Shown here: positions 1 to 64,000 of the stretch, piece after piece
How positions within the stretch are numbered: position 1 is the stretch's first letter
How the letters are laid out: each line of letters starts with the position of its first letter
Source: Chaetoderma sp. LZ-2023a
Taxonomy: Eukaryota > Mollusca > Caudofoveata > Chaetodermatida > Chaetodermatidae
Direction of reading: 5' to 3'
Assembly: GCA_034401795.1 (NCBI GenBank)
Contig: CM067370.1
Coordinates: 66,585,188-66,649,187 of the forward strand
Length of the DNA: 64,000 bases
The notes under the pieces: generated by a model
What the model was told of the DNA's origin: nothing
Databases searched by the model: none
Seen by the model: only the letters and a program-made list of their open reading frames with translations
Translations under genes and position numbers: made by a program

Positions 1-124
1 NNNNNNNNNNNNNNNNNNNNNNNNNNNNNNNNNNNNNNNNNNNNNNNNNNNNNNNNNNNNNNNNNNNNNNNNNNNNNNNNNNNNNNNNNNNNNNNNNNNN
101 NNNNNNNNNNNNNNNNNNNNNNNN
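1..124. other. assembly gap (N run)
   Basis: All bases are N. The minus-strand reading frame described in the next entry runs open into this gap, so its 3' part is missing from the window. Confidence 1.
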
Positions 125-1034
125 ATGGTAATCTGACTGGCTTGTCCAGGAGCAGGCGTCGTGGTAGAGCGCGGGGCAGATACCGCCCCACCACGGCCCC
201 GGCCAGCACCAGCAATACCCTCGGCAAGCCGAGGTATGCGGAACAACTGACCATCAGCACCGACCAGGGCCACCTTCTGAGCCGTGAATCCTACTCCTGC
301 GTGAGTAGACCCGTGGATCATGTCGCCTGCATTCCCCGCGAGGGGTGCACAGACGTCAAAATCCATGGCCACGTCCTCAGAAGGGGACCCTAACAGATAA
401 TCCTCTTCTTCCTGGCAAAGAGAGCTAACTCGGACTGGCCAGGAAAGGTGCCATAGGAGGTACTGGCACCTGCGGCGTGTGGATACCCCTGGGCTGATAA
501 GCAGCCAGCAGGTTCCAGCGACGGCCGTCCATAAATCCCTGGCGCGGCAAGCCTGCTGCCAGGGGCATGGAATGCCCCCACTATTGGGGTCACATCTGAA
601 TCCTCGAAAACTGGTAACGGCCTAAGGAGGGATGATTCAGAGGCGGGGATTATCTGCTCCGAAGCAGATGATGAGGACAACAAAGGATTTGGTCTACGAA
701 GCATGCCATGAAGCAACTCTGGTACCAAATCCTTTATTGTCCTCTTCATCTCTCCCAACATCTCACTACGGAGGGCCTCCATGTCCACTGAGGATGAGGC
801 CTTCCTCTTACCCTTTTTACTCACAACCTCTCTTTTCAGCTTCCTCTCCTCCTCCACAACCTTGTCCTTAGCCTGTAAGCATAAAAATTTGGTCATTAGT
901 TAACCCCCGGGCCCCCCCCCCCCAATGCTTACATACGTCACAATTGAGCAATGGCCCACAGGGCTACAATGAAAGCAAAGATGCGGTATGAACTTCTCTT
1001 TCAGGAAGCGACCACAGGACGGGCAACCAGGTCT
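125..1034 (-). pseudogene. DIRS/YR-type gag-like zinc-finger protein, two exons, frameshifted
   Basis: The upstream exon is 933-1034: a TTTCAG acceptor precedes AGA and the donor GTAAGC follows at 932-927. It encodes 34 residues with CPSC near its start, then H-x-C-x2-C and a final HC, a plausible zinc-binding module. The next exon starts at 872 after a TTTTTATGCTTACAG acceptor; both junctions are phase 0, so the frame continues cleanly. The second exon has a basic helical stretch (about residues 1-30) and then a Pro/Ser/Gly-rich region, stopping at 390. A different frame is open from about 415 to the gap, ending in a Gly/Arg-rich segment, so there is one frameshift in a purine run near 405-415. 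The first exon upstream of 1034 was not found. The C-C-H-C-C-H pattern recalls gag of DIRS/Ngaro-like retrotransposons (family knowledge, from memory). A host gene is possible. A tyrosine-recombinase relic lies at the far end of the window. Confidence 0.5.
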
Positions 1035-3280
1035 CTGAAACAGGACAGAGGACGAGGACAATGAGCATTTTAGTTAAAGTTAGAAAACTCAAAACCAAAA
1101 TAAAAGAGAGGGAAATGATCATAAGGATCACTAATCATATGAAACCAGCGTTGGACAAAACTTTAATTGTTAATAAAGAGCAAGGCTGATTATGACGTCA
1201 TTAATCCCAGACAGAAATTAAATCGATCCGAAACAAACATCCAGGTGTAAGGACGAATTGTATCCTAATCAGAACATCTTCAGGATAGATATTCAGACTA
1301 CACAAACATCAGATACATAATGATAACAATGGCAATTTATAGTTCAAATAATTATCATCACCTAGAATACCTGACTCTTTGTATAGACAAACCATCCAAC
1401 GTGATGAACTGGAACACTCCACCAAGACTACGCCTCTCAACTCTCTCCACCTTAGGGGAAGGAATTGGATCAAGAGGGCAAAGTGAGAAGACCTTCATAC
1501 GAGGCCTCCGAGTCACTGAACATAGACTTTTTGGTTAGACAACCTAACAGTATTAGTAGGAAATGGAACCTTGGTGGAGAGAAACAAACCCTCTGATGAT
1601 GTGATGTCCCATACATATCCCGACAGATACCTGTGGACATAAACACAAAGAGATTAGTATTATATAGCACCATGTTGACATAAAACAACTATACTAGGCG
1701 CTTATCACGATAAACGCGAGTCCCGGAAACACATTACACCGGGAAAAACTTGCTAAAATATAATAGAAGTCACCTGATGGATAGGTCCTGGGCCCTCCTC
1801 CGGCGAAGTAACTCTCTCAGACATCACATCAGGTGTTTCAAACTTCTATTAAACTCTTAATTAGACTTAAAAAGACTAGTGAAAAGCTTAGAGCACAAAG
1901 CATGTGTTCACCCTCTGCCAATAAATTAGCAAAGAGGAAGTGCTAGTCTGCGCATGCGCGGTGGTGGGGCTGGCATCCGCCGGACTGCACCCTGACTCCC
2001 TGCCCAGTAGGGGCACCTAACTGTTTTTATTCTGAGTGTTAATTGAGTGCAAGCCGATATTTAGCAATATCAAAGAGTATTAGGGAGGTAAGTATACTCT
2101 TGAAGTGAAAACACCCTTTCCAACCCACTCACCCAACACCAACCCATCTCATCTGCACCTCTAAATCAGCTCCTGCATGTCAAAATTCGACACACCCAGC
2201 TGGTTATCATACTATATCTCCTGTGAGCTAGGGATAATTAACCTGACTTAAACAAATGACAACACTGCTGAATATTTCCGCATGAGTAAACTTAGACTAA
2301 CACCCATCTGCTATCGGCGCACCCCCCCCCCCCCCCCTTCCGCTCACACCACAAACCAAACATGTACACAGTTATTGGCTCTCAATCGTCTAGAGGTATA
2401 ATTTATCACCATTCATACCATCATTAGAACACTTATTTGAGCACGAACAGCACAAATGTTGCCATTCGTGACTGAATGAGCAAGCCAATTGATGCACTGG
2501 TCCCAACATGGTATTAAAGAAGAAATAAATCATTCAATGAATTATTCATTGCCCTCAATATCGTACACAAATAAAGTGGAAATTGAATATATTTCGCCAA
2601 ACAATTATTATTTAGAGGATTAATGCGGTGTAAGATAAGATTTACAGCCAGCAAGATCAGTGTTTACTTTATCGCGTCAGTGGCCGCTTCACGGCCAGGC
2701 TTCCCCCGTTCTAAAAATAATGACGTAATGAAAAAACCTATACAGATACAGAAACCTCAAACAGAAACGTAATAACGTTGATATTCACGGAAACACATTA
2801 CGAGGCTGAATGCCATTGTCTCGCACGAAATTCCAAATAGTTTCTAAACTTACTTGGTATTTTGACTATTAGCCGTGGGAAACATTGCGCAAAATATCTG
2901 AATACCACATAATTATAGCGCATTTTGACTTCTTCACGTCAAGTGTGGGTTTGGACTTCTTCTTGTCCTGTATATCCCTCCATCCGTTGGTTTTGATATG
3001 AATGATATCGTTTACAGCTCAAAGTTGCTTTATTTCATGGTTTTTTCTATACATGTAAATATAATCTAAACAGGCGGTCCATCAAAGGCATGGCCTACAC
3101 ATTACAAAACATTTATACATTAACATATATATGACACACAAGACAGTGGCACAGTGACAGAATGCTGAAAAGCTACCTTGATATGAAAACTTATACAGGG
3201 ACTTGACTACCTTTCTGGGATTATTAGCCAGTAAATTAACCTATTTGGGGATTTTATTAGCCATACAGATTTTCGGTTAG
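1035..3280. other. no recognisable gene; poly-C tract and a GC-rich palindrome
   Basis: I see no convincing coding exon. A C-homopolymer lies at about 2322-2338 and another just outside this stretch at 912-923. A palindromic TGCGCATGCGCG at 1949-1960 matches the NRF1 consensus and sits in a locally GC-rich stretch, so it could be a promoter for the minus-strand exons below 1034. A minus-strand frame open at about 1345-1520 could be another exon but has no family signal. Confidence 0.4.
1949..1960. promoter_or_regulatory. NRF1-like palindrome
   Basis: TGCGCATGCGCG fits YGCGCAYGCGCR exactly. It lies about 0.9 kb upstream of the first detected minus-strand exon. The same motif recurs inside the giant LTR at 18680-18691. 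Confidence 0.35.
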
Positions 3281-3284
3281 AAAG

Positions 3285-3453
3285 GATATGAGTCTGCTGC
3301 TGCTATGCAGAGTTGCAGAATGGCAGTTCGATCCCCCGACCGGGAGATGGTGATCAACAAATTAAACTAATGGGTGCATGACTGTCGGCTAAGTTAGCAC
3401 ATGGAAATTGAAGCTGCACATTGCCAGTGCATCAATAAAATAAAAATACATAT
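3285..3453 (+). mobile_element. tRNA-derived SINE, copy 1 (5' truncated)
   Basis: About 160 bp are shared with the copy at 3608-3790: the B-box region (here AGTTCGATCC, one base off consensus at 3325-3334), the body, and the AATAAAATAAAAATACA tail. The head carrying the A box is missing or diverged. Both copies lie in the same orientation. Confidence 0.75.
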
Positions 3454-3607
3454 ACTGCCAGAGCCGTGCTGGAGTCAGAGTACAATAGGCGTAAAAGCCT
3501 AGGATTGAATTGTGGCAGGTGCATCCACAGATAGTCCCATATGAATCGTCAGTGTGTCAGTATATCAGACAAGTGAAAGCTTGTCGGCCAATCCTTGACT
3601 ATTAGTC

Positions 3608-3792
3608 TTGGTGCGGTGGTCCAGTGGAAAGATGCCTGGTTGCTGATGCTATGCGGAGTTGCAGAATGGCGGTTCGATCCCCCCGACCGGGAGATGGTGA
3701 TCAACAAATTAAACTAATGGGTGCATGACTGTCGGCTAAGTTAGCACATGGAAATTGAAGCCGCACGTTGCCAGTGCATCAATAAAATAAAA
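3608..3792 (+). mobile_element. tRNA-derived SINE, copy 2
   Basis: The head contains an A-box-like TGGTCCAGTGG (3618-3628) and a B box GGTTCGATCC (3671-3680), the RNA polymerase III internal promoter of a tRNA-like head. A non-tRNA body shared with copy 1 follows, and the unit ends in an A/T-rich tail that runs into an ATAC microsatellite. The family name is not known to me. Confidence 0.8.
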
Positions 3793-3842
3793 ATACATAC
3801 ATACATACAAACATACACATACATACATACATACACACATAC
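3793..3842. repeat. (ATAC)n microsatellite
   Basis: Imperfect ATAC/ACAT repeats extend directly from the SINE tail; such tails commonly seed microsatellites. Confidence 0.9.
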
Positions 3843-3849
3843 CAGGGTT

Positions 3850-4600
3850 TCAACAAACTTCTAAATACAGGAAGTCTGGGACTTTTTGGGTAATGCTATC
3901 GTTCAAATACATATAATTTGGTTAAAATCGTTGTTTTTAGAGATATCAGGGCCAATAATAGGAAGTCCAGGACTATTTTGGTTTGTTTTGTGGAGTTCGG
4001 ACATAAATTTTGATATATATGTCATATATACATGTATTTAATACATATGTCTTCCATTAAGCAGTGGGTTGGTAGGGCTGTCCCTTCTTTGATGTTTACA
4101 TAGATATATGTCACTATGTGCACACACATAAAACACACGACATTCAAACACATATTCATGGCATTAATATTTAAATACACTCATACATATTTACTGACTT
4201 AATTAAACATATATTATACATATACTCCCTAATTACATCATTATCTCATTTTATTTAAATTTAGTTTGGAGTGGTTTATTATTATATAGGACTTTTGTAT
4301 GCCACTGAGGGTGGGGTGGGGTGGGGTGGGGGCAGGGAATAGCTCATCACTGTAATATAAAGTTGAGATAGTTAGAGTTGTTAAGAATCAATGGATGCGT
4401 TGATCGTATGTGGGCTATTTAGGTGTAGTAGTAGTGAAAGTAAACTGTGAAGTATGTTTGTGTTTAGACTTCTTACTTCAGTTATTAGGTTAGGTTAGTT
4501 TATCTATAGTGGTGGTGGTGGTGGTGGTGGTGGTGGTGGTGGAATGTCTTAGGCTTGTATTATTATTAATTAGCAGAGAATCTGTGACCATCAGGTATAA
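3850..4600. other. 3' flank of the minus-strand LINE; simple repeats
   Basis: No gene is visible. It holds a GGGGT repeat at about 4311-4332 and a (GTG)n tract at 4509-4542. Part of this is probably the 3' UTR of the LINE that ends its coding at 4611. Confidence 0.6.
4509..4542. repeat. (GTG)n microsatellite
   Basis: Eleven near-perfect GTG/GGT triplets. Confidence 0.95.
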
Positions 4601-4610
4601 ATATATTAAT

Positions 4611-6596
4611 TTAGTATTTGTCGATCATAGATTCCCTGGCAATCTTCTTAAAGGATTTCAGGTTTAATATACTATCGCGTATTTTTGTACTGGTGCTGTT
4701 CCATAGTTTTGTGGCTGCTATTGTAATTCATCGTTTTCCTATTTCTGTTTGTGTAAATTGAGTGTGTAAATTGTGTTTTGTCCTAGTGTTGTGTTTGTAG
4801 ATGTCGGTGCTTAGTGTGAAATTGGAGGCTATGGATTGTGGTAATGTATTGTGGTGAAACTCCTTTACAATGGTGTACATCTGTAGTTTGCCTATGTCCT
4901 TTAGTTTTAATAGCTTTTCTGACTTGAATATATTCTGGCCCTTTGCTGGTTTAGAAAAGAGTTTTAGTGCCTTTTTCTGTAGACTTTGTAGTTTTGTTAG
5001 GTTGCCTTTGTGTGTATTCGTCCAGATAGCGTTACAGTAGGTGAGATGCGGAAGAACAAGGGTGCAGTATAGAGTTTTAATTGTAGCTGGTGTCATGTAA
5101 GGTGTTAGTCTTTGTATGACACCTATGCCTCTTTCCACCTTTGCTGCTACCATCTCGATTTGTTTAGCCCAGGTCAAATGTTTATCCAAATATACTCCCA
5201 AGAATTTGGCAAATAGGGCCTCCTCAATTTCTTTTTTGTTTATGTAGATTTTTGGAATTTCATCTTTTTTTAGTTTGAGATTTGTAAATAACATATAATT
5301 TGTTTTGTCAACATTCAACGATAATTTGTTTATTGAAAACCAGTCAGTAATTTCTTCTATTTCCTTATTTGTTTTTCTGTATAAGTTGTCTATGTTGTCA
5401 TCGCAGCAAAAAGCATTTGTGTCATCAGCAAACAGTATTAATGGCATGTGCTTGCATATGTTAGGTAGATCATTCATGTAAAGAAGGAACAGCAATGGGC
5501 CAAGAATAGATCCCTGGGGAACACCACAAGTTAATGGCTGTTTTCAGAGCATATCTAATTATATTGTATGCATTGTGTTCTTTTACTTAGGTAGTTCTGG
5601 AACCAGGTGAGTGCACTGCCTCTTATACCATAATAGGCAAGTTTTTCTAGTAAGATCTGGTGGTTGATAGTGTCGAAAGCCTTTGAAAGGTCCAAGAAGA
5701 TGCCTATTATACTTTGGGTTTTTTTCCAGTGATTCAATAATTTTTTCTGTCATTTCGGCTATTGCATGCATTGTTGGATGTTTCTCACGAAATCCATAAT
5801 GCGATTTGTATAAAATGGACTTTTTGTCCAGGTAATTTGTCAGTCGATTGTACATAAGGCGCTCTAGTAACTTGGAGAAAAGTGGAAGTATGGAGACTGG
5901 TCTATAGTTTGAAAAGTTAGTAGAATCCTTGGCTTTGTAAATTGGTGTAACATGTACTATTTTTAGTTTTGATGGGAAAATGCCTTGTGCTAGGGATAAG
6001 TTGCAAATGTGACTAAGTGGGATAAGGATATCCATAACACAGGTTTTATAAATGCGCCACTTAAAACCATCGATTCCAGCACTTTTGGCTGGGTTGAGTT
6101 TGTTTAGAACGTTAAAGATCTCTTCAGTGTTAGTAGGGTTAACGAAGAATGATGATTGATAGCTGCCTGTAAGGTAATCAGAAAAAATTTTCTTGGATGT
6201 TGATTGGATTTTGGTCGAAAGTTCTGGTCCTATATTTACGAAATAATCATTGAATCCATTGGCAATTTCGAATTTATCGGTAATGACCTTATTCTTGTGA
6301 AGAAATCGTATCTGTTGTGCCGTATTGGTCTTGTTTAAAAGTGATTTAATGGTTTTCCATGTCTCTTTTATGTCATTTTTAGACTGTCCAAATTTCTTGT
6401 GATAATATGTTTTCTTAGCTGTTTTTATTATTTGATCTAATTTATTTCTATATTTTTTAAACTGAATTTCATTGTAGTTAGTTTGACACTTGATAAATGT
6501 TAAGTAGAGCTGATGTTTTGTATGACAGGCAGCTATTAATCCACTTGTAAGCCAAGGTTTAGTTGGGTTATGCTTATATTTTTTACTTTCTTTCAT
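4611..6596 (-). pseudogene. LINE reverse transcriptase and C-terminal domain
   Basis: RT motifs in order: AGIDGF, NYRPVSILPLFSKLLER, HYGFREKHPT, then after a frameshift [12 protein letters not shown], and after another YMNDLP and LFADDTNAF with catalytic Asp-Asp at 5421-5426. The thumb and C-terminal region run to 4611. Two frameshifts and one stop disrupt it, so no functional RT is made. The segment near 5520-5550 encodes the conserved GVPQGS-type motif partly in another frame. Confidence 0.88.
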
Positions 6597-6818
6597 TGGA
6601 AAGCTTTGTTAAAAAATAGTCGTGCAGATGTCATGAAACTTGTTGTAGGCATGCTCACAAGACTGAATGTCTGTTACTATGCTCCAATCGACCTCTGACA
6701 TAGATCTTTTGAATGTTTCAATGTTGACCTGACAGTAATATCTGCATTTAAACTTTTCCTGTTCGAATTGTTTCTGGTATGTTTGTTGTTTTTCTAGGAG
6801 AAATATAGGTAAATGATC

Positions 6819-7877
6819 TCAGATATCAGTTACAAAAATTCCGACATGAGTTTTACTGATATTGCGATTAATATTATTGCAGAATATGTTGTCAGTGATG
6901 GTCGCCATAGATTCTGTTGTTCTAGTTGGTTTAGTTATTGTCGGATAGTAAAAGTAGGTATTTAATAAGTTAATGAAGTCTTTGGTATGACAACATTTCT
7001 GTTGCTGCAGATCAATATTGAAATCACCCATAAGGTAGGCTGTTTTATTTTCCTTTTGCATTGTATCCAGAATTCTGCTCAAAGCTTCAATGAATTGTTT
7101 GTTGTTACTGTCAGGAGGCCTGTAGATTGTACCAACAATTTTATTTCTACCTTTTTGAATCGGAATTTCGATAAATATTGTTTCAATGTATTCTTCCATT
7201 ATGGAAAAGTTTTCACGCAAAATGAATTGAATATTGTCTTTTATGTACATGCCTACACCACCTCCACCATCCTTGTTAATTTTGTCAGATCTGTGCTTTT
7301 CGATAAATGTATAGTTATTCTTGTTAACTAGAGTAGTAGGTGAGTTTACTTTTAGCCAAGTCTCTGTAATTCCAATAATTCCAAACTCATGTGCACTCAT
7401 ATCTAGGAAATTAATTAACTTGGCATTGTTCTTCAGTATTGATCGAGTGTTTGCGTGCGTGCGTGAGAGTGCAATGCTTTCTTTACTATTTGTTATAAAG
7501 TCATTAAATTTGCTTAGAAGCGTATAGTTACAAGTGTGGGTGTTAAGTTTGAAGGGATTTAGAATTAGGTCTTGTATGTGCTCTATGAAGTTATATTCAA
7601 CATGTGGATTCATGATTGCAAGTGTGTAGTCAGCATCATCATTAATGTGATTGAAAGGGAATAAAGATTTGTTGCAGTTTAGACACCACCATGGTTGGTC
7701 ATCTAACTCAAGATGGAGATAATCAGAAGCAGTGAGTTTAGAACATCTTAAGTGAACCCACTCCGAACACAAGTCACATAATAAGGCTTTTTGATTAGTT
7801 CTAACAGGTCTCTTACAGGATGAGCAGGGGAATTTGGTTGGCATGGTAAGGATAGAAGAAGAAAAGAGCCGAAACAA
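6819..7877 (-). pseudogene. LINE ORF2 N-terminal part: PHD finger plus APE endonuclease
   Basis: The first ~65 residues after the MPTKF start form a C4HC3 PHD-type zinc finger (FPCSSC, ALLCDLC, WVHLRC, WWCLNC). The endonuclease follows with the family signatures ITETWL, GGGGVGMYIKD, TIYRPP, LMGDFNIDL and ITDNIFCN; it nicks target DNA for target-primed reverse transcription. The in-frame stop at 6816-6818 falls just before the last catalytic motif (DHLP, readable right after the stop), consistent with a single-base change in a serine codon. An earlier ATG gives 12 extra residues; the MPTKF start fits the domain better. Confidence 0.85.
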
Positions 7878-7879
7878 CT

Positions 7880-8590
7880 ATGGTTGGAAAGAGTTTAGGG
7901 GAGGAAGATGCCAGAGATATTTTCCTTGTCTCGGCAAGATTATACACGGCTTAGTTTCAATCAGGCAACAATTTTCTACGTTGCTGTTACATGTACACAA
8001 CTGAAAATTGAAATGATAAGAGCTGATCATTGGTTGGGATAGGTAATGATAATTAACCCTTTAAGCCATGAATTTGTTCAATAAAATCTAAATTACTACA
8101 GAAGCTGCTGGTATGGGTGTCAAATGGTTAATAATAATGACGAATGCTAATAATAGTGGTCTATGGTCATCATAAAGTTTCCATTAGTAGTCCGGTGGAG
8201 GTTATCTCTGAAAATCAACAACTGAAACAGCTGAATCAACTAGTCGAGCCAGCGGTTACAGTGACGGATTACCAGGAATAACCTTCATGAACCCAGATGA
8301 GCAAGAAAATTAGATTGTTTACCATTTACAGCCCAGTGAAAGGCATTTAGGTGGCCAATAGAATACTATTTTTAGAATTCTCGGGCAAGTCATTCCAGTG
8401 ATACATCCACAAAAAACAGTCTTCCCTTGGCCTTTAATTGGACAGCTGAAATATATTAGGCATGTTGAAGCCTGTCAGCTGATCATAGCATTCATAACTT
8501 AATGCTAATCTCCACTAAGGTATAGTATTTACAATAGCATATGTTTGGGTCATAACTCATTCCGGAATTTAGAGATAGACCCTATAGATC
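7880..8590. other. no recognisable gene
   Basis: A+T-rich sequence without a supported ORF, probably including the 5' UTR of the minus-strand LINE immediately above 7877. Confidence 0.5.
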
Positions 8591-9709
8591 TTTGCAGATG
8601 ATACACAGCTGTTTGGTAACCCTAACACCATGAACCTTCAAGACAATATAGATAATGTATGTAATTGGTCTCAGATTTGGCAGCTACACTTTAATACAGA
8701 CAAAACACATGTAATACACTTTGGTTCAAATAATCCTATGACCCATTATTATATGACAGACACTACATGCCAGTCACAAACCATTGAAATCATACCGTCC
8801 ACAAGTGAAAAAGATCTTGGCGTACACATAGATGAAAATCTCTCCTTCGATGCCCATATAAATGCAATTCCATCAAAGGCTAGCAGCATAGTTGGTCTAA
8901 TTAACAGAACCTTCAATTACATAGATGAAAACATGCTTACCCTGTTATTCAAATCACTAGTCCGACCAATTTTGGAATACTGTAACTGCATATGGTCTCC
9001 TCGTTTTAAAAGACAATCTTGTATAATCGAAAGGGTCCAGTGCAGAGACACTAACCTTGTTCCCCATTTGAGAAACTACTGCTACACACAGGTTAAAGGC
9101 TTTGAACCTCATGTCACTAAAATACAGAAGGCTTAGAGGAGACTTAATCGAAACATACACATTTATCCATGATGATTACAACATTGACAAAAACACATTC
9201 TTTGATCGATCAAGTAACACCCGTACTAGAAGTCACACATTCAAGCTCAACACTAAACGCAGCAAAAAAGAAATTCGTAGGTATTTTTTCCCAAACCGAA
9301 TTATTAACACATGGAACTCACTCCCTTCTTTTGTGGTCGAGGCACCAACGCTCAGCGTGTTTGAATCAAAACTAGATATGCACCTAAATGACATAATATA
9401 CGATTATGACATAACCAACACTAATAGATATATAATAATAAGACAATCTAGAAATATACCCAAATTCTAGGCGCAGATGGGTGTAACCATGAGCGTAGGT
9501 GGCACACCGCAGCTGACGCAGGGATAACCCATCTACCCCACAGCACCTCCCAAAGTCAACCAGGGTCCTGATTACTGTCAATGAATAATGCCAACCAAAC
9601 AAATAAACAACTAACTAAATAAAGTACAAGCACCAGTAATACAATACTAACACAACTCCAGAGGCAATAACAAGCCAAGGGCTTATGCCTCGTAAAATGA
9701 TGATGATGA
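8591..9709 (+). mobile_element. 5'-truncated CR1-like LINE (RT palm to 3' end)
   Basis: Coding begins at FADDT (8594-8608), the RT catalytic motif, so everything 5' is missing, typical of LINE truncation. It continues through NTDKTHVIHFG, KDLGVHIDENLSF and RPILEYCNCIWSP; a frameshift near 9035-9095 moves the rest (RRLRGDLIETY, then FFPNRIINTWNSLP) to the 9102-9470 frame. The 3' UTR runs about 240 bp and ends in (ATG)n at about 9696-9709, the short tandem tail expected at a CR1/L2-type 3' end. Confidence 0.88.
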
Positions 9710-9810
9710 TGAGATAACCCAGAGTAGTATTTACAGAAATTGCTTATAGATGAGCTTGTGTGCTATCAATATTTTAACATACAATAATAACAATACAAGT
9801 GTAACTTTAA

Positions 9811-10016
9811 CATGGACTGATGCGGTTCCACACCTGGTCCATGTTCCGTCAAGTTTATGAACTGGCCTGGATTACCATACCCAGTTCCTATCCCTATGAT
9901 TTACTAGATATTGATACATTACAAATGGACTTACTATATGGACTGGTGTGGTTCCACACCCGGTCCACACCCACTCATGTACATGAACTGGCCTGGATTA
10001 CCATACCCAGTTCCTA
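9811..10016 (+). repeat. two imperfect ~83-bp direct repeats
   Basis: 9811-9893 and 9934-10016 share a unit starting TGGACTG and ending ACCATACCCAGTTCCTA, separated by ~40 bp. No coding sense; origin unknown. Confidence 0.8.
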
Positions 10017-10191
10017 ATGTTTTGGTTTGATTTGATGGGTCACAATTGGATAACCTACCAGATAACCGCATCCTCTTAGCCGACGCTGTGCTCAATCTAA
10101 AAATAGAGGCATGGGTTCTTCGAGAATACACCTCTAATGTAATGACTGGCCATTTTATTGTGTCATTGGTATTTTCAGAGACCGTTTGAAA

Positions 10192-10327
10192 GTTTTCGAC
10201 ACAATTGATCATAACATCCTAATACAAAAATTATCCTAGTATGGAGTCAGAGGAATTGCATTAAATTGGTTAAAAAGTTACTTAAGCGATATGGTACAAT
10301 GCGTACACTACAATGGAGTTAATGGCT
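10192..10327 (+). mobile_element. LINE reverse-transcriptase fragment
   Basis: One frame reads VFDTIDHNIL, then (after a stop) YGVRGIALNWLKSYLS, the RT region just after the first catalytic aspartate. It is an internal relic of about 45 codons with one in-frame stop, abutting the gene cluster that begins at about 10330. Confidence 0.75.
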
Positions 10328-10331
10328 GATT

Positions 10332-10775
10332 ATCCTACCGTATCAGTGATCCCGATGAGATCTCGGGCTGTGATGGTACCTCGGATCTCCCGCGGATCTC
10401 CCTTCTCATCAAAGTCTAGGAAGGAGATAGGAGCAACAGTGTCCTCTGAACCGAGGCATGCCTCGCCCAAGTGAGCAAGATCACCTAGCTCTGTGCTTTC
10501 TAGGTCTGTGAGTGACAGAGTCATAGTCATATACAGATGGGTTAAACCTACTAGTCATACCCCCAGTGAAATAGTTGGGCATAGGAGGACCACGCAGTCG
10601 GCCAAGGGGATAGGTAGCAGCGCTCAGGGTACTGGCCCTCTCTGCAGGGACAAGCCTTCTGGGCAGTCCACCATTCCCGGGCATTGGCAATCCTCAGTCC
10701 GCGTGCTCGACTATGGGCTACACACAGCTACACAGCACGCCATGCCTCATATGCTGCAGGGGTCTCGTGATCCAT
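10332..10775 (-). pseudogene. small unidentified protein of the compact cluster, frameshifted
   Basis: Two overlapping minus frames, 10481-10690 (basic, Pro/Arg-rich) and 10330-10530 (acidic, containing FLDFDEKGDPREIRGT), look like parts of one gene split by a frameshift in the 10500-10530 overlap. A short frame with its own ATG near 10773 may be the true N-terminus, with another shift near 10735. I do not recognise the product. A basic N-terminal part would suit a nucleic-acid-binding or core protein, but that is only inference. It is the first of several small genes packed at 10.3-15.7 kb. Confidence 0.4.
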
Positions 10776-10835
10776 CTCTCACTATTCAGAGGGGTTAAAC
10801 GTAGGCGACGATGATCTCAGCCATTGCACTCGTTG

Positions 10836-11313
10836 CTAGCCCAGAACTGCAGCCTCCATTAGAGTAACACGTTCACCCATGATCTTGGTGGCAACAGTGT
10901 AGGAGGCCCCACTAAGGGCGATCTTTTGGATGGGGTGAGTTATTCCGAGACAGTGCCCGGCTACCCCACTCACCACTGTAGCGAGGACGGCCTCAGTGGC
11001 GGCAAGAAGAACCTTGCTTCCCCCTGTCATCTTCACCACGGCCACATTCGCCACCACGGTACTGGTGACATGGACTGCCAGAGGTTTTGCTTTGGTCAGT
11101 AACTTCTGTGTCTTGGTTCGCAGCAGGTTCTCCACCTTCTGTAGACTCGCCTGACTCTCGGGCAGTTGCTCCACGATCTGTACCATTGGCGTCATTGTTT
11201 AGGCACAGAGTATACAACGCGGTTAAACGGCTGCGTCTCCTGTCGAGAGTGCTAATAAGATCTTCCCAGTCTGCGTCTGCCAGGTGGCTGGGTTGGTACT
11301 CAGGAATATTCAT
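10836..11313 (-). pseudogene. unidentified protein: charged coiled-coil N-terminus, hydrophobic C-terminus
   Basis: The ATG at 11313 opens a frame of ~42 residues that looks genuine (DADWEDLISTLDRRRSRL). Coding quality then passes to another frame beginning at the ATG at 11195, which continues with a helical, Gln/Leu-rich stretch and then an Ala/Val/Gly-rich hydrophobic segment (about 100 residues), ending at 10836. This is either one gene with a frameshift at about 11195-11200 or two overlapping genes. Start codons of this gene and the divergent plus-strand gene are only 23 bp apart. Product unknown; possibly membrane-associated. Confidence 0.45.
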
Positions 11314-11336
11314 CTTTCTATTGAGACATCTTAAAT

Positions 11337-11833
11337 ATGTCCGGGCTCATGCTATGCGAGAAGTACTATGATGTCTTCCGGAGGGAGTTGAAGGACTACA
11401 AGAAGGAAACACCAGATGAGCTCGCTCAGTGCTCCAGTGCTGAGCTGACAGAGGAGCTGACAGCTGAGAACTCTATCTAGGATTTGGCAAGGGACAGATC
11501 TGCTTCCTCGAATACCTTATCATGGGCGGGAGTACCGTCGAGCATCTCCTGCGAGCTAAAGGTTTCTACAAGGATCAGGAGTATCTGTCAGATGTGTTCC
11601 AGCAGTTGCAGACCGCCATGGCCTCACCGGACTCAGAGCTGAACAAGGCTCTGCAATACTACAAGCTGGAAAAAGGATACGCTGCCGAACCCTCCATCCC
11701 TTGGATGTGCATGTTGGCAGTGGGTATAGGGGCTGTAGGGCATGCCAAGCTGGTTCAGTGGCTCACCGTGGTCCCCACGGCTACTGTAGAGAGTCAGGAT
11801 AGTCTTATATCTGATTTGCTGGCGGCGGAGTAG
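11337..11833 (+). pseudogene. unidentified protein, divergently transcribed, frameshifted
   Basis: ATG at 11337-11339 opens a charged, helical ~47-codon frame that stops at a TAG near 11478-11480; coding continues in a second frame from about 11481 (FGKGQICFLEYLI) to 11833. The middle region is helical (LSDVFQQLQTAM); the last ~60 residues overlap, antisense, the end of the next minus-strand frame, so the true 3' boundary of one of the two is uncertain. No family is recognised. Confidence 0.4.
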
Positions 11834-13099
11834 GCTGATCCTGTGCGCCATGATAGCTAGGCCTGACACCACACATAGAGCTACCATGGGAAGCAGTGTC
11901 ATGTCGACTGGCTGCAGTGTTGGGGTGCCTGGAGCTGCCATGTTGACTGGCTGCAGTGTCAGGATCGGAACGACTGTATGGCTTGTTCTACACGTAGGTG
12001 CGTTGATGGAAGTGTTGAAGCTGAAGTGGACACCGGGGGAACTCCCCTCGACTATCATGTTGTTATAGCCCCTGACTTGGAGGTCCTCGATGTTCATGAT
12101 CATGTTGCTTGGAATCAGCCATAGGTGTGGTGAAATAGCAAAGTCAAGTTTGCGACGGGCCTTCTGCAACCCCTGCTGGAACTTAGCAATAAGACTACTG
12201 GGGTCTGCCACGATGATCATATCCTCAATGAGACTGATGAACATGGCCTGGACCTCGGCTCCGCTGACACCATCTATGGAATGCCGCGGCTGGGTCTGTT
12301 CCATAAGGAGGCAGTAGCACAGTGCTTCCAGGGACTGGTTGATCAAAACGATCCCTGCTTGTGTGAGGCCTGAGGTCGTCTGTGGGACAAAGTACTTCCA
12401 CACATCTGGATAGTCCTGCCGCAAGCCAGTGATGTGCATATTTTGCACCAGCGCTCCAGGGTCGGAGTCTGGATCGAACGAGAATGTCGCTGTCTTCCGA
12501 TGGCCTACTCATCGGGGCATTCGATAGGGGAATCCTGAGTAGTCATGTCTCGGGTCACCATACATAACCCCTAGACTGCTGTTGTCACCACCATGCCACC
12601 GATAGTCTGGGTCAGTGATGAACTCTCTAAGTAGTCTGCTGGCAGCTGAAAGGCTATGACTGTTGAGCTGTGGGTCGAAGGCATTTGTATCAGGGAGGCT
12701 TGCACCCAGCTCATGGAGGATTCGTCGCACCGTGAAGTACACGTGGAATCTGAGATAGCTGGTGACGAGCCCAGCTTCAGGAGTACCAGAATAGGAGTGA
12801 AGCAGGGTGGAACTTACTCCATATCCTGCCGTGGCACACCACACGGCAAAGTTCAGCTGCTGATTCCAGTATGAGAGGCTTGGAGCAGCCATCCAAATAA
12901 GAGCTTGCTTCGCATTCTTGATGGTGATGGGGCGGTTGGTCAGCGGTCGTGGGTTGACGGAGAAGCTGGTTCGGGACCGTCCATCCACTGTGATGGAGAA
13001 CGGTGTTAGCTCTGGTATATCATCCAGTAGACCTTTCAGGCCAGTCAAGGAGGGCAGTTTGCTCCGGATGACTGTCATGAGGTTCAATGGGAAGGCCAT
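11633..13099 (-). pseudogene. large virus-like structural protein candidate with C-terminal membrane segment, frameshifted
   Basis: The N-terminal 196 residues (start 13099) end at a TGA at 12508-12510; a second frame from about 12480 continues the protein to about residue 450 and then antisense to the previous gene. Recognisable stretches are PSLSYWNQQLNFAVWCATAG, an INQSLEALCYCLL segment, LIPSNMIMN, and a hydrophobic helix (LLPMVALCVVSGLAIM) near the C-terminus followed by basic residues. I recall closely similar uncharacterised proteins in cnidarian and arthropod genomes, where they sit in virus-like or Polinton-like clusters; that is memory, not a search. A capsid role is inference. Confidence 0.5.
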
Positions 13100-13174
13100 C
13101 CATACTGGTGTTCTTAAAGCTACCGCAGCACACTATTTGTAGTCGTCTCGACTCCAGAGACCAGCGAGGCGACC

Positions 13175-13735
13175 TCACCATAACATCTCGTTTTTTAACT
13201 CCTCCATATCAACCCACCTGCTGGAGCCTTTGAGGTATTGCTGTCGCACTTTAGGTTTCTCCGTGTGGTACAGGGCTTGGACCTTCAATATATGGCGATA
13301 CTCTTCATCGGTGACCTGGCCATCCTCGAGAGCTTTGCTGACAGACTCGTCGATAGTCCATAGCATACTCTGTGCCAGTGCCACAGCCTCCTTGTGATCT
13401 GCCGCTGCCCCACCCCCCAAGCCTGTGGCCAAGACACTGGCGGCTAGTGCCACGCCACCCAGCGGGATGGCGACGATGGCTCCAACCCCTGTAGCGAGAG
13501 TGGCCACAGCTGCCACCCCAGTACTGGCTCCAATCACACCCGTGGTTGTACGTGTGAGGACGTTGTAGGCTGTCTTATATCACCTGCATGTTCTGCTGTA
13601 CTTTTCTGCATCATGGCCAAGATTCTGTCTGATGGTATCTATCTGCTGGAGTCGCCAGCCATAGATGGTACCGCCCTCGTCAGCCGTCAGGGAGGGGTAT
13701 ATTTCTGGTTGCTTCCGCCACTCTGATTTTGCCAT
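13175..13735 (-). pseudogene. small protein with hydrophobic hairpin and helical tail, one nonsense codon
   Basis: ATG at 13735 opens a 186-codon frame interrupted by a single TGA at 13580-13582. The N-terminus contains QPEIYPSLTADEGGTIYGW, the middle (about residues 60-105) is an Ala/Gly/Val-rich hydrophobic double segment that could form a membrane hairpin, and the C-terminus is amphipathic helix (VSKALEDGQVTDEEYRHIL). I recall this architecture in uncharacterised multicopy proteins of cnidarians and other invertebrates (memory only). It is co-oriented with its neighbours, 15 bp downstream of the 13750-14397 stop. Confidence 0.55.
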
Positions 13736-13749
13736 AGTATGCCTGGAGA

Positions 13750-14397
13750 TTAAACCTGCATCACCTGCAGAATCTGCTCATGAGTCCTAGAAGGGTACAT
13801 TTTGGAGAGCCTGGCGAACCATGCCAGCTTGCTGGTTTCGAGACAGACGTCTCTACGACAGAGGTCATCCAGCTCTATGTCAGCTGCCAGTAGCTTTCTG
13901 AGACATGACATCTGGAATGTCACCTTATGACCAAGATAGTAGGTCCGCCGCTGGATGGCTTTCTTGGTCTTACACTTCTGTGCCATCTCCTCTTCCCACT
14001 GTATGACATCTGGCTCATCCTCGTCTGTGAAGACACCTGGCTCATCGTCGTATGTGAAGACATCTGGCTCATCATCCCGCTTACTCGCCGCAGTCTCCGC
14101 TGCATCGTCCGTGGTCTCCACTACATCTGACTCATCGTCGTATGTGAAGACATCGTCCTGCTTCCTCTCCTCCAGGACGGCCTGCCAGTATCGGGAACCT
14201 TCACTGTTCCTTCGCCTCCTTTCAAGGCTCGCGTTCCGTTGATACCAGCTTTTGCGCTGTAGTCGCTCTCCTTCCTGTTGCAGTGCGAGCCTCTGTTCGT
14301 TTAAGGCCTTTATCTGTGCAGGGGTCATGAAGGGGCAATCCTGTAGCAGGCTCTTCATCATCTCGGCAAAGGTCAGATATTCCTGGTGTGATATCAT
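13750..14397 (-). CDS. acidic repeat protein of the compact cluster, intact frame
   Basis: An uninterrupted 215-codon frame. Residues ~1-70 are helical and charged (QLALQQEGERLQRKSW). Residues ~80-135 carry four imperfect copies of an acidic unit (DEPDVFTYDDE-like). The C-terminal 80 residues are basic then mixed, ending near ILQVMQV. No family is recognised. The acidic repeats correspond to visible ~30-bp tandem repeats in the DNA, so copy number may vary between elements. It is the only unbroken frame of the cluster. Confidence 0.55.
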   Translation of the reverse strand: MISHQEYLTFAEMMKSLLQDCPFMTPAQIKALNEQRLALQQEGERLQRKSWYQRNASLERRRRNSEGSRYWQAVLEERKQDDVFTYDDESDVVETTDDAAETAASKRDDEPDVFTYDDEPGVFTDEDEPDVIQWEEEMAQKCKTKKAIQRRTYYLGHKVTFQMSCLRKLLAADIELDDLCRRDVCLETSKLAWFARLSKMYPSRTHEQILQVMQV

Positions 14398-14428
14398 GTC
14401 AGGTCAATGAGTAATAAGAGTGCAAACT

Positions 14429-14737
14429 CTAAGTGGGCGTTCGATATCCCATCCGTGCTGGCATATATGTTAATGGAGGGCTGTCAAACAGGTGATTTAC
14501 AGGTGTGAACAGGCTAGGACTGATACCTTTCCATAGGTCCCGGCCGACTTCCACCAGTGAGCTGCTGTGTGCACTGCCCGGAGGTTGATGTAGCACATCG
14601 GCGTGTGTGTATGTTGTGCCCCGCTGGGGCACCTCGAAGAGGACCCATTCTACACGGTACTGTACCACCCATCTCCCCTCTAGAGAGGGCGAGATTACGT
14701 TCTCACCACCGGAGAGTAGCAGTCGGACAATCGGCAT
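14429..14737 (-). CDS. unidentified ~102-aa protein of the compact cluster
   Basis: An unbroken frame from ATG 14737 to 14429, beta-rich in its first half (WVVQYRVEWVLFEVP) and ending in a Pro-rich tail. Its start codon is 38 bp from the start of the divergent plus-strand gene at 14776, implying a shared bidirectional promoter. Codon content matches its neighbours. No family recognised. Confidence 0.45.
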   Translation of the reverse strand: MPIVRLLLSGGENVISPSLEGRWVVQYRVEWVLFEVPQRGTTYTHADVLHQPPGSAHSSSLVEVGRDLWKGISPSLFTPVNHLFDSPPLTYMPARMGYRTPT

Positions 14738-14775
14738 GGCTATATGTCTCGTTTAAACCCCTCCTATAGTGTGCT

Positions 14776-15690
14776 ATGGAACCCATATTTGCTCACTCGA
14801 CTGGGCTTGATGACCTGGCAGATGTGTACGCAGTTGATGCTGCCCAGGTAGAAGAGAGCGATGGCACGTCATTCGCCCTACAGTACGAAGCAAGCTCAAA
14901 GGCATTCTCCCTTCACTCCATTGGTGGTGGTGGGGTGGAGCTGCTCACAGACCTCAAGGATGTGACTAAGGAGCACCTGGGGCACAACATAGATGGCCAC
15001 AAGATCGTGTTCCTTATGATTTCCTGAAGAGGAAGTACATCATCGAGCCGTTGATTGAGCTCTCAGATACAGAGGTGGCAGACATCAACACCCTAAATAA
15101 CGACCTCAGCTTTCATCTGGTCAAACCCTATTCGAGCGATGACCCGCCGATGGCCCATGATGGCCTGCTATTGACCCTGGCAAAAAACCTGCAGTTCATA
15201 TTTGAGAAGAATGAAGTTTGGTACCGCACTGGACTTGGGGTGACTTGGAAACATGGTTGCCCCTATATAGGCCTCCTGCAGTCATTGACATAGAGGGTAC
15301 TCCCCTCTCCACTGTTGTGAAAAAGGATGGGACAGTTCGAAAGCTCTACAATCCGGGATCATCCTTCCTCACCTACATAGGTGAAGGTGTCTCCCTGATG
15401 AGGGTGGGTCACCGGATCTGGGTTACAGGTGGAAAGCTCCTGCTGCGTCGTCCATTCGATTAACCAGAAGAAGCTGTTAACGTCTCGGAGGGTACCCTAT
15501 GGGTAGATGGTAAAGAGATGAAGTCTGTCTGCCACTTCTATGGGGTGGAGAGGGTAGGCCGTGGTTGTCTGCTTGAGACACCTGCTCAGCACCAGATTCT
15601 CTGTGTAACATGTGAACATGCCAGAGTCTGCTGTGGTTCACATGCTAATCACTTTAGCCTCCTCCCAGGTGACACGTTGTCAAGGTAGAT
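14776..15690 (+). pseudogene. unidentified ~300-aa protein of the compact cluster, several breaks
   Basis: ATG at 14776. Coding passes through three frames: 14776 to about 15020, 15015 to about 15240, and 15230 to 15463, with a further open stretch (after a TAA at 15461-15463) to about 15690 that is Cys/His-rich near its end (ILCVTCEHARVCC). Frameshifts lie near 15015-15020 and 15235-15245. The product looks soluble and beta-rich (GVSLMRVGHRIWVTGGKLLL). I recognise no family; a minor virion protein is a guess from context only. Confidence 0.4.
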
Positions 15691-15743
15691 GGAAGCCCCT
15701 ATGGGTGGCCCCATCATGCCAATGCGACTCTTGCAGAGACTAC

Positions 15744-15950
15744 ATGTTTGTCTGAGCCTACACAGAATAGAGAGCCGGACCTGTGGTTGATGATGATCAG
15801 TGGTGTATATCACTGTGGAGGCTTGTCTCTAAATGGGCGTTCAGCCCCCCCCCCCCCCCCCCCCCCCAGGGATTGAGAGGGCGGTGGGGATCATTTGTCT
15901 AAATGGAAATCCAGGTGGTATCATTTTGATCCTGACACTACTAACACGTA
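15744..15950. repeat. poly-C tract and left member of a ~50-bp direct repeat pair
   Basis: A C-homopolymer spans 15845-15867. A segment beginning CATTTGTCTAAATGGAAAT at about 15892-15943 recurs in diverged form at about 16770-16830. The two flank ~830 bp and could be ends of a small non-autonomous element or independent copies. Confidence 0.55.
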
Positions 15951-16355
15951 GCACGCATGCACACGCATCAGGATCCATGCACGTGTCAGTAAGAGTGTAT
16001 GCTTATATTGTACCGAGAAATCACTTCATTCTTGGCGTTCTTGGCACCGATTAGGACCGGAATGAAGCGAGCATTTCAAAACTGTTTACCATTTTAAAAT
16101 CGGACCAGAAATGGCCGAGTTATCCACAAATGGTTATAACGAGATTTGAACCTGTGATTTTAAGTTTGCTAATGAACACAAAACAAGGATCTCACGCCTT
16201 AACTACCTCGGCCATGTATGCATTAGTAATTATAGCTGATAAGTTATGTGTTCTCATTGCTGTTACTGCATTATCTCGAAGTGACGTCAGACTATTAAGC
16301 ACCGCGATACTCATGCTCAGAGATAAGATTACTAAGAGGCGAGATTTTAGTAGTG

Positions 16356-16500
16356 TTGCGGTGGGTCAATCAATAGAGTATTCCATAGGATTCCCAGACT
16401 GGGGTTCAAATCCGCTCAAAAACCTCGCTAGAACTTGCCTGAAATTTCGAAACTAGGTAAGATGCTAGGGTGGGGTAATATGACCAGGTTAGATAAAGAC
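16356..16500 (+). mobile_element. SINE-like tRNA-derived unit
   Basis: A tRNA-like head carries an A-box-like GGTGGGTCAATCAATAGAG and a B box GGTTCAAATCC at 16403-16413, with spacing like a tRNA gene but no cloverleaf. It is unrelated in sequence to the SINE at 3.3-3.8 kb. The 3' limit is not clear. Confidence 0.5.
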
Positions 16501-16589
16501 CCACCGCGACACTCCCCAGTGCGGGGTAAAAGCACCACAGACACACAGACACACACCATCCCGCTGGAATAGCAACAGGGTGGCGTAGG

Positions 16590-16645
16590 AGATAGGCGGG
16601 GTAGAATAGGTAGGATAGGATAGGTAGGATAGGTAGAAAAGTGTC
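16590..16645. repeat. GATAG/GTAG simple repeat
   Basis: Repeats of TAGGTAGGATAGGATAGGTA type. Confidence 0.8.
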
Positions 16646-16658
16646 CCACAGATAGAAA

Positions 16659-16722
16659 AACCTCCTCAGGATACCGGTCAGAATAAGAAAGGCCGGCCAC
16701 TGGCCGGTATCCTGAGGAGGTT
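16659..16722. repeat. perfect 19-bp inverted repeat (hairpin)
   Basis: AACCTCCTCAGGATACCGG at 16659-16677 is exactly reverse-complemented at 16704-16722, with a 26-base spacer that itself contains GGCCGGCC and TGGCC palindromic pieces. Confidence 0.95.
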
Positions 16723-16849
16723 CTCCCGGACAGTGCGGTCCACACAGGAGTTTTATATTCTTGGCCATGGCCATTTGTCTAAATCCAGTTGAGGGAGGTG
16801 GTATCATTTTAATTCCGACAGTACTACTGCCCTTCCAAACTGTCAACAA

Positions 16850-18085
16850 TTGTTGGCCAATTTATCTTTGAAATGTTACATAATCATGAGACTTCATTAA
16901 ACACCCCACATAGTACCACTGTTACCTCAAAAATATCATCTGATTGTGATCACGCTATTGTTTCATAGTTTCATCAACAGTTCTCCCCACAACCAGCATC
17001 TTAAATTTAAAATTCCTACACAGATATGCTATCTGACTGTATGTATGGGTGTGGTCAGGTGTGCGTCTGTGTGTGCGAGCGAGCGTGAGTGTGTGTGCGT
17101 ATGGGTGCATATGTGTGCAATGTGAATGTGAGCATGCGTGGGTTTATGTGTGTGATAGGACCTTAAATTCTACGTTGAATCATAGTAACATATACAATCA
17201 TTTGTTTGTTCGGTTATATAAAATTATGTGTGTGTACACTCATATTGTTACACACAGCATATCGTTACTGTACATGTATTTATAAATAAATTGAAATTGA
17301 AAAAATTGACTCTCTTGGTAAATATAACACGTACACATATCATAGCAGGGAGTCCACTAGAGGTTGTGCCTATTAACTTGTAGATCCCTGACATAAAAAA
17401 CCCCAACATTTAGTACATTTATGACAATACAGTATATATAACAACAAACAATTTATACATGATTTGACATGCCAGCACGTTGGCTCAGTTGGCAAAACCG
17501 TTGTGCCGCACATACCATTTCTTGGTTTTTTAACAGTGCATAATGGAATACACATTTGCTTTGATAATGCTGCAATGCAAAAAAGTAGAATCACCAAATC
17601 TGTAACATACATCTATATTGCGGTTGTCTAGAGAATTGACGGTAGTTTCAGTCAAAAATTCAATGTCGAGGTCAAAGCATCATTTAAAAATTAAAATATA
17701 CAATAATAAAATAAAATAAAATATGATTATGGTTAATAATACAGTAGGGATAAAAAAAAAATAACCCAACAATGGCCAACATGGTTCCAGTACCAAACAA
17801 TTTTGGTCATGATATAAGAATTCTTCTGTACACATTTGGACTAGAAGACATTATTGCCTTACGCAGCAATATCCCCCAAAATTCCAACTAGGTCCAGAAT
17901 ATTCAGCCGCACATTTGTAACTTTTATTTTATGTAGAAGACATGTCAAACCGAAGTGCAGAGGCACGGCAACAACAGTAATAACATTATCATTAACAGGT
18001 GTTTTTCATAATTAATTGCTGATAGTTGCTGTGGTGTCCGGACACATCATGGTGCAGTAACTATCAGTGAGGTTTAATTACTCGA
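16850..18085. other. no recognisable gene; TG-rich tract
   Basis: A GTGTGY-rich tract lies at about 17050-17155, and A/T-rich sequence with AATAAAATAAAA at about 17705-17725. Short ORFs here have no protein-like character. Confidence 0.5.
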
Positions 18086-18089
18086 TTTA

Positions 18090-18559
18090 GTACAAGTTTA
18101 TTAATGAACAATTTCTTTAATATTATGTGCATACGAGTTTTGATACGTGTGCAATGTTCATGTTGACAGTGTTCATATCTGTTTTATTCCACAGTTTTGT
18201 AGCTTGTATGGGTTTTTATTTTGAGCTTTCCATTCTGTTGTATTCTGAGTGAACGTTGTGTCTAGATCTAGTGTTGTATGAGTGTATTTCAGTGTTTAGG
18301 TTAAAGAGAGAAGATGGTGAATTTGATAGATTACCATTGAAAAAAGACATTTTGGTTTAGTATATAATTGGAGATTACCAATATCTTCTAGTTTTTATCA
18401 ATTTTCTGCCATGTAAACGTGTTGGGCCTCATCTATTTGTGCAAAAGGTCTAATGGCTTGCTTTTGAAGTGATTTTAGTCTTGCCAGTCTGATTTTATAT
18501 GTATTAGTCCAAATAGTGTAGCAATAAGTAATTTGTGGAAGTATTAACGTGTGGTATAG
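18090..18559 (-). mobile_element. 3' half of an old CR1/Jockey-type LINE, cut by the giant LTR element
   Basis: On the minus strand this encodes the end of the same LINE family as 4611-7877: LYHTLILPQITYCYTIW and LARLKSLQKQAI correspond to [17 protein letters not shown] and [12 protein letters not shown] there, and the match continues in shifted frames to the C-terminus. Its upstream half resumes beyond the LTR element at 33415, so it is one copy split by insertion. Confidence 0.88.
18556..18559. repeat. target-site duplication ATAG, left copy
   Basis: ATAG directly precedes the left LTR; the same four bases follow the right LTR at 33415-33418. Removing one copy plus the element restores the LINE reading frame across the site. 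Confidence 0.9.
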
Positions 18560-18679
18560 TGTAGTTCGGATTGAACCGTCCTGGATTCGTTCCCTGAACA
18601 CGCCCCCCTGGGTAGAGTGTATATGAGCCTATGAGAGAGATCGCGCTATAAAAACGACTAAGTTCATTAAAGCGCATAG

Positions 18680-18691
18680 TGCGCATGCGCA
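18680..18691. promoter_or_regulatory. NRF1-type palindrome in left LTR
   Basis: TGCGCATGCGCA is a perfect NRF1-consensus palindrome. The right LTR carries a mutated version at the matching place (TGTGCATGCACA, about 30054-30065). Confidence 0.4.
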
Positions 18692-19049
18692 CGCTTAAAT
18701 GCTATTTTTGACAGAGCGCGTAGTTTATGACCAAGATAGGATGACGCTTTTAGTGTACAGAGACGGTACAATGTAATCCTTTTTAATCACCTGTTCCCGC
18801 CGAATCTGGCATTAATCAAGACCAGAATTCGACGGGCTTTCCAAATCTGCAAACCATTTCAAAATCGGTTAAGAAATGGCTGAGTTATCTACGAAAAACT
18901 CCTTTTGATTATCTTCAAAATATTGCAGTGACGTCATAACCACGTGTACGCAGAACTTCTAGAATGGTCTAGAACATTCGGCTGCGTTATTATTAGCTAC
19001 GCGCTGATTGGCTGTTGCTCGACCGATGATTGGTTGGAGCCTGCGCCTG

Positions 19050-19057
19050 TGACGTCA
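19050..19057. promoter_or_regulatory. CRE/ATF-like TGACGTCA in left LTR
   Basis: The palindrome TGACGTCA follows two ATTGG (inverted CCAAT) boxes within 45 bp, a promoter-like cluster. In the right LTR it is TGATGTCA and is followed by GTATAAG. Confidence 0.4.
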
Positions 19058-19517
19058 CGAGTATAGGTTGGACCTGTGTCAGCTACGATCAGCGCGGCAG
19101 GCATTACGCAGATCACTTCGCTTTCTATCGCTTTCTCTCCCGTAGCCAGCAGTAATCCAACCCACTGCACTAAAGCAATTTTGTAACTCCCGTTGGGGAG
19201 CATTTTTGGAACTTTTTAGATATTGTTCACGAATATATCAAGAACTAATTCGAAACACGAACTTGCGGTGAGGACTTTCCCGGCCTGAAAATGTGATTCT
19301 ACAGATGTAGAGGCAGCGATATTCCTTGGTGGATGACTCGCTGGATATGCTAGCCACGCCAAAAAGTGGTTATTTAGCCGTCCCCGCACTGATGTCGTGC
19401 AGGTTTATCTAAACTTTTTGACCACAGCAAGTAAACTTTGCCCGTTATGTCTTCAGAGCTGGTTGACGTACCTCGCACCATTAAGCTTAGTTATGTATCT
19501 TCATCCGCATTTAACAA

Positions 19518-19541
19518 CCCCCCCCCCCCCCCCCCCCCCCC
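19518..19541. repeat. poly-C run within left LTR
   Basis: About 24 consecutive C, against 5 C at the same site in the right LTR (about 30881). Confidence 0.9.
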
Positions 19542-21812
19542 GCTTATGATCGGGTTGTTGTCAACCTCCACCCATACCATCGGTGTATGGGAACTTTCGT
19601 CACAGCAGTAATGTTATCGTATCTCTTGCTGACTACTAGTTAGACATTCTATATTGTGATTACAGTCCTGAGTTCAATCCGCTCCCATCATGAGCTGCGT
19701 GCGGGAATCCTATTTGCAGAAACCAGCCTGCGGGAACTTTCCAGCTTCCAGGGAATGCATCAACTCACGTCAACCTAAGAGTGACGTATTAATTTCAGTA
19801 ACACGATAGCCCAGGTTTACGAATGGCTACCGATTATTCAAGTAACTATACTTGACATTTTAATAATTCTGTTAATTATATTTTTGATAATTATATCGTA
19901 TCTGTATAAACGGTCCCGATGACTAAGAGGCACCGTAACGGTCTTAGGACCACTAGTTATAATTTCTGTATCTATTTATAGTTATTCTTATTTTCTGTAA
20001 GGTGTTTTTGCTAACCACATCGTAGTAGGTTTCTTAACCTGTACTATAGATATATTATTCTGATCATTTCACACTGTATTGATTGTTCTGGTTGGTTTAT
20101 ATATGGCCAGTGGCCATCAGTTCATATGTTTGTTTATTTGTAGAAAATATAAGACTGCACTGCACGTAGGCAACACTATACAGCAACATTTATATATGCA
20201 GCACATTCTCCCGTCACCAACAATTTTTCACTGAGGTCGCTGTCCGTGCTATAACTCTGTTTAGCCCGGCATGCTACCAACTAAAAACCTTTTCTATTCA
20301 GCCCGATAGGATAGGTTCAAATGATTAGAGACAATTTCTTCATTAGGAAACACTTAGTGTACGCCTCTTTTCCGGTAGTTGCGATAATTTAACCCTGCAC
20401 TCCGGCAAGGTTGTGTAAGATTGGCCAAAATACCTAAAGGTCCTCATATTTCTAAGTTATTGTCTCTCTTCATGTTCTACTAAGCCTTATGGCTTCTTAA
20501 TTGTTTGGATATCCCTATCCGCACCATGGACTGATCCAACCCTGGGAAACTATTGGGGTTTCCGAGCGGTGATGGCCAGGGTGTGGTGTCACACGCATTC
20601 CCCATGAATCTTCGGATAATCAGTAGTTAGCACCTTTGCCAATGTAGGAAAGCACTGCGAAAACATGTCTTAATTATTATTTTCTTTAATCTGCTGAACA
20701 ATCCTCCCGCACCGCAGTGCATAGCTGGGCAACTTGTGTTTAAACCTAGCGACAGGTTAAATAGTTAGTTCCATAGGACCTGGTGATGGGCGAGATGCAC
20801 ATCCCCACCGAATTCCGTAACAATGTCTGGGCATGATATTCAGATCTGCCACGCTCTCACGGGAAGGACATTTACGGTGGGTGTTCATCTCTCTTACCCC
20901 CACCATAACAATAGATTAGTTACCTAAAATGCTTTTGTGAAAAGTAACCAATGTCCTGTGACGTTTTATGTGGTTACTGAGTGAGATGTACGGATTCTTA
21001 TCCAGTTCAGAGATCTTACTAAGTAACATGTATGCACGCTGTCTTCAGTATTGATGTCTTAGGACATCTGGTCTCAATGACAGCCATATCTAAAAGCTAG
21101 GTAGACGCCAGCCAATTGTGGCCTAAAATAATTCTTGTCTCTAAAAACTAAATATTAGGTTACGCTTTGATGGCCCGCATAAATAAAAGTGGCAACTACT
21201 AATTCAGCATACTGAGAATTACATAAGACTGTGACGTGGGAATCCTTCAGGAATCGTTCGTCCCGTCTTCACGTAAAACAGCATGCAACCGTATAGTCAG
21301 AATCTCACTAGGTATGATCTTTTCATTACAGCATTTTGGTTAAATATTAGAGTGGACCCATTTTGACTACTACTCTTCTCCCGCTTTAAGCAGTGGCGAC
21401 ATTTTCCTTGCAAGGATTCAGTGACGACGGTCCACGCGAGGATAATACTCCTCACCCAAACTAGCACTAGGAGTAGTGCCCGCATGAGGCACATTATTTT
21501 CCATCACTACAAAGATAATTTTCTTTCCTTTCAGCTTGGAGGTATAATAGCTTATATTAAGTTAATTAGTTACGTCTCGTGTACGGGAGCCTCCCTTGCG
21601 GGGATACCTCTGCGGGCCTACAAGTCTCTGTGGTACTTCCGGGAGCCCCACGTTTAAAAGTTCATCAGGCTGTCTCTATGTCTTGTATTTTCGTATGCTC
21701 ATTATTTTTATCTAGCATACTTGACGGTCTGTTTAGGTAAAACTATTGTATAGACTTATTTTAATTAGGTCACCAAATCAAATCTTGTAAGGCCATAGAT
21801 CACGAAATTGCT

Positions 21813-22112
21813 ATGGACAGGCATACTGGTGACACAAACTCTTGGGCTGAAACTGTTGTGTTTAATGTTCGCGATGATGGTCGCATGGCCCCACCAGAAC
21901 TATTGAGTTCCACCAGCCTTAGGAGCCGGTCTTTGTTACCCGTAGGGCAGTATCATACAGGATCCGTCACCCGAGACCGGAAGCTAACCAGCGTCATCAT
22001 TCGTCATGCACTTACGGCGCGGCGAGTCGACATCGGACACCGGAATGGCTCGACACTACCCCGCAAGCTACAAGTGGCGCCCGATGTGGGGCTTGAAGCA
22101 CATCATTATTAA
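21813..22112 (+). other. open frame across LTR end and PBS, conserved between LTR copies
   Basis: This ~85-codon frame in the left LTR (from the ATG at 21813 to the CTACA end) has an equivalent in the right LTR (33182-33418) that differs by an in-frame 27-bp deletion and scattered changes. In the left copy it reads on through the PBS to a stop at 22110. Residues include DDGRMAPPELLSSTSLRSRS. It may be coding, or may be open by chance; no family is recognised. Confidence 0.3.
22075..22092 (+). promoter_or_regulatory. primer-binding site of the giant-LTR element
   Basis: TGGCGCCCGATGTGGGGC begins 2 bp after the LTR end CTACA. The TGGCGCCCGA core is the classic complement of a tRNA 3' end; which tRNA is not determined. 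Confidence 0.8.
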
Positions 22113-22139
22113 CGTGCAGCAAACCCATGCCCACACCGT

Positions 22140-22955
22140 ATAGTGAGCTGAGTTCTACACCGTCTCCATTCAGCGACGACTCCCTCGATCAAGCGGTAGC
22201 ATCATACAATGGATTCCAAGCTCACATGCTCACCGACTTATGCCAGAAATTCACCAGCGGAATCGACAACCTCGCAATATAACCTGTTTTTGCCTGGTAG
22301 TGACGGCACCATTCGGAATGCCTCACAGGCGGGAACAGAGTTTAGAACCATATCGGACGTCCGCGACGGGCCAACTCCATTGGGGCCGAATCGTTGACGA
22401 TCACGACAAAGACATAATCCTTCAGACTACTATCGTTCACCCATGTCATCTACAGAGACCATATGGTAGGGTGACAATCCATATTACAGACAACCTCCCA
22501 CGCTGCCCCCTTCAAACATAACACTATACTCGAGGGGAACACCACTGCATCATCGGGAGGAATCGGCACCACCTTTTCGCTGGTACATCAGTTATGCTAC
22601 ACACCACAGCCATCAGCCGACTGCACCACCGTCATATGAGGAATATCAGTCCTCACACCAAGAAGAACGTCCGCGTAATCTTCATAATATTCCGCCTCAC
22701 ATCCATAGACCCATGCCGGTTTATAGTTCTACAACGGGGCAGGATTCACTGAATTGGAGTATGCTCGTTTTCGCTCCTCACCATCGGCATCAACGGATAA
22801 CACCAACACCACCACCACCACCACCACCACCACCGTCCGCACAATGACCAGCCTCAGATTACTCGTCAGTCTCGCAGATACCACCACCACTCGGATTCAA
22901 CCACTTCATTCTTCCTGTGGTCTTGGCCGAGTCATTCTCCCTCCAAAATTTACCC
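22140..22955 (+). pseudogene. gag 5' region of the giant-LTR element, plus-strand copy
   Basis: Pieces in several frames (22209-22397, 22754-22960) encode a low-complexity, Pro/Ser/His-rich polypeptide with QYNLFLPGSDGTIRNASQAG, HRPMPVYSST and a poly-Pro stretch. The same order of motifs is found on the opposite strand at 24330-23607, so this is the N-terminal gag region. Homology to that copy stops at about 22950, where the inverted copy's end is met. There are multiple stops and frameshifts. In the DNA a CACCAC repeat lies at about 22802-22835. Confidence 0.65.
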
Positions 22956-22974
22956 TACTCTGCGGGCACCGCCC

Positions 22975-24406
22975 CTACCCCCAGGCGCTTGATTCTGACT
23001 GGTCTGATGGTGGTGGTGACTGTGCAGTTGGTGTTGCTGATCTGGCGGGAGCACTACTGGCCAGGGCAATAGCTGCACCCTCTATCTCATTGATAGGATG
23101 GGGTTGGCGCCGGTTATTTTTCTCCCATTTTAGAAAGTTCTCGATACGAACCACGGCTGCCATTATTTGTGACAAACTTCTGTTGTCGCCGAGAAATAGT
23201 TTTTCTTTTAGAGTGGGTTCACCGCTTAATGCATCGATGAAAGTATTGAGATGCAAGTGAAGTACGCCCTCTGTATTGGTGCTCGGATATGTGCGGGTGA
23301 CTAGCCTTCGAATATGGCTAGCTAACTCAGGAAGAGTTTCTCTCATGCGTTGTCGAAGATTTTAAAGTTGCAGACGACTAGTTTCTCTTTAGAGCTGTGT
23401 CAACAAATCGCTCCGTGAGCGCTCGTTCCAGTTGGGTGTAGGTAGGTGTAGAATCCGTTCCCAGATCCGCAAGAACTTGCAGGGCTTTTCCCAAAAGTTG
23501 TGCTGCAAGATACTCACCCATCTGTCTATCGTCCCAGCAGTTAGTCCGACTTATTATTTCGAACTGGATTTTATAGTTGGTCCAGTCATTCTCCCTGCTA
23601 AATTCGGGAGCGAGGATGACTCAGCCAACACCGAGGGAAGAGTGAAGTGGTTGAAATCCGGGTGGTGCGGGTATCTGAGAAGGTGAGGATTGTACTGTAG
23701 TTGGTCGTGGTGGTGGTGGTGTTGGTGTCTCCCGTCGATGCCAATGTCGAGGAGCTAGGACATGCGTACTCCAATTTACTGAGTCCGCCCCATTTGTTGA
23801 GCCATATACCGGCATGGGTCTATGAATGGAAGGTGGATTGCGGTGAAGAGTGCTCGGTTGTTCCTCGCGCATTGAGGATTGTCGTTCCTCATATGGCGGT
23901 GGTGCAAGTGGCTCATGGTTATGATATGTGGCATGACTAATATACCAGCGAAATGGTGGTGCTGATTCCTCCCGATGACTCCCGTGGTGTTCCCCTTGAA
24001 TTTAGCGTTTCGCTAGAAGGGGACGGTGCGGGAGGTTGTCTATGTGGTGGATTATCACTGTCTCTGTAGGTAACACGGGTGAATGATAGTAGTCTGAAGG
24101 GCTGTAGATATGCCCATAATCGGGTCTTTGTTGGAGTCGGCCACGATTCGGCCCTGATGGAGTTGGCCTGTCGCGGATGTCCGAGATGGTTCTAAATTCT
24201 GATCCTGCCTGTGAGGCATCTCGAAAGGTACCATCGCTAACAAGTGAAAACAGGTTATAGTGCGGAGTTGTTGTTCTTCTTCTTTTCGTTTGCTGATCAT
24301 ACCGCCAGTCCTGTAAGTGACTATCGACATGATCATAAGCGTTAAGTGCGTGGATCCATGGTTTATTAGAGTGCGCCATGCGGCCTGGAACCTCCGTCTT
24401 CAGCAC
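22975..24406 (-). pseudogene. gag of a giant-LTR family element in inverted orientation
   Basis: Read on the minus strand: a Ser/Pro/His-rich N-terminal part (24406-24002, intact 134 codons), a poly-Pro part (23872-23621), a helical capsid-like part readable around 23600-23420 with W-x2-YK, W-x2-RQ and RALTERF, and an intact 123-codon end (23346-22975). The W/YK and ALTERF pattern fits capsid regions of Ty3-type gag (family knowledge). Stops and shifts separate the parts. It is the reverse-strand counterpart of 22140-22955, forming ~750-bp inverted arms. Confidence 0.65.
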
Positions 24407-24424
24407 TCGAGGTTTCTGTCAGGG

Positions 24425-24505
24425 TTACCTCACCCTTACCTCCTTTAGTCGCCTCTTACGACATGCAGAGGATATGGAAGGTGTATTCTAAGCCCCACCT
24501 ACAGG
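24425..24505 (+). mobile_element. possible conserved SINE core (Meta-like)
   Basis: A segment containing TTTAGTCGCCTCTTACGACA and, downstream, GTATTCTAAGCCCC and ACAGGG resembles a central domain I recall from widespread invertebrate SINEs (for example GTCGCC-TTTACGACA in bivalve elements). No tRNA head is visible here. It may be a fragment; the assignment rests on memory. Confidence 0.4.
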
Positions 24506-24520
24506 GCTTCGACCGTCTTG

Positions 24521-25015
24521 TGAGCATGGGAGCATTGACCAATCAGAGTAGTTAGATTTTGGAAATCACCAGGGAATCCCTCTAAATATGTCATCACGGC
24601 GACGTCATGCTCGAATCCACTTTTATTGTATATAAGGATGAGCATGATATCAAAGTCTTTAATCTTCCGATTACGCTGTTCCAGAGCAGTTTAGCATCAG
24701 TAATTGATATTCGTTTTGGAAAGTTTAAGTTAAAGTCATTGTTAGAAATTGAATTTAGTTTAGCTGAAATTATTGCAAGTTTTCATCAATATTGCGATAG
24801 CCTGCAATACGGCTTTGTTTGTTACAAGTTAATAATGTATATCATTTTAGTAATATTAAATTTTGCAAAGCATGCTAAGTTGTGCTTTGAAGATAATCAT
24901 CATAAGAGAAAGGAAGACCACCTTTCCCGAACTCACCGAGGACCCGATTAGATTCCAGAGAATCATGAGTTAAAATAAGTTATGAGAATCAGGATACACA
25001 TATTCGAATTTTTCA
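24521..25015 (+). repeat. 5' LTR of the nested Ty3/gypsy element (left limit uncertain)
   Basis: It ends ...TTTTTCA at 25015, followed by a primer-binding site. A TATA box (TATATAAG, 24629-24636) lies where an LTR promoter should. TGAGC at 24521 is a plausible start, but no matching target duplication is found, so the 5' end may be truncated. The final 16 bp recur at 29301-29316. Confidence 0.6.
24629..24636 (+). promoter_or_regulatory. TATA box in Ty3 LTR
   Basis: TATATAAG, about 380 bp before the LTR end, oriented with gag-pol. Confidence 0.5.
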
Positions 25016-25016
25016 T

Positions 25017-25032
25017 TGGCGACCGCGACAAG
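25017..25032 (+). promoter_or_regulatory. primer-binding site, tRNA-Arg type
   Basis: TGGCGACCGCGACAAG closely resembles TGGCGACCGTGACAGG, the tRNA-Arg-primed PBS I recall for 412/mdg1-like Ty3 elements. It lies one base after the LTR end. Confidence 0.7.
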
Positions 25033-25479
25033 ACCAACATCTTCAAGACGATCATCGTACGACTACATCAGACAAGAAACACAGTGAGTACTAGTTTATG
25101 GAGGGAATCACTGAGGTGGAAACTCACTACAGCATTACGCTACACTTATCGACAGCTACTTACAGACCATCTTAGATTCTGACCGCATAACATTTTCTGC
25201 CCACACTGAATACAAATCAGATCGTACCATAAAGATTACGTTAGAAGTACCCAACTGCAATAGTGAACATCCTGAACATACATCAGGAACTGTAGCACAG
25301 ATTAATGCAACCATTTACTTTGCATGAAGCCCACCATTAGCATCATCGACGTGAATAGAGAGCCTGATTTCACGAGAAATATTGTATCACCTCCGCCAAC
25401 AACTTATCCAGCTAGTATGGCAACGGCTCATCAACAGACCCAACAGTTACCTATCCGTTCAATTCCGACCTAGGAGAGA

Positions 25480-26440
25480 ATGGAGTCTCCAAATATGCTG
25501 TTCCAGGAGTTTAACCAAATGACGCTGGACCTTAAGGAAAGCCTTAATTGTTTCGCAACGTCCTCCCTAGACCGAGAGGAACAAAGAATCAAATGTGAAA
25601 CCCTTCATGATCACGTTCGACACATCATGCCGTGCGATGGGCATATTCCGGCCGAGGTATGCGAGTACCTTGAGGCGTGCCGATTCGCATTAGATGCCAT
25701 GAAACCCGGACAAGCAGGCGATCCCGCCTATATTGTCAGTTGGATGACCCGGGAACAACTTCACAAAGAGGTCGAGATGTTCCTCACTACTCGAGACAGA
25801 GATACCGTGATGTGGGATGAATTGCATGCCCACATTATCAAGTACTTCGCATCCGCCAACGAGTCCGAGCGACTCAAATGCGAGATAGAAAATGTACGAC
25901 AGAAGAGAGGTGAGGGAATTAACTCCTTTAATAGGCGATTCCGCACCATGGCCCAGAAGGCCGACCCCAACGACAATCAAGATAGCCGACGAATAGTCGT
26001 TAGGCCATACGTCAAGGCTTTATCGGACATATCTTGACCATGCAGAGTAATTACGAAAGGGAATGATACCCTAGACAAAGCAACCCGATACACTGAAGAA
26101 CAGGGCGACATGAGCGGCATACTCGAAGCAATGAATCTGAAAGACAGTAGGAGACAAGACCATCCCCCCCCCCCTCCCCCACCCCCCATGGAAATCGACG
26201 AATTCGAACACGAAATGAATTTGAATCCCCATCCCGAGCCCACTGTGAAACGACCGTAACTGACTGGCGAAGACAGTTAGACAAACTAGTAAAGAGAATG
26301 ATCGTGAGACAGGACAAGGTGATGCACAACATGTTCGCGATGGTTAAGGGACTACAGGATGAAATGCTTATGAAGTTAACCAGAATGAATGTAGCCGCAC
26401 AACAAGCACCGCGCGCATCCGGAAACAAGCAGCCTTGACA
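25480..26440 (+). pseudogene. Ty3/gypsy gag (capsid part intact, then frameshifted)
   Basis: The first 185 codons are open. ATG 25480 starts a helical capsid-like protein with SWMTREQLHKEVEMFL, DTVMWDELHAHII and a GEGINSFNRRFRTMA segment that fits the gag capsid C-terminal signature (E/S-x-FxxRF). After a frame change at about 26037-26050 the coding continues in pieces with a C-run encoding poly-Pro at about 26163-26187. Gag packages the element RNA. Zinc knuckles follow downstream. The polyprotein is not translatable as it stands. Confidence 0.8.
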
Positions 26441-26870
26441 GATAACATGTCACAATTATGGACAAACTGGCCATACCAAGCGACAATGCCAAAACATGGT
26501 GGCATTCAACTGACAGACTGACTCAAAGAAGACAATAACGTGTTATAATTGCGGGAAGATTGGCCATATGGCCCGAGAACGCCGCACAAGTAAAACGCCG
26601 AACCACAGCCTGCCGAAACAGCAGCAACCGGCACAGACGCAACAACAGAGACCAACCCAGCAACAACGTCCACCTCAGGCTCAACGACAGGAGTCACAAC
26701 AATCGCAACCACAGCAACAATGTCAACCACAGTTTAGACCCATATTCAAAAGATGTCATGATGAAGAACCGCAGGAAGCAAGGAAGCGACCCGCACATCA
26801 TCACGACCACATGTTTGACAGTAAGTGTTGGAAATGTGGCGCAGCTGACCATGTAGAGTAGGAAACATGG
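26440..26870 (+). pseudogene. Ty3 nucleocapsid zinc knuckles, all damaged
   Basis: Three CCHC-like motifs are visible in shifting frames: near 26448 (CHNYGQTGHTKRQC, second Cys replaced by Tyr), near 26540 (CYNCGKIGHMARER, last Cys replaced by Arg) and near 26826 (CWKCGAADHVE then a stop). A Gln/Pro-rich linker lies between the second and third. None keeps all four ligands. Confidence 0.75.
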
Positions 26871-27171
26871 AAGTGGATGCCATGACGACACTGACCTGGG
26901 GTTCCAGAAACACTAGACAGGACAACCAAAATCGTTTAGACGACCAACCCTACGAAGACGAAGATGGCTTCATCCTAACTGGCAAGAACACCGACGCCTA
27001 TGGAGAAGTGGTTTGTGGCAGTGACTGCAATATGCAGAGTGCGTGCCGCGATTACTATGGAAGTAGCAGAAGATGCTCATACGTGGAAGCCATGTCTGGT
27101 GGACCACGCGGTGACTGGTTAAACAGCGACGGAGGGAACACGCGACTGACCGGTTCCTGGTCCGACTCTTA

Positions 27172-28221
27172 TTGAGTGAGACGATGGGTCGCAGCAACAC
27201 AGTCAATACCGGTAAGCATAGTATAGATATTCTTATTGATACTGGTCCCAGTACATCGCTTATTAGGAGCGATATTTGTAAGACCTTATTAGGCACCCGA
27301 CCCTTAAGGAAGGTGCAGGTTTTATTAGCTGTGAATGGTTCACCCATTGACATTTTAGGCGAAACTGAGGTCAAGTTTCATGGTGCATGGCCAATCCCCG
27401 TCATGATTGCTAGGAAAATGCATCATCGGGGATTAATTGGAGCCGATGCTTTACACGTGGGTGGAGCCGTCATTAATTACAGAAAGGCAGAAATGGAATG
27501 GTTTGGTAAAACATACAAATTACACATTCCCTATAGGCACCAGAATGATTACTATGCTGAGGCCAGTATCACTGAGACAACTGGTAACAATGTTATCGAC
27601 GATGTTCTTAAGGAATACACTGATATCTTTGATACCGCTCGTCCGAAAGAACTGGGTATGAATCCTCTAGTAGAGTATACGATCCCTACCAATTGTTATC
27701 CAATTAGACAACGTGCTTACAGGTTACCGTTGATCAAACAGCATGTTGTGGAAGAGCAAGTCAAGGAGATGCTGGATGCAGGCATCATAAGGCCTTCATC
27801 ATCTCCTTGGGCATCTCCCATCACTCTAGTTCCCAAGAAGGATGGAACGACTCGATTTTGTATAGACTACAGTCGTCTTAATGAGGCAGTACCTAGAGAC
27901 AATTTTCCATTGGCCAATATTTCGGATATTTTCCATAGTATGCTGGGGGCAACTCTGTTTTCTACAATGGATTTGAAGTCTGGGTATTGGCAGATTCCAA
28001 TGGCAGCCAAAGACATTGAGAAGACAGCGTTTGTGTGCCCAGCTGGGCAGCTTGAATGGCTTCGTATGCCCTTTGGTTTTAGAAATAGTGGCGCGGTTTT
28101 CCAACGCGCCATGAACGCGGTTTTCCGCGGGTATGTAGGTAAGTTCATGCATGTGTTTGTCGATGACATTGTGGTATACTCTAGAAGTCATAAGGAACAT
28201 GCTCATCATCTGGATTGGTGA
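27172..28221 (+). pseudogene. Ty3/gypsy protease and reverse transcriptase (349-codon open frame)
   Basis: The aspartic protease comes first: ILIDTGPSTSLI carries the catalytic DTG. RT follows with YRLPLIKQHVVEEQVKEML, SSPWASPITLVPKKDGTTRF, CIDYSRLNEAV, MDLKSGYWQIPM, TAFVCPAGQLEWLRMPFGF and the catalytic FVDD (28156-28167) in place of the usual YVDD. This order and the motif style are diagnostic of Ty3/gypsy. The frame ends at a TGA at 28219-28221 and resumes in another frame (LLGYHISVAG). An intact ATG near 27181 could start translation but normally gag-pol is one polyprotein. Confidence 0.92.
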
Positions 28222-28915
28222 TGAAGAGATTGCGTGAACACAACCTCCAGTTGAAGCGTAAGAAAAGTGTGATTTCGCTAGTAAGTCAGTGGATCTGCTT
28301 GGTTATCACATCTCTGTGGCTGGTATCTCACCCCAGGTACAAAAGGTTAAAGTCATCCATGAGATGGCGCCTCCGCAGGATGTAGCAGGAGTCAGAACCA
28401 TTTTAGGCGCAACTGGTTATTACAGGTCATGGGACCGGGTTACGCAGAGATAGCCAGGCCCCTAATTGATCTGATGAAGAAGTACCGATGGTTTGAATGG
28501 GGTAAAGAACAGCAGGTGGCGTTTGACAGGTTAAAGAACCTGCTATGCAGTGAAACTGTACTAGCCTATCCTGATTTGAAGAAGCCCTATCATCTGTACA
28601 CCAACGCATCTTCTTACGTGATAGGTGCAATTCTTGTACAGGAAGATGACCATGGTATGGAGCGAGTTATCCAGTATGTAAGCAGTACCCTCAAGGAATC
28701 CCAGCTCAGCTGGCCGGTTATTGAGAAGGAGGCTTGAAGAAATTGTGTCCCTATCTTTTCGGTGCTGATTTCACCGTGTATACGGATCACAAACCTCTTA
28801 AGAGTCTGTTTGTGGGTGAAGTCCGTAATACTAAGGTCCAACGTTGGGCAGTGCTTATAGCCGAGTATGGGTGTTAGATCGAATACATCAAAGGATATCA
28901 TAATGTCCGTGCAGA
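28221..28915 (+). pseudogene. Ty3 RT thumb and RNase H
   Basis: After 28221 the frame shifts; from 28429 the sequence encodes the RT end and RNase H with HLYTNASSYVIGAILVQ, where the catalytic TDAS aspartate is Asn. The frame ends at a TGA at 28735-28737, and the rest (VYTDHKPLKSLF, then AEYG and IEYIKGYHNVRADMLSRL) is in another frame with a stop near 28877. Confidence 0.85.
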
Positions 28916-28916
28916 C

Positions 28917-29316
28917 ATGTTGTCTCGTCTGAGACAATCTCGGGAAGCTGTAACGTTCGACACCGGTGATTTTGTTATTCCGGAGGTGGAGGATGGAGTT
29001 CTTCCCCATATTCCGATGGAAGCATACGGTATCCCATACCAGGAATTTTGTGATGAACAGCTAGCTGAATTCCCTGATATGTTCGTCAATGTTGCGGAGG
29101 ATTACGCGGTACATAACGGCACGTTATACTGTTCCCGTGCCCCATCAGCATTAGATGCTGAGCATCCTCGTTTGGTATTACCTTCCCGATACCGCACCCT
29201 GGTAATGGAAGAAGCACATCATCATGCGGGTCATCAAGGACTTCAGAAAACCTTGAGTTTGATCCGGGATGCGTTTCTTTGGAAATCCTTAAGAAAGGAT
29301 ATATTCGAATTTTTCA
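28917..29316 (+). pseudogene. Ty3 integrase N-terminus, truncated
   Basis: The frame encodes the spacer and integrase zinc-binding start (RYRTLVMEEAHHHAGHQG, with the HxxxxH half of the HHCC domain) but ends before the Cys pair and the whole DDE core. The last 16 bases (29301-29316) are identical to the last 16 bases of this element's 5' LTR, so pol is joined directly to the end of the 3' LTR by an internal deletion. Confidence 0.8.
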
Positions 29317-29752
29317 ACGTGATTATAACGTCAGGGCAATATTTTGAAGATAATCAGGAAGAGTTTTTTCCAGGATAACTCAGCCATTTATCAACCGATT
29401 TTGAAATGGTTTACAGATTTGGAAAGCCCGTCGAATTCTGGTCTTGATTAATGCCAGGTTTAATGGAAACAGACAATCAGTAAGGATTACAGAGTACCAG
29501 CTCGGTACACTATAAGCGCCATCCTATCTAGATCACAACTACGCGCTCCATAGAAACAGTGTCCCGGCGCGCGCATGCGCATAATGCGTTTTAACGAACT
29601 TAGTCGTTTTTAGACATGCTCTCTCTCCCATAGGCCTATATACGCTTATAGTTCTACCCAGAGGGGCGTGTTCAGGAAACGAATCCTAGACGGGCGGCGC
29701 GTACCCAGCTTAGCTGGTACAGCCGGTACCCGACCGGTCGACCCGAACTACA
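29317..29752 (-). repeat. inverted fragment of the giant LTR (first ~430 bp)
   Basis: Read on the minus strand it begins TGTAGTTCGGGTCGACCGG and parallels the start of the right LTR (29891 onward) up to the CACGTGG-TGACGTCA region, ending at 29317 next to the Ty3 end. It retains the ~50-bp segment the left LTR lacks. Together with the inverted gag it indicates a second family member inserted in reverse. Confidence 0.85.
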
Positions 29753-29878
29753 GTCTCTTGAATACGCATCTATTGTGTCACTACTCCTCTCCGGCCATGC
29801 ACCTACCCGGGAAGTCTATAATTCCCACTTAGCGTACGTCCGTGCGTCGATCCGCCATGTGTGATCGTTTGTCAAACT

Positions 29879-29890
29879 AGGAGGTGGTGG
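29879..29890 (+). promoter_or_regulatory. polypurine tract before the right LTR
   Basis: AGGAGGTGGTGG sits directly 5' of TGTAG, where the plus-strand primer belongs; two T interruptions make it imperfect. Confidence 0.55.
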
Positions 29891-32800
29891 TGTAGTTCGG
29901 ATCGACCGGACAGGTACTGGCTGTACCAGCCAAGCTGAATATGCACCGCCCATCCTGGATTCGTTCCCTAAACACGGCCCCCTGGGTAGAGTGTATATGA
30001 GCCTATGAGAGAGATCGTGTTATAAAAACGACTAAGTTTGTTAAAGCGCATAGTGTGCATGCACAAGCTTAAATGCTATTTTTGACAGAGCGCGTAGTTT
30101 ACGACCAAGATAGAATAACGGTACGATATAACCCTTTTTGGTCACCTGTTCCCGCCGAATGTGGCATTAATCAAGACTAGAATTCAACGGGCTTTCCAAA
30201 TCTGTAAACCATTTCAAAATCGGTTAAGAAATGGCTGAGTTATCCACGGAAAACCGCTTTTGATTATCTTCAAAATATTGCTGTGACATCATAACCACGT
30301 GTACGCAGAACTTCTAGAATGTTCTAGAACATTCGACTGCGTTATTATTAGCTATGCGCTTATTGGCTGTTGCTCGACTGATAATTGGTTGGAGCCTGCG
30401 CCTGTGATGTCACGAGTAGTATAAGAGGAGACGAGATCCAGAGCTCGAGAGCATCCTCGGCCAGAGGCCGAATAGGTTGGACCTGTGTCAGCTACGATCA
30501 GCACGACAGGCATTAGGCAGATCACTTCGCTTTCTGTCGGTTTCTCTCCCCAGCAGTAATCCAACTCACCGCACTAACGCAATTTTGTAACACGAATATA
30601 CCAAGAACTAATTCGGAACACGAACTTGCGGTGAGGCCTTTCCTGGCCTGGAAATGTGATTCTACAGATGTAGAGGCAGCAATGTTCTTTGGTGGATGAC
30701 GCGCCGGATCTGCCGGCCACGCCAAAAAGTAGTTATTTAACCATCCCCGTACTGATGTCGTGCAGGTTTATCTAAACTTTTCGACCGCAGCAAGTAAACT
30801 TTGCCCGGTACGTCTTCAGAGCTGGTTGACGTACCCCGCACCGTTAAGCTTAGTTATGTATCTTCATCCACATTTTACAACCCCCGCTTATGATCCGGTT
30901 GTTGTCAACTTCCATCCATGTACGGGAACTTTCATCACAGCAGTAATGTTATCGTATCTCTTGCTGACTACTCGTTAGTCATTCTATATTCTGATTACAG
31001 TCCTGAGTTCGCTCCGCTCCCGTCATGAGCCGCTTGCGGGAATCCTATTTGCAGAAGCCAGCCTGTGGGGACTTTCCAGCTTCCAGGGAATGTATCAACT
31101 CACATCAACCTAAGAGTGACGTATCAATTTCAGTAACATGATAGCCCAGCTTTAAGAATGGCTATCAATTATTCAAGTAACTATACTTGACATTTTAATT
31201 ATTCCGTTAATTATATTTTTGATAATTATACCGTATCTGTGTAAATGGTCCCGATGACTAAGAGGCACCGTAGCAGTCTTAGGACCGCTAGTTATAATTT
31301 CTGTATCTGTTTATAGTTATTCTATTTTCTGTAAGGTGTTTTTGCTAAATGCACCATTGTAGGTTCCTTAACCTGTACTATAGATATATTATTCTGATCA
31401 TTTTACACTGTATTGATTGTTCTGATTGGTTTATATATGGCCAGTGGCCATCAGTTCATATGTTTTGTTTATTTGTAGAAAATATAAGACTGCAGTGCAC
31501 GTAGGCAACACTATACAGCAACATTTATATATGCAGCACATTCTCCCGCTACCAACAATTTTTCACTGAGGTCGCCGTCCGTGCTATAACTCTGTTTAGC
31601 CCGGCATGTTACCAACTAAAACCTTTTCTATTCAGCCCGATAGGATAGGTTCAAATGATTAGAGACAATTTCTTCATTAGGAAACACTTAGTGTATGCCT
31701 CTTTTCCGGTAGTTGCGATAATTTAACCCTGCACTCCGGCAAGGTTGTGTAAGATTGGCCAAAATACCTAAAGGTCCTCATATTTCTAAGTTATTGTCTC
31801 TCTTCATGTTCTACTAAGCCTTATGGCTTCTTAATTGTTTGGATGTCCCTATCCGCACCATGGACTGATCCGACCCTGGGAAACTATTGGGGTTTCCGAG
31901 CGGTGATGGCCAGGGTGTGGTGTCACACGCATTCCCCATGTATCTTCGGATAATCAGTAGTTAGCACCTTTGCCAATGTAGGAAAGCACTGCGAAAACAT
32001 GTCTTAATTATTATTTTCTTTAATCTGCTGAACAATCCTCCAGCACCGCAGTGCATAGCTGGGTAACTTGCGTTTAAACCCAACGACAGGTTAAAAAGTT
32101 AGTTCCATAGGACCTGGTGGCGGGCGAGATGCGCACCCCCACCGAATTCCATAACAATGTCTGGGCATGATATTCAGATCTGCCACACCCTCACGAGAAG
32201 GACATTTATGGTGGGTATTCATCTCTCTTACCCCACCATAACAATAGATCAGTTACCTAAAAATGATTTTGTGAAAAGTAACCAATGTCCTGTGACATTT
32301 TATGTGGTTATGGAGTGAGATGTCCGGATTCTTATCCAGTTCGGAGATCTTACTAAGTAACATGTATGCACGCTGTCTTCAGTATTGATGTCTTAGGGCA
32401 TCTGTTCTCAATGATAGCCATATCTTAAAGCTAGGTAGACACCATTCATTTGCGGCCTAAAACAATTCTTGTCTTTAAAAACTAAATATTAGGTTAAGCA
32501 TTGACGAAGGCCCGCATAAATAAAAGCGGCAACTACTAATTCAGCATACTGAGAATTACATAAGATGGTGACGTGGGAATCCTTCGGGAATCATTCGTCA
32601 CGTCTTCATGTAAAACAGCACACAACCGTATAGTCATAATCTCACTAGGTATGGTCTTTTCTTTACAGCATTTTGTTTAAATATTAGAGTGGCCCCCTTT
32701 TGACTACTACTCTTCTCCAGCTTTAAGCAGTGGCAACATTTTCCCGTAGTGGAAGCCCATGCGAGGCACTTGCCTCTCGCAAGGATTCATTGACAACAGT

Positions 32801-33414
32801 CCATGCGAGGATAATACTCCTCACCCAAACTAGCACTAGGAGTAATGCCCGCGTGAGGCACATGATTTTCCATCACTACAAAGATAATTTTCTTTCCTTT
32901 CAGCTTGGAGGTATAATAGCTTATATTAAGTTAATTAGTTAAGTCTCGTCTATGGGAGCCTCCCTTGCGGGGATACCTCTGCGGACCTACGAGTCTGTTT
33001 GGTACCTCCGGGAGCCCCACATTTAAAAGTTCATCAGGCTGTCTCCATGTCTTGTATTTTCGTATGCTTATTATTTTTATCTAGCATACTTGATGGTCTG
33101 TTTAGGTAAAACTATTGTATAGACTTATTTTAATTCCGTCACCAAATCAAATCTTGTAAGTCCATAGATCACGAAATTGCTATGGACAGGAATACTGGTG
33201 ACACAAACTCTTGTGATGAAACTTTTGTGTTTAATGTTCGCGACGATGGTCGCATGGCCCCACCGGAACTATTGAGTTCCACCAGCCTTAGGAGCCGGTC
33301 TTTGTTACCCATAGGGCAGTATCGTACAGGATCCATCACCCGAGACCGTGCACTTACGGCACGGCGAGTCGACATTGGACACCGGAACGGCCCGACACTA
33401 CCCCGTGAGCTACA
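29891..33414 (+). repeat. right (3') LTR, 3524 bp
   Basis: It runs TGTAG to CTACA. Compared with the left LTR it retains ~50 bp near 29910-29960 and ~53 bp at about 30418-30470 including GTATAAG (30419-30425), has an extra ~34 bp near 32745-32780, and lacks 27 bp near 33347. Confidence 0.92.
30419..30425 (+). promoter_or_regulatory. TATA-like GTATAAG in right LTR
   Basis: It lies ~55-60 bp after two inverted CCAAT-like boxes. The left LTR has a deletion removing this segment. Confidence 0.4.
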
Positions 33415-33956
33415 ATAGTATTTTAGGTGGTAAGTATGATTTAAGTCGTCGCATGATCCCAATGTTTCTTGCCACCTTATATGTTACAATCTCTATGTGT
33501 TTCTCCCAGATTAGATTCTTATTCAAGTAGAGACCTAAAACTTTAACAAACTCAGCCTCTTGTATTTCTTAATTATCAATGTACAGTTCTGGTAAGCCAT
33601 TTTTCTTTAGTTTTCTAGATTTTGTAAAGAGCATGTAATTAGTTTTTCCGACATTCAGTGATAATTTATTTACTTTAAACCAATTTATTACTTTTTCCAT
33701 TTCTTCATTTACATATTTATATAGTGTTTCTATGTTCTTGTTGTGGCAAAAACTGTTGGTGTCATCTGCAAACAGTATTAATGAAAAGTGCTGACAAATA
33801 TCAGTGGCAGATCCAGGGGGTGGCACTCGGGGGCACGTGACATTATTTAGTTATTTTGTCCAAAACAATATTACAAATTTATCTAAGAAATTTAGAAAAT
33901 AGCGGACGTACTGAGACGGTCTGGTAATTAGCGAAGTCAAAAGAGGCCTTGGCTTT

Positions 33957-33960
<4 letters not shown>
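33415..33960 (-). mobile_element. upstream half of the LINE split by the giant LTR element
   Basis: Minus-strand coding matches the 4.6-7.9-kb [30 protein letters not shown] and LKSYLPPKI lead up to the LTR insertion, and [20 protein letters not shown] lies beyond at 33890-33956, adjacent to the TA tract. The part between (about 33806-33850) is foreign sequence and much of the RT is deleted. TSD ATAG is 33415-33418. Confidence 0.88.
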
Positions 33961-34116
<156 letters not shown>

Positions 34117-34401
34117 GCAAAAACAATAGAACGTAGAAACATGATGGTACAACTAGGCTGCCATACTTTTTGTCCCCGCGTTAGCTGACATAATTCCAAG
34201 TACGAAATGCACATGCATGCATGACTTCACGCCGCTTGATGTCCGTGCGTGGCGGGAAACAGCACACGTGTTCAGTTATGTAAAAGTCCAGTTTGAGGTG
34301 TAGAACATTACATACAGATTTAGGCGACAAGATTAGGAATTTTGTGTTCATGACCGTGGTTTATTTGTACAGAGAGAATTAGCTCTTGATTGTGAACCGC
34401 T

Positions 34402-35427
34402 ATGGCAAGACGAAGGTTAAGTGATCGTGTGAAATGGCAAATCATAGGCATGCATACCACTGGTATGTCATGCAGAGAGATTGGCAGACAGCTGAACATT
34501 AACCATACTGTAATCAGTCGTTTGATTGCAAAACATGGGCAAACTAACGAGGTGAAGGACAGGCCTAGATCTGGAAGACCGAAGAAGACTACTGCCCTTG
34601 ATGATCGAGCCCTAGTACGCCTTGTTAGGAGATCTCCATTCACCAACAGCAGAGTGCTCAGCCAGCAATGGGAAACGAGCAATAGAGTGTCAATGTCTAT
34701 CGTCAAAAGGAGACTGTATGCTGCTGGCATGAAAGCTAGGAGACCTGTCAGACGTCCTCTCCTCACTGCACACCACAAAGAGGAGCGTCTGAGGTGGTGC
34801 AACGAAAGAAGACACCGGAACATGAGATCCTGGAGACGGGTACACTGGTCCGATGAAAGTCGGTTCCTGCTTCATGCCACAGATGGTCGAACTCGTGTAT
34901 GGAGGTCCAGACGCACGGCGTACGACCAACGTAACATCATGGAAGAAGTTCCATTTGGTGGAGGTTCCGTTATGATATGGGGGTGCATCTCATTTGATTG
35001 TAAGCTGGATCTGTTGACTGTACCTGGAACACTAAATGGACAAAGATATCAAGATTCCATACTGGATAGAGTTGTGGTCCCTCATTTTGTAAATCATGCA
35101 CCTGGAACCCACCCTATATTCATGGATGACAACCCCAGACCACATCGTGCTAGAGCTGTGCATGAATACCTCCGCCAGAATGCCATCGAAACCATACCAT
35201 GGCCAGCAAGGAGCCCTGACATGAACCCTATTGAGCATATCTGGGACATTTTGGGAAACATGGTGAGAAGGAGGGATCCTCCTGTGCAGAACCTACAGGA
35301 ATTAACAGACGCACTCCATCTTGAATGGCAACGAATACCACAATGGCGTATCAGTCGGTTGGTGACCAGCATGAGACGTCGTGTCCAGTCCGTCATCCAG
35401 GCACAAGGTGGATATACCCAGTATTAA
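34402..35427 (+). CDS. Tc1-like transposase, 341 aa, DD34E
   Basis: It catalyses cut-and-paste transposition at TA. The N-terminal ~110 residues hold a paired-type double helix-turn-helix (SCREIGRQLNINHTVISRLI) with an AT-hook-like RPRSGRPKK between the halves. The catalytic core has D151 (WSDESRF), D243 (FMDDNPRPH) and E278 (MNPIEHIW): exactly 34 residues separate D243 and E278, the Tc1 DD34E signature. A GGGSVMIWGC box is present. Length fits the family (about 340). It starts at the ATG at 34402, ~310 bp inside the left TIR, and stops at TAA 35425-35427. No stops or shifts, so it may be functional. Confidence 0.97.
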   Translation: MARRRLSDRVKWQIIGMHTTGMSCREIGRQLNINHTVISRLIAKHGQTNEVKDRPRSGRPKKTTALDDRALVRLVRRSPFTNSRVLSQQWETSNRVSMSIVKRRLYAAGMKARRPVRRPLLTAHHKEERLRWCNERRHRNMRSWRRVHWSDESRFLLHATDGRTRVWRSRRTAYDQRNIMEEVPFGGGSVMIWGCISFDCKLDLLTVPGTLNGQRYQDSILDRVVVPHFVNHAPGTHPIFMDDNPRPHRARAVHEYLRQNAIETIPWPARSPDMNPIEHIWDILGNMVRRRDPPVQNLQELTDALHLEWQRIPQWRISRLVTSMRRRVQSVIQAQGGYTQY

Positions 35428-35725
35428 TAATGACAGTCTCAAACTCGTGCACAGATGTTAAACTTCGTTTTCAGACACCATTAATGACAATCTAGCCACG
35501 TGTGTCAACTGTAGGGCAATAGTTGTCAGTTGTGTCAACGTAACCATATTCAGGCCTCGTTTTCAAGTTCAAACAAAAACATACAGTGTTTCCCCACCAT
35601 CATAATCAGCATTTCTCTAGTTGCATTATTACCTCTTGCACTAAGATGGATGGGTACATAAATGTTTATGCTATTGCTTTCTTCATAGCACATGAATATA
35701 CCCTCGCATGTGCGTAAAAATAGGG

Positions 35726-35749
35726 TGGTGCTTAACTTTTGCACAGGTG
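35726..35749 (-). repeat. Tc1 right terminal inverted repeat
   Basis: Perfect complement of the left repeat, followed by TATATATATAT. Confidence 0.95.
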
Positions 35750-35815
35750 TATATATATATTGGTGTCACCCATGCTATTTTCTGGAGAACTGTGGCGGGA
35801 AACTGTTACTTAGGA
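35750..35815 (-). mobile_element. continuation of the split LINE beyond the Tc1 element
   Basis: On the minus strand FPATVLQKIAWVTPIY corresponds to IFPSKLKIVHVTPIY of the 4.6-7.9-kb LINE, directly before the KAK that resumes across the TA tract at 33956. This places the TA tract and Tc1 inside one LINE copy. Confidence 0.75.
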
Positions 35816-36605
35816 TAGGATTACTTAGGATGATTCTATGAACTCAGGCTTGTGTAGCCTTTATGCTCGCTTCTTCGTTTATCACTGTTGGGTACGACTC
35901 ACTCACATGACTACCTGATGATTTGACTTCTGCTGTAATGTCGTAATTTACTTCCAGCTTTTCTCAAAACATGTCCTACCGCAAACAGAACCTCTGCACT
36001 AGAATTTACTACATATTCCAACAGGCTATTCTGTAGGTCCACAAGTCTGCCAGTGAATGAGTATTTTCTTATGCCTCAGGATCTTGAAGGCCTCTATCAT
36101 AAAGAACATTTGAATTTGACTGAACAGGCCACACGTATACTAGCCAATACAGTAGACTGGTCTTTGAAGTATCCTGTATATAGGCAAGAACATGCTTCCA
36201 ATTATCGGTAGATATGTCTCTGCTTCCACGTCTGCACTTTGTGGTTGCATGAAGAGACACTAGCATAGAGGATGAGAGTTGGGTAGAGATAAACACAGAA
36301 AATGAAAACAACAGCAATATGACCATCATCTGCAACATTTTCCAGCATTAAGATATCCTTTCCTATATATGGAGCCCATACAGTCGCTGCATTTTGAGAT
36401 GTGATCTCACAAGTGCTTTGAACAGACAACTGAACATCTCTTCATCAAGGTACGTAAACCATCATCTAATCAGGCCGTCTGCCTGTATATGGGCTTTAAG
36501 GGTCGTTTTTGATATGCACATGTGCAGTACTATATAAGTTGATAAGTTATTAAATCATATTTAATTTCTATTTTATCTACATGTTTTTACCGACATGCCT
36601 TCAAC
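35816..36605. other. no recognisable gene
   Basis: A+T-rich. Short minus-strand frames (36069-36429) have no family signal. Confidence 0.5.
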
Positions 36606-36609
36606 ACTT

Positions 36610-37105
36610 TGTCCAGGTTAACGTCCTTTGTTAGTCATTAAAATTCCCCATTATTATCACACATGTAAAGCTTTGCCATTATTTCCTTAACGGAAGCCAA
36701 TTCTCTGCTAAAATCATCTACAGTTCTCTTTGGACTCAAGCAGGGCAAGTATGCTCCAAGGAGAGCCAGCATTCCCGGTGTAGTGTTCATTGTAAAGCTA
36801 GATATTCTCTCAGACTCATCATGTAATGCTTCAATGGTGTGATCAATAGATGTATGCCATAACTATCAGATACTCATTTGACCACAGGGTTTACATGACC
36901 AAGGAATTGGATTGTCCTGGTCATAAGTTCTGAAGTCTGATATAATTCCTGCCATATCAATCCTGCTTGACATTACTTCTGCCTCAAACTTATGCAAGCA
37001 GCGCTCCTGAATTATCACCATATGGTTATGCCATACCCGCTACATCAGTGCTTCCAGGTTACTAGTGTAGTCAGGTATATTATATGTAACTATGCGAATA
37101 TTGGG
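36610..37105 (-). mobile_element. LINE endonuclease relic
   Basis: Minus-strand pieces read NIRIVTYNI near 37100, EALHDESERISSF, then LLGAYLPC and DDFSRELASVKEIMAKLY, the pattern of the middle of an APE-type LINE endonuclease, with several stops. It lies 3' of the RT relic at 37.7-39.1 kb on the same strand, the wrong order for one element, so it is a separate copy. Confidence 0.6.
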
Positions 37106-37690
37106 TGTCGTGATGCATTTACACACACAGAAGCTAACTGGGCCTTGTGAACGTGTATCTACATGAATTCCACCTTGCTTACATACTACTTCAGTTTTGC
37201 TTTTATACTCCATCACTCATCTAAACATGATTGTCTTCAGCATTGTCCATTGGCCTCTCTTCTGTGGAACAAACTACGCTACCACCATTCACTGTCTCGC
37301 AATGCATTGATGCCTCACTGTTGTACCAGCTTTCTGGCTGTGCCTCCCATCCTACCATATTAACAGACTCCATCTCCCTGCTCGCATAAACCAAATTCCT
37401 CTACATACTGTGCATTTATATTTACCATATTTCATATCGCATCTATCTTACCTGCACCCTTGTGTCATCCTTCATTACCTCAACACTCTTGTGATTGATT
37501 CCATCTGATGTTGCCAATCATCATCCACAACAAGTGTGTCTCTATCCATCATTAAAAGCTCTTTCTCTTTCTGCATTTCTCTGTTAGCCAAGGCGATTAG
37601 AAGATCCACTGGCTGATTCATAAAGCAATCAAACGAGTTCACATCACTACACAAGCCCCTCTCTTCAGCCCCGAGTATATGTGTTCAGCA
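37106..37690. other. no recognisable gene
   Basis: Low-complexity pyrimidine-rich stretches on the plus strand and no supported ORF. Confidence 0.4.
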
Positions 37691-39130
37691 TATCTCCTCT
37701 TAGTTAAATATCATTCCTCTGACACCATTTCAATAGCAGAAGATGACATCTGCTGGTCTATGTCTAGTTTAGGCAATCCGTGATTCATAAAGCAGTCATC
37801 AAAGTCCACATCACATGTTGTGACTCCCGTGTAGATTTCGATAGGGATGTCGACAAGGTCATTCATGATACGGTATGTCATTGTTGATCTCGTTGTGGAC
37901 TGTTTTTTCTGTAGATTGTCCCATTCTAACTCACGAAACATTTTTGCGATGCTACTGTGTCTCTGGTAGTCACTACGAGTGAAGTGAACTCTGAGATCCT
38001 GGATCAGTTTAACTTTTTATGTTTTTCTGAGTGTGGGGAGACCAGACGCTAGATGCATATTTTAGGATGGGCTGAATCATGGTTGTGAAGCATTGTGACT
38101 TTATGCTCTTTGGACAGTGTTTGATGATGCGCTGGAGAAAGGCAAGTGCACCAATGGCCTTCTTGACTGTGATGTCCATATGGTAGTCCCAAGATATGTT
38201 ATCTGAGATGTTCACTCCACGGTACTTATCAGGGCTCAAAGGTTGTGGATATGGTATTCTGCTGGTACTTTGGACGACTTTTTGGTGATCTGGAATACTT
38301 GACACTTGGATGGGTAGAGCTCCACAAGCCATTTATTCTGCCATGCCTAACCTGTCTAGATCTTGCGGCAGAGCATATGTATCAATAGCAGACTTCACGA
38401 CTCTGTAAACTATGCACCCATATGCAAAGAGACGTTCAATTGTTCCACCAGATATGCATTCAGACAGGCCATTGATGAAAAGAAGGAATAATATGGGTCA
38501 CAAATCTGATCCTTGAGAGACACCTGATATCACATTTTCTGTCTTGAATTTGACTCCGCAGATAATAACCACATGCGTTTGATCAGATAAGAATTAAGTC
38601 CCTGACCCACTTACTTTGATTCTTCGGATGCCATAGAACTCAATCTTTTTACCATGTGTTTGTGAGGAACTTTATTAAATGATTTGGAGAAATCAAATAT
38701 AATGCGATCGATTTGGAGTCCATTTCTTGTATTCTGGGTGAGGTCATTTGCTGTGAGAAATTAGCTAGGTGTCACTTTCTAAAACTATGGTGTGCAAAAT
38801 TTAGGATCTTATGAGAGTCTAGGTGTCTCGTTATGTTGCTACAAACTATGTCTATGTGTTCTAATGGTTTATAGCATACAGATGTTAGAGAGACGGGTCT
38901 GTAATTGCGGGCCTTATTACGATCTCCTTTCTTGAAGATTCGAACCACAAGCGCCTTTTTGCAGTCAGCTGGGATTTAGCCCTGACTCACATAATGCCCA
39001 CAGGCGCATTGCAGTCACATCTCTTTATCAAAGGTCATTGAGAAGGAGATGCTTAAACGGACCAGACTAGCCATTGGTTTCAAGCAGGGTATGCATACGT
39101 TCAGATTCACAAATAGTTGTTCCTCAGTTC
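37690..39130 (-). mobile_element. CR1/L2-like LINE reverse-transcriptase relic
   Basis: On the minus strand: KKALVVRIFKKGDRNKARNY then RPVSLTSVC near 38960-38880, FDFSK-like and a Gly-Val-Ser-Gln-Gly-Ser motif near 38500-38530, then 38332-38009 (intact 107 codons: KYRGVNISDNISWDYHMDI, QPILKYASSVWSPHT) and 37941-37711 (FRELEWDNLQKKQSTTR). Many stops and shifts. The YADD position reads YGC, so the catalytic Asp pair is lost. Confidence 0.8.
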
Positions 39131-39153
39131 ATGCAGACGTATTAATTCGCTAA

Positions 39154-39715
39154 ATGTATATGAGGCAAAGGATAAAAGAGTACCAATATATACAACTTGG
39201 ATCATGTCAATCTGGCTTTAAATGCGGACACAGTTGCGCAGACATTGTATGGACTCAACGCATGCTTGTGTCAGTAGTCATTCCAATCACTGGGCATTCC
39301 ACAAAATGGGCATTGGCATATCATGATCCTCCAACACAATTAAACAGTCAAAGATCTTAGATGCACTACACCAGGCCAGTTACAATGAAGCTGAGCTGCG
39401 ACTAGTGACAATACTGCTTGCAGACACCAAGCTGAGCGTATAAGTAAAAAACAATGAAGTCAGCAGAGTTTGAGACATCAATCAGCTCCACACAGGGAGC
39501 TCGGCTATCCCCTGTGATTTTTACCTGTTGCCTTATTGCTGTATAATTCCACAACACCAACCGCCACTCGCCGCAAAAAAGGTTATGTTAATACAACGCA
39601 ACCTGCATATTTTTAATGTTGTATATTTGTTACAGCTGGGGAGCTCAAAAGGCAGCTCTAGAGAACTTGATGTTGCATAATTTCCAACGATGTACTGGTG
39701 ATTGACATGGCTTGA
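39154..39715 (+). mobile_element. RTE-like LINE relic, copy 1 (internally deleted)
   Basis: It encodes CQSGFKCGHSCADIVWTQRM, then ELRLVTILLADTKLSVKVKN and LSPVIFTCCL of an RT, and after a deletion the SWGAQKAALENL stretch matching the later C-terminal part found at 49900-50000. Stops occur throughout. Related copies lie at 40.8-41.6 and 48.7-50.3 kb. Confidence 0.75.
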
Positions 39716-39965
39716 TAGGTGATGGAAATGAATCATCATTCTGGAATGTGATGACTTCCATTCCCCCTGTTGCATAGATGTTTGATAAGTGAGCGGAAGT
39801 TAGACTGGAAGTGGTGACATTACCGCTTCCTGGTAACTATGTAGCCTACATAGCTCGATAGGCGACGGAAATAAGTCTTCAGACTGAAATGTGCTGACTT
39901 TCGTTTCCACTGTTGCATGGATGTACGATTAAAGAGTGGAAGCTACACAGGAAGTGGTGATGTCA
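39710..39965. repeat. tandem pair of ~120-bp diverged units
   Basis: 39710-39830 and 39853-39965 share the order GATAGGYGAYGGAAAT, CTTCCATT/CTTTCGTTTCC, TGTTGCATRGATG and GGAAGTGGTGA, period ~143 bp. Confidence 0.6.
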
Positions 39966-40795
39966 TCAATTCCTGTCAATTCCAGTCAGAGTGGATTTAT
40001 TTGAGAAGAAAGAGTTTAATGCATGACATTTGAGATAAGACCATTGTCTAAAGAAGCAGGTAACAAAAGTTATATAAAAACAAAATGAAGATATAGCTAT
40101 CAAATATTTTTATTCTTCACGTGTTTAGTGTTAACTTTAGTGGGTCTAGTTAGTGGTGAGGTACGCTATTATGGCTATGTGATAGATGAAACTCACGAAC
40201 ATTGGCCTGGGGTTATCAAGAAACATTCTATTTCCATTGTCAGAGTTGGATGGACTATAATTGATTAATTTCTAGCCAATTTCTGAAGACAGTTGCGTCT
40301 TTATCCAGGTCGTGTCGTGGTAATCAATGGTGGTGGGCTATTCCTAAGTCAGGGATAATGTATTTTTAACACCCCACCCAGAATGATTGACTGTAGAGAA
40401 TTTAAAAACCCTGTTGAAATGAACATTGTCTCGCATCAATATGAAAATAAGTATCTCTAAATAATGACTAGACATAGGGTAGCTTTTTGAAAAAGGAAAT
40501 GCTTCAGGTTAAACTGTATGAACAGATGGAAATCCACAAGAACAATGACTAGACATCAAGTCGTTTTTCTGAGCCTGGTGCTTTTTTCAGCAGGTTTATA
40601 AAGCTTGATTGGTGATGAAGATTCTTCAGTAACTGAATAGATATCGCATAACGTTTTAGGACATCATTTTTTGTGAGTATATTTAATCAGCTTAGAGTAC
40701 TAACCACTGCTTCTCCAGATATTAAATTCATTAAACTTGTTCGACAAAAATTTGATTGTCTCTCATATAAAATTATTATTTTTGGATAATAACAT
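39966..40795. other. no recognisable gene
   Basis: A+T-rich with no ORF or clear repeat. Confidence 0.5.
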
Positions 40796-41590
40796 TATTA
40801 TGCAATAACATTCTGCACCACATCAGCGAATGCGTAAAAGATCTTGCGAAGGATTCGGTCAGCCCGATCCCTAAGAGTTACTGACTGCTGTGAAAGACAC
40901 ATTATCGTGACTGGCCAGGTCAAAGACGAGGCAATCCTAGAATGGTTCAAGGAACAGATTACTGACCACGATGATGAGGAGCCCTTGCACCCATTCTCGC
41001 GAGCCCGCAGACCATTACTAACAGCAATTAAAACAGTAGAAGTTGAGAAGGCACTCAAATCCCTGAAAAACTGGACGTTCATCCAGACCTGGTGGCATGA
41101 GCAATGAACTATTCAAGTACGCATGTGACATTATGTCAAAATCGATCACGCACCTAATCAATTCAGCTTTTATGCACCATCGTCCCATCATGCTGTAGGC
41201 CAACAGGGAGATGGTCTATCCCCTGTGCTTTTCACTTGGTACCTTGCTGCTGCAATGAAATTATGTGGGGAAAATTCCACAAGAGCAACCTCCCCCCACC
41301 CCAGTGTCCATATTGGACATGACACTAGAGCTGGAATATGCCGACGATGTGCACTTCATAGACGAACTCCTCCCTATAGCTGCAAGCAAACTAAAAGTTG
41401 AACATGTTTTTATAAACGAGTCCAAAACAGTGTTCACCCACATATACCTATCTACAAAGCATAAAACTAAAGAAACTGACGATCCATAGAGGAAAAGTAC
41501 AATCCAGGGCTCACTTCTTTGTAATACTGCTGTCATCGCGGCACACTGCGTCATGGGGAACACCGCAATATGGTTGCTATGAAGGAGCGG
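40796..41590 (+). mobile_element. RTE-like LINE relic, copy 2
   Basis: Its start (AACATTCTGCACCACATYARCGAATGC) matches 49150 onward in copy 3. It encodes VEKALKSLKNW, a deletion, then GDGLSPVLFTWYLAAAMK near 41207-41260 and LELEYADDVHFIDEL with the RT catalytic YADD at about 41337-41348. It ends against the GATG minisatellite. Confidence 0.8.
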
Positions 41591-41599
41591 CCAGGACGG

Positions 41600-43200
41600 A
41601 ATATAAAGTTGAGGTTAGGTGGTGTGGAATTGTGTGGGATGATGTGGATGAGATATCATGTCTTGAGGCCGCTTACGATGGGATGAGTTATGATGTGGAT
41701 ACGATGGGATAACATGAGATGAGGTGATGGGATAGAGTGCGATAGGATATGGTGAAATTGAATGACGTGCGATGAGATGAGCCGAGATGGGATAAGAGGA
41801 GTTACGATGAGGTAAGATATGGAGATCTGAGATGATGTGGTCTGAGGTGAGGTTAGGAAAGATGAGTTACAGTGATGTGGTGCAATATATGGAGATGGGA
41901 AGGCATGGCGTGGATGCGGTGACGTAATTGGTGTTGTTGGTGGGCGTTGGATGGTAATTTTGGGGTTTGGAGATGTTAATAAGTTGGAAAGGGATGAAAT
42001 GAGATAAGGTAAATTGTGGGATGTGGTGACAGAGTAGAGTGGGATGGGACGAGGTGGGATTCATTGAGGTGAGATGGGATGAAACGCAATTGGATTGAAT
42101 GAAATGAGATTAGTTCAGACAAATAAGGAGGCGAGGTACGGAGAGCTGTGATGACGTGGTCTGGTGTTAGGTGACGAAACGCGAGTTACAGTGATGTGGT
42201 GTGAAAAATGGGGTGAGATGGAGTGGCTTTGGTGTGGTGGCATATTTTTTAGTGGGTGGGTTTTATGATGTTTGTGGTTGACGAGAGATGGGGTGATGTT
42301 AAATGGATAATGGAGAGGTACTGACAGGTAAGATATGGTCATGTGATGGTAGGCTGTGCTGGTTGTGCTTAGAATGAATATATAACCATCCACTCCCAAC
42401 CCCATACCCACCACTCATACCAGTGAGGTGAAGTTAGATGGAAATAGGAGGAGAGAGACGATGGTGAGGTGAGACGTGGGAGGGAGATATGAGGAGGGTG
42501 CTGATGTGAGATGGGATGGAGATGAGATTAGACGAGTTTGGTTGATGAGGTATGGTAGGATGTGAGGAGTTGGCATGAGATGAGAACAAATTGGATGAAA
42601 AGAGATGGAAGAACATTGTATGAGATAAGGTGGTGTCACGTGGCATGAGGCATGGTAGAATGACCTGAGATGAAATGGTTGGGATGAGATGAGGTCAGAT
42701 GCAGAGATGGGATTTGAAGATGGGAAGGCATGGTATGAAATGGGCGGGTATATAAAGTTGAGGTGAGGTGACGTGGGATGATGTGGTTGAGATGGGGTGT
42801 TTTGAGGTTTGATGATATGAGATGAGTTATGATGTGGATAAGGTGTGAATGGATAACATGAGATGAGGTAGGATAAGGTGATGGTATAGAGTGAGATAGC
42901 ATAAGGTGGGCCGGGATGAGGTGGGATGGGATGAAGCGAGATGGGATAAGGAGATGAGATGGTGTAGTCTGATAACTGTGAGGTTAGGAAAGGTGAGTTA
43001 CAGTGATGTGGTGCAATAGTTTGGGCTGGGAAGGGGTGGCTGGACATGGTGAAGTCGTTGCCATGGTTGGTGGGTGTTGGATGGTGATATTGTGGTTTGG
43101 ATGAGGGGCAGGGTGGGTTGGTTGGTGGGATAGTATACGATGGTGATATGAAGTGAATAATGGAGAGTAGAGGTGCGGTAACATACGTTAGTGATGGTAG
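41600..43200. repeat. GATG/GGTGAGATG-type minisatellite, 1.6 kb, higher-order
   Basis: The plus strand is almost C-free, built from GATGAGATG-, GGTGATG- and GGGATGAGAT-like units. A higher-order copy begins at 41602 and again at 42751 (TATAAAGTTGAGG in both), and TGGTGCAATA recurs at about 41879 and 43010, a period of ~1.13-1.15 kb; GTTACAGTGATGTGG also recurs at 41866 and 42185. The Ser/His/Pro-rich minus-strand ORFs are readings of the repeat. Confidence 0.92.
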
Positions 43201-43389
43201 ATTGCATGGAATCCTATAAGGATTCTTTTGAGGGTATGCACTCCAAAGTCCAGCATGGGACCTCCAAAAGTAAGGTCAGTCCGTCCCATGGATAACGGAA
43301 TGTGTATGTCCAAGCTGACCTGTGAGATTGATAAACCCATTTATTATTGTCGTGACGGTATTGTAGTTATCAGCTGTAGAGTTTGGAAT

Positions 43390-45390
43390 GGCGGCCATCC
43401 CTAAGGAAGTAATGGGCTGTCAATATGCCTCATGGTGGCCACTAGTGTCTAATCTTGCCAAGACCCATGTGATTTTGGATAATTTAGCTTCCTCTCTGCT
43501 TATGCTGCGGCCAAACCAATCACTCGCTTCAAAAGTTGGTGTATCCTTAAATACTGGAATTACCCTTGTTCCAATTGGCATTTTTGCCAAATCAATAGTA
43601 TGCAGATGCTCCGCAACATCTTTCTTTAAAGCTTTGCCCTATCATTTGAATAACTGCAGGTCTTGCTGGAGCTGGGTCTCGCTGCCACGCATTCCATTGC
43701 ATAGAGTGAACCCTTCCCTGTCCTCCGATATTGTCCTCTATGAAATCAATATTGTCGACAGATCCAAGGATCAATCTGTCTCGTTCATAAGGCACCAAAG
43801 TCTCTGGAATGGAAAGGCGCCCATTCAGTTCAAATTTTGCTAGAATTTCATTTGCAATCGTAGTATTCATTCTTCTTATTGTATCTATTCGACTGTGTTC
43901 CCTGCATTATAAAACAACTCCACAAGTTTCTCAGATCTACTCGCTTGATTTAGGGTCAAGCCTAATTCTACATGTTTTGGCGTTAGTTTTCTACCCTTTG
44001 ACACTAAGAACATGATATCTTGAGCTATGCTATAAATGTTCTGCTTCATTTTTGCATTTTCCTCTTTATTTTAAGCAGTGTCAAGAACAGATATTCCGCC
44101 AAAAAGGTCATTGAGAAAAAGATATAGGGTGCTTTTGATTGGCCTAGTGTTATAACACTACCGTTGGGTTGTTGTCATGGTATGATTATGACGTTTTTAC
44201 GAAAATTCCTTTGCACAAGTTCTGCGCCACTCTTGTTGTGACGTCAGATGCATTCAATTATGACACTGTAATCATGTCAGGCCAACAACCCTGTTAACGA
44301 ACATTATGGGCCTTTACTGTGTCAATACTGAGCAGCCCAGAACCTGCATTATCACGATTCTTATTAAACTCTGCTAAGCTCGCGCAAATGAATTCAACCC
44401 ATGAATGACAACACTAGCCCAATCGAAAGCGCCCATAGACTGTTCGGTATCACCGCTTCTGCATTTTCCTGTGTGAAGCCTCTCCAACCAAATTGATGTC
44501 TTGGCGGGTTATCAAGATCCTTGTGCAGATGAAGGGAAGAATGAATGCTCTTTTGTAAAATACTATTTGCTATTATATACTGTGATTTGTCGATTGGATA
44601 AATGAGTAGAGACGCATTGGCATCAAGAGGACGCATAATACTGGCTTTTTCTCCAATGCATTTCTGCAGTGTGTCATAAAAGGTTTGGCGCCTAGATATT
44701 TAGCTGTCTGGAACAGGAGCATAGTTTTCTTCACATAATTTCAGATAACACTCCAATATTTCTACCATCTCATAGACGTTAACCAAGGCTAAATCATCAA
44801 GTAGGGGCACAGCATATCTGGTCAAGTCACTTCTGATTTGTTCCTTTTGATCTTCCTCTCAAACTAAATCAGACATTGAGGATGGTATTTTCCACCAGCA
44901 GTGATTAAATCAACAATCCCTGCTAAGCAGACTCTCATGACTAAATCATTCTGTGAAAGGCGAATAATCTTATCTGACAAGTTCATTGTAATTAATGCAC
45001 GGAGCTTAGTGGAATAAATGTTCTGGCAAAACATACACAATTCCCGATTTATTTGGGAGGATCTCCTTGTACTTTGTCGAGATGATAATGATGCACCTAC
45101 TTCTATTAACTTTGGCTCGTCTTCTCTACTATTAAGCTTCTTCCTTAACTATTTCAATTTGCTTTCGCAAGTGAAATTACAATAACAGGACTTGTGCCAC
45201 TTCATTTCAAAATTAATCCAATCATGGTCGCAAATACTCTCGAGTCGAACAATTACAGTGAAGATATCTGTGTCCTTTAGTTTTCTCCTTTCTGCTGCAG
45301 TAGCGGCGATTCTTTTCTTGCCGACATCTGTTCCTGCTCGTAATGATTCACAAGGCCCATCTTCTTGATATATAAGGCATAGCAAACAAT
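43390..45390 (-). pseudogene. decayed relative of the 52-kb nuclease-like gene (N-terminal half)
   Basis: On the minus strand, 45385-45149 encodes a C-x2-(E/Q) to WHKSCYCNF module like CIICQ-WHRNCYAKY at 52.3 kb; around 45050-44880 INRELCMFCQ, LSDKI and VDLITAGGKYHPQC parallel INWAMCMFCQ, VDLIASEAKYHEIC; 44636-44394 has AVIPNSLWALSI for EIIPQSLYWLLR; about 44040-43900 has AQDIMFLVSKGRKLTPKHV for CQDIAHCVSHGRKKMPKHI; and 43870-43592 has VDNIDF for ADNNDI. Many stops and shifts. The nuclease and Cys-rich tail parts are absent, cut near the minisatellite. Confidence 0.8.
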
Positions 45391-45399
45391 CAGTTAGTA

Positions 45400-46260
45400 A
45401 TTAATGGGCTCTCGTGTTTGAGTGTTAAACAGATACTGTGTTCACATTGTCTACATCGATGATACTGGTTTTAAGCTATAGTCAAAGCATTCTGCGGATG
45501 CATGAAGAATAAGTACATGTGGAATAAATGTATATTCGTGAAAATTCAGTTAAAACGCTCTTATTGTTAATAATCAGTTTTCAGTTTGCTTCAATTAACA
45601 TTTTCTCAAATTACCCTGAGCTGTTAATTATTATAAAAATAAGCAATATGTTTCTGTCAATGGCAGCAAATTAATGGCATAGAATTGTATTTGTTTAGTT
45701 ATTTTCTGTTTTACAGCATTATTTTAGTCTCACACACAGCATACATGGATATTCTTGCACCCTGGTTGCGTGATATTGAAAGTGCAACCCTATAAATTTG
45801 ACATTTACATGATATTTGGACCTAGTTTTTTTTACCTTCCAGGTCAAAATCCAGCGTGTTATCCACTCATATCTGAAAGCTTGATATATAGTGATATGTT
45901 CTAGCAAAGATACCAGCTTGTAGCAAAAAATGCCATCCAAAAGTTTTCTAGGCGCTTTTATCAGGCTCAGCTGGCTGACTAAGGGTGCCAAATTGTCACC
46001 CGGTGGATTTGTGATGTGTACACCCCAGAGATACAGAAACAACAATTTTGTTTCTTGCATAACATTAGCTGTAATTTCTACGCACTGTTTTAACGTGTCA
46101 CGTGGGTATTTTATAGAGGGGTGCAAATGAATTAAGTTAGAAACCCATAAATGGGGTATTAAAATTGAACACGCCCTAAATTCAGGGGAGACAAACAAAA
46201 TTTGGGATCAGTCCGGATGTGCCTATCACAGGTGTTTGACATGTTTTCCAAAAAATAGAA
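45400..46260. other. no recognised gene; one unexplained minus ORF
   Basis: A 159-codon minus frame (46198-45719) is longer than expected by chance in A/T-rich DNA but shows no motif or family I recognise. I do not claim it as a gene. Confidence 0.3.
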
Positions 46261-46261
46261 A

Positions 46262-47290
46262 AACGATAAGAAGTCAATTCGATCCCTCTCTCACGACGTC
46301 TTTAGACGACTCACAAAGCTACGAGAATTTTGTCAAAAAAGGCTTTGGTTTATCGTTTATCCTATTAAACCGAGAGGCCTTTTTGGAGGAATAACTAATG
46401 CCATTAGACTTTATGACAGAGAAATCATCCACTGTTCGAACATAGTTTGTACGCATATGTGTTAAAATACAAAGACTTTCCACTCAGTGAACCTAATGTG
46501 GCAAAGGAAAAATTTCAAGACATCACTGGCTATTTTGCCTTAGTAAAGGCGAATGCCCTCCCTACTAGAGCTCTCTATCATTCCCAGTATTCCTAAAAAT
46601 GGAAGGGAAACTGTTTTTCACTCTGCTATTCCTATGCAAGGGCCAATTCTCAAACCCGATGCCTACATACCAATGAAAAACGACGTAGATTAGAAGGGGT
46701 ATGGACCATCACAGAGCTAAGCAAATCTTTAGGCTATCAAATTCGTCAAGTCTTTGAAGTCTGGCATTATTCAAATAATAGTAAAACGCTATTTAGTGGC
46801 TACTTTGACAAATTCTTAAAGTTAAAACAAGAGGCCTCAGGCTTTTCAGTCGAATGTAAAACGGAAAGGGAATGTAGAAATTATATCCAGCAATATTTTT
46901 CAAACCAAGGGAATTCAGCTGAAACATAACACTATCTCTAAGAACCCGAAAAAGTGTTCGATCTCCAAGTTATTTTTTAACAGTTGCTGAGGAATGATGG
47001 CGAACCGTAGCTTCCCATCAAGTCAATACGTCAAGACTGCCAAACAGATGCGTGAACTCCTTACAGATTGAACCAAAAAAGCTAAAGACATTATTTGTGG
47101 TAATGATGACCTTTTATTAATGTCTGTAGCATCCATAGATGAATTTGATCATACACTGTGTAACACGAATGTAGTAATTGCAGCTTTTGCCACTGTGTAT
47201 ACTCGTCTCCACCTATATTCAACATTAGAAATGCTAGGCCGAGTGGTTCTGTACACAGACATGCACAGCAATTTATAAACAGTCCAAAAA
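46262..47290 (+). pseudogene. protein-primed type-B DNA polymerase relic (Polinton/Maverick type)
   Basis: Scattered plus-strand frames preserve the order of a family-B polymerase of the kind encoded by Polintons: FFGGITNAIRLY (near 46380), KYKDFPLSEPNV (near 46473), YFALVKANALPTRALY, VFEVWHYSNNSKTLF (46751-), FLKLKQEASGF (46814-), a KLFFNSC/GMMA stretch near 46965-46997, SVASIDEFDHTLCNTNVVIA and LYTDMHS at about 47250-47270 in place of the catalytic YTDTDS. The second metal-binding Asp is His, and there are numerous stops and shifts, so it is inactive. The N-terminal exonuclease part was not found. Neighbours are unrelated repeats. Confidence 0.75.
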
Positions 47291-47299
47291 ATTATCAAC

Positions 47300-48730
47300 A
47301 CTAGTCCCTGTAAGGCATTTTATAGATTACGACGTCATGCATAACGTCAGTTTAGACAAAAACTTGGTTTGTTATGCTAATTATCCAAAGAACACAGCAA
47401 TTCTGAAATCGGTTTAAAATAGGTGCTCAACCCTTTTAAAGTCAGGGGTGCCAGAATCTAATATTTAAGACAATCAAGTAAGCTGTTGAACATTTAGAAA
47501 AAAATTATTTGACAGAAATTTGTTGCTAACATGGGATGCAACAGCTTTCAGTAGAATTACTTTCAAAATATCAATTTCATACATCTATTTTTGGTTTGAA
47601 ATGGCAATTTGACTGAATGAACATATCTGCTAAATTTGGTTTTAATCAATCAATAATTGACGAACCCTGTATTTTACCCATAGGGTCCAATACTTAATAA
47701 TGCCTTAATGTACCATATTTAAGGGTATGACCAAAGAACATATCTGCCAAATTTAGTTTTAATCAATTGATGCAATGTGCCACAAATATATTTTCCACAT
47801 CGGCTTCAATATTTTGAAAATATAGCAAGGACCATAACACGGCTATTTGTGGGCGTAACCATTTCATCATCATAGCCCAAATAGATATCGCCAAAAGGCC
47901 CATGCCTGCTAAATCTGGTTCTAAACTATCGATACATGATGAAACGTGGTACAAACGTATTTTCGCCATATACTTACCATTCAATCATTACTTGCTAAAT
48001 CCAACCCACCCACAATTAGCGGCGGAAAAAAATGTAACCTTATCTTTTAAGCGTCAATAATCAGTAACCTCAACCTCATTCCCTTAATACAGACATAGAC
48101 TGGCACCAGGCTAATGGACTCTGTGGCAAACCTATGCCACTGTGCAATTCTCAAATCAGTGGGATGTCTGAGACTGGTCCTAGTGATTGAACGCTAAGTA
48201 TGTTTACATGGTTAATAAAACTATAGACCAATCCTAACGGGCGGGGGTTGTGGTCGTTGTTATTACACTACCAACATCCAGGGGTTCTCATAAGGATCAT
48301 TTTGAGTTTATAGACCGCCCAAATGCGACCCCAAAAGTTGTAGTAGTTGTAGTAGTTGCATATGACCCCTGAAAATCATGTATGAATGTTAAATGATAAT
48401 TAGTTTTATACACAATCTAGAATGGGACCAACAAAATCCATAGCTGTGAGCCCATGGTACGCTCTAATTTTAGCATGGATGAGAAAAACTGCATGGGAAT
48501 CCCAAATTTCAGTTTGGGACCCTTAAATTTCAGGTTAGGACACTTCTAAATTTCTAGGTGTGGGGTCCCTGGGACCTCCAAAATTTAGATGCAATGTGAA
48601 ACACTGCCAACATCTAACCGTTCACTCACTACTTTCTAAACACGTACAATTGGTCAGCAGTGCCTTAGTTCAAAACCATCCAGTGGGTGGAGATTTTAGA
48701 CCTCTTACAAGAAGGTTAAACACAACATAG
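47300..48730. other. dispersed repeat modules, no gene
   Basis: A short module (ATATCTGCYAAATTTRGTTTTAATC) recurs near 47625, 47740 and, diverged, 47905. A GTAGTAGTT repeat lies at about 48338-48357 and AAATTTCAG/GGGAC modules at 48500-48590. These look like a non-autonomous element family. Confidence 0.5.
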
Positions 48731-48735
48731 TAAAA

Positions 48736-50345
48736 CAAGGATAACTATTAACAGACCAAAAGTCAATTCTGACCATAAGCCAGTCATTAAAGGCCTTCAG
48801 ATAAACAATCTCTACCTAATGTATAAACGCCATACCAGGCAAGAGGGTAGAGTCACCTACAATCTACCCAAGCTCATCAGCGACACTGACACTCAAATGT
48901 CATACAAAAAGGCCCTCGAGGAGCATATAGCTAACATCAACGTCAGCTCCGATCCAAATGATGCCCTAACCAAAATACTGAAAATCAGCTGAATCATCAG
49001 CTACCAGCACCATAGGTGTTCCTAAAACAGTCGAACTAGGTATACTGACGGCCCTCTAGTAGTAAAACTGCCAGCAGAGCAGAAAGCATTACAGCTGCGC
49101 ATCTATCAAAGTGGCCACAGTGAAGACTGCACCAAACTACGCCGGGAGCGCAATAACATTCTGCACCACATTAACGAATGCTTAAAAGATCTTGCTATTC
49201 AACAAGCAGACTCCATAGCACTTTATCGGGACTGACCAGGGCAAAGGTTCAAGAAACAGTTCACTGACTACGACGATGAGCCATTGCACCCGTTCTCAGG
49301 AGACCCCAGGCCATTACTAACATCAATTAAAACAGAAGTTGAGAAGGCACTTAAAACCGTGAAAACTGGACATGCATCTGGAGTTGATGGCATGAGCAAT
49401 GAACTATTCAAATACACAAGTGACATTATCTCAAAACCGATCACGCACCTAACCAATTCAGCTTTTATTTTCCACCTTCCCATCGATGCTGTAGGCCAAG
49501 GCATCCTTATCGCACTACTCAAGCCCAAGAAGCCACCTGCCCCACAAGACCAAACCCCCAGTGTCAATACTGGGTACGTCGCGAGAGATGGAATATGCCA
49601 ATGATGTGGACGTCATGGATGAGGAAAAGAAACCCCCTTGATGAACTAGCTGCAAGCAAACTAAAAATTGAGAATCTCTATGAATGAATCCAAAACAGAG
49701 TTCACCCATATACATGTACCTATCTACAAAGCATGACTCTAAAGAAAATGACGATCAACTTCGTGGTGGCGAACCATGGAGGAAAAGTAAAATCCTGGGC
49801 TCACTGCTTTGCAGTACTGCTGACAATGCTGCACGCTGCGTTATGGGGAATATAGTCCCATAGCGTTTATATAATGTAACCTGTATATCCTCGATGCTGT
49901 ATAACTGTAACAGCTGGGCAGCTCAAAAGGCAGCTCTAGACACACTCGATGCCTGCCACTGCAAACGCGCCATCACTGGGCACTGATGGCCAGACAGCAT
50001 AATTTCCAATGATGCACTGTGCAAGATGTGTAACACGTCGATGCTGTCTGTAAAGGTCGCTCAGCAAAGATGGTCCACGTTTGGCCATGTGCTAAGGATG
50101 CCAGGAGACACCCGCACAGAGCCTTGGAATTCGCCCTACTCGGAGCCAGCAAATACAAAGCCAGGAGAGGACGTCAATGCATAAATCTGCTAAGCATGCT
50201 ACGAGGTCACCTCAAGAAAACAGGACTCGGTACACTCAAGTCAAGAATGGACCTGAAGAAGCTAAGGATTTCGGCTGAGGGCAAGATACAGTGGGCAAGA
50301 GTGAAGAAGGATTGATTGCAGCAGTATGATGTTTCTACTACTACA
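48736..50345 (+). mobile_element. RTE-like LINE relic, copy 3 (longest)
   Basis: It covers the linker, RT and C-terminal part. 49284-49604 is open and encodes EVEKALKTVKTGHASGVDGM with FKYTSDIISKPITHL, the RT fingers; the palm is partly deleted (EYANDVDVMDEEKK in another frame near 49588-49630, YADD mutated to YAND). 50070-50315 encodes the C-terminal domain (VHVWPCAKDARRHPHRALEF then KARRGRQCINLL). Clade assignment is by motif style. Confidence 0.78.
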
Positions 50346-50462
50346 GCCGCAGAATAAAGTAATTGTACATACAAAGAAAAGGTGCAATTAATGCAACATC
50401 ACTCTTGTCATTACAAAATAAACAAGAGCCATCAGAAGATGCCATATCCCCCCCCCCCCAGC

Positions 50463-51328
50463 CCCACCCCATCCACCATCGCCCAGCTGCACATGATACT
50501 GATATTGTCGACAAAAATATAAGGTAATCCATTGAGACCTCTAGGAGTTCGTTGACAAGAAATGATTGCCAGAGATGGACGGACCGATAGAGGGACATAC
50601 ATACATTTAGGACAGACGGATGGACGTACAGGTATAGGAATAGTACATGCACAGTTTCAAAAGAATCGGAGCTAAACTGTAGGAGTTGCGTTGACAAGAA
50701 ATGATTGGTAATGCAGTTTATGTATCAGCTTTAAGATAAAGGGGGATAAGTCTGCAGTGAATAATTTTTTTGCCTGTGAAAAATGCGCATGCACATCTGC
50801 ACATGATACTGATAATGTGGCTGGAATTTTAAGTTAATCCGTTGAGACCTCTAGGAGTCGCTTTGACAAGAAATGATTGTGACAGATGGATGGACTGACA
50901 GACGGGCATACATACATTTTGGATAGACGGATGGACGTACAGGTATACGGATAGCACATGCACACATTCACGTGTTACTGATAACACTTACCAAGTTTCA
51001 AAAGAATCGGAGCTAAACTGTAGGAGGAGTTGCGTTGACACGAAATGATTGTCACTGCAGTTTATGTATCAGTTTTAAGATATTTAAATGGGGATAACTT
51101 TGCAGTGAATAATTTTTTGGCCGTGAAAAAAGCACATGCACATCTGCACATGATATTGATAATGTGGACGGAAATTTAAGTTAATACATTGAAACCTCTA
51201 GGAGTTGCGTTGACAAGAAATGATTGCCAAAGATTGATGTACTGACAGACGGACATACATAAAGTTTGGACATACGGATGGACTTACAGGCATACAGATA
51301 CCACATGCAGACCTTCACATGGTAATGA
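50463..51328 (+). repeat. ~340-bp tandem array, left part
   Basis: Units contain ACATGATACTGATAATGTGG, CATTGAGACCTCTAGGAG, a GACAGACGGA-type stretch and ACCAAGTTTCAAAAGAATCGG. The ACATGAT landmark occurs at 50491, 50801 and 51148 (periods 310 and 347). The last unit breaks off at 51328 and continues at 58928. Confidence 0.9.
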
Positions 51329-52277
51329 CAGGAGGCCCAATGGGCCTGTATCGCTCACCTTTAACATTGGCATTTCAACTAATCTTACTTTTACATCAAT
51401 CGGTGTCACTTCCAAAGTTCAAATGACTTTCAGTCAAATGGTTTAGTTTTCGAGATATTGACAACAATCTCTTAGTCCAGGAGCTAAAGCTAGGTCAGAA
51501 TCGTGACGTAGCACACCCAGTATTCGGAAGGTCTGACACTTGCTGTGGCTTGGGGGACATGTCCCACACATTTTAAGCCCTGTTGTACAAACAAATTGTG
51601 GTAGCACTAATTAGTTATCCTGATTTCTTTGCATAGATGGTCTAGGCTTTGGCTGTATCCACAGTGCACAACGATATAAGCATGATCGTGTCATAACTCA
51701 AAGTAATATCGTATTAGATTCACCATATATGATATTTAGACGGATATCGACCTAACATATATCCAACATACATTTTGCATGCATATACCAAAGGCGAGGG
51801 TGAAATGTGAAGGTTATATTTTATGTATGTATACTAACTCCATCATAGAATCTGTATATCCAGCTGTACCACTGTTGACAAAGCACCCAGGTAATGGTGG
51901 TTGGAATGAGACAGATGGATGTGGTGGTAATCGGTGCGGAAAAACAAATTAAAATGAATACTACACCTCACATCGCTCTCATTGTCATTGTCTACATATA
52001 ATTCAAATTATGCCTGTAACACTTGTTCCGGGGTAATTTTGTAATTTGACATCACAAGTAAACTGAAAGTTTTATTCACTCATTTTCTCAAATACAAATC
52101 TTTTTTTGAAAAGCAAATAAGAATGCAAGTGGCATTTTATGAATTTGTATTCATGAGAAAGGTTGTTAATACATGCCTTGATTAATAAAGCCTAGTATTG
52201 ATTTAATATATATGCACACACACTAATTACATTTGCGAAATAATTACAAGCGCTATATAACTAGCAATTAAGCAAAT

Positions 52278-55200
52278 ATGGACAGTGATAGTTGTGACGA
52301 GGAAGTAGCGTTTCATCTTCTCCCAGAAAAGCGTATCAAAACGACACAATGGACTCGCTGTATTATTTGTCAAGCACATAGTAGCGAAACTGTTAGCAAT
52401 GCCACTGAAGTCGGCATCTCAAAGTTCATAGAGGCTTTCCAACACCGGGAGGATGACGTTTATGAAAGACTTAACTCAAATATTGATCAATTAAAACAAC
52501 TGGATATCGTGTGGCATAGAAACTGTTATGCTAAATACACAAGCAAGCACAATATTAACTTTGCGAAAAGACGATCCATGGCACCACCAACTCCTATGCC
52601 TCTTGATAAACAAAGTCCAGAAGAATCGACAAGTTTGGCTAGAGCAGCAAGATCGAGATCATCCCCGATAAACTGGGCAATGTGTATGTTTTGCCAAAAG
52701 AAAACTCACAAGAAAGTCAAGAAATTATTCTCAGTTTCTACATTTTCCACATGCCAAAACATACAAATTGCAGCAGAGAAAATGGCGGATACAGAAATGC
52801 TTACCAATATAAGAGGCGTAGATTTAATCGCTTCAGAAGCCAAATATCATGAAATATGCAGTGCACAGTATGTATCAATGCGCAATGTGATGTATAAATC
52901 ATACCAAGAAACTGTGAATGAGGATTCGTTCTCCCAATCATTCTCGGAGCTGGTAGCAGAGATAGAGTCTGGACTTGTATCAGGAAAAGTTTACAGCATG
53001 ACATATTTGTTGAGTCGATTCAAGTTTTATCTAAAGAATAATGGTGTGACTGCTGACAACTACCGCTCCCAAAGACTGAAAAGCCGATTACAAAACTACT
53101 TTCAGGATTCAATCGTTTTTCACCAGCAGCTAAACCCTTCCAAACCCGAGCTTGTTTATTCCAGTGATATATCTTTAGAAGATGTTATTAATGCAGCTGC
53201 CAATGCAGCTGGTGGTAGATCAGCGTATACTGATAGGCCACATGGCTCAACTGATACTACTAGCAATGATGTTCACACGTTGTTCCACGCAGCGCAGATT
53301 TTGAAGGGAGATTTGGAGGCTTGTGAGGGGATCACCATTAAACCAGTTGATGTTGACAATCTGACACTCGCAAAAGCAAAGGAAATTATTCCCCAAAGCC
53401 TCTACTGGCTGCTGCGGTGGGTTACCACGAATGCAGATTTAGCACCAGAGCAGTTTGGTAATGTTAGATCAGAATGTGCTAATGAAGGTGATGAGAGGTA
53501 TGTAATGATGATATGCCAAGACATAGCGCATTGTGTATCACACGGGAGAAAGAAAATGCCGAAACACATAAGCCTCGCTATGACAATGAGGCATCTTACA
53601 GGTTCCAAACAAGTTGTCACCATTCTGAATCGTATGGGTCATAGCGTTTCCTATGATGATATTGAGGTAGTTGACACTAGTATGGCGCTTGAGTATTAGC
53701 TCAATCAACACGGTATGGAGTTGTAATACCAACAAACATTGTTCCAAACTCGTTCGTTCAAGTAGCAGCTGATAACAATGATATACTTAAAGAAACCTTA
53801 GACGGTAAACAGACAACTCACTCAACGACAATGGTGATGTTCCAACGAATGCAATTTGGCCCAAGACCAGAGCGTGTCATACATGCTGAACACTCAGTCA
53901 GGAGAAGGGCTTTGACAGCACCAGGTACTGAAAACAGAATTCTTGATTGTGGGGTGTTTGGTAGAAGACCAGTTGTGACCGCGTTCATAGACACTGTCAA
54001 GAAGGATTGGTACCAATGTGAAAGCTCAATCCAGGAACAGGCATTAGTCATGGATCTTGCATGGGCCATCGTTCGAATGTGTCCAATAAAATTGTTTGTG
54101 GTAGATCTTGTACCCATGATGACCACAGAAACACAAACAGTCCCTAGTTGGAGTGGATTTAATGCACTTGTATCATGTGCTAACGCACCGTTTACACAAA
54201 TCGGTTACTGTCCAATGATTTCCGGATCACCAACTGAATTCAATACGGTGTATACGGTCATGAAACAAGTTCAAAGAATGATGACAACACTAGGACAGAA
54301 TGACTCGGTCATTAAATTCGACTTGGCCATACATGTCAAGGCAAAGGAGATACAGTGGCGATATAAAGAAGAGTTTAGTGACACTGTGATCAGACTGGGG
54401 GGATTCCACATTGCGCTAAACTACTTAACTGTTATTGGAAAGATGTTTGATGACTCTGGCTTAGAAGATCTCCTCATAGAGGCCAACACATATGGTAGCA
54501 GCACGGCTGCTGCTCTACTTAAAGGGAAGTCATATAATCGAGGAGTGAGGGCTCACAAATTGGTTATGGAAGCGCTGCTGCGATTACAATGGCAGTCTTT
54601 TTCCAAATGGGTTCAACAAAATGGACAACATGAAGACCACATTACTCCAACCGAATTGGAGAGTCTGGATGAGAAAATTAAGATGTGCCGAAGCAGCATT
54701 GACGACTTAGACGCACTGCAAGAAAATTTCAAAGAGGTGTGTATGTACGTGAATAAATTTCAACAGCTGTTCAAATCCTTTAAAGTTGAGTCAAGCTCGA
54801 AATCACACCTGTTCGCATTTTGGAACTCATATATTCATATGGTAGAGCTGCTGCTTGGATTCATAAGAGCTGAGAGAACTGGAGATTGGCAAGCACACCT
54901 ATCTGCTACTGCTGCTTTGGCGCCATATTTCTACAGCATGGACAGAACCAACTATGCAAGATGGCTGCCAATATATCTTGCGGACATGAAGATGCTTCCA
55001 AGTACACATCCCCATGTACATGAACAATTCTTGAATGGAAATCATTCCGTAAGTCGCTCAGACCATCCATTCAATCAAGTGTGGACAGATATGGCCTTAG
55101 AGCAAGCGATTAATTTGGATTCCAAAACGCGAGGTGGTATTATTGGAATAACACAAAAGCCAGGAGCTCTGGAGAGGTGGTTTTTAACTAGCCACGAGAG

Positions 55201-57142
55201 GGCAGCCATAACAACGGTCACAAAGCAAATGTGTGGGTTACAAGATAGTCACATGTTTGGAGTACATAAGGAAATGGGGACTAATCGAATGAACAGGGAT
55301 GAAACCGATGTGCAGAAGATACTTTCGATGTTCTCATCAGATATAATGACCAATCCCTTTAATATTGCGGAAAACGACGACAGCGAGTGTCTTCCGCTTG
55401 TAAACATTGCAACTGGCGTGGTATTGCCTAGTGAAATCGCCAAGAGACTTGTTTCCGCCTGTGACATTGGTAAGGAGATTATGGAAAATTTTGTTCAGGA
55501 GCAGCTGGACACTAACACGAGAAGCTTTTGGGACACGTTGCCACACTTAAAACTTAAAACATTTGCCAGCCTAGCACAGAAGAAAAAACTCAAAACAAAT
55601 GATGAAAAAATTCACAATGTGAGATCTGACCGCGAACTATTTGGTCGATTAATTTTTGCCGCAAGGTCCAGAGATGTTGATTTAAAACTAGTGATGACGT
55701 ATGAACTGTCTGCTGTTCCACTATCATTGTCACATACGGATGGAACTCTAAGAAAGAATGTGAAAAGTGTTTTGTTAAGTGAACTAGAAAAGGAAGTAAA
55801 TGTTGATGGACGGCTTCCACCTGTTGACAAGACAGGCGCAACAGCTTATGTAGTAGATGGCATGGCAATTGTGCAAATGGTTAAAACTGGAGGTACGTCT
55901 ACATTTGGAGAATTGGCTGATAAATACTGGCACATCTTTACAGTTCCACTGAATCAAGAAGACTGCAACAGAGTAGATATAGTTTTTGACAGATATGATA
56001 GAGTAGAATCTCTCAAAGCGGAAGAGCGGCTAAAAGGTGGGTCATCAACATCATTGGAAGTAAAGATTGCTGGAGAAAATACTCCCGTTCCAAAGCAATG
56101 GGCCAAGTACATCAGCAATCCAAGCAACAAAAGTAACCTGGTTGCATTTCTCAGTAAGTGGTGGCGTGATACTGGTCCAAATATGCTATCTGCCGACAAT
56201 TGCGTCATTCTTGCTGGTGGCTTTAACGATGGAATGGATGTTGTTGTCATTTCAGCGAACAATTCGTCGTATTTGGAAGAACTTCGATCAGATCACCAGG
56301 AAGCAGATACGCGTATGATGTTGCACGCGCTACATGCTTCAAAAGACCACATGCGTGTTGTTATACAGTCTCCTGATACAGACGTGGCAGTACTTAGTAT
56401 ATATACGTATCGTTCGCTTCACTGTTCTGAACTATGGTTCCGTACGGGCACAAAGGACAAATTGCGATACATACCAATACATACAGTTGCTCAAGTACTG
56501 GGCCCAGCTATCTGTCTGTCTTTGCCTGGGTTTCATTCTCTTACAGGTTGTGATAGCACTAGTGCATTATTTGGAGTCGCTAAGAGAAAAGCATTCAATC
56601 TCTTAAAGTCATCTGAATGTCATCAGCTTAGCTTAGCCCAACTCGGCGAACATGTTGACTTATCACCGAATACTGCAATTCTATGTGAGAAATTTGTCTG
56701 TGAGTTGTATACCACCAGGGATGTGGGAAAGACAGCTGATGAAACCCGTTATTGGCTCTTTTGTCAAAAGAGACAAAGAAATGAAAATCTTCCACCTACA
56801 TCGAATAGTCTAAAGCATCACACCGAAAGGGCCAATTTTCAAGCTCTTGTTTGGAGACGTTCATTGCAAGCTGTTCAGAATCTTCCATCTCCAAATGGAC
56901 ATGGCTGGAGTATAGTGGATGGTCTACTCAAGCCTGTTCTAATGTCAAAGGATCCTGCTCCATTTGGATTAATTGAACTCACATCATGTAGATGTCAAAA
57001 GTCTGCCTGCAAAAGAACAGATCTCTGTCAATGCAAGGCTAACAATCTACTCTGCACTGAAGCATGCCTTTGTATGGGAGGTGAAATGTGTGACAATGTT
57101 CAGCATACAATTGTCGAAGATCACTCTGACACGGATGAGTAA
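52278..57142 (+). pseudogene. large C2HC / FEN1-like nuclease / CXC-tail protein, one frameshift
   Basis: Two frames, 52278-53699 (473 codons) and 53693-57142 (1,150 codons, first ATG 53831), form one ~1,620-residue gene broken by a one-base shift at 53693-53699. N-terminus: two C-x2-C...H-x3-C modules (CIICQ/WHRNC, CMFCQ/YHEIC). C-terminal third: acidic residues in the order and spacing of FEN1/XPG nucleases, D676 (YVVDGMAI), D720 (VFDRYD), E824 and D826 (HQEADTRM), D849 and D851 (SPDTDV), D908 (LTGCDSTSALFG), numbered from 53831. The tail is a CXC-like cysteine array (CRCQKSACKRTDLCQCK) and an acidic end. Similar uncharacterised proteins are multicopy in corals, molluscs and fish as I recall; their function is unknown to me. 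Nuclease activity is inferred. An AATAAA lies at 57685; CTATATAA is just upstream at 52253. Confidence 0.8.
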
Positions 57143-57780
57143 CATCCTCTCATTTGCTCACGTGATAAATATGTCCTGCCAGCTTGTGTAGACATGCACT
57201 GCATGTCAGTTAAAAGTTTAATTATGAAAAATGTAGAAAACATGGGCATTGTTGTAGCTAAGGTATTGCTAGTCACAAGAAGACCTAAGTGCCCCAATAT
57301 GTACAAAGCAACATACGGGTGTCTTAAACGAGGTTGATTATGTATAAATCTGCGATATACGATCACTCCTTTCCATTTTGGTTAAGATTGTATTGATATA
57401 ACATGCGCTTAAGTTTGTGAAAAATTTACCATTGTGAAAATTGTTTGAGAGCTACATTCAACACCTATTGTAAATGGGCTTCTCACGGGTTAGTGATACC
57501 ACAATTTTCTTGTACAACACGGCTCAGAATATACCTAAGACATCGGTCTAGCATAATATAGAGACAAACCTTCTGAATACTGGGTGTGCTACGAAACCAT
57601 TCTTCTAGACCCCTTTTGAAAATTGGCTCCCGGACTATCTGGACAGTTTTTTGCATTAGTGATTTCGAACAATGTTTAAGCAAAAATAAATGATATCAGT
57701 GCTAACTGCAGCTGGTTTCTTAACTTTCTCACTACTGCAAGCCAGTGCAGCCAATAATTTCAATTTTCAAACGCTCTTGA
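57143..57780. other. 3' flank of the nuclease-like gene
   Basis: No further coding is seen. It contains AATAAA at 57685-57690, a possible polyadenylation signal ~540 bp after the stop. Confidence 0.4.
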
Positions 57781-57787
57781 CTTGTTG

Positions 57788-57868
57788 AATATTTTGAAAA
57801 CAATTCGACTGAAAGTTGTTGGCAGCTTAGCCACCAACAACTTTCAGTCCAATTGTTTTCAAAATATT
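57788..57868. repeat. 35-bp foldback palindrome (one mismatch)
   Basis: Arms 57788-57822 and 57834-57868 pair at 34 of 35 positions around an 11-base loop. The arm motif ATTCGACTGAAAGTTGTTG is a dispersed repeat: related arms occur at 58090-58200, and CTTTCAGTCAAATGG at about 51431-51445. Confidence 0.92.
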
Positions 57869-58087
57869 TATCAGGTTCAGAGATATAACCTTTGGAATAT
57901 GTCGTCTGCAAAAACTGCAGTCAGACGGTTACTAGAGGTTTAAATACAATTGAAGAAAATGGTCTCTAAATGCAGGTAGGTGGCCTTTATAGCAGGTTAT
58001 TCCCCACCACCACACAATCTCTTTAACACATGCACATCTGGCTGAATTACCAAGTTAGCAGCAGGGGTAGGGTGAGCTGGAGTTGAT

Positions 58088-58190
58088 TTAAAAAATAATT
58101 TGACTGAAAGTCATTGCTGCAGCAACAACCTTCATTGCTGCCTAGGGCAGCAACAACTTTCAATCAAATACATTTCAAAATATTTTTAAG
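58088..58190. repeat. second, diverged foldback of the same motif
   Basis: AATTTGACTGAAAGTCATTGC pairs imperfectly with GCAACAACTTTCAATCAAAT about 60 bp further; the loop is itself GC-rich with CCTAGG. Confidence 0.75.
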
Positions 58191-58894
58191 AGCATAGATG
58201 TCAGAGCACATAATACATATCTTAAATATTTCTGCAGTATTGGTTAATCTGTTAATTGGAGTTTAATATCTACTTCGGCAATAAAATCTGACATGGTGAT
58301 AAATCAATGGACGCTGTAAACAAACCTGTATTTGCCCTATGAAAGTGTGACTGCAAATATTTAAGGGGGTGATAACTCTGGCATGTGACGGCTTATCAGT
58401 TTCATTTTCACAACACAGATATTAGATGTCGACATTAACATTGTGACCAAGTTTGGTGTCAATCCGTCAAGAAAACAAAATGAACGGCCATTGTTGGTGA
58501 CGGACAGACAGAAGTATGGACGGACATACAGAAGATGGATGTGGCCATCGCTATACGACAGCTGACTGACAAGTCATTCAAGATGGCCGCCGAACCATTT
58601 GGCCAATCAAGTTCCTTCGAACAAATTTGGTTCAGCTCTTTCCCTATATGATATTTCGCCAGTTTTGAATCGATCCACCAAGCGATTTCGGAGAAGATTT
58701 TTTTAAAGACATTTCCTAAAATCGGCCAAAATCCAAGATGGCCACCGCCCAAATTGGCCGATCGGCTTTGTTTGAACAAACATGGATCTCAAATATAATT
58801 GAAATCAGCCCTGTGGTTCTTGAGAAGAAGTCGTTTAAAGAAAAAAGTTGACGGACGGATGGATGGATGGACGCCGGACGGTCGCCATGGCATA

Positions 58895-58925
58895 AGCTCA
58901 CATGGCCATTCTGGCCAGGTGAGCT
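58895..58925. repeat. terminal hairpin of the 7.6-kb insertion
   Basis: AGCTCAC-A-TGGCCA, loop TTC, TGGCCA-G-GTGAGCT: 13 pairs and one mismatch, ending two bases before the right boundary. This hairpin type is common in molluscan dispersed repeats, as I recall. Confidence 0.85.
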
Positions 58926-58927
58926 AA

Positions 58928-59277
58928 TAACACTTACCAAGTTTCAAAAGAATCGGCGCTAAACTATAGGAGGAGTTGCGTTGACAATTGAATGGCAATG
59001 AGGTTTATGTATCAGCTTTAAGATATTTAAAGGGGATAACTCTGTAATGAACGTTTCTTTGGGCGTGAAAAAAGCACATGCACATCTGAAAATGATACTG
59101 ATAATATGGAAGAAATTTAAAGTTAATCCATTGAGACCTCTAGGAGGAGTTACGTTGACAAGAAATGATTGTCAGAGAGGGATGGACCGACAGACGAACA
59201 TACATACATTTTGGACAGACGATAGATGGACGTACAGGTATACGGATAGCACATGCACACCTTCATCTACCCCTTCC
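58928..59277 (+). repeat. ~340-bp tandem array, right part
   Basis: Same unit as 50463-51328 with the landmark at 59090. Subtracting the insertion gives a period of 342 bp from the landmark at 51148, matching the array. Confidence 0.9.
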
Positions 59278-59280
59278 GAA

Positions 59281-60120
59281 TAAGTGACCCAAAGACGAGT
59301 TATCTGCCCTTTTAAAAACAGTACCATTTTTAAAAATCTTATGTGATCTTACTGGACACCAGAGCTTATCGGACGGCAAAAAAGAAGTAAGGCTCTTAAG
59401 AACAATAGGTTGCCCAGGATGAAGATTAGATTGCATTTAAGATAAAAATTCCTTTCTTGGATAAAGAACTAGACCATCTCTTACAACCTTTAATCTACCA
59501 TCCTCTGCAGAAAGAGCATGGATCTAACATCAGTCTCCTGGCTGAGACTACAGCTCCCAAAACACAGTTTTAAGGGTTAATAGTCTCCGACAAAAAGATC
59601 TAAGAGGTTCAAAATGTTTTCCTGCCAAACTTGGAGGACAAGAGCTAGATTCCAAGAGGGTAACGGTTTAGCAATAGGATGACGAATATTACCCAAACCA
59701 TTAATCAAATCATTCAAAACCTTTGAATCTTTAGGATCAGCTTTAAGAAGACAGGGTAATGAAGAAGCTAGAGAAAACATGTAACCGCTAACTGTATTTG
59801 CAGACAGCTTAATAACATCAAAAATATAAGATAAGACATCTAGCACTTGGGATAAAGATGCAGAATCTGGCAGGATCTCATTGTCTTCACATTATTTCGA
59901 GATTTAACTCGACCCTTGTAAACTCGTCTGGTAGCCTCTCGTCTGGAACATTGAAGCATTTCCTTAGCTCTAGAAGAAAATTACCCCTGCTACAAGTGCT
60001 AGGCCTCAAAATAGATCTAAGATCTCTGATCTTGGGTCGGACACAGGGGTGTAACACTTTATCTGGGTACCAAGCCAGGTATTTGGAGCGAGTGGCCAAC
60101 CATAGCACTAAACAACTCAT
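59281..60120 (-). pseudogene. tyrosine recombinase relic (DIRS/YR-type)
   Basis: On the minus strand, 59846-59577 is open and encodes a core-binding-like stretch (ANTVSGYMFSLASSLPCLLK, then NVLN/LPSWNLALVLQVW), the pattern of the SAM-like N-terminal domain of DIRS-type recombinases. Downstream pieces read LVLYPRKEFL, LHPGQPIVLKSLTSFLP and DKLWCPVRSHKIF, the region before the catalytic box II. Catalytic R-H-R-Y residues cannot be placed with certainty. Stops separate the parts. Such recombinases integrate circular DNA intermediates of YR retrotransposons. Confidence 0.6.
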
Positions 60121-60307
60121 CTTTCATGACAGTTAATATTATGATTATCCGTCATGGTGCTCGCCGTGTGAGTTCCAGCAATGCATGTACAGCACTGCCC
60201 CACCCCCACCCCCAGCCTCGAAGGGGTCCACCCAAGCTACTGGTGGTAAAGTTCGTAGACCTTGGAGAAAAAGGAAGAAGGTTGTCCAACCTAAAGTACA
60301 AGTAAGC

Positions 60308-61142
60308 AACCCGCTGACTATCATGCAATGGAATGCTGAAGGAGTTTCTAACAAGAAAACGGAGCTTAGCCAAATTCTCAATGAGAAAGGTGTAGATGTC
60401 GCGTGTATCCAAGAAACTCATCTGAATGCCAACATAAGATTCTGTATAAGAGGATTTCAGTGCTTCGGATCTGACAGGGATGGAATACATAAAGGAGGAG
60501 TCATAATCCTGGTCCGGAATAACCTAAATGCCATTGAGGTTCAGAGAGACATGGACGGACCTGAAATTCTCACAATCAAGATAATTCCAGAGAAAGATCC
60601 TATCACTGTTGTCAACTATTACTGCCTTAATAATCAACCATTGAATCTCAGAAAAATTCCAGTTCACCCAGATTCAACTATCGTTGCTGGTGACCTCAAC
60701 AGTCATTCTCAGTTATCGGGGCTATCGTTCTACTGATAGGAGGGGTGAGGACGTTGAAAATTGGATGGATGAGCAGAAGGTGATTCTCTTGAATAAGGCA
60801 GATGACCCCCTCCCCACCCCTACATTCTACTCAAGACGATGGCATACCTCAAGTTCTCCTGATCTAGCATTTTCGACAGAAAATCTACATGAAGAATCTT
60901 TGCGTATTGTTGGGGAACAACTTGGAGGCAGGGATCACTGCCCTGTTTTCATTACCATTAACATGGATGTTGAGATTGACCGGAATCAGACTCCTCGATG
61001 GAACTATAAGAAAGCAGACTGGGACAGATATCAGAAAGAGAGTGACAGATTGGTAAAAAACATTGATGTCAAAAACCAAAATATCAATAACGTTGTTAAA
61101 GAGCTAAACTCTGCTCTTTGCTGCTGGCAAATGCATTCCTAG
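60308..61142 (+). pseudogene. LINE APE endonuclease
   Basis: MQWNAEGVSNKKTELSQIL starts the domain; ACIQETHL, GGVIILVRN, VAGDLNSHS (catalytic GDLN), SPDLAFST and GGRDHCPVF follow, all the expected endonuclease motifs. A frameshift near 60715-60736 separates GDLNSH from the rest. Confidence 0.85.
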
Positions 61143-61423
61143 GGGATCCAGGAAAAATTACAGACCTTACTGGAGTACGTCTCTGCGAAAGTTACATGAA
61201 GAAATGTCCAACGCGAGTGAAATTGCAGAGAATGTCCCAACAGAAGCCAACCATGTGAGACTCCAACAATCCAGGGCAAAATATCTGAAAGCCAAAATCA
61301 GAGCCACCAGAGAATCGTGGAGAGAAGAAACGTCAAGCTTAAATTTTGAAAAAGATACAAACAAACTCTGGAGGCCTGTGAAGCAGCTTAACGATGAAAA
61401 CACCAGAGTACCATACATAACTC

Positions 61424-62992
61424 TTGAAGAGGATTGTGAAATCAAAACAGGAGAGGCTGCCGCTGAACACTGCTTGTATGTTTCAGAAAGTAAGCAATCT
61501 AGATGTGCCAGTGAGTTGTAAAAAAGCTGCAATGAAGTCTGCAAAGGGGAACGGAGAGACACAAATACATGGCGCGGGAATGGATGAGCTTCTGACCATC
61601 AGCGAGTTGGAGAAAAGCTTGAAAGTTCTGAAAAACAGGAAGTCTCCTGGACCAGATGGAATAACCAATGAGATGTTGAGGAATCTGGGTACTATTGGAA
61701 AGCACAAGCTTTTGGAGATTTTCAGCCACAGTTGATACACAGAAGTTCCCCAGTCTTGGAGAGAGGCCAACATCATCCCTGTGCTGAAGAAAGGCAAGAA
61801 TAAATCCAAAGCGGAAAGTTATCGACCTATCAGTCTGACTAGTTGCACTGTCAAAGCCATGGAAAGAATCCTCAACCAGAGATTTCTTTGACATCTGGAA
61901 AGCAACAATCTCTTAGCGGATGAACAAAATGGCTTCAGAAAGTGTAGATCTAATGAGGATCAAACAACATATCTGACACAGTCTATTGAGGAGGCGTTCC
62001 AACAGAAAAAGCATACCATCACTGTGCGGGCTGATAAGCAGAAGGCATTTGATAAAGTATGGAAGCATGGACTCCACCAAAAGCTCAGGACCAGTGATAT
62101 TTCTGGGAAAATGTACAGCTGGATATGCCAGTATCTCCACAACCGAAAGGGATCAGTACAGCTGAATGGGACAAGCAGCAAGAGAGTCCTGCTACGACAT
62201 GGTGTACATCAGGGTTGTGTAGTCTCTCCCACCCTCTTCACTATATTCATCAACGACCTGGTGAAGAACCTTCCAATGGGAGTCAGAGCTGCATTGTATG
62301 CTGACGATCTCGTGATGTGGAGCAGCGAGGAGTATGTGTCAACAGCCAATTACCGCATGCAACTCGCAATTGATCACCTCAATTCTTGGGTTACAAGATG
62401 GTTTGTCCAGATCAACAAAGAGAAGACAGTCACAACTTTATTCACACTATCCACTAAAAAGGAACACAAGACAAGTCTGAAATTTGGTGACTCAGTTCTG
62501 CACTTTGAGGATGATGTAACTTATCTTGGTCTGATATTTGACAAAAGACTAACCTGGAAAGTGCAAATCAGAAAAGCTGAAGGTATAGCCAAGTGAAGAC
62601 TGGCAGTTATGCAGAAGCTCTCTGGAACAAAATGGGGAGCTAACATGAAAATTCTGAAACAGGTTTACTCTGGATCAGTTAGGACAATCATCGAATATGG
62701 CTCATCATCATGGATGACAGCTGCTACAAGCACCCTTCAGACATTGGATAAGGTACAAAATCAGGCTCTCCATATCATAACAGGGTCTATGAAGACCACT
62801 CCAATAGCAGCGATGGAAGAACTTACCAATATCCAGCCACTCCAGCAGAGACGAGAAATCAAGGCCGAGATTCAATACGAGAAATTCAAATTGATGCCTC
62901 ACCATCCCATGCATATGCTAACTCACCAAATGTCTAGAGGAAGGCTCAAAAGGAATAATTTCTTATTAACTTCCCCAGATGTAGAAACGTAA
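61424..62992 (+). pseudogene. LINE reverse transcriptase and thumb
   Basis: Motifs: SPGPDGITNEML, SYRPISLTSCTVKAMERIL, NGFRKCRS, VRADKQKAFDKVW (first Asp; DVQKAFD usual), GVHQGCVVSPTLFTIFINDL and LYADDLVMW with YADD at 62297-62308, then NKEKT and a thumb to 62595, and a C-terminal part 62609-62992 (YGSSSWMTAATSTL). Four in-frame stops. Confidence 0.9.
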
Positions 62993-63094
62993 CTACTACC
63001 CCTGAGGGAACCGTGGAAAGCTTCTGAAATAGAAAACACAATTTCAGTCTGGCCCTCGATTCCAGGGATTGAAAGCAAGAGAGATCAAGCAGAG

Positions 63095-63911
63095 GTGACA
63101 AACAAAGTTCTTGCACTGAGTCATATTGCAGAAAACTACCCTGCGGAAGGATGGATACATGTTTATACAGATGGATCAGCTATCCAGGCTGTCAAGAATG
63201 GAGGGGCAGGTGCTCACATTCGGTTTCCATGTGGAGATATAACAGACTCATGCTTGCCAACAGGGAAGCACTGTAGCAATTACATTGCAGAAATCCAGGC
63301 ACTGATCTTAGCTAGCCAAATGCTGATACAACGAAAAACCAGAAATGAAAATATTGTCTTCCTGACAGACTCCCTCTCAGCGCTCCAGGCGTGGAAAGGA
63401 AAGTACAGATTTAATTCATGAAGATCTTACGCAACTGGCTAAGGAGAACAATGTCAACTTACAGTCGATCCCCTCGCATTGTGGCATATTAGGAAATGAC
63501 AAAGCTGATCAACTGGCTAAGGAATGGTCAAATAAAGAACAATTCAACCGCGAGGTTGACTTTGAAGAACTGAAGTATATCATTAAAGCCACAAGAACCA
63601 CCAGCAGGCAGCATAATGATGCAATACACAGCCTCAGTAAGGAGGATCAGACATGTATCTTCAGATTGAGGACTGGTCACAATCGTCTCAATGCACATCT
63701 TCACCATCTCAAGATTAGAGATTCTGCACTTTGTGAGTGTCAGCAGGCAGAAGAAACAGCAGAACATCTCTTGCAGCACTGCCAGCGATATGAATATGCT
63801 AGAAGAAGCTTTTGGCCTATTGAAGTATCTTTTGAAGAGAAGATCATAGGAGACAGAGACCGTTTGGTGACCACTTCCGCTTTCATGCACCAAATAAGGA
63901 AAACGGTCTAA
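63095..63911 (+). pseudogene. LINE RNase H and C-terminal zinc-knuckle-like end
   Basis: HVYTDGSAI, YIAEIQAL and FLTDSLSALQAW carry the first three RNase H acidic residues; after a frameshift near 63418 the HCGILGNDKAD motif continues. The end (LRTGHNRLNAHLHHLKI then CECQQAEETAEHLLQHCQRY) is the usual C-H-C motif of this LINE group. Stop at 63909-63911. Confidence 0.88.
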
Positions 63912-64000
63912 GATTACTGTCATGAGAAAGATGAATGCAAGAAGATGAAGAAAATTACACTGGAGATTCGAGATTTTCTATGTGCAAAGATTGGAAATTT

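Follow-up and report, generated by a model that had tools for sequence, protein, structure and literature searches.

The window (the whole 64,000-nucleotide stretch of DNA analysed here) holds a nuclease-like gene inside what seems to be one precise insertion into a tandem array, which raises the question of what kind of mobile element carries the gene. The earlier note had read this 7.6-kb segment as a single unit, either a non-autonomous Helitron-like carrier that had captured the gene or a new element mobilised by the nuclease-like protein itself. We consider it very probable that the segment is a nested insertion, in which a 6,165-bp terminal inverted repeat (TIR) transposon with its own transposase sits inside a non-autonomous Helitron-like element within the array.

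A precise but composite insertion

The insertion (51329–58927) is 7,599 bp long, begins with CAGGAGGCCCAATGGGCC and finishes with GGTGAGCTAA. It splits a unit of the tandem array as TGA|TAACAC, with TGA closing the left flank and TAACAC opening the right, and the uninterrupted neighbouring unit, TGATAACAC, matches these flanks joined without duplication, which bears out the earlier description of a precise insertion at an A|T site. Anchors in the array are spaced at 310 and 347, and the spacing across the insertion is 343 once the 7,599 bp are subtracted; deletion thus restores the array period as had been claimed, although the value given then was 342. The CTAA 3′ end and the hairpins at both ends of the segment were also seen, and no Rep/helicase was matched in its two long frames (Pfam, E up to 1; those two frames only), in agreement with the absence reported before.

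50487–51328, + strand: tandem array, left part, units of about 310–347 bp, target of the outer element (anchors 50487, 50797 and 51144; unit alignment)
58928–59265, + strand: tandem array, right part, after the split unit TGA|TAACAC (flank comparison)

The insertion is real and precise, but it is composite: one element has been interrupted by a second.

The gene lies on a separate transposon

The inner element and its borders are as follows.

51473–57637, + strand: inner TIR DNA transposon, 6,165 bp, TAGTCCAGGAGC...GCTCCCGGACTA, best read as Academ/AcademX type (28 other scored copies)
51470–51472, strand not applicable: left copy of the target site duplication (TSD), TCT (empty sites)
57638–57640, strand not applicable: right copy of the TSD, TCT (empty sites, copy comparison)
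51473–51610, + strand: left terminal inverted repeat, imperfect, about 74% over 51497–51610
57490–57637, − strand: right terminal inverted repeat

Its termini are TAGTCC...GGACTA, and the TIRs (TAGTCCAGGAGC / GCTCCCGGACTA) are imperfect repeats of more than 100 bp. When genome copies of the outer element were read, window position 51472 was found to join directly to 57641 in 28 of the 29 other copies, the empty sites reading CAATCTCTGGACAG / CAATCTCTGGACTG. Two probes flanking the site are separated by 11–18 bp in these empty copies (12 expected). The junction has been lost in the 29th copy, from which the gene is also absent. No part of the inner element is present in any of the 29, and none carries the gene at the same position.

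A genome DNA search with the inner element returned 1,705 first-look candidates, and 29 copies were scored including that in the window. The other 28 show 97–99% identity; ten are near full length and 18 internally deleted. An exact 3-bp TSD is present at 24 of them, with 14 different TSD sequences, while the remaining four have one extra base (one copy), no TSD (one) or a damaged left end (two). Among the copies read, the inner element is not confined to outer copies: 56 flank pieces yielded no clear outer-family flank, only one 27-bp match. Judging from these sequences, the inner transposon is a young family and recently active, because six full-length copies are 98.3–99.1% identical and a single 1,621-aa frame is kept intact in three of the five other full-length copies read. 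Copies 9 and 10 have common flanks and hence are not independent.

Both single-unit readings were weighed against these data. Capture of the gene by a non-autonomous Helitron, with carriage as one 7.6-kb unit, would be compatible with the Helitron-like ends outside the gene, the A|T site and the lack of a Rep/helicase match in the two long frames, yet it is scarcely tenable when all 29 other outer copies are without the gene, 28 of them with a precise empty site, and when the stretch with the gene is bounded by TIRs and a TSD of its own and has 28 other scored copies, of which none is clearly flanked by outer sequence. It would be extraordinary, too, if the 7.6 kb were a new element with CAGGAGGCCCA...GTGAGCTAA ends on which the nuclease-like protein acts. 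The protein, probably a mobility enzyme, does sit between CAGGAGGCCCA and GTGAGCTAA, but copies of the gene end at TAGTCC/GGACTA and not at the outer ends, first-look candidates numbered 11,493 for the outer family against 1,705 for the inner (with queries of different length), and identity to the window is about 92% for outer core copies compared with 98–99% for the inner element. Helitron gene capture and the 7.6-kb single unit were thus rejected on the empty sites and the independent inner copies. The original reading came with a check, whether other copies with these ends always contain the gene, and none of the 29 other outer copies read does. The outer ends are those of a shorter, gene-free element, so the outcome is in spirit the one that the earlier note had itself set against its proposal. 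What looked like gene capture by a Helitron is thereby struck out as a case, and a seemingly single precise insertion becomes a Helitron-like shell broken by another class of transposon.

The nested insertion would have formed in two steps. A non-autonomous Helitron-like element of about 1.4–1.7 kb would have entered the tandem unit between A and T, with no target duplication, as the intact neighbouring unit shows. The empty sites and the 28 other copies show that the 6,165-bp cut-and-paste transposon then inserted into this element at a later time, duplicating TCT.

A candidate transposase with a nuclease-like domain

The nuclease-like gene is probably the inner transposon's own transposase; the earlier suggestion that its product is a mobility enzyme is supported. 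The unit that carries the gene is mobile by itself and has TIRs and 3-bp TSDs of its own. The copy in the window is frameshifted.

52278–53699, + strand: probable transposase gene, N-terminal part, 473-aa open frame before the frameshift
53693–57142, + strand: remainder of the probable transposase gene, open for 1,149 codons with no start of its own; 1,103 aa counted from the first ATG (53831)
53771–55102, + strand: candidate DDE domain, D 53771, D 54320, E 55100; DUF6589-like stretch (alignment, codons checked)
55844–56572, + strand: FEN1/XPG-like motifs VDG, VFD..SIK..ER, EADTR, SPDTDV, TGCD (64-row alignment)
56984–57097, + strand: candidate CXC (tesmin/TSO1-like) cysteine-rich tail (PF03638, E=0.079, below cut-off; cysteines conserved in alignment)

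We found 150 protein homologues; among at least 120 matches listed, those named to species come from cnidarians, lancelets and echinoderms, and the full-length homologues among the matches listed are about 1,600 aa long. In the 64-row alignment the candidate catalytic residues, which are our choice among several conserved acidic residues, are conserved as D in 53/53, D in 63/63 and E in 60/62 rows, and DUF6589 is matched at E=4.8e-4, below the curated Pfam cut-off. Conservation of the nuclease motifs in the same alignment is similarly given by the D of VDG (64/64), the E and D of EAD (60/60), both D residues of DTD (57/57) and the D of GCD (54/56). XPG_I was weakly matched (E=0.028) in one of ten protein fragments, and a PDB search gave a weak match to Exonuclease 1 (Exo1; E=0.41, two short aligned stretches) behind a best row that is a hypothetical protein (E=0.053). 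The single protein had no PDB match up to E=1, the 64-row profile gave only matches of E=0.27 and above, and Pfam placed no domain above cut-off in six other family members. The nuclease and DDE domains are presented as candidates, assigned from motifs together with sub-threshold matches.

Nucleases of the FEN1/EXO1/XPG family are marked by motifs of the VFD..K..ER, EAD, DTD and GCD types. The inner protein has these motifs in collinear order and differs from the family in that its nuclease part is fused behind a transposase core, with matches that fall below significance. The transposase would be one chain of about 1,620 aa, in which a probable DDE core is followed by a FEN1/XPG-like nuclease domain and by the cysteine-rich CXC tail. 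Most likely this protein recognises the TAGTCC...GGACTA repeats and excises the element by means of the DDE core, while the XPG-like domain may trim or resolve flap intermediates and the integration cuts would be staggered by 3 bp. A young family in which 1,621-aa transposase frames are still intact, living in a large genome of invertebrate type, would make a good laboratory subject for the role of an XPG-like nuclease inside a cut-and-paste transposase.

Probable relationship to Academ transposons

The inner element is best read as a young Academ-type (AcademX) transposon, an assignment made by description. A 2023 study (PMC10045372) reports TSDs of 3 or 4 bp for AcademX and of 9 or 10 bp for AcademH, and ties these lengths to the encoded nuclease and helicase; a bivalve study (PMC10294476) gives a mean length of 5,565 bp for 100 curated Academ elements. 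The inner element resembles AcademX in its TIRs, its 3-bp TSD, a candidate nuclease-like domain together with a candidate DDE transposase and a length of about 6 kb; this comparison, which is by description, shows no difference. AcademH would by hypothesis belong to the same superfamily, but it has a helicase and 9–10-bp TSDs (PMC10045372), and the inner element does not fit it, with a 3-bp TSD and no helicase match in the two long frames (E up to 1). Our literature search returned no paper on Academ with XPG and CXC together.

A genuine nested TIR transposon could also belong to a non-Academ DDE superfamily, possibly an undescribed one. We think this improbable: the Academ comparison is by description, no Pfam model reaches cut-off and the DUF6589 match is weak, but a nuclease combined with a 3-bp TSD is how AcademX is described (PMC10045372), and 6.2 kb is near the 5,565-bp Academ mean (PMC10294476). 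We give similarly little credence to a lineage outside described Academ whose single polypeptide would unite a DDE transposase with a flap nuclease of FEN1/XPG-like type and a DNA-binding CXC tail. Such a lineage, if real, would be a self-contained machine for excision and repair, active in this genome now or until recently.

The Helitron-like shell

The outer element that received the inner transposon is divided by it into two parts.

51329–51472, + strand: outer element, 5′ part, starts CAGGAGGCCCAATGGGCC (5′ end 82–89% identical in 28 of 29 other copies)
51331–51349, + strand: outer 5′ terminal hairpin (fold)
57638–58927, + strand: outer element, 3′ part, ends GGTGAGCTAA (matches to other genome copies)
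58895–58925, + strand: outer 3′ terminal hairpin, 31 bases, two bases short of the element end (fold, letters checked)

The outer family is abundant in the same genome, with copies of 1.3–1.75 kb that have these ends; 40 of the 11,493 first-look candidates were scored and 29 other copies read. Compared with these, the 3′ part is about 92% identical over its first 930 bp and about 79–92% in the last 350 bp, and some 225 bp near element position 7245, present in most other copies, are missing from the window copy. Some other copies are partial in the 5′ part, and L016 retains only 55 bp of it.

Helitrons are defined by an A|T target, no TSD, a CTRR-type 3′ end, a 3′ hairpin and head-to-tail junctions, and their canonical 3′ hairpin is spaced about 10 bases from the end. 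The outer element shares the A|T target, the lack of a TSD, the CTAA end, the 3′ hairpin (fold of −21.9 kcal/mol) and the head-to-tail junctions with non-autonomous Helitrons. Among 26 two-ended copies (25 others plus the window), the preceding base is A in 25, the A|T site is exact in 17, including the window, and the 3′ end is CTAA in all, which supports the earlier proposal of a non-autonomous Helitron-like insertion between A and T. Junctions with other outer copies lie head to tail in three of the 26 (L019, L025 and L029). A hidden TSD was sought by a permutation scan (k=2–8, with shifts) and rejected: the best flank match, of 3 bp, occurs in 12 of 26 copies, where permutation gives a mean of 8.0 (sd 1.7), consistent with the earlier claim of no duplication at these ends.

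The outer element differs from Helitrons at both ends, beginning with CA instead of TC and with its 3′ hairpin only two bases from the end instead of the canonical 10 or so. The genome contains 103 Helitron_like_N matches, and no autonomous Rep/helicase partner with the outer ends was found at the expected place in three Helitron loci with complete long frames (read with 1.8–3.7 kb before and about 6 kb after them) or in a fourth locus truncated by a contig end. These few loci and the two terminal differences would suit a non-Helitron class that also leaves no target duplication, a reading which we judge unlikely in view of the preceding A in 25 of 26 copies, the CTAA end, the terminal hairpins, the lack of a convincing TSD and the head-to-tail junctions. 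As a non-autonomous Helitron-like element, the shell would have been mobilised by a partner, plausibly a Helitron Rep/helicase. At one of the Helitron_like_N loci read, a piece of the outer family lies inverted some 200 bp past the frame.

A composite insertion in a tandem array

The 7,599-bp insertion, which opens with CAGGAGGCCCAATGGGCC and closes with GGTGAGCTAA, splits one unit of a short tandem array precisely, as the earlier note had proposed, leaving ...TGA on the left flank and TAACAC... on the right where the adjacent unit reads TGATAACAC. Array anchors are spaced 310 and 347 bp apart and, once the 7,599 bp are subtracted, 343 bp across the insertion, reproducing the earlier periods to within one base, and the hairpins described on both sides were recovered as folds at either end. 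The segment is nevertheless a composite of two elements rather than a single unit.

51329-58927: outer, Helitron-like element, interrupted by the inner one
51473-57637: inner DNA transposon with terminal inverted repeats (6,165 bp, TAGTCC...GGACTA), carrying the nuclease-like gene, its probable transposase

Self-comparison revealed an inverted repeat within the segment (51497-51610 against 57490-57603), which reaches outward as far as TAGTCC/GGACTA. The genome itself (2.44 Gb, 2,753 contigs) was searched with 57640-58927, giving 11,493 first-look candidates, of which 40 were scored and 30 loci extracted, the window included. No part of 51473-57637 was found in any of the 29 other outer-element loci from these scored candidates. 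In 28 of them the sequence through 51472 joins 57641 directly (in locus L017, for example, ...GACAACAATCTCTGGACAGTTTTTTTGC), with the flanking probes 11–18 bp apart against 12 expected; in the last, L036, the junction has been lost to a deletion. At the same point the window reads CAATCTCT-TAGTCC...GGACTA-TCTGGACAG. Set against the interrupted window copy, the 28 direct junctions represent the empty site, and the triplet TCT is the 3-bp target site duplication (TSD). One of the two earlier options, a single 7.6-kb Helitron-like unit that captured the gene, is thus not upheld: the unit is divisible and the capture is not there. Overall, two known kinds of mobile element are nested, an arrangement that is ordinary but instructive.

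The inner transposon

A search with 51474-57637 returned 1,705 first-look candidates, from which 29 places were scored, the window among them. The 28 other copies are 97–99% identical. Ten of them run almost the full length, the final 23 bases of one falling outside the main alignment block, and 18 are internally deleted, with 12 distinct breakpoint pairs. Both ends are well kept in 26, the left end being damaged in two. Both flanks were retrieved for all 28, and an exact 3-bp duplication surrounds 24; the triplet takes 14 forms, with ATA occurring five times and TTA four. The remainder show TTA plus an extra base (one), no duplication (one) or the damaged left end (two). Copies 9 and 10 have common flanks and so reflect a single event, subsequently duplicated. 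The 56 flank pieces (~80 bp each) contain no clear case of the outer family, the one match being of 27 bp. The inner element moves independently.

Six inner copies share 98.3–99.1% pairwise identity, whereas the core of the other outer copies is ~92% identical to the window, a difference consistent with a younger age for the inner element. This young transposon with intact copies is the most interesting piece of the segment. All 18 deleted copies lack the gene start and retain the 3' part, a bias that may be a product of candidate ranking. Some breakpoint pairs are common to two or three deleted copies on different contigs, as if these derivatives had themselves multiplied.

The element is likely, though short of proof, an AcademX transposon, a lineage that its putative nuclease, 3-bp duplication and length would fit. 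AcademX is reported to generate 3- or 4-bp duplications and AcademH 9- or 10-bp ones, a difference seemingly tied to what is encoded (helicase, nuclease) (PMC10045372).

The probable transposase

Among the 10 full-length copies besides the window's, frames were read in five: three hold a single open frame of 1,621 residues from the first ATG and two are broken. The window copy is frameshifted (473 residues plus 1,149 codons). A protein database search gave 150 homologues; among the 120 listed, the long members are ~1,600 residues, and those with species names come from cnidarians, lancelets and echinoderms. Two more (P0041 and P0068) come from bins of metagenome data labelled Sedimenticola and Candidatus Thiodiazotropha, and are probably host DNA within symbiont bins.

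Conservation was counted in a 64-row alignment, using only rows with a letter at the position. The candidate DDE triad (D 53/53, D 63/63, E 60/62) is our own choice, since other acidic residues are almost equally conserved. Nuclease-type motifs (VDG, its D in 64/64 rows; EAD, E and D in 60/60; DTD, the two D residues in 57/57; GCD, its D in 54/56) are followed by a cysteine-rich tail. Matches to DUF6589 (E=4.8e-4) and tesmin/TSO1 CXC (E=0.079) fell short of the cut-off. Those to XPG_I (E=0.028, in one of 10 protein fragments) and Exonuclease 1 (E=0.41, two collinear stretches, outranked by a hypothetical protein with E=0.053) are weak.

The outer element

End statistics draw on the window copy plus 25 others that have both ends, 26 in all; loci L010, L016, L021 and L024 were excluded because one end was not recognised. 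The preceding base is A in 25 and the site exactly A|T in 17, while all 26 end in CTAA. No target duplication stands out at these ends (three-base matches in 12 of 26 against 8.0 by permutation), and three copies (L019, L025, L029) abut another head to tail. The other 25 are 1,324–1,746 bp long, and the window's copy measures 1,431 bp once the inner element and a single copy of the TSD are subtracted. Site, CTAA end, head-to-tail copies and lack of evident duplication are all Helitron-like; the 5' CA in place of TC, and a hairpin just two bases from the 3' end, are not.

The genome holds 103 Helitron_like_N matches, so Helitron enzymes exist in it. The outer ends are absent from the expected place at three Helitron loci with complete long frames and at a fourth cut by a contig end. 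At locus L111, where the Helitron frame is intact and autonomous, a reverse-oriented outer-family fragment lies ~200-1000 bp past the long frame at G000:C1:24538082, perhaps by chance given the abundance of the family.

Other candidate mobile elements in the window

Further candidates were noted by eye:

4728-7877 (-) and 60185-62596 (+): two non-LTR retrotransposons whose frames are broken, with endonuclease and reverse transcriptase motifs
25480-28221 (+): frames for Gypsy-like gag and protease/reverse transcriptase
34402-35427: unbroken 341-residue frame resembling a Tc1/mariner-type transposase
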